Below the pieces are notes generated by a model. The model was not told the origin of the DNA. It saw only the letters and a list, made by a program, of their open reading frames with translations, and made no database searches. From positions 1-40,741 of the forward strand of contig JAKSLB010000031.1 of assembly GCA_024401435.1 (NCBI GenBank): a stretch of 40,741 nucleotides of DNA, read 5' to 3'. The position numbers and the translations under genes were made by a program. The stretch is from Paludibacteraceae bacterium (GTDB taxonomy: Bacteria > Bacteroidota > Bacteroidia > Bacteroidales > Paludibacteraceae). Below, in pieces: positions 1 through 40,741 of this stretch (the first letter of the stretch is position 1; every line of letters starts with the position of its first letter).

Positions 1-55
1 CTGGCATTGCAGATTATTTTGGTATGCCTTTTCATGTTTAGCGGACACCAATAAT
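1..55 (+). mobile_element. 3' end of a probable IS transposase gene plus element end
   Basis: Reading codons from base 3, the sequence encodes GIADYFGMPFHV and stops at TAG 39-41. An inverted copy at the other end of the window (40705-40741, minus strand) encodes TGIADYFCMSF and stops. The two differ mainly at third codon positions, so both were under coding selection. The conserved block continues over the stop as TTTAGCGGACA, as expected where a transposase gene ends inside the terminal repeat of an insertion sequence. The gene body lies outside the window, so the IS family cannot be named. That it is a transposase is inferred from the multi-copy, end-linked arrangement. Confidence 0.55.
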
Positions 56-104
56 AAAAATTATGCTGCATTCATGAATCCGTTTATATTCTTAAATGCA
101 GCAT
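56..104 (-). terminator. Rho-independent terminator of the esterase-expansin gene
   Basis: The arms ATGCTGCATT (63-72) and AATGCAGCAT (95-104) form a perfect 10-bp stem. Read on the minus strand it is followed by AATTTTTATT. It lies 20 bp beyond the stop codon of the minus-strand gene. Confidence 0.75.
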
Positions 105-123
105 TTGTTAATGTATATTTTCT

Positions 124-2145
124 TTATTTTCTTATTTCCACTTTGCTGAATTTTTCAAAATAGAGTTTAAGAAGGTGTAGTTTGTCCCATCGTTGAGAAA
201 ATGCAAGATATTCTTCTCTTTGTGTGGTAGTAAAAATGATTCTTCCTAATAAATCATAAACTTCAATTTTTTGAATATCGTCACTCCATAAGAGGGTGTT
301 CTCAATTTCATTTGTAAAACTTTCATCCCCACAATTGGATTTTGGAAACTGAACACCTAAATCTATTTCAACACCTGCTTCATATTTTACATTCTCTACA
401 TAAACAACATCACCATGTTCATCAGTTAATCTAAATGAATAAGGTCCGCATTGTGAAGAATTCTCATCGATTCCTTTTTGTTCCACGAAATAATTGTACA
501 TTTCACGATGAATAGGTGCGTAAGTTCCATCAGAACGTTTGTATTCTATGCTTTTAATACGATATTTGATGTCGTAGAATAAAGCTTTAAAATAGAACGG
601 ACTAGTTCCTTTCTCAAATAAGACTTTTATGTTTTTATTTTCTTCGCAAGGAACAAATCTCCATTTGATAGGAACACGACCATCTTCTAATTTCGCAATT
701 GTTGTGAATGCGTCTGTCGAAAAATCAATGTCGCCCATTTTGCATTCAGGACACCGATCCACAACTTTCACCGTGATTTCTCCTATTGGTCCTTGTACTT
801 TGACACAAGCACCACAAGCATAACTACTATCGTATTGAATATGATTCATGGCACAGTGATAAAAATCGCCTTCTTCCACGAAAATTCCACAATTGCCACC
901 ATTACTTCCTGCTATACCGCCGTATTGGGTTCCTTCACCAGTGTACCATGTGGAGTCACAAGCTAATCTTTCTATTTGTATTGGCTCGTCATATTCCTCA
1001 GGATCTGTATATGTCATATCTTTATTGATGGTAACGTTTGCTGGGAAACAGAATGAAGGATCTTTCCTTTCGTAGATAGATTCTTTCATACTTTCCTGAG
1101 TCCTATCCAATTGTTGTTTGAATATGATTTTCCCGTTGTATTGAATGGTAATAGGTAGAGAAAGATCTACCATGTCATCATCCAACCAAATGGTTATTTC
1201 TTGATAATCCATTTGGTCAATGAAGATTGTGTTGTTTTCGATTCTTGCATCAAATGTATTTCCTCTTTTAGGTGTTATGGAAGAGGGAAGGGATACCCAG
1301 TAAAAGGCTTTGCGTAAGCATTCTTCTTGGGTCCATATGATTTGTTTCGGATGAGCATCTCTGGTATATTTGTTCATCCAACTGATAGCTGCTGTATCTG
1401 TTTGATCCATCCAATGGCTTTTTCCTGCGACAATGTTTGTTTGGTGAATGTATTTGTTTGGTACAGTTTGACTTAGAGAATCCATTTCAACACCTCTTTT
1501 TTGAACTTCAAGGTTTCGGTCGTAGGCAGAGTCCAGGGCACCCACCCACATCATAAAAGGAGTGTTGACTAGGTTCCGTAGTCCTACATCACCAGGGTGA
1601 CCAGCCATCATAGAAGCAGCGGCCCAGTGATCTGCTAAACGGGGAGCTAATCTCCATACACCGTCGCCCCCAGCTGAATAACCTAAAATATAAACTTTGT
1701 CCGGATTGATGTTCTCTTTGACAATCATCATTGTAATAAGATCTTGAAATAGGGAGTCGATAGGCGCTTTGAACCACATATCCCAGTCATCCCAAGGAGC
1801 TCTGGGTGCTACATAGATGCCTTGTGGGGAATATAGATAAATTTGATTTTCCCATTGTTGATCGTTTGTTTCTTTGGTTGTGTTACCACCTCCATGCATG
1901 GAAATCCATAGACTACGACCACCTTGGGGCTCTTCACCTCTAATGATATAACCTAAAGGTAATGTTAAGTCATCTCGACGGATGATATGTTCTTGATATG
2001 CTTGATCATATTGCCTTGACATTTGTGCTTTCCATTCGGAAATAACCTGTTTCTTTATGTCAGCAGCTTCCTGTTCGCTAAGTTGAGCGGACATTGAGTT
2101 GCATAAACCTATGCATGCCAATAGAAAATATAAGTGTTTTTTCAT
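124..2145 (-). CDS. Secreted esterase-expansin fusion with T9SS sorting domain
   Basis: A 673-residue predicted secreted plant-wall-active protein. Residues 1-21 are a signal peptide ending MSAQ. Residues ~60-265 are an alpha/beta hydrolase of the PHB-depolymerase/feruloyl-esterase type: oxyanion motif HGGG (84-87), nucleophile motif GYSAGG with Ser157, candidate Asp205 and His244. Residues ~395-500 match the expansin double-psi beta-barrel domain (CGACVKV, VVDRCPEC with Asp463, GDIDFS with Asp474, IKWRFVPC). Residues ~505-600 match the second expansin domain (CBM63): KSIEYKRSDG, MYNYFVE, SFRLTDEHG, VQFP. The C-terminal ~60 residues contain KIEVYDLLGRII, a T9SS type A sorting-domain signature, although the rest of that domain is atypical. 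Likely role: cleaving ester links and loosening cellulose/hemicellulose contacts at the cell surface. Single-gene unit, divergent from the lipoprotein gene. Substrate specificity of the esterase is unknown. Confidence 0.85.
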   Translation of the reverse strand: MKKHLYFLLACIGLCNSMSAQLSEQEAADIKKQVISEWKAQMSRQYDQAYQEHIIRRDDLTLPLGYIIRGEEPQGGRSLWISMHGGGNTTKETNDQQWENQIYLYSPQGIYVAPRAPWDDWDMWFKAPIDSLFQDLITMMIVKENINPDKVYILGYSAGGDGVWRLAPRLADHWAAASMMAGHPGDVGLRNLVNTPFMMWVGALDSAYDRNLEVQKRGVEMDSLSQTVPNKYIHQTNIVAGKSHWMDQTDTAAISWMNKYTRDAHPKQIIWTQEECLRKAFYWVSLPSSITPKRGNTFDARIENNTIFIDQMDYQEITIWLDDDMVDLSLPITIQYNGKIIFKQQLDRTQESMKESIYERKDPSFCFPANVTINKDMTYTDPEEYDEPIQIERLACDSTWYTGEGTQYGGIAGSNGGNCGIFVEEGDFYHCAMNHIQYDSSYACGACVKVQGPIGEITVKVVDRCPECKMGDIDFSTDAFTTIAKLEDGRVPIKWRFVPCEENKNIKVLFEKGTSPFYFKALFYDIKYRIKSIEYKRSDGTYAPIHREMYNYFVEQKGIDENSSQCGPYSFRLTDEHGDVVYVENVKYEAGVEIDLGVQFPKSNCGDESFTNEIENTLLWSDDIQKIEVYDLLGRIIFTTTQREEYLAFSQRWDKLHLLKLYFEKFSKVEIRK

Positions 2146-2236
2146 TCTGTATTAATTTATGGTAAAGTGTTTTTATTGATGAACTTAGATAATGAAAAAA
2201 ATCTAAAACTCGCTAATTTTCATATCATTATGTTTG

Positions 2237-2244
2237 CAAATGTA
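2237..2244 (-). promoter_or_regulatory. -7 box TACATTTG, esterase-expansin gene
   Basis: The minus strand reads TACATTTG, a full match to the Bacteroidetes -7 consensus TAnnTTTG, about 92 bp before the start codon. No clear TTTG -33 box is visible at the usual distance. Confidence 0.6.
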
Positions 2245-2307
2245 ATAAATATTTAGATGTATATAGAAGAGATTGGTAAGAAAAGAGATTCTCTAAAATA
2301 AAATTTA

Positions 2308-2315
2308 TATATTTG
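2308..2315 (+). promoter_or_regulatory. -7 box TATATTTG, lipoprotein gene
   Basis: TATATTTG matches TAnnTTTG about 92 bp before the ATG at 2407. With the minus-strand box at 2237-2244 it makes 2146-2406 a divergent promoter region. I see nothing else there. Confidence 0.6.
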
Positions 2316-2406
2316 CAAACCTAATTCTTTTATTGTTTAGATTAAATAGAATCGGAGTAGTATTTATGGGTTTTACTATGAAAGATTCTCTAAAAAAATA
2401 GAGCAT

Positions 2407-2865
2407 ATGAGAAATTTAAAAATTTTTTATTGGGTAAGTATTATTTTAGTGGCTTTTTTAGGCCTAAATTCGTGTCATACTGAATATACAGATGAGGATT
2501 ATTTGGTAGGTGATCCATGGCATTTGACAAAAACTGTCCATTATGTTCAAGAGCGTTCTCATTGGACAGAAGATTTCACTGAATATGAAGATGATGATGT
2601 GGCGTATAAATTTTATAGAAATGGAGATCTTCGCATTAGAACAACGAGAGTAACTCATTTTAATCGTATTTATGCAGATTGGATTGATGGAAGTTGGCGT
2701 TTGAGAGGTGATGATTTGGTGTTGCGTACGCGAGATGGTGTATGGAATTATCAAATTGGAGAATTAACGGATTGGCGTATGGTGCTTATTTATTATCAGG
2801 ATGTTTATGATGATAATGATCGTTTCCTATATGAGGAACGTGTAGAGGAATTCTATAATAGATAA
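2407..2865 (+). CDS. Small lipoprotein, unknown function
   Basis: A 152-residue protein with a hydrophobic leader and lipobox GLNSC, so Cys23 is the predicted lipidation site and the protein should sit in an outer or inner membrane leaflet. The mature part is rich in Asp, Tyr, Trp and Arg. It has alternating strands such as YKFYRNGDLRIR and GSWRLRGDDLVLRTRDG, which resemble the small lipocalin-like beta-barrel lipoproteins common in Bacteroidetes (weak likeness, no diagnostic motif). It is followed by a hairpin at 2920-2947 that probably ends the transcript, so it may be monocistronic. Function not recognised. Confidence 0.75.
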   Translation: MRNLKIFYWVSIILVAFLGLNSCHTEYTDEDYLVGDPWHLTKTVHYVQERSHWTEDFTEYEDDDVAYKFYRNGDLRIRTTRVTHFNRIYADWIDGSWRLRGDDLVLRTRDGVWNYQIGELTDWRMVLIYYQDVYDDNDRFLYEERVEEFYNR

Positions 2866-2919
2866 GGATCTCAATAGAGAATAATCACTATTGTAAATTA
2901 TTTTTAAGTGCAAATAATT

Positions 2920-2950
2920 AGGGGAATTAGTGTTAGTTCCCCTTTAATAA
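2920..2950 (+). terminator. Hairpin between lipoprotein and AICAR transformylase genes
   Basis: AGGGGAA (2920-2926) pairs with TTCCCCT (2937-2943) across a 10-nt loop, followed by TTAATAATTT. It ends 8 bp before the ATG at 2959, so it may be a weak terminator or may affect translation of the downstream gene. It would lie inside coding sequence if the upstream GTG at 2908 were the start, which argues against that start. Confidence 0.5.
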
Positions 2951-2958
2951 TTTATAAA

Positions 2959-4137
2959 ATGGCAAAAGAATTAGAATTGAAGTATGGGTGTAATCCCAAT
3001 CAGAAACCTTCTCGCATATTTATGGAAGAAGGAGAATTGCCTATTCAGGTATTGAATGGTCGTCCTGGATACATAAATTTTTTGGATGCATTTAATAGTT
3101 GGCAGTTGGTCAAAGAATTAAAAGAAGCAACAGGTCTTCCTGCAGCAGCTTCGTTTAAGCATGTAAGTCCTGCGGGTGCGGCAGTCGCTGTTGAACTATC
3201 AGATACATTAAAGAAAATTTATTTTGTCGATGATGCAAAACTTTCTCCTTTAGCAACGGCTTATGCAAGAGCAAGAGGTGCTGATCGTATGTCGTCTTAT
3301 GGCGATTTTATTGCGTTATCGGATGTGTGTGATGAGGAGACGGCATTTCTTATAAACAGAGAAGTTTCTGACGGAGTGATTGCTCCTGGTTATACAGATA
3401 GAGCTTTGGAAATACTTAAAAACAAGAGAAAAGGAACCTATAACGTTATTCAAATAGATCCTTCCTATAAACCTAATCCAATTGAACGAAAACAAGTGTA
3501 TGGCATTACGTTTGAACAAGGACGTAATGAAGTTAAGTTGGATGAGTCTTTGTTTAAAGAATTCCCTACTCAAAAGAAATCATTTACTTCAGAAGCCAAA
3601 AGAGATCTTTTGATTGCTTTGATTACTTTGAAATATACACAATCGAATTCTGTATGTTATGCGAAGGATGGACAAGCAATTGGAATTGGAGCCGGGCAAC
3701 AATCTCGTATCCATTGTACTCGATTGGCTGGAAATAAGGCTGATATATGGTTCTTGCGTCAGCATCCAAAAGTGATGAATTTACCGTTTAAGGAGGGAAT
3801 TCGTCGTGCAGATAGAGATAATACAATTGATGTATATATTTCAGAAGATGAACATGATGATGTATTGCGAGATGGCGCATGGCAACAATTCTTTACTGAA
3901 CAACCTTCTGTTTTTACAAAAGAAGAAAAAAGAGCATGGTTGGATAAAATGGAGAAAGTCGCTTTAGGTTCAGACGCATTTTTCCCATTTGGCGATAATA
4001 TCGAAAGAGCTCATAAGAGTGGAGTAGAGTTTATTGCTCAACCTGGTGGTTCTGTCAGAGATGATAATGTTATAGAAACATGTGACAAATATGGAATGAC
4101 GATGACCTTTACGGGAGTCCGTTTATTCCATCATTAA
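2959..4137 (+). CDS. purH: AICAR transformylase, single-domain PurH type
   Basis: A 392-residue protein catalysing formyl transfer from 10-formyl-THF to AICAR, the penultimate step of IMP synthesis. It begins directly with the transformylase fold (LKYGCNPNQKPSRIF) and has the catalytic Lys-His pair in SFKHVSPAGAA (Lys67, His68), plus the family blocks SNSVCYAKDGQAIGIGAGQQSR and GSDAFFPFGDNIERA. The IMP cyclohydrolase domain that precedes it in the ~520-residue bifunctional PurH is absent, so cyclisation must be done by another protein. Start: the ORF can be extended to a GTG at 2908, but ATG 2959 gives the natural N-terminus MAKELELKYG and avoids translating the hairpin. Cytoplasmic. Terminator follows at 4161-4195. 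Confidence 0.9.
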   Translation: MAKELELKYGCNPNQKPSRIFMEEGELPIQVLNGRPGYINFLDAFNSWQLVKELKEATGLPAAASFKHVSPAGAAVAVELSDTLKKIYFVDDAKLSPLATAYARARGADRMSSYGDFIALSDVCDEETAFLINREVSDGVIAPGYTDRALEILKNKRKGTYNVIQIDPSYKPNPIERKQVYGITFEQGRNEVKLDESLFKEFPTQKKSFTSEAKRDLLIALITLKYTQSNSVCYAKDGQAIGIGAGQQSRIHCTRLAGNKADIWFLRQHPKVMNLPFKEGIRRADRDNTIDVYISEDEHDDVLRDGAWQQFFTEQPSVFTKEEKRAWLDKMEKVALGSDAFFPFGDNIERAHKSGVEFIAQPGGSVRDDNVIETCDKYGMTMTFTGVRLFHH

Positions 4138-4160
4138 TTTTTCATATAGAATAAAAATAA

Positions 4161-4195
4161 AGGTTCCAATTAGTAAAATAGTTGGAACTTTTTTT
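4161..4195 (+). terminator. Terminator after AICAR transformylase
   Basis: GTTCCAA (4163-4169) pairs with TTGGAAC (4182-4188), extended by weaker outer pairs and followed by TTTTTTT. Confidence 0.85.
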
Positions 4196-4273
4196 GTGGA
4201 TTCTAACTGTGTTACATTATGCTTATGGACTCAAAATCGTTGCACGAATCGTCTGTTAAACAATAAATTTCTG

Positions 4274-4281
4274 TAAATTTG
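4274..4281 (+). promoter_or_regulatory. -7 box TAAATTTG, LRR gene
   Basis: TAAATTTG matches TAnnTTTG 82 bp before the ATG at 4363. No -33 TTTG at standard spacing. Confidence 0.55.
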
Positions 4282-4362
4282 TCGGTAAAAACAATAATAT
4301 TATTGATAATTATCAAATAATTAATATGTTACAATTTTTTTCTATGCTAAATTAGAATTTAT

Positions 4363-6639
4363 ATGAGATATTCGAATGTGACTATAAAAGGCGTTTCATA
4401 TTTTGAAGATTGTGAAGATTGTGACGCTATAGCTATATATTTGAGAGACGGGTGGAATTGTCTAGAAAGGATTTTTTCAAAATTCTCAAATTATGATTTT
4501 ACAACGATTGAGATCTTAGAGAATGTGGAATTAGAAGGGAAGATTTGTAAAGTCGTGAGTATTGGAAGTTTTGGAGAGGATCAGAAAGTAGAAAAAGTCA
4601 TCTTACCCAAATCAATAGAGAGAATAAAACGCTCTGCTTTTCGTAATTGTTCTAACTTAAAAGAAATAAATTTACCTTCTTCTCTGGAAGAAATTGAATG
4701 TCGTGCTTTTGAAGGATGTAAAAATCTTCAAAGAATAGAAATACCAGAGTCTGTTAAATTCATAGATGAATCTGTTTTTGAAGGGTGCGAAAACCTATGT
4801 GAGGTAAAATTGCCTTCTGGTTTGGAAAGTATAGGCGATTCTGCGTTTAAAAATTGCGTTAATTTAAAAAAGATTAATTTACCGGAATCTTTGTATTATA
4901 TAGGTAAAAATGCCTTTAGCAACTGTAAATCATTGGAACAGATTATAATACCGAATGATGTTATATCTATACAAGGTAAGACATTTGAATCGTGTGAATC
5001 TCTTCGAAAAGTTTCTATTCCAGGTTCTGTTGGAAATATTGGTTGTGAAGCATTTTGTTCTTGTACTTCATTGGAAGAGTTAGAAATAGGAGAAGGTGTT
5101 AAATGTATTGATTCTTCTGCATTTGAATGTTGTGAGAGTTTGAAGTTTGTGAAAATTCCCAATACTGTCACTTATATGTCAGAGTGTGTGTTTAATGGGT
5201 GTACAAGCTTAAAAAATGTTGTCCTTTCTAATTCTTTGTCTATAATAAAGGATGAAACTTTTTCAGATTGTGAGTCGTTGGAGTCTATAGAAATTCCAGA
5301 AGGAGTTATTACGATAGAAGAATTTGCATTTGACGGGTGTACTAATTTAAAAGAGGTTAAATTGCCGAATACATTAGTTCGTGATGAAGGTTCATTTGGT
5401 AATTGCCCATCTTTAAATAAGATAGATTTTCCGTATGCATTGAGATATCTTTGTGATGATTATGTTAAGACGGTTAATTTACCAAGTGAACTTAATTATA
5501 TTGAAGATGGTGATGAACAAAAAGTTTCTATAGATAGATTTCCGGATACTATTAATGATGCAATTTCAGTGGAAATGGAACCTTCATTTTCTTCAAGAAT
5601 ATTTGCTTCGGATTCAACTATGAAGTTCTTTGTTTTAAATGAAAAAAGTTGTGCTTTGTTGTCTTATAGAGGAGATGCTACTGAATTGGAAATTCCGAGT
5701 CATGTATTTAATTTTTTGGAGCAATATGAGGTCACATCTATTTTTAAAGGGGCATTTTACAATGCATCAAACTTAAAAACAGTAGTTATCCCAGCTTCTG
5801 TAAAAGTAATGTATTATGATGACACAATCGAATTTATAAGTCAAAATCCTTATCTTATTTATACCGATTTTATGTACCTATATTCGGATGAAGTTTTTTA
5901 TTCCAATTATGCTGATTACCCTAAATCTGTTCATAAAAAATTGAGTTTGGTAAGGCAATACAATGATTATCTCTTTACTCAAAAAGATTTCTATATGCGG
6001 CGAGTTACGGATATGGGAATGGATGGTTGTTTCGTTTCCACATTGCAGGATGGTAAACTGATTACTAAAGATTGGGTAACTTATGAAGAAATCAGGAATA
6101 TATTGCCCTGTTTAATAGAACAACAAATTTTCGAAATTTCTGAAAAAAATATTTTTATTACTTTGCATAATTATATTGCATCTCGATTGTATGATGAAGA
6201 AGATTATCCATATTTTCGATGGGAAAATGGTCAGAGCATAGCTGTCAATTTGAGAGTAATGATAGTGGATAATGGGAATGTTGTTTATGAATATCAAAAA
6301 GAAGATACTTCAGAAAATGTATATGATGAAGAAGAGGAATATCATTATTTTGATGAGGATTTTATGGATGAAATAAAATGGTATGAGTTTAGTTCTCGAT
6401 ATAGAATTTTCTCTGATGCTACAGTTGAACAAATAAAGTACATGGAAGATTCCTATCCGGAAGTTTTTAAAAATAGAGGAACTTTCTATAATAAAAAGGA
6501 AATAGTTGATTCCGATTTTATTTATTTTAAATTCTACGAGGACGCTGTAAATGCAGCAAAGTTACTTTCATTAAAATGTCAGTTAAAGTGTATGGTTGCA
6601 GTATGCTGTAGTAGTTGTGATGAGGAACTTGATGGTTGA
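4363..6639 (+). CDS. BspA-type leucine-rich repeat protein, no export signal
   Basis: A 758-residue protein. Residues ~72-355 hold about twelve 23-residue repeats of the Treponema/BspA (LRR_5) kind, each close to a pattern of LPxSLxxIxxxAFxxCxxLKEI, and one further repeat lies near 455-480 (FKGAFYNASNLKTVVIP). Such repeats form a curved protein-binding surface. The N-terminal ~70 residues (with DCEDCDAIAIYLRDGW) and the C-terminal ~270 residues (acidic, Tyr-rich, ending in several Cys) match no domain I recognise. Unlike most BspA-like surface proteins it has no signal peptide, lipobox or T9SS sorting domain, so it is predicted to be cytoplasmic. The plug-family gene starts 34 bp downstream on the same strand and may be co-transcribed. 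The binding partner is unknown. Confidence 0.85.
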   Translation: MRYSNVTIKGVSYFEDCEDCDAIAIYLRDGWNCLERIFSKFSNYDFTTIEILENVELEGKICKVVSIGSFGEDQKVEKVILPKSIERIKRSAFRNCSNLKEINLPSSLEEIECRAFEGCKNLQRIEIPESVKFIDESVFEGCENLCEVKLPSGLESIGDSAFKNCVNLKKINLPESLYYIGKNAFSNCKSLEQIIIPNDVISIQGKTFESCESLRKVSIPGSVGNIGCEAFCSCTSLEELEIGEGVKCIDSSAFECCESLKFVKIPNTVTYMSECVFNGCTSLKNVVLSNSLSIIKDETFSDCESLESIEIPEGVITIEEFAFDGCTNLKEVKLPNTLVRDEGSFGNCPSLNKIDFPYALRYLCDDYVKTVNLPSELNYIEDGDEQKVSIDRFPDTINDAISVEMEPSFSSRIFASDSTMKFFVLNEKSCALLSYRGDATELEIPSHVFNFLEQYEVTSIFKGAFYNASNLKTVVIPASVKVMYYDDTIEFISQNPYLIYTDFMYLYSDEVFYSNYADYPKSVHKKLSLVRQYNDYLFTQKDFYMRRVTDMGMDGCFVSTLQDGKLITKDWVTYEEIRNILPCLIEQQIFEISEKNIFITLHNYIASRLYDEEDYPYFRWENGQSIAVNLRVMIVDNGNVVYEYQKEDTSENVYDEEEEYHYFDEDFMDEIKWYEFSSRYRIFSDATVEQIKYMEDSYPEVFKNRGTFYNKKEIVDSDFIYFKFYEDAVNAAKLLSLKCQLKCMVAVCCSSCDEELDG

Positions 6640-6672
6640 TGATAAAATAATGTAATAAACGTTATTCTATAG

Positions 6673-7944
6673 ATGGGTATGAAATTTTGGAAAAATAGAG
6701 CTTTTGTATTAATTGCGTACATCTTATCATGTGTGGTAGGGTATAGTGCAGAAGGTTTCCGTACACGCGTTTTTACGGATAATATAAAAACACTTCAATT
6801 ATATTTGAATGATAATCAATTAGATTATCCTGTGATGGATATTCATTCGAATGATTATATAACCGTATCATTTGATTATATGTCTTCCGACTATCCTCAT
6901 TTGGCATATAAGATTCAATTGTGTCATGCAGATTGGACCCCCTCTTCCATGGAAGAGTTAGAATATATGGAAGGCTTGAATGAGGTGGTTATAGAAGATC
7001 CTGTTATATCTACAAATACGACATTCGATTATGCTCATTTTTCTTTCAAAATTCCGAATGAAGATTTGAAATTATTGGTATCTGGAAATTATATAGTAAA
7101 GGTTTATGATACCGATGTTCCTAATGAAATCTTGTTAATCGGTTGTTTCTCTGTGGTAGATAATAAGATTGGTCTTCGAGGAAATGTCGATGGTAAGTCA
7201 ATATATGGAGTTAAGAAAGAGTATCAACATCTTTCTTTTGAATTGTTCCCGAGTGATAAATTTAGTGTTATGCCAGATGAGTTGATTGTTGTGGTAAGGC
7301 AGAATGGTCGTCATGATAATGAGGTGTATAATCTCAAACCAACGTATGTAAAACCAGAATCGATTATTTATGATGATGAGAGAAAATTATCATTTGAGGG
7401 AGGTAAAGAGTATAATATATTAGATTTTTCGCATCGGTTTCGGTTTAGTGGAAGAATCGAGACGATAAAGTTTCACCATCCGTATTATCATGTAGAGACA
7501 TATCCAGGAAAATTAGAAAAATATAGTTATTATAAAGATGTAAATGGACACTTTAAAGTTCATGGACAAGATATATGGAGTGAGGCTGAAATAGATTATT
7601 CTATTGTACATTTTACCTATCCGATGGATGACCCATGGTTAGATGGAAGTGTTTACGTAATGGGAGGGTTTAATGATAATTGGTTAGATGAATCGAACAA
7701 AATGGTATATAACTTTGAACGACACCAATATGAGTTAGCTATGGTATTGAAAAACGGAGGGTATAATTTCCAATATGCTTTTTTACCTGCTGATTGGAAT
7801 GCCGCTTCTCTTCAACGTACGTCAGGTTCTTATTGGGAAACGGAAAACAGTTATCAGATTTATGTTTATTATCATCCATTAGGATCCAATCAAGATTATG
7901 ATCAACTCGTTGGATTCTTTGAAATTTATTCGCAAGAACAATAG
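6673..7944 (+). CDS. DUF5103 protein, T9SS plug family
   Basis: A 423-residue secreted or periplasmic protein with an N-terminal signal (hydrophobic 10-25, ending GYSAEG). The body matches the DUF5103 family: FRTRVFTDNIKTLQLYLN, SFDYMSSDYPHLAYKIQLCHADW, SGNYIVKVYD and, near the end, VYVMGGFNDNW followed by YNFQYAFLP. Family members are annotated as type IX secretion plug proteins because one was found blocking the periplasmic side of the SprA translocon channel when no substrate is present. That role here is by family membership. Start: ATG 6673 or ATG 6679 (two residues shorter) cannot be separated. It follows the LRR gene by 33 bp and converges with the amylase gene, leaving only 4 bp between stops. 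Confidence 0.8.
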   Translation: MGMKFWKNRAFVLIAYILSCVVGYSAEGFRTRVFTDNIKTLQLYLNDNQLDYPVMDIHSNDYITVSFDYMSSDYPHLAYKIQLCHADWTPSSMEELEYMEGLNEVVIEDPVISTNTTFDYAHFSFKIPNEDLKLLVSGNYIVKVYDTDVPNEILLIGCFSVVDNKIGLRGNVDGKSIYGVKKEYQHLSFELFPSDKFSVMPDELIVVVRQNGRHDNEVYNLKPTYVKPESIIYDDERKLSFEGGKEYNILDFSHRFRFSGRIETIKFHHPYYHVETYPGKLEKYSYYKDVNGHFKVHGQDIWSEAEIDYSIVHFTYPMDDPWLDGSVYVMGGFNDNWLDESNKMVYNFERHQYELAMVLKNGGYNFQYAFLPADWNAASLQRTSGSYWETENSYQIYVYYHPLGSNQDYDQLVGFFEIYSQEQ

Positions 7945-7948
7945 CTTA

Positions 7949-9619
7949 TTAACAAAGTTTTATTTTGATGATAGCACCTTCGTTTTTAGGGACTTTGATG
8001 TTGAATTGTTTTTCAGAAGAAAGAATTGCTTTTCCTTTTTCTCCAGATAGTAATTCTTCAAATTTTTGCTCTTTCCCGTTGATGATATTTAAATATTCAA
8101 ATGCATGATACGGTAAGTTGATTCCAAGATTGGCATCTTCATCAGCAAAGTTTGCAACAATTATGAATAGAGTTTTGCTGTCTTTTCGTATGTATGCATA
8201 TTGCTTATTTGTATTGAAATTCGGATTGTTGAAATTAGCGTATTCCAAATCGAAGAAATCACCAGAGGCAATAGCAGATTCGTTTTTACAAATATTCAAT
8301 AATTTTTGATAGAAGTTTTGCAAATCCTTTTCCTCTTTTTTTAACTTGCCTTTCAACCATCGATTGACTGTTGGAATAGTCCAATAATCAAAAATGGAAG
8401 TTCTTCCGTCGCCACCGCTAAATCCTTCTTCATCCAATGCTTTTTCGCCAAATTCTTGTCCGTTATATATCATAACAGGACCTTTGTTTATGGTGGACGC
8501 AATAATCATTCCTGCTTTTCCTTTTTTTGCATCTCCTGCAAAATCAGGGTAAGCGATACGCTGTTCGTCGTGATTCTCAAGGAAGTTAAGCATGTTTCCT
8601 TCGATACCGTTCAGACGTTGCCAGCAAGGTGTGATATTGTGACAAGAGTTCTCGTTACGCATAATGCTACGTAATGTGTCATACAAACCTACTTTGTCAT
8701 AAAGAAAATCAAATTTTCCTTCGTGAATGTAACGATGATATTGATTAGGATCGTAAGTCTCGGCAATAAAGATGATATTAGGATAAGATTCTTTTATTTG
8801 AGGAATAACCCATTTCCAGAAATCGACAGGAACCATTTCTGCCATATCACAGCGAAAACCATCTATTTTTTTCTTGCACCAAAAAAGTAGAATGTCACGC
8901 ATCTTTATCCATGTATTAGGAAGAGGGAAGAAGTCTTGATAACGATTGTTTCGATAATCAACACCATAGTTTAGTTTGACTGTTTCATACCAGTCATATA
9001 ATCCTGGGTTGTTTGAAAAACAATCATTCCCGGTTGCTTTACAAGGATTCTCGTTGTATGGATTTTTATAAGAAGAAATATCAAATCTAGGACAAAAATT
9101 TTCACCTGGGAGATAGTAGAAATTATTTTGATTAGAAAAGAATACTTCTTTTACATCATCTTCCCCTAAATCTTTAACGCCTTTAGGTTTTACGTCTGAA
9201 TGATATTGTCTTGCAACGTGATTGGGTACAAAATCGATGATTACTTTGAGTCCCTTTTGATGGGTTCTAGTAACTAGATTTTGAAACTCCTTCATTCTTT
9301 CATCTACATTAGTAGCCAAATCAGGGTCGACATCGTAATAGTCTTTGATAGCGTATGGAGATCCTGCAATTCCTTTGACTACTTCGGGATGGTCTTGAGG
9401 AATCCCGTATTTTGAATAGTCTGTTTGTGTCGCATGCTCGATAATACCAGTATACCAAATATGAGTGATGCCAAGTTCTTTAATCTCAGACAATCTCTCA
9501 GGGGTAAAATCGTCGAATTTACCGCATCCGTTTTGTTTTAGTGTACCATTACATTTTGGCTTTTCTTTCGTGTTGCCAAAAAGTCTAGGAAGTACTTGGT
9601 ATATGATAATTTTCTCCAT
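7949..9619 (-). CDS. GH13 alpha-amylase-family enzyme, cytoplasmic
   Basis: A 556-residue glycoside hydrolase acting on alpha-1,4-glucans or oligosaccharides. The (beta/alpha)8 motifs are all present: IIDFVPNH (127-134), nucleophile Asp258 in DGFRCDMAEM, acid/base Glu287 in FIAETYDP, and transition-state Asp351 in ENHDEQR. The C-terminal ~100 residues form the usual beta-sandwich. There is no signal peptide (MEKIIIYQVLPRLFG), so the enzyme should work inside the cell, on storage glycogen or imported maltodextrins. It is the last gene of a minus-strand operon, 15 bp after the PurF-like gene. Exact specificity is not readable. Confidence 0.88.
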   Translation of the reverse strand: MEKIIIYQVLPRLFGNTKEKPKCNGTLKQNGCGKFDDFTPERLSEIKELGITHIWYTGIIEHATQTDYSKYGIPQDHPEVVKGIAGSPYAIKDYYDVDPDLATNVDERMKEFQNLVTRTHQKGLKVIIDFVPNHVARQYHSDVKPKGVKDLGEDDVKEVFFSNQNNFYYLPGENFCPRFDISSYKNPYNENPCKATGNDCFSNNPGLYDWYETVKLNYGVDYRNNRYQDFFPLPNTWIKMRDILLFWCKKKIDGFRCDMAEMVPVDFWKWVIPQIKESYPNIIFIAETYDPNQYHRYIHEGKFDFLYDKVGLYDTLRSIMRNENSCHNITPCWQRLNGIEGNMLNFLENHDEQRIAYPDFAGDAKKGKAGMIIASTINKGPVMIYNGQEFGEKALDEEGFSGGDGRTSIFDYWTIPTVNRWLKGKLKKEEKDLQNFYQKLLNICKNESAIASGDFFDLEYANFNNPNFNTNKQYAYIRKDSKTLFIIVANFADEDANLGINLPYHAFEYLNIINGKEQKFEELLSGEKGKAILSSEKQFNIKVPKNEGAIIKIKLC

Positions 9620-9634
9620 ACGATATAACTTTTA

Positions 9635-11044
9635 TCAGTCAAAATAACTAGATCCGTCGAAGCAGTGCGTACAAACTTGTTCTTTAGGAAGTCCAATTGC
9701 TTCGACAAGGTCTTCGATAGTGCTGAATTTTAGGGATGTTAAATCAAATTGTTGACGGATATCTTCAACCATTTGATTATATTCTTTAGAGCCAGTAGTT
9801 TGGTATTTATCTAAATTGACATCATGTCTTCCTTCGAATTTTTGAATGATTCGACGAGTAATTAAGTCTAATTCATTATTCCTTGAAGCGAAGTTTAGGA
9901 ATTGACAAGGGTATATTAGAGGAGGACAAGAAATACGCATATTGACTTCTTTCACACCATAAGAATATAGAGCACTTACGTTGTCAGATAATTGAGTTCC
10001 GCGAACGATTGAGTCATCGCAGAAGATGACACGGCTACCGTTGAGGAGTTGTTTGTTAGGAATCAATTTCATTTTAGCTACAAGCTTTCTGATTTCTTGT
10101 GTGGCAGGAGTGAAGCTACGAGGCCAAGTTGGAGTATATTTAACGATTGCTCTTTTGTAAGGAATTCCGCTACCATTAGAATAACCAATGGCGAATCCGA
10201 TTCCTGAATCAGGAACAGCTGCAACATAATCAGCTTTGCAATCGTCTTTTTTACCCATTAAGCAACCAGCACAATGGCGTGCGCAATCCACATTGATATC
10301 TTCATATGTGCTGACAGGGTATCCATAGTAAACCCACATGAAGGAACAAACTTGCATCTTTTTCCCTGGTTTACGTATTTGTTCAAAACCATTTTCTGTG
10401 ATTTTTACAATTTCGCCAGGACCTATATTGTAGCAAGGTTCGTAGTTTAAATTGTGGAATGAGCAAGATTCGCAAGAGACTGCATATCCTTCATCGTTTT
10501 TGGCGATTACCATAGGAAGACGTCCCAATTTATCTCTAGCTGCAATGATTTCGTTTTCTGTTAGTAATAAAATGGTGCAGGAACCTTTTATTTTGTTGTA
10601 TACATTTTCAATACCTTCTTTAAAAGTGTCAGCTTCAGAAATAAGAAGAGCGATCAACTCAGTTTGATTGATTTTCCCAGAGCTCATTTCTGAGAATGGC
10701 ATTTTTTTGTCAAGAAGTTCTTTGGCTAATTCGTCAATGTTGTTGATACATGCAATAGTGGCAATGGCGAAGCGACCAAGATGAGAGTTGATAACAATAG
10801 GTTGTGCGTCTGTGTCACTAATAACTCCGATACCAGCGTTTCCTTTAAATTTAGGAAGGTTTGGCTCAAACTTAGTTCTAAAATAAGAACTTTCAAGATT
10901 GTGAATGCTGCGAGTAAATCCAATCTCTTTGTCGAACATGGCCATACCGCCACGTTTCGTTCCCAGATGTGAGTTGTAATCGGTTCCATAATAAAGGTCC
11001 CATAGACAACTGCTTTTTTTAATAGTACCAAAAAAACCTCCCAT
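9635..11044 (-). CDS. PurF-like amidophosphoribosyltransferase homologue lacking Cys1
   Basis: A 469-residue homologue of glutamine-PRPP amidotransferase. The phosphoribosyltransferase PRPP loop is well kept (VIFCDDSIVRGTQ, 339-351). The cysteines that align with the B. subtilis PurF iron-sulfur ligands are also kept: Cys233 (QVCSFMW), Cys380 (YPCQF) and the CTHC pair Cys458/Cys461. However, the N-terminus is MGGFFGTI: the catalytic Cys1, exposed by processing in true PurF, is replaced by Gly, so the glutaminase half should be inactive. Extra Cys residues cluster at 254-269 (CARHCAGCLMGKKDDC). It may be an ammonia-dependent or repurposed enzyme. This is probably not the cell's main PurF, since it lies among non-purine genes, 11 bp after the exonuclease gene. 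Confidence 0.8.
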   Translation of the reverse strand: MGGFFGTIKKSSCLWDLYYGTDYNSHLGTKRGGMAMFDKEIGFTRSIHNLESSYFRTKFEPNLPKFKGNAGIGVISDTDAQPIVINSHLGRFAIATIACINNIDELAKELLDKKMPFSEMSSGKINQTELIALLISEADTFKEGIENVYNKIKGSCTILLLTENEIIAARDKLGRLPMVIAKNDEGYAVSCESCSFHNLNYEPCYNIGPGEIVKITENGFEQIRKPGKKMQVCSFMWVYYGYPVSTYEDINVDCARHCAGCLMGKKDDCKADYVAAVPDSGIGFAIGYSNGSGIPYKRAIVKYTPTWPRSFTPATQEIRKLVAKMKLIPNKQLLNGSRVIFCDDSIVRGTQLSDNVSALYSYGVKEVNMRISCPPLIYPCQFLNFASRNNELDLITRRIIQKFEGRHDVNLDKYQTTGSKEYNQMVEDIRQQFDLTSLKFSTIEDLVEAIGLPKEQVCTHCFDGSSYFD

Positions 11045-11055
11045 ACCTTTGTTTT

Positions 11056-11679
11056 TTATCCTTCCTGTTTAGGAATATAATTGTTTTTATTTTTGAAATT
11101 TTCTAATTCGGTGAAAATTCGTCTAGTAGCCCAAGCATCTAATGCGGCATATTTCTTTTGCTCATTAGTAAGGAAATCTGCTTCCCAATTGCTTAAGCGT
11201 TGCCTTTTTGAAATTCTTTTGTTAAAAATATTGGCATAGATTTTTGAAAGACCATTGTCTTTAATACCAAAATCTTTTACATAAGTTTGAAGTTCAATGA
11301 AGTTTTGAGGATTAAAATGTCCTGTCTTGTTAAGACCTCTAAAATCATCCTTTAGAGACAATCCAATTTTTAGAATATTTTCATCTTCAAGAACCAATTT
11401 GACTAAATGAAGGATTTCGACGTTTAGAATTCTAAAAAGGAAACAAAAAGAATCAGTACTAAGTTGAATTAAACTAATGTTATGAACATCACCTTTGAAA
11501 CGAGATGGCTTTGTTTCCGTGTCGAATCCTAATAATTTACAATCCTTTAAAGCACAGACAGCTTTTTGGGCTTCTGTGATAGTCTGAATCACGTAAATTT
11601 GACCTTCGAATGTTTCTGATGGAAGTTTTGCTAAATCTTCCTTGGATATGCTTTCTCTATGCCAAATTGCGTTAGTCAT
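11056..11679 (-). CDS. DnaQ-like 3'-5' exonuclease (RNase D/WRN type)
   Basis: A 207-residue DEDDy-type exonuclease domain protein. Exo I is GFDTET (Asp53, Glu55), Exo II is SLKDDFRGL (Asp111/112) and Exo III is YAALDAWA (Tyr177, Asp181), the YxxxD form that marks the DEDDy branch. No helicase or HRDC domain is attached, so it is a stand-alone exonuclease. Substrate (RNA or DNA) cannot be told. The start overlaps the end of the DUF5063 gene by 8 bp, showing translational coupling in one operon. Confidence 0.87.
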   Translation of the reverse strand: MTNAIWHRESISKEDLAKLPSETFEGQIYVIQTITEAQKAVCALKDCKLLGFDTETKPSRFKGDVHNISLIQLSTDSFCFLFRILNVEILHLVKLVLEDENILKIGLSLKDDFRGLNKTGHFNPQNFIELQTYVKDFGIKDNGLSKIYANIFNKRISKRQRLSNWEADFLTNEQKKYAALDAWATRRIFTELENFKNKNNYIPKQEG

Positions 11680-12295
11680 TGAAAAAATCGATTTCTTCGT
11701 TATTGATGTCGTTTTCTGAAATTTCGTCTGAGAATGCGTTCATTTCTTGGTCGTCATCCTCCCAATCGATGTCTGCATAAAGAATATTGTGCATAGCACG
11801 AAGCGTGTTGAGAGCTTTTTGTCCCCAATAGGCTTGGAAATTGTCTTTGCATTCTCTAAGAGCATCATTCATTATAAGAATATCTGCGGATTGAAAATTG
11901 CATATCATATCTTTTAGGTCTTGGTATATATCAGCTAAGCCTTCAGATATATATGCTACAATAGGAGTGTCGCTATATTTCATGTCTTCTTGAAAGACTT
12001 CAAGGTATTCGTCAAATTGACCTGTGAGACATGATATGTTTTGACGCAATCTTTCGTAAGATGATTCTGTAACGAATTGTTGAAGTTCGGAAAAAGAATT
12101 ATCCTCTAAATTAGGTAATAGAGATGTTTTTAGGTATAGTAGAGATATGAGTTTGACGGATTTGTCAAAAAATGCTTTGCTGCTATATCTTTTGCAACTT
12201 TCTAAGAAAGCGCAGTATTCAGCTGCAACAGTGACAAATTCAATGGTGTTTTTGTCATATACAGGATGTTGTGGATATGCTTCTTTGTCTATCAT
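11672..12295 (-). CDS. DUF5063 family protein
   Basis: A 207-residue mostly helical protein. The block NTIEFVTVAAEYCAFLE near the N-terminus and the middle region (ISCLTGQFDEYLEVFQEDMKYSD) mark the Bacteroidetes DUF5063 family, whose function is unknown. The C-terminal ~35 residues are very acidic (DWEDDDQEMN onwards). Start: the reading frame extends to a TTG at 12322, but that codon sits inside the -7 promoter box at 12320-12327, so the ATG at 12295 (MIDKEAYPQ) is chosen. First gene of the operon with the exonuclease, PurF-like and amylase genes. Conserved linkage to an exonuclease hints at a nucleic-acid role, but this is only context. Confidence 0.8.
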   Translation of the reverse strand: MIDKEAYPQHPVYDKNTIEFVTVAAEYCAFLESCKRYSSKAFFDKSVKLISLLYLKTSLLPNLEDNSFSELQQFVTESSYERLRQNISCLTGQFDEYLEVFQEDMKYSDTPIVAYISEGLADIYQDLKDMICNFQSADILIMNDALRECKDNFQAYWGQKALNTLRAMHNILYADIDWEDDDQEMNAFSDEISENDINNEEIDFFND

Positions 12296-12319
12296 CTTAG
12301 CGTTTCCTTTTTCCGATTG

Positions 12320-12327
12320 CAAAATTA
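12320..12327 (-). promoter_or_regulatory. -7 box TAATTTTG, DUF5063 operon
   Basis: The minus strand reads TAATTTTG, matching TAnnTTTG, 25 bp before ATG 12295. A transcript from here would begin near 12313 and could not contain the TTG at 12322, which fixes the start of the DUF5063 gene. Confidence 0.65.
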
Positions 12328-12524
12328 TAACTTTTTATCTTGTTATTTTAGAGCAGAAAGAAAAAAATATTAGAATTTTATTAACATTTAACTTGTTGAT
12401 AATGTAATGAGATAATTGTTTGTGTGACGTGTCTGAATTAAAATGTTTTTTTTGTGTGTTATGTTTGAAAATATGTTGAAAATAAAAAATCGAATAAAAA
12501 TGCTGATGTTCAATAAGAAAGAAC

Positions 12525-12532
12525 TATATTTG
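12525..12532 (+). promoter_or_regulatory. -7 box TATATTTG, GH9 gene
   Basis: TATATTTG followed by C matches TAnnTTTG, 76 bp before ATG 12608. Confidence 0.65.
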
Positions 12533-12607
12533 CACATTGTTTCCATGAGAGTTGATAGCTATATTATACATATTTACACATAAATTCAATTATTAAATTA
12601 AAATAAC

Positions 12608-14410
12608 ATGAAACACGTTTACAAGAAAGTATTACTATTTCTGTTCTTTGGAGTTACACTAACACAAATGTTAAATGCAGAACAAGCATTTGAGAATGAA
12701 CAATACCAAAAAGCATTGTGGATGACCACACGTTTTTATGGTGCACAAAGATCTGGAGAAGGTCCTAATTGGCTTTTAGCAAATTACAGTCCGACAAATG
12801 TGGCATCTAAGTATATGCAATACAATGATGCTGCTATTACGGGTCAATCTTATTTGAAGGATGCAGATTCTGATGGTTATGATTTAGTCGGAGGTTGGTT
12901 CGATTGTGCTGATTTCGTTAAGTTTGGTCAAACAGAATTTTATTCAGCATATGTTCTTTTATTAGGATATAGTGAGTTTCCTAAAGGATACCAAGATTTA
13001 TATAGTGCAGACTATAATGGTTATATAGGTAGTGATGATTTCACATGGGAAAGTCAGAAAGGTGTTCCTAATGGTATCCCTGATATTCTTGATGAAGTAA
13101 AGTATGCTACGGATTATTTCATTAAATGTATTCGTAGTAGTGAAAAATTCTATTATCAAGTAGGAGAAGGTGGAGCTGATCATAAAGTATGGGTGACATC
13201 TGTGTTTAAGTCTGGCATGCCTAAAAGTTTGGGAGGAGAAAGAGAAGGTTCAAGAACCGTGTATGGCATAAGTGAAAAGGGAACGACTATGGTAGCATTC
13301 TGTGGAGCATCCTTGGCTGCAATGTCACGTTTGTATAGACAATATGATGCAAGTTATGCAGATCTATGTCTTTTAAAGGCGAAGATGTGTTTGGAGTTCA
13401 TAAATAATAGAGCCAAAGGAAATATCGGTGCACCTGGTGGATTTTATGGTTCAAAACCAAAATATGAACCTGATGTATGTACGTTCTTGGTAGAGTTATA
13501 TCGTGCAACAGGCGAACAAAGTTATTTGGATCAATTAAGCAATTATAATAGTTATTCCTTCGGCAGTAAGACATGGAATCATGGCTATACATTCTGTTAT
13601 AATAATACAGAGGATGTTTCATATTATAATATGGGAATGTATGCAGGAGATACGTTAGCAAAAAGTCATTTGAAGTATTTTGTTGAACAATTATATAAAC
13701 CTAAAAATGGTTATATATTGAATGTTAAAAATAACGAATGGGGAATTTTGCGTTATCCGGCAAATCAAGCGTTTGTTTATGGCTTATATAAAAATATGAT
13801 CGGAGAATTGGATGAGGTGGATCCGTATAGTTTAGGTACTATAGAATATATAATGGGTAGCAACGATCAAAAATACTCTTTTATTGTTGGTTTTGGAGAC
13901 AAATTTCCTAGATATCCACATTATAGGAATGTGTATTTAGATGATTCTGATAGTATGGCTCTATGTAAGATCGATGAAAAGCATATTCAATTAGGTTATA
14001 TGGTCGGTGGTGATTTGAATCCAAGTAAATATCCAGATGATATCAACAATTATAAGAGTGGAGAAGGGGGGATTGATTATAATGCAGGATTAGTTGGTGC
14101 ATTAGGATATATTAATTCAATTATCAATCCGGTGTCTACAGCAGATATTAACACTGTTGTATATAATGATGTACAGTGTTATTTGTATCCAAATCCAGTT
14201 GTTAATGTTGTGAAACTTCAATCGAAAGAAGTTGGTGATGTAAGGATTACAATATATAATGTTGATGGCGATGTTGTGAAAACCAAGGATTCAACATGGG
14301 AAAAATTGAGAGCTGAAGGTATTTCTGTTGCTGATTTAAACAATGGGTCGTATGTGTTGAGTGTTGTTGCGGAAAATGCTTCTGCAACGAAACAATTTTT
14401 GAAAAAATAA
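12608..14410 (+). CDS. GH9 cellulase with T9SS sorting domain
   Basis: A 600-residue secreted endoglucanase. Signal peptide 1-24 (ending MLNAE). The GH9 (alpha/alpha)6 domain spans ~30-508, with DLVGGWFDCADFVKFGQ carrying the two conserved aspartates Asp99 and Asp102, the substrate-binding block FPRYPHYRN (433-441, corresponding to the usual PRxPHHR), and the acid Glu486 in GEGGIDYNAG. No Ig-like domain precedes the catalytic domain. Residues ~524-600 are a T9SS type A sorting domain (CYLYPNPVVNVVKL ... ITIYNVDGDVV ... LNNGSYVLSVV), so the enzyme should be exported by T9SS and anchored or released at the surface. Monocistronic, with its own promoter and a strong terminator. Works with the esterase-expansin on plant wall. 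Confidence 0.93.
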   Translation: MKHVYKKVLLFLFFGVTLTQMLNAEQAFENEQYQKALWMTTRFYGAQRSGEGPNWLLANYSPTNVASKYMQYNDAAITGQSYLKDADSDGYDLVGGWFDCADFVKFGQTEFYSAYVLLLGYSEFPKGYQDLYSADYNGYIGSDDFTWESQKGVPNGIPDILDEVKYATDYFIKCIRSSEKFYYQVGEGGADHKVWVTSVFKSGMPKSLGGEREGSRTVYGISEKGTTMVAFCGASLAAMSRLYRQYDASYADLCLLKAKMCLEFINNRAKGNIGAPGGFYGSKPKYEPDVCTFLVELYRATGEQSYLDQLSNYNSYSFGSKTWNHGYTFCYNNTEDVSYYNMGMYAGDTLAKSHLKYFVEQLYKPKNGYILNVKNNEWGILRYPANQAFVYGLYKNMIGELDEVDPYSLGTIEYIMGSNDQKYSFIVGFGDKFPRYPHYRNVYLDDSDSMALCKIDEKHIQLGYMVGGDLNPSKYPDDINNYKSGEGGIDYNAGLVGALGYINSIINPVSTADINTVVYNDVQCYLYPNPVVNVVKLQSKEVGDVRITIYNVDGDVVKTKDSTWEKLRAEGISVADLNNGSYVLSVVAENASATKQFLKK

Positions 14411-14428
14411 ATTTTATAAATGTTTAAT

Positions 14429-14474
14429 AATGCGAGGATGTGTCGATGATACATCCTCGCATTATTTTTTTTTT
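14429..14474 (+). terminator. Strong terminator after GH9 gene
   Basis: AATGCGAGGATGT (14429-14441) pairs perfectly with ACATCCTCGCATT (14451-14463), 13 bp, followed by A and ten T. Confidence 0.95.
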
Positions 14475-14542
14475 ATATGCCTAAAAGAGTGTTGAATTTT
14501 TAATTTTTTTTAAATATTGTGTTTTATAACAAAAAAATGTTG

Positions 14543-14550
14543 TATATTTG
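14543..14550 (+). promoter_or_regulatory. -7 box TATATTTG, rpsA
   Basis: TATATTTG followed by C matches TAnnTTTG, 66 bp before the rpsA ATG. A TTG at 14517-14519 lies close to the -33 position. Confidence 0.65.
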
Positions 14551-14615
14551 CGACCGAGTTTTTTATACACTATAATGTCTAACGACTAAAGTAATTTTAT
14601 TATTAACAATTAAAA

Positions 14616-16406
14616 ATGAGTGATTTAACTAACAAAGTAAAACCAGTTGACGGATTTGACTGGGATGCTTATGAAAATGGTGATGTTGTAACAAACATCA
14701 GTCATGAAGAATTGGAAGACAAGTACAGCCAAACATTGAATGTCGTAAAAGACAAAGATGTTGTGATGGGAAAAGTCATTTCCATGAATAAAAGAGAGGT
14801 TGTAGTAAATGTTGGCTACAAGTCAGATGGAGTTGTTCCTATGAGCGAATTCCGCTACAATCCAGACCTTAAAATCGGTGATGAGGTAGAGGTTTACATT
14901 GAGAGTCCAGAAGATAAAAAAGGACAATTATTATTATCTCACAAGAAAGCTCGTGCATCTCGTTCTTGGGATTTGGTTAATGCAGCTTTGGAAAATGATG
15001 AGATTATAAAGGGTTATATCAAATGCAGAACTAAGGGTGGTATGATTGTCGATGTATTTGGTATCGAAGCATTCTTGCCAGGTTCTCAAATTGATGTTAA
15101 GCCTATTCGTGACTACGATTTGTTCGTTGGTAAAACAATGGAATTTAAGGTAGTTAAGATTAACCATGAATTTAAGAATGTTGTTGTATCTCACAAGGCT
15201 CTTATTGAGGCAGAGTTGGAACAACAAAAGAAAGATATTATTTCAAAACTCGAGAAAGGTCAAGTTTTGGAAGGAACAGTCAAGAACATCACATCTTACG
15301 GTGTATTCATCGATTTGGGTGGTGTAGACGGATTGATTCATATCACAGATTTGTCTTGGGGACGTGTAACACATCCAGAAGAGGTAGTTTCTTTGGATCA
15401 AAAGTTGAATGTTGTTATTCTTGATTTTGATGATGATAAGAAACGTATTGCTTTAGGTTTGAAGCAATTAACTCCACATCCTTGGGATGCTTTGGATGCT
15501 AACTTAAAGGTTGGTGACAAAGTTAAGGGTAAGGTTGTCGTTATGGCTGATTATGGTGCATTTGTTGAAATCGCTCCAGGTGTTGAAGGTTTGATTCACG
15601 TTTCTGAAATGTCTTGGTCTCAACATTTACGTAGCGCACAAGACTTCATGAAGGTTGGTGATGATGTTGAAGCAGTTGTATTGACTTTGGATCGTGAAGA
15701 AAGAAAGATGTCTTTGGGTATCAAACAATTGAAACCAGATCCATGGGATAATATTGATACTGAATATGCTGTAGGTACAAAACATACTGCAAAAGTTCGT
15801 AACTTTACTAACTTTGGTGTGTTTGTTGAAATTACAGAAGGTGTAGATGGTTTGATTCACATTTCTGATTTGTCTTGGACAAAGAAAATCAAACATCCAT
15901 CAGAGTTCACTCAGATTGGTGCAGAAATCGAAGTTCAAGTGTTGGAAATCGATAAAGAAAATCGTCGCTTAAGTTTGGGCCACAAACAATTAGAGGAAAA
16001 TCCTTGGGATACATTTGAGACTATTTTCACAGTTGATTCTGTTCATGAGGGTACAATCATTGAAATGATGGATAAGGGTGCTGTTATTGCTCTTCAATAT
16101 GGTGTAGAGGGATTTGCAACTCCTAAACATTTGATCAAAGAAGATAAGACTCAAGCTAAGGTAGATGAGAAATTACCATTTAAAGTAATTGAATTCAACA
16201 AAGAAGCTAAGAGAATCATTCTTTCTCACAGCCGTATCTATGAAGATGCTCAAAAGAGTGAAGAAGATACAGAGAAGAAAGAGACAACTCGTAAAAAGAA
16301 ATCAACAAAGAAGGCTGAACCAGCAGTTCAAATGGAAAAGACAACTTTGGGTGATATCGAAGGTTTGGCAGCTTTGAAGGATCAATTAGAGGCTGGAGAA
16401 AAATAA
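14616..16406 (+). CDS. rpsA: 30S ribosomal protein S1
   Basis: A 596-residue RNA-binding ribosomal protein that recruits mRNA to the 30S subunit, important in Bacteroidetes where Shine-Dalgarno sites are weak. About six S1 (OB-fold) repeats run from ~50 to ~540. The typical motifs are clear: KNITSYGVFIDLGGVDGLIH, MADYGAFVEIAPGVEGLIHVSEMSW and NFTNFGVFVEITEGVDGLIHISDLSW, with spacers like KQLxPxPWD. The last ~55 residues are a charged Lys/Glu tail (KKETTRKKKSTKKAEP). Codon choice is strongly biased (GGT, GCT, AAA/AAG), as expected for a highly expressed gene. A hairpin without a T-tract separates it from the porin gene, so some read-through is possible. Confidence 0.95.
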   Translation: MSDLTNKVKPVDGFDWDAYENGDVVTNISHEELEDKYSQTLNVVKDKDVVMGKVISMNKREVVVNVGYKSDGVVPMSEFRYNPDLKIGDEVEVYIESPEDKKGQLLLSHKKARASRSWDLVNAALENDEIIKGYIKCRTKGGMIVDVFGIEAFLPGSQIDVKPIRDYDLFVGKTMEFKVVKINHEFKNVVVSHKALIEAELEQQKKDIISKLEKGQVLEGTVKNITSYGVFIDLGGVDGLIHITDLSWGRVTHPEEVVSLDQKLNVVILDFDDDKKRIALGLKQLTPHPWDALDANLKVGDKVKGKVVVMADYGAFVEIAPGVEGLIHVSEMSWSQHLRSAQDFMKVGDDVEAVVLTLDREERKMSLGIKQLKPDPWDNIDTEYAVGTKHTAKVRNFTNFGVFVEITEGVDGLIHISDLSWTKKIKHPSEFTQIGAEIEVQVLEIDKENRRLSLGHKQLEENPWDTFETIFTVDSVHEGTIIEMMDKGAVIALQYGVEGFATPKHLIKEDKTQAKVDEKLPFKVIEFNKEAKRIILSHSRIYEDAQKSEEDTEKKETTRKKKSTKKAEPAVQMEKTTLGDIEGLAALKDQLEAGEK

Positions 16407-16413
16407 AATACTT

Positions 16414-16441
16414 TCCTACCTCATGTAAAAGTGAGGTAGGA
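16414..16441 (+). terminator. Hairpin after rpsA (weak terminator or processing site)
   Basis: TCCTACCTCA (16414-16423) pairs with TGAGGTAGGA (16432-16441), a perfect 10-bp stem with an 8-nt loop. It is followed by TATGTTTAAA rather than a T-run, so termination may be partial. Confidence 0.55.
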
Positions 16442-16513
16442 TATGTTTAAAAACGTTAGAGAAACAAAACGTTAATATAAACAATAGAATTTTCAACTTA
16501 ATTAATTTTTTAT

Positions 16514-17743
16514 ATGAAGAAAAGTTTTTTAGCTTTATTTATGGCTATGGGTCTTGTTGCTGGTGTTAATGCACAAGATCAAGCAACAACAGAAGAAGAA
16601 GCAGCTGTTGCTAATGCTTCTGAGTCAATCAATCATTGGTCTCTTGCAGTTAAGGGTGGTATCGATTACTTACGTGCTGCTGATCAAAAAGTTGGTTTCG
16701 AAATTGGTGGTTTAGTAGAAAGAACATTCAATCCTCGTTGGGGAATGGGTCTTGAGTACATGTACTTGAATAATGATGTAGATGCATGTAAGGGTAATCC
16801 TGAAATGGATGGATACAATCATGACATCGATATCTTTGGATCTATTAATTTGTCTAACATCATTGCTCCATATCGTAAAGCAGGATGGCAAAAATTAAAC
16901 TGGTTTGTTAATGGTGGTATGGGTGTAACTATTTACGGTTCACAATTCGGTGATGCTGATAAAGAAACTGGTTGCAAATTATTGTTCGTTGGATCTTCTG
17001 ACTTGGAGTACAATGTATGCAAATATTTAGCTATCTTCTTGGATGCTCAATATAGAATGAATACTAATAGCGAGTCTACTCAAAAACGTTATGGTCGTTC
17101 TATTTTCGGAGCTAACCTTGGTCTTCGTGTTATGTTCGGTGGTGAAAGCAATATCCGCAACATCGCTTGGGCTGATTACATCCCTCAAGTTGAAGTTCCT
17201 GATATGACTCCATTGTTCGATGCTCAAAAGAAGGAATTAGATGCTAAGGCTGCTGCAATGCAAAAAGAAATCGACGATCAAAACAACCAAATCAAGAACT
17301 TAGAGTCTAAGATTAAATTCACTCAAGATTCTTTGGATCGTCACATCTATCAAACTAAGCCAAAAGTTGCTTACACTCCAACTGCAGAAGAGGCTCAAAT
17401 CATCAAGACAGCTTTGTCTAACTTGGAATTCGAGTCTGCAAAGGCTACTATCAAGTCTTCTTCTTATACATACTTGGATGGTTTGGCAGAATTGTTAAAG
17501 AAACACCCTGAATGGTCAGTTAAATTGGCTGGTCACACAGATAACACAGGTAAGGCTGCTAAGAACCTTCAATTATCTAAAGATCGTGCTAACGCTGTTA
17601 AGAACTACTTAGTTTCTAAGGGTGCTGACTCTGCTAACATCGAGGCTGAAGGTTATGGTCAAACTAAACCAATCGCTTCAAACAACACTGCTGCTGGTAA
17701 AGCAAAGAATCGTCGTGTTGAAGTTGAATTGTTCTCTAAATAA
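16514..17743 (+). CDS. OmpA-family outer membrane protein
   Basis: A 409-residue structural outer-membrane protein. Signal peptide 1-20 (ending GVNAQ). Residues ~40-215 form an 8-strand-type OmpA barrel (HWSLAVKGGIDYL ... WGMGLEYMYL ... SIFGANLGLRVMFG). Residues ~235-275 are a coiled-coil spacer (DAQKKELDAKAAAMQKEIDD). Residues ~295-408 are the peptidoglycan-binding OmpA C-terminal domain, with LAGHTDNTGKAAKNLQLSKDRA and AEGYGQTKPIA ... KNRRVEVEL. It likely ties the outer membrane to peptidoglycan. Codon bias is as strong as in rpsA, implying high expression. No clear TAnnTTTG box lies in the 107 bp upstream, so it may depend on read-through from rpsA or on a non-consensus promoter. Confidence 0.92.
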   Translation: MKKSFLALFMAMGLVAGVNAQDQATTEEEAAVANASESINHWSLAVKGGIDYLRAADQKVGFEIGGLVERTFNPRWGMGLEYMYLNNDVDACKGNPEMDGYNHDIDIFGSINLSNIIAPYRKAGWQKLNWFVNGGMGVTIYGSQFGDADKETGCKLLFVGSSDLEYNVCKYLAIFLDAQYRMNTNSESTQKRYGRSIFGANLGLRVMFGGESNIRNIAWADYIPQVEVPDMTPLFDAQKKELDAKAAAMQKEIDDQNNQIKNLESKIKFTQDSLDRHIYQTKPKVAYTPTAEEAQIIKTALSNLEFESAKATIKSSSYTYLDGLAELLKKHPEWSVKLAGHTDNTGKAAKNLQLSKDRANAVKNYLVSKGADSANIEAEGYGQTKPIASNNTAAGKAKNRRVEVELFSK

Positions 17744-17767
17744 TCTTATTTAGATATACAATATAAA

Positions 17768-17797
17768 AGAGGTGGATTTATTCCACCTCTTTTTTTG
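17768..17797 (+). terminator. Terminator after OmpA-family gene
   Basis: AGAGGTGGA (17768-17776) pairs with TCCACCTCT (17782-17790) across a 5-nt loop, then seven T. Confidence 0.95.
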
Positions 17798-17896
17798 TTT
17801 CTTGAGTTCCTCATTTGCTATCCTTTTTTTGTTAAAACTATCTAATAGATTTATTTCTTGTTGAAAAATATCGTGTTTTGTAACATAAAATTATTT

Positions 17897-17904
17897 TATC
17901 TTTG
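17897..17904 (+). promoter_or_regulatory. -7 box TATCTTTG, rnz operon
   Basis: TATCTTTG followed by C matches TAnnTTTG, 29 bp before the rnz start. A TTTG at 17877-17880 lies 16 bp upstream, shorter than the common 20. Confidence 0.65.
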
Positions 17905-17932
17905 CAGTTAAAATGGTAAATTCAAATTCTAT

Positions 17933-18847
17933 ATGACAGATTTAAGGTTACAGATACTAGGTTCTGGTTCGGCAATGCCAACAAAATCGCGGAATCAAGT
18001 GGCGCAAGTTCTGTCCCTTCATAATAAAACATTTTTAATTGATTGCGGTGAGGCTACACAAGTTCAAATGGTACGTTTTGCGGTTTCAACCTCTCGATTA
18101 AATCATATTTTTATTTCCCATTTGCATGGTGATCATTGCTTCGGATTAATAGGACTCATTTCAACACTTGGCATGAGAGGTCGAACTGCTGATTTGTATA
18201 TTCATTCTCATCCAGCATTAGAACCGTTATTGTCTCCAGCTTTGAATTTCTTTTGTAGAGATTTGCCTTTTAAGGTTATCTTTCAACCATATGATCATAC
18301 TTCTACTGAAGTTATTTTTGAAGACCGTAGCATGGAAGTTTCAGTTTTCCCATTGAAACATTCTTTGCCATCATCAGGTTTCTTAATAAAAGAAAAAGAG
18401 AAGGAACGTCATATAATTCCTGAGAAAGTAAAGTTTTATCAAGTGCCAGTAAAAGAGATTCCTTTGATAAAACAAGGCGCTGATTATATAACTGCGGAGG
18501 GTGAGATTATACCTAATAATCATTTAACCTCAGATCCGTCACCTTCAAAGTCTTTTGCTTATTGTTCTGACACAATTTATGATGAAAAGATACTTCCATA
18601 TATTGAAGGTGTTGATTTGTTGTATCATGAGGCTACATTTTTGCATGAACATTTGGCTAAAGCTAAATCTACTATGCATACGACTGCACTTCAAGCAGCT
18701 ACATTAGCTCAAAAGGCTCATGTCCATCGTTTGTTAATCGGTCATTTCTCTGCTCGTTATGATGATTTGTCTCCATTACTAAAAGAGGCTCAATCTGTTT
18801 TCCCTGAGACTTCCATCGTTAAAGATGGTACTATATTTGATTTGTAA
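17933..18847 (+). CDS. rnz: Ribonuclease Z
   Basis: A 304-residue metallo-beta-lactamase-fold endonuclease that trims tRNA 3' ends. The zinc motif HLHGDH (His63, His65, Asp67, His68) sits after IFIS, the N-terminal block LGSGSAMPTKSRN is typical of the family, and later metal or active-site blocks are present: PLKHSLPSSGF, FAYCSDT and LLIGHFSARY. Length fits the ~305-residue bacterial form. It leads an operon with the DUF5686 gene (11 bp gap) and a serine-hydrolase lipoprotein gene (6 bp gap). Cytoplasmic. Confidence 0.93.
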   Translation: MTDLRLQILGSGSAMPTKSRNQVAQVLSLHNKTFLIDCGEATQVQMVRFAVSTSRLNHIFISHLHGDHCFGLIGLISTLGMRGRTADLYIHSHPALEPLLSPALNFFCRDLPFKVIFQPYDHTSTEVIFEDRSMEVSVFPLKHSLPSSGFLIKEKEKERHIIPEKVKFYQVPVKEIPLIKQGADYITAEGEIIPNNHLTSDPSPSKSFAYCSDTIYDEKILPYIEGVDLLYHEATFLHEHLAKAKSTMHTTALQAATLAQKAHVHRLLIGHFSARYDDLSPLLKEAQSVFPETSIVKDGTIFDL

Positions 18848-18858
18848 TAACTTGGTAC

Positions 18859-21399
18859 ATGATAAAATCTTTTAAAATAATTCTTTTCTTTTCTCTTTTT
18901 TTCTTTTCTTCTGCATATGCTGTTGAAACGGAGATTTTTGGTGTGGTGCGTGATTCAATAACACGTGAAACGTTGCCAAATGTTTCTGTTTATTTTAAAA
19001 ACACGACAAGAGGAACAACAACTGATGTGTATGGTAAATATTCTATTATAACTAACGAACCGGGTGTTTTAGTTTTCTCTATGATGGGATATCGTGAATT
19101 TAAGGTAAATGTTAAGGCAGATGGTATTAGACATAATATTAAGGTTAATTTAGCTCCTGATGTATATTCTCTTGATGAAGTTGTTGTAAATCCCAAGAGA
19201 CAGCGATATAAGAATAAAAATAATCCTGCTGTAGACTTAATTAAAGAAATGATTGATCATAAGGATTTGGCTAATCCGAAAAGTCATGATTATTGTTCTT
19301 ATGATCATTATCAGAAGGTAACGTATTCTTGGAATGAATTTGAGGAACGAAAACATGTGTTATTACAAAAGAAATTTGGTTTTTTATATGATCATACTGA
19401 TACATCAAGATATGGAAAGAGCATTTTGCTGGCTGGCATAAGAGAGTGCCTTTCTACTCATTATTATCAAAAAGAACGTGATAAAGATTTTACTGTAATC
19501 CATGCTCAAAAAAGTGTAGGTATAGATGAAATATTTCCACAGGAAGGTGTGAAAAAAATGATTGATGAGATGTTTCAGGAAGTAGACTTGTTTTCTAATG
19601 ATGTCACACTGCTTACGGATCATTTTGTTAGTCCCTTGTCTAATGTAGCTCCATCTTTTTATAAATACTATATATTGGATACATTGGTTGTTCATGGAGA
19701 TTCTTGTGTTAACCTTGCATTTGCTCCTCGTACGTCTGAAGCGTATGGTTTTGTTGGTAATTTGTATGTGTCATTAGATTCCACTCGTTTTGTTCATCAT
19801 GCTCATTTTAATCTTCCAAAGGATATAAATATGAATTTCGTAGAGAGTATGTATTTTGAACAAGATTTTGATAAAGCACCGGATGGAACTCGTTTGATTA
19901 CGAAAGATTTAATTTGCGTGGAATTTTTTGTGCCTTCTTTGCCACGTGTTTATGGCGAAAGATTGAACACGTATCAAAATTATTCTTTTGAGCAACCAAA
20001 AGATTCTTCTGTTTTTGAACAAAATGCTCCTGTGGTAGAAGCAAAGAATGCTGATTGTCAGTCTTCTGCTGCCTGGGATTCTCTTCGTCATACAGCATTA
20101 AGTAATAGCGAACAACGTGCTGATTCGTTGATGAATCAGTTGAAGTCTGTTAAATTGTTCCGCTTCACTAAATCGTTATTAGAATTGTGTGTTAATAATT
20201 TTATACCAACTAAAAAAGTAAATAGTCAATTTGATTATGGACCAGTCTTTTCTACTATTTCTAGTAATCGTTTAGAGGGATGTCGACTAAGGGTTGGTGG
20301 AGAAACAACAACGGCTTTTGACAAACATTTTTTCCTGGAAACTTATTTGGCATATGGTATAAAAGATCATCGACCTAAGGGTATGGGAGCTTTAGAATAT
20401 TCTTTTAGTGACCATAAGAAGTATCGATTAGAATATCCTGTTCATTCTCTTCGCGTATATGGAAAATACGATGTGGGAAAAGTTGGTGAGAGTTTCGTGG
20501 GAGATGAAAATATTTTAGCATCGTTATTCAGTCGTACTGATGATCGAAATGCTATCTATCAAAAAGAAGCAGGCTTAATATATCGTAATGAATTTTATTC
20601 GGGTCTTTCTTATAGTACTGAATTTCTGCATAAAACATCGTATGCTACGTGGTTAACTCAATTCGATCGCTATAATGCGGATGGTAGTTATAGCCCAATC
20701 GATAAATATACTATGGCTACGTTAAAATTCTCGTTACGCTATTCGAAAGATGAAGAGTTTTTCCAAGCTCGAAGATTCCGTTATTCCATGAATAAAGAAC
20801 ATCCGGTTTGGCTATTGACTCATACGGTCGGACTGAAAGGTGTCCTTGGTTCTGATTATACCTATAATCGAACTGAAGCGAGTTACGAACAACGTTTCTG
20901 GTTGTCTTATTTTGGCTATGTAGATGTATTCTTAAAAGCAACAAAGGTCTGGAATAATGTGCCTTATACTTTACTGGATGTTCCTGATGCTAGTTGTTCT
21001 TATACAATGAAAACAAATGCATTTTCTTTATTAGATCCTGTTGAGTTTATTTGTAATCAATCTTTAACATGGGATATTTCTTATTTTATGAATGGATTGA
21101 TTATGAACAGAATACCAGTTTTAAATAAATTGCGTTTAAGGGAATTCTTAACTTTTAAAGGTGTTTGGGGTGATTTGTATGATAAGTCGAATCCTTATGT
21201 GACAGCCAATCCTGATGGTTTGTTTGTTTTGCCATCCACTTCTTATGCTTTTGAAGGAAAACCTTATATGGAAGTGGGGGTCGGTTTGGATAATATCTTA
21301 AAGTTATTCAGATTAAGTTATATATGGCGCTTAACCTATAGAGATCATGTTGATGTTCCTCGTCATGGACTTCGATTTGCTCTTCATTTGGATTTTTAG
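18859..21399 (+). CDS. DUF5686 outer-membrane protein with CarboxypepD_reg-like domain
   Basis: An 846-residue envelope protein. Signal peptide 1-21 (ending SAYAV). Residues ~24-105 are the carboxypeptidase-regulatory-like beta-sandwich seen at the front of TonB-dependent and DUF5686 proteins (GVVRDSITRETLPNVSVYFKNTTRGTTTDVYGKYSI). It runs into SLDEVVVNPKR, which resembles a TonB-dependent-receptor linker, but no plug domain follows. The long C-terminal part matches DUF5686: many amphipathic strands with alternating aromatic residues (RLRVGGETTTAFDKHFFLETYLAYGIKDHRPKG) and a terminal strand ending RFALHLDF, as in outer-membrane beta-barrels. Function of the family is unknown. Second gene of the rnz operon. 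Confidence 0.82.
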   Translation: MIKSFKIILFFSLFFFSSAYAVETEIFGVVRDSITRETLPNVSVYFKNTTRGTTTDVYGKYSIITNEPGVLVFSMMGYREFKVNVKADGIRHNIKVNLAPDVYSLDEVVVNPKRQRYKNKNNPAVDLIKEMIDHKDLANPKSHDYCSYDHYQKVTYSWNEFEERKHVLLQKKFGFLYDHTDTSRYGKSILLAGIRECLSTHYYQKERDKDFTVIHAQKSVGIDEIFPQEGVKKMIDEMFQEVDLFSNDVTLLTDHFVSPLSNVAPSFYKYYILDTLVVHGDSCVNLAFAPRTSEAYGFVGNLYVSLDSTRFVHHAHFNLPKDINMNFVESMYFEQDFDKAPDGTRLITKDLICVEFFVPSLPRVYGERLNTYQNYSFEQPKDSSVFEQNAPVVEAKNADCQSSAAWDSLRHTALSNSEQRADSLMNQLKSVKLFRFTKSLLELCVNNFIPTKKVNSQFDYGPVFSTISSNRLEGCRLRVGGETTTAFDKHFFLETYLAYGIKDHRPKGMGALEYSFSDHKKYRLEYPVHSLRVYGKYDVGKVGESFVGDENILASLFSRTDDRNAIYQKEAGLIYRNEFYSGLSYSTEFLHKTSYATWLTQFDRYNADGSYSPIDKYTMATLKFSLRYSKDEEFFQARRFRYSMNKEHPVWLLTHTVGLKGVLGSDYTYNRTEASYEQRFWLSYFGYVDVFLKATKVWNNVPYTLLDVPDASCSYTMKTNAFSLLDPVEFICNQSLTWDISYFMNGLIMNRIPVLNKLRLREFLTFKGVWGDLYDKSNPYVTANPDGLFVLPSTSYAFEGKPYMEVGVGLDNILKLFRLSYIWRLTYRDHVDVPRHGLRFALHLDF

Positions 21400-21405
21400 A
21401 ATGAT

Positions 21406-22632
21406 ATGAAGCATTATTTAATAAACCTTTGGTCTCTATCTCTTCTGATCCAAATTTTTATCTTTGTTCCTGCTTGTTCAAAAGAAAAATCAGAGTTGAT
21501 AGAACCTTATTTGGATGGATTTGATTCTACTATCGCATATAGTATTGATACGTTAATCCTTTCTTCTATTAATAAAGATGTTTTTCCAGGGGCTGTGGTA
21601 TCCGTTGTACAAGGAAATGAAATTATTTATTTGAAAGCGTTTGGCAACCGATCTTTAGTGCCTGATACTTTGCCAATGACGGAGAATACAGTATTTGATA
21701 TTGCATCGTTAAGTAAATGTATTGGTACCACTCCTGCCGTGATGCAATTGATAGAAAAAGGTGAAATGTCATTGAATGATAAAGTAAATAAATACATTCC
21801 TGACTTCAAACCGTGGATTTCTAATGGTGATACTGTTGATATTACAATCTTACATTTGTTAACTCATTCTAGTGGATTAGATTCGTATATATCAAATATA
21901 AAAGCTTGTGCGAAACGTTTCGATGGGCATCCAGAACTCTTGATTGATAAAATTGCAACGGAATCCAAACGTAATTTCAAGCCAGGTACAAAGTTTCTCT
22001 ATAGTTGTTTGAATTTTATCATATTACAAAATATAGTAGAGAAAATAACTGGTGAGAGGTTGTGTGATTATGTTCAAAAAAACATATTTGATGTTTTGCA
22101 AATGAAAAATAGCTGTTATTTCACCACGAATGATACAATACCTGCTGATTGGATTATAGCGCCGACGGAAGTTATGCCTGATGGGGTTCCTTTGCTGGGA
22201 CGCGTTCATGATCCGTTGGCTCGTATATTGAAAAACGGAAATTCTGGTAATGCTGGTATTTTCTCTACAGCAAAAGATCTTTCTTTGTTTTGTATGGCTA
22301 TCATGAATGAAGGAACTTATGAAGATCATCAAATCTTAAAAGCTGAGACCGTTGATATGATGGTTAATAAACCTTTTGAAAATGATTCTGTAATAGGTAG
22401 AGCATTAGGATGGGATGTCTCAAGTTCTCATTCTCACATAATAGGTGATAAGTTATCACAACATTGTTGTATTTGTCATACGGGATATGCAGGAACCTCT
22501 ATTGTCATGGATTTGGATGCTCGTGTGGCAATTATTTTATTGACGAATCGTGTTCATCCCAAAGATACTGGTTCCTTAAAATATACCCGAAAAGAGTTGT
22601 CAAATATTGTTTCTAAAATGATAGAATTTTAA
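21406..22632 (+). CDS. Serine hydrolase lipoprotein, class C beta-lactamase fold
   Basis: A 408-residue penicillin-binding-like hydrolase. Hydrophobic leader and lipobox FVPAC predict lipidation at Cys24. The SxxK motif is Ser101-Lys104 (DIASLSKC), the second motif is Tyr199 in FLYSCLNF (Cys where YxN would have Asn), and the third is His358-Thr-Gly360 in CHTGYAGTS. The altered YxN and the HTG triad fit the large esterase/peptidase branch of the family more than true beta-lactamases. Likely periplasmic or surface peptidase or esterase; substrate unknown, and I would not call it a resistance gene. Last gene of the rnz operon; only a weak 4-bp hairpin follows. Confidence 0.85.
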   Translation: MKHYLINLWSLSLLIQIFIFVPACSKEKSELIEPYLDGFDSTIAYSIDTLILSSINKDVFPGAVVSVVQGNEIIYLKAFGNRSLVPDTLPMTENTVFDIASLSKCIGTTPAVMQLIEKGEMSLNDKVNKYIPDFKPWISNGDTVDITILHLLTHSSGLDSYISNIKACAKRFDGHPELLIDKIATESKRNFKPGTKFLYSCLNFIILQNIVEKITGERLCDYVQKNIFDVLQMKNSCYFTTNDTIPADWIIAPTEVMPDGVPLLGRVHDPLARILKNGNSGNAGIFSTAKDLSLFCMAIMNEGTYEDHQILKAETVDMMVNKPFENDSVIGRALGWDVSSSHSHIIGDKLSQHCCICHTGYAGTSIVMDLDARVAIILLTNRVHPKDTGSLKYTRKELSNIVSKMIEF

Positions 22633-22782
22633 ATCTGTTTTGTTGAAAATTTCTATTGTTATACTCTCAAAAGAGAATGATGTTTTTTACTGCTTGGAAC
22701 CTATAGATAATCTTTCGTCTACTTTTTTTTATAATAATCTAAAAATTGAAGTTTTTATAGAAGTCTCCTAAAGTAGTTTTAT

Positions 22783-22790
22783 TATATTTG
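22783..22790 (+). promoter_or_regulatory. -7 box TATATTTG, leu operon
   Basis: TATATTTG matches TAnnTTTG, 24 bp before the leuA ATG. The predicted leader is under 25 nt, so there is no room for a leader-peptide attenuator or T-box; control must act at initiation. Confidence 0.65.
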
Positions 22791-22814
22791 TCTTTTATAT
22801 TAAGATAAATAAAT

Positions 22815-24308
22815 ATGTCAGAACGATTATATGTCTTTGATACCACATTACGTGATGGTGAGCAGGTTCCTGGTTGTCAATTGACAACTGTGGAGAAGTT
22901 GGAGGTTGCTCGTATGTTAGAGCGTTTGGGCGTTGATGTGATAGAGGCAGGATTTCCTGTGTCGAGTCCTGGTGATTTTAACTCTGTGGTTGAGATCTCG
23001 AAGGTGTTGACACAGCCGGTGGTCTGTGCATTGACACGAGGTGTGAAAGAAGATATAGATGTAGCAGTTGATGCATTACAGTTTGCGAAGAGAAAACGAA
23101 TTCATACGGGTTTAGGCACGTCAGACTATCATATTAGGTATAAGTTCAATTCCACACGAGATGAGATTTTGGAACGTTCGATAGAGGCTACGAAATATGC
23201 AAAACATTTTGTGGAGGATGTGGAGTTTTATTGCGAAGATGCTGGTCGTACAGATAATGAATATTTAGCAAGAGTAGTAGAGGCTGTTATTAAGGCGGGT
23301 GCCACGGTTGTGAATATACCTGATACAACAGGTTATTGTATGCCGGATGAGTTTGGCGCTAAGATAGCGTACTTGAAGGAACATGTGACTGGTATAGATA
23401 AGGTGATTCTTTCTTGCCATTGCCATAATGACTTAGGCATGGCTACCGCTAATACATTGCAGGCAGTAATGAATGGTGTGCGACAAGTGGAGGTGACGAT
23501 CAATGGGGTGGGTGAACGAGCTGGTAATACAGCTTTGGAAGAAATCGTTATGGCTTTGCGTTGTCGTAAGGAGATAGGTGTTGATACGAATATACAAGCT
23601 AAACATATCTATGCAGCCAGTCGCATTGTCTCCAATTTGATGAATATGCCAATTCAAATGAACAAGGCGATTGTGGGTAGAAATGCCTTTTCACATTCTT
23701 CTGGAATTCATCAAGATGGCGTTTTGAAAAATCATTCGACTTACGAAATTATTGATCCGAAAGATGTGGGTGTTGACCCGAATACTATTTTGTTGACAGC
23801 AAGGAGTGGACGAGCTGCTCTTCGTCATCGTTTACAAACGTTAGGTTTTAAAGTGGATGATGATCGAATGCTATCATTGTATAAGGATTTCCTTGATTTG
23901 GCTGATAAAAAGCGATATATAGATGATGATGATCTTCGATTATTGTTAGGTGTCGATCGTAACAAAGATAAGGCTATTGTTGTAGAGTATCTGAATGTGA
24001 TATCTGGAAAGAATGTAGATCATACGGCAGAGTTAGGGTTAATCGTTAAAGGAGAAAAAAAGGTGGGAAAGGCTACAGGAAATGGTCCTGTGGATGCTTC
24101 CATTAATGCTCTTAAATCTATTTTAGGTTTAAATATGATATTGCGTGAATTTACTATCCAATCGATCAGTAAAGGCAGTAACGATGTGGGTAAGGTTCAT
24201 ATGCAAGTGGAATACGAAGGTCGAATTTATTTCGGATTCGGTGCGAATACGGATATTGTGGAAGCTTCTTTGGAAGCGTACATAGATGCGGTAAACAAGT
24301 TTATTTGA
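22815..24308 (+). CDS. leuA: 2-isopropylmalate synthase
   Basis: A 497-residue enzyme condensing acetyl-CoA with 2-oxoisovalerate, the first committed step of leucine synthesis. It starts with the family signature [13 protein letters not shown] (substrate/metal site) and has the metal-binding [25 protein letters not shown] and SSGIHQDG. The C-terminal ~110 residues are the LeuA regulatory dimer domain ([35 protein letters not shown]), where leucine feedback inhibition acts in the family. First gene of leuA-leuC-leuD-leuA2; leuC begins 5 bp after its stop. Cytoplasmic. Confidence 0.95.
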
Positions 24309-24313
24309 TTTGT

Positions 24314-25699
24314 ATGAATACACTATTTGATAAAATATGGGATGCCCATTTGGTTTCCGAGATTGAGAATGGACCTTCTCAACTATATGTGGATCGTTTG
24401 TATGTCCATGAAGTGACATCGGCACAAGCTTTCGAGGATTTAAGGAAACGAAATCTTTCTGTTTTCCGTCCTCAGCAGGTGATTTGCATACCAGATCATA
24501 ATGTGCCAACGGAAAATCAGTCAGTCATTAAGGATGATACATCTCGAATTCCAATTGAAACATTGGATCGTAATGCAAAAGATTTTGGATTGATTTATTT
24601 CCCGATAGGACATCCTAAAAATGGTATCATACATGTTGTTGGACCTGAAAATGGTTATTCATTGCCTGGATCTGTAGTGGTGTGTGGTGATTCTCATACA
24701 TCCACTCATGGCGCATTGGGTTGTGTTGCCTTTGGTATTGGAACTAGTGAGGTCGAGATGGTCTTGGCTACACAATGTGTGTTACAAACCAAGCCTAAAA
24801 CGATGCGTATTACTGTTAATGGTAGATTGAAGGAAGGCGTATTGGCAAAAGATCTTGCTTTGTATATCATTGCTAAAATGACTACTGGTGGTGCTACTGG
24901 TTATTTTGTGGAATATGCGGGTGAGGCTGTTCGCTCATTATCGATGGAAGGACGATTGACTCTTTGTAATCTTTCCATTGAAATGGGAGCACGTGGTGGT
25001 ATGATTGCTCCTGATGAGGTGACCTTCGCTTATTTGAAAGGTACGGAGAACGCACCTAAGGGAGCTGATTGGAATGCATATGTGGAGAAATGTAAGATGT
25101 TGGTGAGTGATGATGATGCCGTGTTTGATAAAGAAGTGATATTGGATGCTTCTGAGATAGAACCGCGTATTACGTATGGTACCAATCCAGGAATGGGACT
25201 TGGTATTACGGAGTCGATTCCAAAATGGTCTGAAATACTTGAAAAGGAAAGAGCCTCATTTCAAAAAGCCATGGACTATATGGGCTTTCAACCTGGTGAT
25301 AAAATGATCGGTAAACCTATTGATTATGTGTTCTTAGGTAGTTGTACGAATGGACGGATTGAAGATTTCCGCATATTCGCTCAATATGTCAAGGGGAAGA
25401 AAAAGGCTAAAAATATTACTGCATGGTTGGTGCCAGGATCATGGAATGTGGTTCGTCAAATAAAAGAAGAAGGATTAGATGTGATTTTGGCAGATGCTGG
25501 TTTTGAGGTGAGAGAACCTTCATGCTCGGCTTGTTTGGCTATGAATGAAGATAAAATTCCATCTGGCAAATATGTTATTTCAACATCCAATCGTAATTTT
25601 GAGGGTCGCCAAGGAATGGGTTCTAGAACCATCTTGGCAAGTCCATTGGTGGCTGCAGCAGTAGCAGTTACGGGAGTGATTACTGATCCAAGAGTTTAA
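24314..25699 (+). CDS. leuC: 3-isopropylmalate dehydratase large subunit
   Basis: A 461-residue aconitase-superfamily protein isomerising 2- to 3-isopropylmalate with LeuD. It shows the 4Fe-4S ligand blocks FLGSCTNGR and [10 protein letters not shown] and the family motifs [24 protein letters not shown] and [12 protein letters not shown]. Start: the frame can be read from a TTG overlapping the leuA stop, but ATG 24314 gives [14 protein letters not shown], the usual N-terminus. LeuC may also act in the citramalate route if the second LeuA homologue makes citramalate. Confidence 0.95.
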
Positions 25700-25717
25700 T
25701 TGAAAAAGAAGAGCAGT

Positions 25718-26308
25718 ATGAAACAATTTATTAATATAGAATCAACGATGGTTCCGTTAGCTATTGAAAATATAGATACGGATCAGATTATCCCTTCTCG
25801 ATATTTGAAAAAAACAACGAGAGGTGATTTTGGGCAGTACTTGTTCCGTGACTGGCGTTTTGATGGAAAGGAACAAGAGATTCCGTCTTTTGTCTTGAAT
25901 GATAAAAAATTTGGAGGCTCTGTTTTGGTTGTCGGAAAAAATTTTGGTTGCGGGTCGAGTAGAGAACATGCAGCATGGGCAGTGGCAGACTATGGTTTCC
26001 GTGTTGTAATCTCTAGTTTTTTTGCAGATATATTTAAAAATAATGCGATGAATAATGGGGTGCTTTTGGTAACAGTTTCAGAAGCATTTCTTCATGAATT
26101 GTTTATTTGTGTGGAGAAGAATCCGTCATCGAAAGTGAAGATTGATTTAGAAAAACAGACAGTGACAAACATGGAAACAGGAAAGAGTGAAATGTTTGAT
26201 ATCAATAGTTATAAAAAAGAGTGTTTTTTGAACGGATATGATGATATAGATTATTTGTTGAGTAAAAAGAAGAACATCGAAGAATACGAAAGGAGAAGAG
26301 AATGGTAG
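25718..26308 (+). CDS. leuD: 3-isopropylmalate dehydratase small subunit
   Basis: A 196-residue swivelling-domain partner of LeuC. Typical motifs: [14 protein letters not shown] near the N-terminus and [18 protein letters not shown], the loop that binds substrate. Start: the frame runs upstream to a TTG touching the leuC stop, but ATG 25718 is preceded by AAGAAGAG and gives [10 protein letters not shown], the expected N-terminus. Its last 7 bp overlap the start of the next gene, so translation is coupled. Confidence 0.95.
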
Positions 26309-27813
26309 AGATAATGGACACCACTTTGCGAGATGGAGAGCAGACTTCTGGTGTCTCTTTCTCAGAGCAAGAAAAGTTGAATATTGTTCGCGCTTTGATC
26401 GAAACATTAGGTGTAAATAGGGTGGAGATTGCCTCTGCCAGAGTTTCTGAGGGAGAGTTTAATGCAGTAAAGAAAATTGTTTCATGGGCAAAGGAAAATG
26501 ATTACTTACAAAAGATTGAGATATTAGGTTTCGTTGATGGTGATTCATCGTTAGACTGGATAAAATCTGTGGGTGGTCAAGTGTTCAATTTGTTGGCCAA
26601 AGGTTCTTTGCGTCATGTGGAAGAACAGTTATGTAAGACAGCGGAACAACATATACAAGATGTCATTGATTTGATTGAAAAGATACATCGTGCAGGAATA
26701 TCTGTCAATGTTTATTTGGAAGATTGGAGTAATGGAATGATTCATTCGAAAGATTTCGTATTCCAAATGATGGACGCTTTACAATTGGCTCCAGTGGATA
26801 GGGTGATGCTACCTGATACGTTGGGTATTTTAAATCCATTGTTGACTGAAGAATTTTGCAGAGAAATGGTGTCTAAATATCCAACAACACGTTTTGATTT
26901 TCATGCTCATAATGATTATGATTTGGCTGTAGCAAATGTTTTTGCGGCTTTGCGTGCTGGTGTACAAGGTGTTCATACTACTATCAATGGATTGGGAGAG
27001 AGAGCTGGTAATGCTCCGTTAACAAGCGTTTTGGCTGTTCTTCATGATCAGTTGGGGGAGAAGACCACGATCAAAGAGGATAAAATGTATCAGTTGAGTA
27101 AGTTGGTGGAGATGTATTCTGGAATTCGAATTCCTAATAACAAGCCTATTATAGGTGATAATGTCTTTACACAATGTGCTGGTGTTCATGCAGATGGTGA
27201 TAGTAAATGTCATCTCTATTACAATGCCTTGTTACCTGAACGTTTCGGCCGTGTGCGAGAATATGCGTTGGGTAAAATGTCTGGTAAGGCAAATATCCGA
27301 CAGAATTTGGAATCGTTGGGCATAAAGTTGGATGAGGAGTCGATGGATAAGGTGACACAGAGGGTCATTGAATTGGGTGATAAAAAACAGTTGGTCACAC
27401 CGGAAGAGTTGCCTTATGTCGTTTCTGATGTGTTAAAACATCCGATGACTGAGCAACGAATCAAAATGGAGAATTATTCACTGTCGTTGACGCATGGTAT
27501 TCGACCTGTTGCGACGGTAAAAATTATGATAGATGGTAAAACCTATCAGGAGACGGCTCCTGGTGATGGACAGTATAATGCTTTCACAAAAGCTTTGTGG
27601 AAAGTATATTCACATTTACATAAGCCTATACCTGAATTGTTAGACTATTCTGTAGTTATACCACCAGGAGGTAAAACTGATGCTTTGGTGCATACCACGA
27701 TTACTTGGAAATTTAAGAATAAAGTATTCAAAACTCACGGGTTGGATGCCGACCAAACGGAAGCTGCTATTCAAGCAACGGTGAAAATGTTGAATTTGAT
27801 CGAAGACTTTTAA
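26302..27813 (+). CDS. Second LeuA homologue (isopropylmalate or citramalate synthase type)
   Basis: A 503-residue acyltransferase of the HMGL-like/DRE-TIM family. It carries [31 protein letters not shown] (metal site), [13 protein letters not shown] and [11 protein letters not shown], and ends with a LeuA-type regulatory dimer domain (~380-500, with [19 protein letters not shown]). It is diverged from the LeuA four genes upstream (HAHNDYD against HCHNDLG). Related second copies inside Bacteroidetes leu operons are often labelled 2-isopropylmalate synthase; (R)-citramalate synthase for isoleucine synthesis is an equally reasonable role because LeuCD can process citramalate. Overlaps leuD by 7 bp. 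The gene usually expected next, leuB, is missing. Confidence 0.85.
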
Positions 27814-27824
27814 AAGCATAAAAA

Positions 27825-27844
27825 GTTTGGCTGACACCAATAAT
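27825..27844 (+). repeat. IS-end-like sequence after the leu operon
   Basis: GTTTGGCTGACACCAATAAT matches 18 of 20 bases of the sequence spanning the transposase stop and element end at 36-55 (GTTTAGCGGACACCAATAAT), in the same orientation. No transposase coding sequence is attached. It could be a solitary remnant of an element end; chance likeness is unlikely but not excluded. Confidence 0.4.
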
Positions 27845-27869
27845 TTGATTTATATGCGAGAATTTCTTT

Positions 27870-28370
27870 TCATACATTCATCCCTTGCAAATGCTTAACC
27901 TCCTCCAACACGAACAGACTATGCAAACTTCCGACACTCTCGATGGTTCCTAGTTTGTTTTGTACAAAGTCTTGGTAATGCTCCATGTCGGTGACATAGA
28001 TTTTTAGCATAAAGTCATAGTCTCCAGAAATGTTGTAACATTCTGTGATCTCATCAATTTTTTTTATCGCTTTTTTAAAATGGATGATATAGTTTCGACT
28101 ATGTTTTTTCAGTCGGATATTACAAAAGACACAAAATCCATGATTGAGTAACTTGCGATTCAAAAGCGCAGAATATCCTAAAATATATCCACTTGCTTCT
28201 AATTGACGTATTCGTTCAAACACTGGAGTGGGTGAGAGATGTACCTTGTCGGCTAATTCTTTTGTTGTCAGATTGCAATTTGCTTGCAATAACCTTAACA
28301 ACTCTAAATCTATGTCGTCAAGTTTCTTGGGAGATAAAATTTCTTTATTCATTTGTGTTTTTATACTCAT
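27870..28370 (-). CDS. Lrp/AsnC-family transcriptional regulator
   Basis: A 166-residue feast/famine regulator. The N-terminal winged helix-turn-helix is clear (KLDDIDLELLRLLQANCNLTTKELADKVHLSPTPVFERIRQLEASGYI) and is followed by the RAM ligand-binding domain (ECYNISGDYDFMLKIYVTDMEHYQDFVQNKL). Start: the frame extends to a TTG at 28400, but that base lies in the -7 box 28398-28405. ATG 28370 (MSIKTQ) is used, and ATG 28352 is also possible. It is divergent from the O-acetylhomoserine sulfhydrylase gene with ~130 bp between starts, so it may control that gene and itself. It is also convergent with the leu operon. Confidence 0.9.
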   Translation of the reverse strand: MSIKTQMNKEILSPKKLDDIDLELLRLLQANCNLTTKELADKVHLSPTPVFERIRQLEASGYILGYSALLNRKLLNHGFCVFCNIRLKKHSRNYIIHFKKAIKKIDEITECYNISGDYDFMLKIYVTDMEHYQDFVQNKLGTIESVGSLHSLFVLEEVKHLQGMNV

Positions 28371-28397
28371 GTTGGTTTTTATTTCTATTATGTAATG

Positions 28398-28405
28398 CAA
28401 AAATA
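28398..28405 (-). promoter_or_regulatory. -7 box TATTTTTG, lrp-family gene
   Basis: The minus strand reads TATTTTTG followed by C, matching TAnnTTTG, 28 bp before ATG 28370. It rules out the longer TTG start at 28400. Confidence 0.65.
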
Positions 28406-28432
28406 GATATTTTATTTAAAATAAAAAGAGTA

Positions 28433-28464
28433 TTTGTTTGTTTTGTCTATCTGAATTATTTTTG
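28433..28464 (+). promoter_or_regulatory. Full promoter TTTG-N20-TATTTTTG, metY-type gene
   Basis: TTTG at 28433-28436, a 20-bp spacer and TATTTTTG at 28457-28464 fit both Bacteroidetes boxes. The ATG follows 36 bp later. The short leader leaves no room for a SAM riboswitch. Confidence 0.75.
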
Positions 28465-28499
28465 CAGTAGAAATTTAAAACTTTAATAAATATACAATC

Positions 28500-29783
28500 A
28501 TGAGTAATAAAGGTTTAGGAACGATTTGTGTTCAAGAGGGGTGGAAACCTAAGAAAGGTGAGCCTCGTGTTTTACCAATTTATCAGTCAACAACATTTAA
28601 GTACGACACTAGTGCTGAAATGGGTGACCTTTTCGATTTAAAGGCTTCCGGTTATTTCTACACTCGTCTTCAGAATCCTACAAACGATGCAGTTGCCGCT
28701 AAGATTTGTGCTTTGGAAGGTGGAGTTGCTGCTATGTTGACTGCATCTGGACAAGCAGCTAGCTTTTATGCTATCTTTAATGTCTGTGAGGCTGGTGATC
28801 ATTTCGTATCTTCTTCTTGTATTTATGGTGGAACATTTAACCTGTTTGCTGTTACAATGAAGAAGTTAGGAATTGAATGTACGTTTGTTGATCCTGACGC
28901 TTCTGAAGAGGAAATTTCAAAAGCTTTCCGTCCAAACACAAAAGCTTTGTTCGGTGAAACAATTGCAAATCCTGTGTTGAGTGTCTTGGATATTGAGAAG
29001 TTTGCCAGAATCGCTCATTCTCATGGTGTACCTTTAATCATTGATAATACATTCCCAACACCAATTAATTGTCGTCCTTTTGATTTTGGTTGCGATATTG
29101 TCACTCATGCTACTACTAAATATATGGATGGTCACGCTACAAATGTAGGTGGTTGTATTGTGGATAGTGGAAACTTCGATTGGGAAGCTCACAAGGATAA
29201 ATTCCCTGGCTTGACTCAACCAGATGAGTCTTACCATGGTTTGGCTTATAGCAAAGCATTTGGCAAAGGAGCATATATTACAAAGGCTACTGTTCAATTG
29301 ATGCGTGATTTGGGTTCTATCCAAGCTCCTCAAAATGCGTTCTTGTTGAATCTTGGTTTGGAAACTCTTCATGTTCGTATGCCAAGACATTGTGAGAATG
29401 CTCAAAAAGTAGCTGAATATTTAGAAAAACATCCTAAGGTGGCTTGGATTAATTATCCGGGCTTGAAATCAAGCAAATATTATGAGTTGGCACAAAAACA
29501 GTTTACGAATGGTCAATCTTGCGGTGTCGTTACATTCGGAGTAAAAGGCGGTCGTGAAACATCTATTAAATTCATGGATAGTTTACAATTGGCTTGTATT
29601 GTAACGCACGTAGCAGATGCTCGTACTTGTGTGCTTCACCCTGCATCTCATACTCATCGTCAGTTGTCTGACGAACAATTGTTGGCAGCTGGCGTTCGCC
29701 CAGATTTGATTCGTTTCTCTGTTGGTATTGAAGACGCTGAAGATATCATCGCTGATTTGGGTCAAGCTTTGGCTAAATGCTAA
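28500..29783 (+). CDS. O-acetylhomoserine sulfhydrylase
   Basis: A 427-residue PLP enzyme of the Cys/Met metabolism family, making homocysteine from O-acetylhomoserine and sulfide (MetY/Met17 type). Motifs: PIYQSTTF, GYFYTRLQNPT (phosphate-binding Tyr/Arg), LIIDNTFPTPINCRP, and the PLP lysine Lys207 in THATTKYMDGH. The ~70-residue region with ESYHGLAYSKAFGKGAYITK distinguishes MetY from shorter MetB/MetC (~380-400 residues). Cytoplasmic. It has its own consensus promoter and terminator and faces an Lrp-family regulator gene. Confidence 0.93.
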   Translation: MSNKGLGTICVQEGWKPKKGEPRVLPIYQSTTFKYDTSAEMGDLFDLKASGYFYTRLQNPTNDAVAAKICALEGGVAAMLTASGQAASFYAIFNVCEAGDHFVSSSCIYGGTFNLFAVTMKKLGIECTFVDPDASEEEISKAFRPNTKALFGETIANPVLSVLDIEKFARIAHSHGVPLIIDNTFPTPINCRPFDFGCDIVTHATTKYMDGHATNVGGCIVDSGNFDWEAHKDKFPGLTQPDESYHGLAYSKAFGKGAYITKATVQLMRDLGSIQAPQNAFLLNLGLETLHVRMPRHCENAQKVAEYLEKHPKVAWINYPGLKSSKYYELAQKQFTNGQSCGVVTFGVKGGRETSIKFMDSLQLACIVTHVADARTCVLHPASHTHRQLSDEQLLAAGVRPDLIRFSVGIEDAEDIIADLGQALAKC

Positions 29784-29884
29784 TGACAGACTTGTGATTA
29801 GTTCTTTCATTTATCAGCATCAGATTTTTGGAAACACTGATGAATGTTGCGGAAAATAGTCACGATGTGAAATGAACATAAGAG

Positions 29885-29918
29885 AAGGGTCATCAGGATA
29901 TTCCTGGTGCCCCTTTTT
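29885..29918 (+). terminator. Terminator after O-acetylhomoserine sulfhydrylase
   Basis: AAGGGTCATCAGGA (29885-29898) pairs with TCCTGGTGCCCCTT (29902-29915) with one mismatch and one G-T pair, followed by T. Confidence 0.9.
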
Positions 29919-29941
29919 GTTGTTTTCATTCTACTTTTTTG

Positions 29942-29949
29942 TATTTTTG
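29942..29949 (+). promoter_or_regulatory. -7 box TATTTTTG, SDR gene
   Basis: TATTTTTG matches TAnnTTTG, 39 bp before the ATG. A TTTG at 29916-29919 lies 22 bp upstream. Confidence 0.65.
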
Positions 29950-29988
29950 TAGAAATAATTATTGTACAATTAATAGTATAAATGTTAT

Positions 29989-30720
29989 ATGAAAAATTTA
30001 AAAGGTAAATGGGCTCTTGTTACTGGAGCCAATAGAGGTTTAGGTTATAGAATCACAAAGTTTATGGCTTCTCAGGGTTGCAATCTTATCCTTCATAGCA
30101 GAGATTTGACCCATACAGAGTCTGTCTATAATGAGGTGACTGCGATGGGGGTTGAGGCTTATTGCGTTGCAGCAGAATTGTCTAAACCTGAGCAAGTTCA
30201 AGCTATGATTGATGCTATTAAGAGAAAAGGAACCCAAGTAGACATTCTTTTTAATGATGCAGCTGTTCAAATTGCTTATCGTACGGAATATTTTAAAACC
30301 CCCGTTTCAGATTACACAGAAAGTTTTTTGATTAATACAATCGCCCCTATGATGCTTTGCTATGCATTTATGCCACCAATGATAGAAAGAGGTTTCGGCC
30401 GTATCATTAATACAACGAGTGGTATTCAAAATGAACCGCAGCAAGCTGGTTATTCTGCGAGTAAGGCTGCATTGGATAAGGTGACAAAAGATTTGGGTAC
30501 GACGGTTGAAGGTTCCGACGTGATGATTAATCTTGTCGATCCAGGATGGTGCCGTACAGACCTTGGAGGACCAAAAGCGCCTAATGATCCGGATTCTGTA
30601 ATCCCTGGTATGGTGTTGGGTGCATTTGCTGATGATGGAAAAAGTGGCAGATGGATTAGCGCTCAAGATTATGTGGGTATGACATTAGAAGCAGCTTTGA
30701 AAAAGTTTCAGGAACGATAA
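29989..30720 (+). CDS. Short-chain dehydrogenase/reductase
   Basis: A 243-residue classical SDR. Cofactor motif TGANRGLG (12-19), the NDAA-type NNAG motif (FNDAAVQ, 89-92), catalytic Ser144 (NTTSGIQ), Tyr155 and Lys159 (YSASK). The residue after beta-2 is Arg (LHSRDL), which favours NADPH. VDPGWCRTDLGGPKAP matches carbonyl-reductase-like members. Substrate unknown. Monocistronic, with a bidirectional terminator shared with the convergent PAP2 gene. Confidence 0.9.
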   Translation: MKNLKGKWALVTGANRGLGYRITKFMASQGCNLILHSRDLTHTESVYNEVTAMGVEAYCVAAELSKPEQVQAMIDAIKRKGTQVDILFNDAAVQIAYRTEYFKTPVSDYTESFLINTIAPMMLCYAFMPPMIERGFGRIINTTSGIQNEPQQAGYSASKAALDKVTKDLGTTVEGSDVMINLVDPGWCRTDLGGPKAPNDPDSVIPGMVLGAFADDGKSGRWISAQDYVGMTLEAALKKFQER

Positions 30721-30751
30721 ACGTTAATTCTTCTTGGTCGCTTATTAGGAC

Positions 30752-30796
30752 AAAGAAACAGAGTCTTTCATAGCAATGACTCTGTTTCTTTTTTAA
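30752..30796. terminator. Bidirectional terminator, SDR / PAP2 genes
   Basis: AAAGAAACAGAGTC (30752-30765) pairs perfectly with GACTCTGTTTCTTT (30778-30791), then T on the plus strand. The minus strand also ends in a T-rich arm, so both convergent genes can use it. Confidence 0.92.
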
Positions 30797-30817
30797 TATG
30801 TAGTTGATTCGTTTGAA

Positions 30818-31513
30818 TTATCGAATTTGTAATCCTCCACAGAATAGAGTAAAGATGATGAGGAGAAGAGAAAATATAATTAATTGGATATTGGTCTTTT
30901 TGTATCCTGTAGATGTGTATTCGTGACCAGAATAGACGATGGAGTTTATGTGAAATTTCACTAAACATTTTTGATAAATCCAATAACATAAAAATGCAAT
31001 GCAGATTCCTAATAAGGTACCAACGATAATGTCTCCTGGAAAGTGTACGCCAAGATAGATGCGAGAGTAGGCACAGATGAGAGCCCAACATAATGAACAG
31101 CAAGTGTAGGGTTTGTATCTCAGTAGTAAGGAACTGAACACGGCGAATCCGAAAGAGTTAGATGCATGAGATGATGGAAATCCGAAAGCGCCTCCTTTGT
31201 AGTTGTAGACATATTGAAGTAAGGGTTCTGTGATTGAATCATGACTTGGACGAGGTCTTGCAATCAATGGTTTTAGAATAGAGGAGGTGATTTGATCGCA
31301 TAAGACAAACAATAGGATTACGGTTCCGATGATTAAAAAGGCTTCTTTCCTTTTGCTTTTGACAATAGTGTAAATGAAAAGGAGAAAAATAGGCGACCAA
31401 ATTAAAATTTGAGACACCATCCAAAAGAAAAAATCAGAGCCAGCTGAGTGTTGTTCGCCCATATTAAGGAGAACCATGGCTTCTCTATCGTAAGATTGAA
31501 GTAACTCTAACAT
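30818..31513 (-). CDS. PAP2-family membrane phosphatase
   Basis: A 231-residue integral membrane phosphatase with about six hydrophobic segments. The three PAP2 motifs are intact: KPLIARPRP (81-89), FPSSHASNS (112-120, His116) and SRIYLGVHFPGD (150-161, His157 nucleophile, Asp161). Family members dephosphorylate lipid phosphates such as undecaprenyl diphosphate or phosphatidylglycerol phosphate; which one is not readable. The C-terminal ~60 residues add a final membrane helix. It is divergent from trkA and has a full consensus promoter. Confidence 0.9.
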   Translation of the reverse strand: MLELLQSYDREAMVLLNMGEQHSAGSDFFFWMVSQILIWSPIFLLFIYTIVKSKRKEAFLIIGTVILLFVLCDQITSSILKPLIARPRPSHDSITEPLLQYVYNYKGGAFGFPSSHASNSFGFAVFSSLLLRYKPYTCCSLCWALICAYSRIYLGVHFPGDIIVGTLLGICIAFLCYWIYQKCLVKFHINSIVYSGHEYTSTGYKKTNIQLIIFSLLLIIFTLFCGGLQIR

Positions 31514-31551
31514 AGAATTGAATCGTTAGGGAATTATTAAAAATTTGTGAA

Positions 31552-31583
31552 CAAAGGTACAAGGATAGTCGCAAATTAACAAA
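31552..31583 (-). promoter_or_regulatory. Full promoter TTTG-N20-TACCTTTG, PAP2 gene
   Basis: On the minus strand, TTTG (31583-31580), a 20-bp spacer and TACCTTTG (31559-31552) fit both consensus boxes, 38 bp before the start codon. Confidence 0.75.
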
Positions 31584-31591
31584 AGATGCAC

Positions 31592-31599
31592 TATTTTTG
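31592..31599 (+). promoter_or_regulatory. -7 box TATTTTTG, trkA
   Basis: TATTTTTG matches TAnnTTTG, 24 bp before the trkA ATG, back to back with the PAP2 promoter. Confidence 0.65.
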
Positions 31600-31623
31600 T
31601 AGCCGAATTAGGAAGATAAAATT

Positions 31624-32955
31624 ATGAAAATTGTTATTGCAGGAGCTGGTGAGGTTGGAACTCACTTGGCGAAGATGCTTTCTCGTGAGAATCACGATAT
31701 TGTTGTGATTGAAGAAGATAGAGAGAAAGTACAGAATATTGAAAAATTATACGATTTGATTGCTGTGCAGGGAATTTGTACTGCTATTCAGGATTTGAAA
31801 GAAGCAGGTACAAAGGATGCAGATCTTTTTATTGGAGTCACTCCGATAGAGAGTCGAAATATTACGTCTTGTATTTTGGCACATAAATTGGGCGCTAAAA
31901 AGACGGTTGCCCGTATTAATAATTATGAATATTTGTTGGAAGAAAATCAAAAGTTTTTCAATGATTTAGGTATAGATGCTTTGATTTATCCTGAATTGTT
32001 GGCGGCGAAAGAGATTACCGCTTCCATCAAAATGAATTGGGTCCGTCAGTGGATGGAGTTCGAAGATGGAGCATTGACGTTGATTGGTATGAAGATTCGT
32101 ACCAATGCACCTGTTATCAATCAAAAATTGATGGATTTGAAAAATAGTGAGTTCTATCGTGTTGTTGCCATTCGTCGAAATTCGGAAACAATTATACCCA
32201 AGGGTTCTGATGAAATCAAAGCAAATGATATAGTCTATTTTATTACTACTAAAGATTATATACCAGATGTCCGTATGCAAGCGGGTAAGGAGGTGATTCA
32301 GGTGAAGGATTTGATGATCGTTGGTGGTGGTAACATTACCATGAAGACCATTGAAAGTATGCCTGATAATGTGGATGTGAAGGTCTTGGAACGAGATAAG
32401 TTGAAAGTAACCAATTTGATGGAAAAGACAGATAACGCTATGATCTTAAATGTTGATGCTAGTGATTTGGATGTCTTGAGGGATGAGAATATCGAGGAGA
32501 TGGATGCTTTTGTGGCGTTATCAGAAAATTCAGAGGCAAATATTTTGGCTTGTATTGCGGCTAAAAGATTCGGATTAAAAAAGACGATTGCTGAAATTGA
32601 AAATGTAGACTATATACAGTTGGCTGAAAGTTTGGATATAGGAACTGTTATCAATAAAAAACTATTGGCTGCTAGTTATATTTATCAATATACTTTGGAT
32701 GCAGATGTACGGAATGTGAAATGTTTGACGCATGTGGATGCTGAAGTGGTTGAATTGACAGCTAAAGAGGGATCTGCTATAACCAAAGGTAGAATTATGG
32801 ATGTTCATTTGCCAAATGATTTATTTATTGGTGGTGTTGTTCGTAATGGAGTGGGGTTCATTGCAAATGGTCAAACACAAATTCAGTCGGGAGATGATGT
32901 GATTGTGTTCTGTTTGTCATCTTGTTTCCATAAGTTAGATGGATTGTTCAATTGA
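31624..32955 (+). CDS. trkA: Trk potassium uptake regulatory subunit TrkA
   Basis: A 443-residue cytoplasmic NAD-binding subunit gating the TrkH/KtrB-type K+ channel. Two RCK modules are visible: the first Rossmann motif is IAGAGEVGTHLA (5-16) with acidic IEED at the end of beta-2; the second begins MIVGGGNITMKT near 235. Each is followed by a TrkA-C domain (e.g. GSDEIKANDIVYFITT; QIQSGDDVIVFC). The membrane partner trkH, often adjacent in related genomes, is not in the window; trkA is followed directly by convergent terminators. Confidence 0.93.
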   Translation: MKIVIAGAGEVGTHLAKMLSRENHDIVVIEEDREKVQNIEKLYDLIAVQGICTAIQDLKEAGTKDADLFIGVTPIESRNITSCILAHKLGAKKTVARINNYEYLLEENQKFFNDLGIDALIYPELLAAKEITASIKMNWVRQWMEFEDGALTLIGMKIRTNAPVINQKLMDLKNSEFYRVVAIRRNSETIIPKGSDEIKANDIVYFITTKDYIPDVRMQAGKEVIQVKDLMIVGGGNITMKTIESMPDNVDVKVLERDKLKVTNLMEKTDNAMILNVDASDLDVLRDENIEEMDAFVALSENSEANILACIAAKRFGLKKTIAEIENVDYIQLAESLDIGTVINKKLLAASYIYQYTLDADVRNVKCLTHVDAEVVELTAKEGSAITKGRIMDVHLPNDLFIGGVVRNGVGFIANGQTQIQSGDDVIVFCLSSCFHKLDGLFN

Positions 32956-32961
32956 TTTTTG

Positions 32962-32995
32962 AAAAAAATAGTGGAGAATTTATAGAAGTCCACTA
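32962..32995 (-). terminator. Second (distal) terminator of the peptide unit
   Basis: On the minus strand, TAGTGGA (32995-32989) pairs with TCCACTA (32975-32969), followed by seven T (A-run 32962-32968). It backs up the terminator at 32999-33038 and also lies just beyond the convergent trkA stop. Confidence 0.75.
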
Positions 32996-32998
32996 AAT

Positions 32999-33038
32999 AA
33001 AAAAGCCTCAATGTTTTTCTTTTTGAAATCATTGAGGC
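32999..33038 (-). terminator. Main terminator of the small-peptide unit
   Basis: On the minus strand, GCCTCAATG (33038-33030) pairs perfectly with CATTGAGGC (33013-33005), followed by TTTTTT. It has no T-run in the plus direction, so it serves the minus-strand peptide unit and not trkA. Confidence 0.88.
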
Positions 33039-33091
33039 TACAGTCTGATTTGAAATCGCTGTCGTCGATGTTGTATTTGTTTGCGTTTCAT
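33038..33091 (-). CDS. Possible basic 17-residue peptide
   Basis: The third ORF in the same minus-strand transcript: ATG at 33091, product MKRKQIQHRRQRFQIRL, stop just before the terminator stem. It is strikingly basic (8 of 17 residues Lys/Arg/His) with no acidic residue. It starts 23 bp after the second hydrophobic peptide. No paralogue supports it, so it could be a chance ORF in the 3' untranslated region. Confidence 0.3.
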   Translation of the reverse strand: MKRKQIQHRRQRFQIRL

Positions 33092-33114
33092 TTTTGCGGG
33101 ATTTTAGAGGTTAA

Positions 33115-33198
33115 TTACTTCATGGATGAGATTACCATGTATACTTTAGTCGAAAAAGTGACTGTGATAATGGATGCTAAAATTACTGCTATTGTCAT
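33115..33198 (-). CDS. Hydrophobic 27-residue peptide, copy 2
   Basis: ATG at 33198, 27 codons and a stop. One predicted membrane helix (TIAVILASIITVTF) is followed by a short polar end with Lys (STKVYMVISSMK). It aligns with the copy 38 bp upstream: 11 of 26 positions identical with one gap, most others conservative, and the core KVxMVI shared. Equal length (84 bp) and paralogy argue that both are real genes. They lie between a consensus promoter and a terminator on the same strand. Function unknown; size and topology resemble type I toxin or small membrane regulator peptides. Confidence 0.6.
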   Translation of the reverse strand: MTIAVILASIITVTFSTKVYMVISSMK

Positions 33199-33236
33199 AA
33201 TCAATAAATTTAAAAAGGTTAATCACTAATTTTATT

Positions 33237-33320
33237 TTAGTCTTTCAATGTGTCAATAACCATTAACACTTTAACTGCGAAAGATGTTGCGATAACTGAA
33301 GAAAATAATGCTACTATCAT
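33237..33320 (-). CDS. Hydrophobic 27-residue peptide, copy 1
   Basis: ATG at 33320, 27 codons and a stop. Hydrophobic segment IVALFSSVIATSFAV, then KVLMVIDTLKD. It is the promoter-proximal member of the tandem pair, about 57 bp after the predicted transcription start region's 5' stem-loop begins. There is no Shine-Dalgarno sequence; the upstream stretch is A/T-rich as for most genes here. Too short for routine gene calling. Function unknown. Confidence 0.6.
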   Translation of the reverse strand: MIVALFSSVIATSFAVKVLMVIDTLKD

Positions 33321-33358
33321 AATTATACAATTTTTATACATTAATAATTAATTTTTTT

Positions 33359-33379
33359 GTGATTCTCTCATTGAATCAC
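33359..33379 (-). other. 5' stem-loop of the small-peptide transcript
   Basis: GTGATTC and GAATCAC form a perfect 7-bp stem with a 7-nt loop immediately downstream of the minus-strand -7 box, so it would lie at or very near the 5' end of the RNA. A run of seven A follows on the minus strand, so it is not a terminator. Such 5' stems stabilise mRNAs and are common in type I toxin messages. Confidence 0.55.
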
Positions 33380-33383
33380 ATTG

Positions 33384-33415
33384 CAAATATATGCATGTGT
33401 ATTTTATTTTACAAA
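33384..33415 (-). promoter_or_regulatory. Full promoter TTTG-N20-TATATTTG, small-peptide unit
   Basis: On the minus strand, TTTG (33415-33412), a 20-bp spacer and TATATTTG (33391-33384) fit both Bacteroidetes boxes exactly. It drives the unit reading toward trkA. Confidence 0.78.
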
Positions 33416-33449
33416 TAAATATACAAAAAGTTTTGTTAAATAATCTTAA

Positions 33450-33540
33450 AATAGTGTATATATGCAAAATGTTTGCATAAATATGTAAAAATAATGTATA
33501 TTCTTTGTTGTGAATAAATATTCTATAATAATGTATATTA
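33450..33540. repeat. Three AATARTGTATAT direct repeats and a 19-bp palindrome
   Basis: AATAGTGTATAT (33450), AATAATGTATAT (33490) and AATAATGTATAT (33527) recur at about 40-bp spacing. Between the first two is the palindrome TATGCAAA-ATG-TTTGCATA (33461-33479). The block lies between the divergent peptide-unit and YtxH-gene promoters, an operator-like position. The surrounding A/T richness makes part of this likely by chance. Confidence 0.35.
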
Positions 33541-33578
33541 AAAATGGTTAATTGTATAAATTCATAAAAATAAAATGA

Positions 33579-33586
33579 TAGATTTG
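33579..33586 (+). promoter_or_regulatory. -7 box TAGATTTG, YtxH-like gene
   Basis: TAGATTTG followed by C matches TAnnTTTG. It gives a ~100-nt leader before ATG 33692; I see no strong structure in that leader. Confidence 0.55.
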
Positions 33587-33691
33587 CAACGTGTGAGTAA
33601 TCATACTATATATTAATAATTATGATTCTGTTATTAATATGAAGATTTAAGAATCGCATAACAACTAATTACAATTTAAAATTTAAAGATT

Positions 33692-33904
33692 ATGGACAAA
33701 TTTTTTAAGGGTGCAGTCTTTGGTGCTGCAGTGGCATTAGCAGGTGCTTATTTATTAGGTACGGAAAAAGGCAAGGAGACTTGCAAGAAAGTGGTGGATG
33801 AAGTAGATAAATTGAAAGATGAGTTGAAGTCGAAGTTGGATGAAACGTTGAATAATCAGCCAGAATCTTCTTCGTCAGATGAAGAGGAGATAGTTTATGA
33901 GTAA
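33692..33904 (+). CDS. YtxH-like small membrane-anchored protein
   Basis: A 70-residue protein. Residues 6-22 are a small-residue-rich membrane helix (GAVFGAAVALAGAYLLG) followed by TEKGKETCKK, the YtxH-domain pattern, then an amphipathic charged helix (VVDEVDKLKDELKSKLDE) and an acidic Ser-rich tail. Family members are associated with stress or the envelope; no molecular function is established. Probably co-transcribed with the ATP-grasp-like gene 46 bp downstream. Confidence 0.8.
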   Translation: MDKFFKGAVFGAAVALAGAYLLGTEKGKETCKKVVDEVDKLKDELKSKLDETLNNQPESSSSDEEEIVYE

Positions 33905-33950
33905 AACTTCAAAAAATAGAATTGGTTAGTCAGGTGTTTGTTTCACAATT

Positions 33951-35120
33951 ATGACTTTTCATTTCTTTAATCCTGAAAATGATCTTGCCCTTGCATTGGG
34001 CGATAAACATTATAATCCTCCGAAAAACATTGTGCGTTTTTCGGAGGATCTTTCGTTACTTCCTGTATGGTATGCAGAGGTGAATGATTGTGTGTTGTCT
34101 CGTACGCATGTGCCAGCAGACTGGATGCAAAAAGAACGGAATGAGTTGTCTGTCAAGTCCACTTGGAGACATATTGATGAATATTTGAAAGAGTCTATTT
34201 CGTCCGATGTTCTCTCTCCATGGGGATGGAATTATTCTTTATATAATATGTGGAAAAATAAAAGTTCCTCTTCTCAGATAATAGATTGTGAGAAAATACG
34301 TGAGTTGTCTGCGCGTTCAATTGTTTGTGATATACTTACATTACCTTCTATTAAAGGAGAAATAGTACCGGCTTCATTTGTTCAACCCAAAATCTTGACT
34401 AATTGGAACCAAGTTTGCTCGTTTGTTCATGAATACAAAGTTGTGGTATTAAAAGCTCCGTGGTCTAGTAGTGGAAAGGGATTGTATTGGGTTGAGGATG
34501 AATGTTCTGAAGCATTGGAAAGGTGGACTCGAAATCTATTCGCAAAACAGGGATATATTATGGGAGAAAAGGTTTACGAAAAGGAGAAAGATTTTGCTAT
34601 GGAGTTTAAAAGTGAAAATGGTGATGTCTCCTTTTTAGGCTACTCTTTTTTCCAAACAGAAGACGGAAAGTACAAAGGGAATATTTTAGCTTCTGATGAT
34701 TGGATGAAAGGTCAGTTGTCTCAATATGTTCACCCCTCTGTATTACAAAATGTCATAACAATCTTATGTGAATTTTTTACAAGTCGCATTGCACCTTATT
34801 ATAGGGGTTACTTTGGTGTAGATATGATGGTTGTTAAATCTGAGAATGACTATTTTATTCACCCTTGCGTAGAGGTGAATTTACGAATGAACATGGGCGT
34901 TGTGTCTCATATTCTAAATGATCGTTATGTGCAAAAAGATCATAGGGGCTATTTCTTTGTCACCACATTCCCTACACATGAAGCTTTGTTGGAGTTCCAT
35001 GCATCATCACAACATGATTATCCATTGGAAATAGCAAATTCCCGTATTATAAAAGGATATATGCCATTAACTTATTTTCAAAATGATGCAACATCTTTAG
35101 CGGGAATGATTGTTGAGTGA
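33951..35120 (+). CDS. ATP-grasp-like protein, uncharacterised
   Basis: A 389-residue cytoplasmic protein. The second half resembles an ATP-grasp ligase: VVVLKAPWSSSGKGLYWV (165-182) has the nucleotide-binding Lys168 and the Ser/Gly loop, and the C-terminal metal site is YFGVDMMVV (Asp291) with CVEVNLRMNMG (Glu308, Asn310, Arg312), the usual ExN pattern. The N-terminus (MTFHFFNPENDLALA) is typical of a Bacteroidetes-only hypothetical family that I recognise but cannot name. ATP-grasp enzymes join a carboxylate to an amine or thiol; substrate unknown. No terminator is seen before the next promoter. Confidence 0.75.
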   Translation: MTFHFFNPENDLALALGDKHYNPPKNIVRFSEDLSLLPVWYAEVNDCVLSRTHVPADWMQKERNELSVKSTWRHIDEYLKESISSDVLSPWGWNYSLYNMWKNKSSSSQIIDCEKIRELSARSIVCDILTLPSIKGEIVPASFVQPKILTNWNQVCSFVHEYKVVVLKAPWSSSGKGLYWVEDECSEALERWTRNLFAKQGYIMGEKVYEKEKDFAMEFKSENGDVSFLGYSFFQTEDGKYKGNILASDDWMKGQLSQYVHPSVLQNVITILCEFFTSRIAPYYRGYFGVDMMVVKSENDYFIHPCVEVNLRMNMGVVSHILNDRYVQKDHRGYFFVTTFPTHEALLEFHASSQHDYPLEIANSRIIKGYMPLTYFQNDATSLAGMIVE

Positions 35121-35168
35121 AATTTTCATTCTGTAAATTTATTTGTTTGTTTAATTTCCAACTTTTTT

Positions 35169-35200
35169 TTTGACATTTCCAAAAACAAGTTCTATCTTTG
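35169..35200 (+). promoter_or_regulatory. Full promoter TTTG-N20-TATCTTTG, CotH operon
   Basis: TTTG 35169-35172, a 20-bp spacer and TATCTTTG 35193-35200 fit both boxes. The leader is ~140 nt and holds small hairpins, e.g. AGATTA-GCGAA-TAATCT near 35308-35324, with no recognised riboswitch. Confidence 0.75.
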
Positions 35201-35348
35201 CTTGATTTTGTGATGACGAGATTTTGTAAAATAGACAAGATATAATACTCATGATAATCATTTTGATGATTGTGTGAGATATTTATATAATACGAAAGAA
35301 TTTGAAGATTAGCGAATAATCTTATATTATAACTTTAAATTAAGAACC

Positions 35349-35840
35349 ATGTATTACAAAAACAAGTTAAAAGGTTTGGTGTGTTTGCTTATAGCGCTCA
35401 TTCCCTTTTATGCGAGTGCGGCAAATGTCTTGGTTGTAGAAGTGAATAATTCTTCTAAGAAAGAGGTTATGTTTGCTTTGAAAGACACACCTAAGTATTG
35501 GATAGAAGGCTCGACTCTTAAGCTTTCGTCTTCTACCACAAGTGCAGAATTCCCACTTTCTACAGTTGTAAAAGCTTATTTTAAGAATGGTACTTTATCG
35601 TCATTGGTCGAGTCAAATTCTGAAAAAGTAAGTTGTTACCCTAATCCAACGGTTGAGGGAGTTTATATTACGAATGTAGGAAAAGATGATTCTGTCCTTT
35701 TGTTGGATATGACTGGCAAGATATTGGCACAGCCTGTAACTATCAATGTAGACATGCTTTACATTGATTTCTCTAATCTTCCTACAGGAAGTTATTTCGT
35801 GAAAGTTAATCAACAATCTTTTAAAATTATTAAGCAATGA
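35349..35840 (+). CDS. Small secreted protein with T9SS sorting domain
   Basis: A 163-residue protein. Signal peptide 1-24 (ending YASAA). Residues ~25-85 form a small beta module (VVEVNNSSKKEVMFALKDTPKYW ... EFPLSTVVKAYF). It resembles the short module at the front of many Bacteroidetes cell-surface proteins, and of the two downstream CotH proteins. Residues ~95-163 are a canonical T9SS type A sorting domain (CYPNPTVEGVYITNV, VLLLDMTGKIL, SNLPTGSYFVKV). Almost nothing but the sorting domain is left as cargo. Its stop overlaps the next start by 4 bp (ATGA), so it is translationally coupled to the CotH genes and may be a surface partner of them. Confidence 0.82.
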   Translation: MYYKNKLKGLVCLLIALIPFYASAANVLVVEVNNSSKKEVMFALKDTPKYWIEGSTLKLSSSTTSAEFPLSTVVKAYFKNGTLSSLVESNSEKVSCYPNPTVEGVYITNVGKDDSVLLLDMTGKILAQPVTINVDMLYIDFSNLPTGSYFVKVNQQSFKIIKQ

Positions 35841-37426
35841 ACAAGTTATATTTCTTGTCTTGCGTAGGTTTGTTGTCAGTTAACACGTTTGCGCAAGATA
35901 ATATTAAAATAGATTATAAAGATGGTAGTTCTCGTACGTTCCCTACAAATTTGGTGGATACGTTGGTTGATAACTTATCGTCTCATAAAGTGGTTTTGTC
36001 AATTCCTTCAGAAACGGAAGAGTTGTCTTACCCTGATATGATTCAAGAATCACAAATTAATTTGAATGGAGCGGATAAAAAACAGAGCTTTAATCTCCTT
36101 CAGTCTATTTCTATCCTTCAATCTGCGAATTCTAAACTCAGTGGTGATTATGTGATAAATGTAGGTAATCAATCCTCAGCAACAATCGTCATCCCTTATT
36201 TAAATGATTTTTCTAATTTGAAGGTTTCTTTGAAATCGTCTGGTTCCTATGTTTATGTTGATGGAAAAAAATTCACATCGGGTGATGCTGTTAATTTTTC
36301 CAAACCCGTAAAGTTTCAGATAGTCGCTTTTAATGGAGATATTCGTTCGTATGAGATTTCCGTTAAAAACTCATCTCTACCAATTCTTTCTATTGATGGA
36401 TCGTCTGTCACAAGTGATTGGTCGGAACAAAAAATATCATTGACGGGTGGAATCTCTAATATCACTGGAGAAGTAAAGGGTAAGGGCTCTCATTTTAAAT
36501 CAGGTTTAAAGAATTCATATTCTTTGAAGTTCGATGATAAGCAGACAATGTTATCATTTCCAAGTGCGAAACGTTGGGTTTTGCTTTCAGCTCAACATGA
36601 TCCTTCTTTGTTGAGGACTTCTGTTGGATTCGATTTGGCTAAAAATTTCTTCTCCTTTGATTGGACTCCATCATCAGAACCTGTAGAATTGGTTGTGAAT
36701 GGTCAATATCAAGGAACCTATTTCTTGACAGAACAAATTCGTATCTGTAAGAATAGGATAGAGGATGGGGTAGTTATTTCTGCTGAAAGTGAAGTGAAAG
36801 AGGGCGATGATTCATTTGTATTGTCACAATCAGGTATTCGTTTTGTGATGACTGATCCTGAGACAGGTTTCGATGGAACGAAGTTGTTACGTTCTAAAGG
36901 GAAATTGAATGCGTTTGAATCAATTTTGTGGAAAGGTCAGTCCATCTCCAACTCCATTGCCGATATGAAAACTTTTGCTGATTGGTATGTGTTCTCTGAA
37001 TGGATGAAAAATGAAGATATGTTGATGTCGGATGATTATCTGACGATGCGTCCTGATGGTTCAATTGCTATGGGACCTATTTGGGATCAAAGTCAAACAT
37101 TTGGGTCGCAAGATGAGTTTGATGAAGAAGGATGGGTGTCAAAAGATAATTCTTTTGTTGCTCAATTATTAAAAAACAATACGTTCCGTTCGTATGTTAC
37201 AGAAAGATTGGAATATCTATCCAATCATGAATCGGATATTTTATCAATCGTGACTAGTCGAGCAAATGCGATATTAGAAAGCGCGGCTGCTAATGAGGCG
37301 ATTTGGCATTCATTAGGTGCTAGTCAGTGTGATGTGGAGACTGTAACTCCATTATTTGAAAGTAAAAAACAGCAAATCTCTGATTGGTTGATTAGACGTT
37401 TGCAGTGGATGAAACAAAACTTTTAA
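35837..37426 (+). CDS. CotH-family protein, active-site motif degenerate
   Basis: A 529-residue secreted protein. Signal peptide 1-20 (NTFAQ). A short N-terminal beta module (~21-75) precedes a DUF5018/Ig-like beta-sandwich (~83-178, TIVIPYLNDFSNLKVSL ... KPVKFQIVAFNGDIRSYEI), then a CotH domain (~205-529): KNSYSLKFDDKQ, AKRWVLLSAQHDPSLLR, PVELVVNGQYQGTYFLTEQI. In active CotH kinases the block GPIWDFD supplies metal-binding Asp; here it is GPIWDQS (413-419), and the KGRGNSTW block is KGKGSHFK. So kinase activity is doubtful. No T9SS sorting domain. Middle gene of the three-gene operon; the next gene starts 11 bp on. Confidence 0.82.
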   Translation: MNKLYFLSCVGLLSVNTFAQDNIKIDYKDGSSRTFPTNLVDTLVDNLSSHKVVLSIPSETEELSYPDMIQESQINLNGADKKQSFNLLQSISILQSANSKLSGDYVINVGNQSSATIVIPYLNDFSNLKVSLKSSGSYVYVDGKKFTSGDAVNFSKPVKFQIVAFNGDIRSYEISVKNSSLPILSIDGSSVTSDWSEQKISLTGGISNITGEVKGKGSHFKSGLKNSYSLKFDDKQTMLSFPSAKRWVLLSAQHDPSLLRTSVGFDLAKNFFSFDWTPSSEPVELVVNGQYQGTYFLTEQIRICKNRIEDGVVISAESEVKEGDDSFVLSQSGIRFVMTDPETGFDGTKLLRSKGKLNAFESILWKGQSISNSIADMKTFADWYVFSEWMKNEDMLMSDDYLTMRPDGSIAMGPIWDQSQTFGSQDEFDEEGWVSKDNSFVAQLLKNNTFRSYVTERLEYLSNHESDILSIVTSRANAILESAAANEAIWHSLGASQCDVETVTPLFESKKQQISDWLIRRLQWMKQNF

Positions 37427-37437
37427 AATTCGTTGTC

Positions 37438-40400
37438 ATGAAAAAGATATTCATAAATAGAATCCTATTATTGGCAGCATCTTTGCTTTCAATGAATGTT
37501 GCCTTTGCACAAAATAAGATACAATTACCAACCGCTTATGGTGTGGATGCATTGGATCTTAATATGATTGATACTGTCAATTTCGGAGAAGAAAATAATC
37601 GTATTATCATTGCTTCTCCTTTAGATGATGTTGATAAAATCACATTCAATGTTTCTGAAGTAGATTTAAGTAAGCCTGATAATGCAACTACAGGAAATCA
37701 GTTGTCTGCGGTTTCTTTGACGGCTTCTGCTAATCCTAATGTGATTTATACTACAGTTGAAGGACAAAAGAATGGCAACGAATTTAATATCTTCGTGCCT
37801 TATTTGATTTCGTTCTCTAATTTGTCTCTTTCTTTTAAAGCAACTGGAACTGTTTATTGTGATGGTGCTTTACAAAAAAGTGGTGCTTCAAGAGTGAATT
37901 TTACTACTTCTAAAACATATAAGGTGGTGGATGCTTCTGGTAATATCGCTACTTATAAAGTTAATGTCTATAATTCGGGACTTCCAGTTGTATATGTGAC
38001 GACTTCCGATGGCGCATCATTATCTACCAATTGGTCTGGTGATCATTCTTTGGTTGTTAAAACATCAGAGACAGAGGTTAATTATGATGATAATTCGGTT
38101 GTTTTGAAATATAAAGGTAGTAAATATTCCACTTCTCAAAAACGATCATATAGTGTAAAGTTGGATAAAAAGGCATCAGTTTTAGGTTTATCAACGGGAA
38201 AACGATTTTCCATATATTCTAACGCAGATGATGCAACTTTGTTACGTACTCGTATTGCTTATGAAATAGCTTCTAAATTTTCTGATTTGAGTTGGACTCC
38301 ACAAGCAGTTCCTGTTGAATTGGTAGAAAATAATGTACATAAGGGTTCTTACTTGTTTGCAGAAGATGCTCGTATCTCAGCTGAACGTGTAAATGCACAA
38401 GCTTTGTTGGAGTGGACTGATGAATATGAAGAGGATAACGATTGTTTCAAATCAGATAAATATAAGTTAATCTTTACGTTGGAAGATGAAAATGGCATGT
38501 CTGCTTCTGATGCTAATGAAACTATTAACTCATTTGAAAGTTCTTTGGCAAAAGGCTCTGGTTTGGATAAAATTGATATGAATAGTTTTGTTGACTGGTA
38601 TTTGTTACATGAAATCTTTAAGGATAAAGACGCTGTTAAATCTGCAATGTTGTCTATTGCTGCTGATGGTAAGATTTCTATGGGACCAGTTAATTCTCAG
38701 GAAGATGCTATCGGTAATGAGAATGAATCAGCAGAAGGCTATGTTTTGCGTAATCATCCTTGGTTCGTTCAGTTGTTCGAAAATCCGGAATTTGTCTCTG
38801 CTCTATATTCCAGATTTGAAGAAATCAGTAAAGAGATAACTTCAATGTCTTATGATGAATATGTTAAGGAGATATCATTGTCGTATAAAGGTAATGAAGA
38901 GTTGTATTCTTTAAAGACGGATTTGGAAAAAGAAGTTTCTGAAATTCAATCATGGTTAAAAAAACGTATTGAATGGTTGTCCGCTCGACTCTCCATTGAG
39001 AATGAAACGGTTAAGAGTTTACAACCTAACGACAGAAACAAAATTCTTTCATTTTCTATTAAGAAGAATGCCAATTCTCAGGCCTTGCTTTCTGATTACA
39101 ATGCTACTATTTCAGGCGATAGCATTAAGATTTTTGTTCCTTATTTGGCACATTTCGATTTGAAACCAGAATTCTCATTGTCATCTGGAGCAAAAGCATA
39201 CGCATTGGGTGAGGCTCAAACAAGTGGTTCTTCTGTTGTCAACTTCTTACATCCTGTTACCTATAGAGTTGTGTCTCAAAGTGGTGAAGTTCGTAATTAC
39301 ATTGTGAAAATTTATAATTCTGGAATTAATGTATTGTACATCAATACTCCTGGCAATAAAACAATCAATAGTAAGGAAACTTGGATTGATGGTACTTCTT
39401 TAGTGGCTTATAGAAGTGATGGAACAGTTGATTATGATTCGGGTTCTGATTATGTTCAAGTGAAAGGACGTGGTAATTCAACATGGACTATTGAAGGTAA
39501 GAAACCTTATGCTATCAAGTTGAATAAGAAACAACCAATGTATGGTATGTTGGAACACAAACGTTGGGTTTTGTTGGCTAACTATTATGATGTAACATTC
39601 TTTAGAAATGAGTTCTCTAACTATTTGTCGAAAAGCTTTACAACTTCAGATTGGTCGCCAAGCGGTGTCTTTGTTGAATTGGTTTTGAATGGAAAACACA
39701 ATGGAAATTATTATTTCTGTGAGCAAGTGAAGATTAATGACAAACGTATACCAGGTCAATATTTGGTTGAGGCTGACTTGAAGGAGGGTAGTGGACAATT
39801 TCAAGGTACTAAAAGTGGAAACTATTTCAATGTGAAAGATCCAGATGTTGCAAATGGTAGTCAGGAACTACAGTATGTGAAAGATAAAATTAATGCATTT
39901 GAAACAGCTCTTTATGATACAACTGGTTCTGGAGAGGTGAATGCTTCAAGTTGGAGTAAGCTTAAAGAGATGATTGATTTGCCAAGTTTTGCCGATTGGT
40001 ATATTATTAAAGAATTGAGTAAAGATTACGATGGTAATATGTATACAAGCTGTTACTGCCATATCATGGAAGATGGCCTTATCAAGATGGGTCCTATATG
40101 GGATTTTGACTTGGCATGGGGAGGAAATCCATTTGAAACGATGATGTTTGGTACAGGAGATTATGCTTGGTACAATAAACCGGAAGACTATTATATTGGT
40201 GCAAGACAACAGTCAGCTGGAATGGGTATGTTTGGCGGCTTTGGCGACTGGGGTGGCGGTTGGAATACTGGTGGTTGGAATACTGGTGGTTGGAATACTG
40301 GTGGCAATCAGAATGTACAAGCCTCTGGACCAACCAACTGGTTTATGATCTTCTTTAAACAAAAAGAATTTAGAGCTTTAGTTCTTGAAAGAGTTAATAA

Positions 40401-40602
40401 TATGGTTGATCATTTAGATGAGATTAATGCTTATATCGATCAAAATACAAAACTTCTTACTCTTTCCTCTGAATCTAATAACGCATGCACAACTTATTAT
40501 TCCGATAATAAGAGAATGTCATATGCGGAGAGAATGAATATAATTAAAAAATTCTTCACAGACAGATTAAAGTGGATTCAAAGTGATTTAAGTAGACGTT
40601 AG
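37438..40602 (+). CDS. Double-CotH secreted protein, second domain intact
   Basis: A 1054-residue protein. Start: ATG 37438 gives a signal peptide (MKKIFINRILLLAASLLSM ... AFAQ); the frame extends to 37405 but that would overlap the previous gene and bury the signal. N-terminal module (~26-75, LDDVDKITF). Unit 1 has a DUF5018-like sandwich (~88-178) and a degenerate CotH domain (~190-520: KYKGSKYS, GPVNSQED where GPIWDFD is expected). Unit 2 has a sandwich (~535-626) and a full CotH domain (~640-1050: KGRGNSTW 676-683, EHKRWVLLANYYDVTFFRN, MGPIWDFDLAWG 884-895). CotH proteins phosphorylate serines of partner proteins in Bacillus; in Bacteroidetes the target is unknown. Residues 940-956 are a WNTGG repeat. 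No sorting domain. Terminator follows. Confidence 0.85.
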   Translation: MKKIFINRILLLAASLLSMNVAFAQNKIQLPTAYGVDALDLNMIDTVNFGEENNRIIIASPLDDVDKITFNVSEVDLSKPDNATTGNQLSAVSLTASANPNVIYTTVEGQKNGNEFNIFVPYLISFSNLSLSFKATGTVYCDGALQKSGASRVNFTTSKTYKVVDASGNIATYKVNVYNSGLPVVYVTTSDGASLSTNWSGDHSLVVKTSETEVNYDDNSVVLKYKGSKYSTSQKRSYSVKLDKKASVLGLSTGKRFSIYSNADDATLLRTRIAYEIASKFSDLSWTPQAVPVELVENNVHKGSYLFAEDARISAERVNAQALLEWTDEYEEDNDCFKSDKYKLIFTLEDENGMSASDANETINSFESSLAKGSGLDKIDMNSFVDWYLLHEIFKDKDAVKSAMLSIAADGKISMGPVNSQEDAIGNENESAEGYVLRNHPWFVQLFENPEFVSALYSRFEEISKEITSMSYDEYVKEISLSYKGNEELYSLKTDLEKEVSEIQSWLKKRIEWLSARLSIENETVKSLQPNDRNKILSFSIKKNANSQALLSDYNATISGDSIKIFVPYLAHFDLKPEFSLSSGAKAYALGEAQTSGSSVVNFLHPVTYRVVSQSGEVRNYIVKIYNSGINVLYINTPGNKTINSKETWIDGTSLVAYRSDGTVDYDSGSDYVQVKGRGNSTWTIEGKKPYAIKLNKKQPMYGMLEHKRWVLLANYYDVTFFRNEFSNYLSKSFTTSDWSPSGVFVELVLNGKHNGNYYFCEQVKINDKRIPGQYLVEADLKEGSGQFQGTKSGNYFNVKDPDVANGSQELQYVKDKINAFETALYDTTGSGEVNASSWSKLKEMIDLPSFADWYIIKELSKDYDGNMYTSCYCHIMEDGLIKMGPIWDFDLAWGGNPFETMMFGTGDYAWYNKPEDYYIGARQQSAGMGMFGGFGDWGGGWNTGGWNTGGWNTGGNQNVQASGPTNWFMIFFKQKEFRALVLERVNNMVDHLDEINAYIDQNTKLLTLSSESNNACTTYYSDNKRMSYAERMNIIKKFFTDRLKWIQSDLSRR
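40261..40305 (+). repeat. 15-bp tandem repeat, three copies, in CotH gene
   Basis: TGGAATACTGGTGGT occurs three times head to tail (last base C in copy 3), encoding WNTGG three times inside a Gly-rich loop of the intact CotH domain. Being in frame and near-identical, it is a likely slippage site. Confidence 0.9.
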
Positions 40603-40624
40603 TGATAATAATTGTTCTTTAAGT

Positions 40625-40660
40625 AAAGGATGTGCGATAAATAAAGCACATCCTTTTTTT
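40625..40660 (+). terminator. Terminator of the CotH operon
   Basis: AAAGGATGTGC (40625-40635) pairs with GCACATCCTTT (40646-40656), 11 bp, then T. Confidence 0.95.
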
Positions 40661-40692
40661 GTTTTCTTGCTATATGGATAAAAAACTATTAC

Positions 40693-40741
40693 TGTCCGCT
40701 AAACTTAAAAAGACATACAAAAATAGTCCGCAATGCCAGTA
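40693..40741 (-). mobile_element. Inverted second copy of the transposase 3' end
   Basis: On the minus strand, codons from 40740 encode TGIADYFCMSF and stop at TAA (40707-40705), followed by GTTTAGCGGACA. This matches the left edge of the window (1-47) in inverted orientation: 9 of the 11 residues (first Thr taken from a partial codon on the left) and the 11-bp block after the stop. The two copies are diverged, so they are not one assembled sequence seen twice. Gene body outside the window. Confidence 0.55.

Follow-up and report, generated by a model that had tools for sequence, protein, structure and literature searches.

A putative autonomous micro-operon of tandem small membrane peptides with a charged terminal mini-ORF in Paludibacteraceae

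The window analysed here, a stretch of 40,741 nucleotides from an uncultured rumen Paludibacteraceae bacterium, carries on its minus strand a compact unit (32999-33415) composed of a promoter, a 5′ hairpin, two 27-codon open reading frames (ORFs A and B), a 17-codon Arg-rich ORF (ORF C) and one intrinsic terminator. In about 400 bases, it encodes two tiny peptides predicted to be membrane peptides and one smaller charged peptide. Since relatives share the layout and no family was matched in the libraries searched, the unit looks like a real set of small genes that has been overlooked, as far as sequence can tell. A preliminary description had placed at this site a minus-strand unit with its own promoter, hairpin, two hydrophobic peptides and terminator, and this outline holds. 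Among the papers listed by full-text literature searches, none evidently describes it. Downstream lies a convergent trkA gene (31624-32955; NCBIfam NF007038, 602 bits, cut-off 374), which starts 44 nt beyond the T-run of the terminator, and upstream a divergent YtxH-like gene (33692-33904; PF12732, 40.8 bits, cut-off 37.5). Further along the window, positions 35349-40602 hold tandem genes that, by eye, have a CotH-type or secreted look and a C-terminal sorting-like tail.

The terminator of the unit (GCCTCAATG...CATTGAGGC-T6; 32999-33038, minus strand) is retained in relatives. It is the only one: of the two consecutive T-tailed terminators proposed at first, the other (32973-32993) turned out, by repeat-pattern match, to be an arm of a dispersed repeat and no part of the unit, the pattern giving 111 matches in the genome with at most two mismatches versus one for the reversed control. 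Thirty repeat loci yielded 16 paired arms, 15 of which have inverted ends and a span of 196-200 bp, the remaining one spanning 114 bp. The repeat is MITE-like, about 199 bp long, with inverted ends (GGGGATTTCTATAAATT...; e.g., L139-L168) and, by eye, short TA-rich duplications at its flanks; argG has one full copy upstream.

The promoter (TTTG-N20-TATATTTG; 33384-33415, minus strand) was assigned by pattern match to the Bacteroidetes sigma-ABfr type, following the consensus as it is given in the available text of PMC7366714. By itself the motif carries little weight, because the window holds seven sites of this type against 2.2 expected by shuffling. Its recurrence was followed through a catalogue of 49 loci from four genera, namely 30 from the genus of the window (g1), 10 from g4, eight from g20 and one from g6; in 47 of them, TTG-N18-23-TAnnTTTG lies ahead of the first helix ORF. 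A generic sigma-70 scan and a terminator scan gave nothing useful, the latter missing the real terminator on account of its loop limit. The 5′ hairpin (TGTGATTC/GAATCACA; 33358-33380, minus strand) has a perfect 8-bp stem, is predicted to begin a few bases at most from the 5′ terminus of the RNA and sits outside the initiation region. In the loci of the genus, a 7-8-bp stem is present in 12 of 16 and a 6-bp variant in G002, while G006, G008 and G013 lack it; in G009 and G015, a by-eye reading finds a G-C pair replaced by A-U with both sides changed. Taken at face value, the promoter in nearly all loci and the position of the hairpin look made for output.

Between the unit and the YtxH-like gene extends an AT-rich region (33416-33690) with repeated TATGCA/TATACA half-sites, which are possible regulator sites. 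Such half-sites number 130 in 38 upstream regions, against a mean of 20.8 and a maximum of 37 in mononucleotide shuffles, the 38 regions being related sequences. Half-sites of the forms TATGCA, TGCATA and TATACA are also dense, above shuffles, 5′ of other units. Motif discovery on the upstream regions returned AT-rich background only. Control by ArgR was considered and is not supported: the sites lack a fixed ARG-box spacing, and they differ from the box in the argR leader.

ORF A (33237-33320, minus strand, 84 bp) encodes a 27-residue peptide, MIVALFSSVIATSFAVKVLMVIDTLKD, with a single hydrophobic helix; the assignment comes from ORF reading and a coding test, and an in-frame ATG further upstream (33341) is not retained in relatives. 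ORF B (33115-33198, minus strand, 84 bp) encodes its 27-residue paralogue, MTIAVILASIITVTFSTKVYMVISSMK, assigned by a coding test and by the profile A5. The paralogy of the two, claimed originally from the window, is modest there, where A and B are 41% identical, a result matched by 19 of 500 shuffled versions of A; it is the relatives that secure it. In G002, the two peptides are 66% identical, and A5, which contains window A and leaves window B out, finds window B at E = 2.7e-4. The lower E-values of earlier peptide profiles are partly circular, since both window peptides were contained in them.

The catalogue holds 61 distinct helix peptides of 23-38 residues, the starts of some of their ORFs being the choice of the parser. 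Read from the N-terminus, the charge that comes first is K or R in 58 of these (median position, 18); all 61 have [KR][VI] within residues 12-22, and none has proline in residues 1-22. Their hydrophobic moment is low (mean, 0.14), a value in keeping with a helix that crosses the membrane and not with an amphipathic one. Amphipathic secreted peptides differ in this respect, which tells against reading the products as secreted peptides akin to leaderless bacteriocins or phenol-soluble modulins. A single transcript yielding a series of short formyl-Met peptides would suit that reading, but no exporter gene adjoins the units among the neighbours listed, and we consider it very improbable.

Whether the ORFs evolve as coding sequence was assessed by scoring codon pairs with BLOSUM against column shuffles. 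Seven divergent members of the genus gave z = 3.2 for A, 4.9 for B and 3.5 for C, with none of 3000 shuffles reaching the observed score in each case; with five clade representatives, two, zero and one of 3000 shuffles did so, respectively. The possible third basic ORF of the preliminary description proved real: it is ORF C (33038-33091, minus strand), an Arg-rich mini-ORF of 17 residues, MKRKQIQHRRQRFQIRL, whose stop touches the terminator stem. The R-class helix, defined below, gave z = 3.9 (0/2000 shuffles) and its C ORF z = 2.5 (3/2000), while the helices of the g4 K class and of g20 gave z = 3.7 and 3.9 (0/2000 each). For the basic C of g4, the result was not significant (z = 1.6; 105/2000). 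Pooled pN/pS over 13 genomes was 0.60 for A, 0.53 for B and 0.44 for C, and substitution tests on single pairs were rarely significant, the lowest P being 0.015 among 19 comparisons. Together with the g4 result, these values count against the reading preferred below. Overall, the column-shuffle tests favour translation and support the view that all three kinds of ORF evolve as coding sequence.

These results bear on the idea that the locus specifies a non-coding RNA and has its ORFs by accident. The retained 5′ hairpin and terminator and the size, that of a small intergenic RNA, would be in keeping with it; the helix-ORF coding tests, however, are positive in three genera, and the three genomes of the genus without the hairpin have retained ORFs. 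Relatives with stops or frameshifts in the ORFs and a conserved RNA were looked for, and the ORFs are open in the 13 aligned members of the genus, the exceptions among genus loci being one missing helix ORF in each of G006 and G013 and a single helix ORF in G009. A purely non-coding locus is the least credible of the explanations weighed here.

The loci of the same genus were supplied by a DNA search of 101 relatives, and a profile search (A1) of 300 genomes of the family found the peptides in 16 of 16 genus genomes. In each of these, the unit was read at the locus of the window or its counterpart: 13 have A, B and C, G009 has its one helix ORF with an Arg-rich C, and G006 and G013 have one helix ORF with a neutral C. 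Such retention places the unit beyond chance. The profile A5 matched 40 of 358 family genomes at E <= 0.05, of which 29 have readable units (16 in g1, four in g4, eight in g20 and one in g6), so that 13 genomes outside the genus present the same plan; the E-values are partly circular because some unit sequences are themselves rows of A5, those of G132, G121, G137, G034, G102, G160, G180 and G020 not being among them. Of the other 11 family matches, all weak, G024 was inspected and has no unit. Beyond the family, a search of 393 genomes of the order (E <= 0.05) matched 11 other genomes with E between 0.0056 and 0.046, and none of the six matches inspected (L084, L086, L087, L089, L090 and L094) contains a unit; a search of 247 genomes of the phylum gave one match, L096, without a unit. 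Neither search brought up a convincing member. As for mobile elements, no unit was found in viral contigs, phages or plasmids, five stretches of viral contigs that fitted the pattern having yielded no confirmed case. Judged by these comparisons, the unit is coding and conserved within one family.

The plan that recurs in the catalogue consists of a promoter, one to three tandem ORFs for single-helix peptides and then a mini-ORF of 8-19 residues ending on the terminator stem. The terminal mini-ORF is present in 48 of the 49 loci, 43 having been read by script and five by eye (G009, G132b, G137, G121 and G020), and is lacking in G150; one more unit, truncated where its contig stops (G173:C40, L073), was left out of the 49. 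A terminator was parsed in 47 loci, one of them wrongly: in G020, the parse gave two helix ORFs and a false terminator, where the locus really has three tandem helix ORFs, the mini-ORF MDTVRRFFGK and a terminator. Two classes can be told apart. The mini-ORF is basic in 22 loci (14 in g1 and eight in g4), always with a K-type first helix, and acidic in 16 (14 in g1 and two in g4), always with an R-type first helix; it is neutral in 10 loci, of K type. These class counts follow common ancestry and should not be read as independent events. Since g1 and g4 each have both classes, the K/Arg-rich and R/acidic classes probably predate the split of these genera. They stand together in 13 of 16 g1 genomes, no acidic locus having been found in the genome of the window, G006 or G013.

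The surroundings of the unit vary. In 22 loci the next downstream gene is co-directional with the unit, in 21 it lies on the opposite strand, and in six its orientation could not be assigned. A divergent upstream YtxH-like ORF is found in at least 10 of the 16 genus loci, the Pfam match being known for the window copy, while the other genera have different neighbours. Because neighbours vary in this manner, the unit does not belong to one larger operon and, in terms of gene context, is autonomous. None of the neighbours and domains seen points to a membrane target. In g20, loci L111-L116 have in common a co-directional gene of about 126 residues (MTEKVRYSDEELEEFKQ...) some 240-250 nt past the terminator, which we take to resemble a DksA/TraR-type protein. 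Several acidic-class units (L118-L121 and L132) have past the terminator a convergent gene starting MIDYSQIPSPAYVVDEVRL, presumably like a carboxynorspermidine decarboxylase.

Regarding known families, the preliminary description recognised none for the peptides, and this was borne out, with no meaningful match in any library searched. Window A and B gave no hit in Pfam or NCBIfam at E <= 10. For 18 members of A5, the best E-values were 0.028 in Pfam, 0.0039 in NCBIfam and 0.036 in PHROGs, none of them meaningful, with no hit in PADLOC and none among PDB sequences at E <= 10; Rfam gave none at E <= 5 for positions 32000-34500. KdpF, CydX, PspG and similar proteins are small inner-membrane regulators and subunits, and the peptides resemble them in having a single short helix, a chromosomal location and constitutive-looking signals. 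Unlike them, the peptides belong to a tandem-copy unit of their own with a mini-ORF, no kdp or psp gene is among the neighbours listed, and scores remain far under the cut-offs: one member reached 16.9 bits against 57 with the KdpF model (NF011326), which is the best NCBIfam hit given above, over its first 14 residues only, and another 14.2 bits against 53.7 with the NCBIfam model of PspG. In a more general sense, the coding tests and composition suggest what is expected of a small membrane protein operon, that is, translated ORFs with a membrane helix.

The likeness first drawn was to type I toxin loci, and the corresponding explanation would be that the peptides are toxins silenced by an RNA, antisense or acting in trans, that the promoter consensus does not reveal. 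Many known type I toxins are physically like the helix peptides, which counts against the explanation preferred below. Repeated copies are a feature shared with the Ibs/Sib and ShoB toxins. The available accounts describe Ibs/Sib and ShoB of E. coli as hydrophobic peptides of 18-26 residues (PMC8309996), and the size, N-terminal helix, positive C-terminal side, tandem paralogues and narrow range of the present family resemble toxins as presented there and in PMC7472228. Putative type I units with small ORFs are also described for B. thetaiotaomicron in the accessible text of PMC7366714. In comparison with Ibs/Sib and ShoB, however, the copies share one transcript-like unit, an antisense promoter was not found and the peptides are unrelated in the libraries. 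With Fst and Ldr, the 61 peptides share a length of about 30 residues, an N-terminal hydrophobic helix followed by a charged C-terminal tail, sometimes an interface Trp, and an intergenic, lineage-bound occurrence. On the other side, PXXXG is found in 0/61 (the looser [PDST]XXXG in 3/61, none from the window), and a conserved Trp is missing from both window peptides, with [KR][VI]W occurring in 16/61. As for a convergent antisense RNA sharing a bidirectional terminator, a search for Bacteroidetes-type promoters likewise found none for it in the window unit.

The antisense search used TTG-N18-23-TAnnTTTG on the opposite strand, from the first ATG to 150 nt past the terminator. A site was present in 8/49 loci, an over-representation with respect to 60 shuffles (mean, 2.6; at most six). 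Six of the eight lie inside A in one clade of seven genomes, which speaks for the toxin explanation, and the others are in G013 and G102; 41/49 loci, the window unit among them, have none. Nor is there a structure hiding the start codon that is common to the genera; the signals favour expression over silence, and the charged terminal mini-ORF is without counterpart in those toxin families as they are described in the sources at hand. Membership of the Ibs, Ldr or Fst classes is thus not sustained, and a toxin locus of the type I kind appears rather unlikely; the alternative offered in the preliminary description, small membrane regulator peptides, is preferred.

The mini-ORF raises a separate question, that of its role at the terminator. 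The stop of C lies at most 2 nt from the terminator stem in 43/43 parsed loci, a figure that is partly built in, since the parser prefers ORFs near the terminator; the ORFs so picked are the same ones whose sequence is conserved. Among 396 large control ORFs, 54 have a terminator (score 12 or more) within 110 nt and 0/54 within 3 nt, the quartiles of the stop-to-terminator distance being 20, 25 and 36 nt. As to the Arg codons of C, CGA makes up 15/25 in the five clade representatives against 67/448 in 28 window genes (binomial P = 3e-7, assuming independent codons, which holds incompletely), and 16/17 in the basic C ORFs of g4 (six of the eight loci) against 12% in the g4 flanks, while an S1-like gene has CGA in 0/17. 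According to the available text of PMC4046918, Arg pairs containing CGA are slow in a his-leader test system. In E. coli, a terminator a few bases past a stop codon is repressed by ribosomes, and shortening the distance between stop codon and terminator from 28 to 5 bp lowered termination from about 90% to under 10%, as reported in the accessible part of PMC4824070.

These features would favour an attenuator-like switch formed by ORF C and the terminator, with A and B incidental or secondary. Leader-peptide attenuators resemble the unit in the short ORF with rare-type Arg codons before an intrinsic terminator, but here no conserved downstream gene exists, two or three coding ORFs precede the mini-ORF, and most acidic-class C members have no Arg codons. 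Moreover, terminators located less than 100 bp into a coding region are efficient, according to the same partial source (PMC4824070), and C measures only 27-60 nt, which makes gating by an ORF of this size less plausible unless ribosomes come from B, whose end lies 19-30 nt upstream of C. Attenuation of a downstream gene as the general function is rejected in view of the gene orientations, and the switch as a whole seems improbable.

The reading preferred is that of an autonomous, vertically inherited micro-operon of non-toxic small inner-membrane peptides, to which we would give slightly better than an even chance. The helix peptides, hydrophobic from residue 1 and with a first charge that is usually K or R near residue 17, would insert in the inner membrane with the N-terminus out and the C-terminus in. 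There they may modulate a membrane protein or the membrane itself, rather than act as toxins held by antisense RNA. ORF C would be translated, and ribosomes standing on its stop codon would mask the 5′ side of the terminator stem; in this manner, C may tie RNA 3′-end formation to translation, and a role of the mini-ORF in 3′-end control is possible. A more elaborate and quite doubtful version holds that the two classes are ancient paired micro-operons in which the intrinsic terminator is gated by a charged terminal mini-ORF that ribosomes read slowly. Ribosomes reaching the stop of C would cover the terminator arm and the RNA would run on, whereas with ribosomes lagging, as on the CGA Arg codons of the basic class, the hairpin would form and a short stable mRNA for the peptides would accumulate. 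If this were true, peptide output would report the state of translation or of arginine without any regulated downstream gene.

To a rumen lineage that is represented here by MAG records, the finding adds an unnamed family of very small predicted membrane peptides, encoded on a constant genetic plan. Tandem micro-ORFs that fall under common annotation limits can be recovered by whole-genome profile search. The two classes, side by side in most genomes of the genus, imply lasting and distinct roles, and the mini-ORF that ends on its terminator is a candidate for a clean case of translation acting on RNA 3′-end formation.
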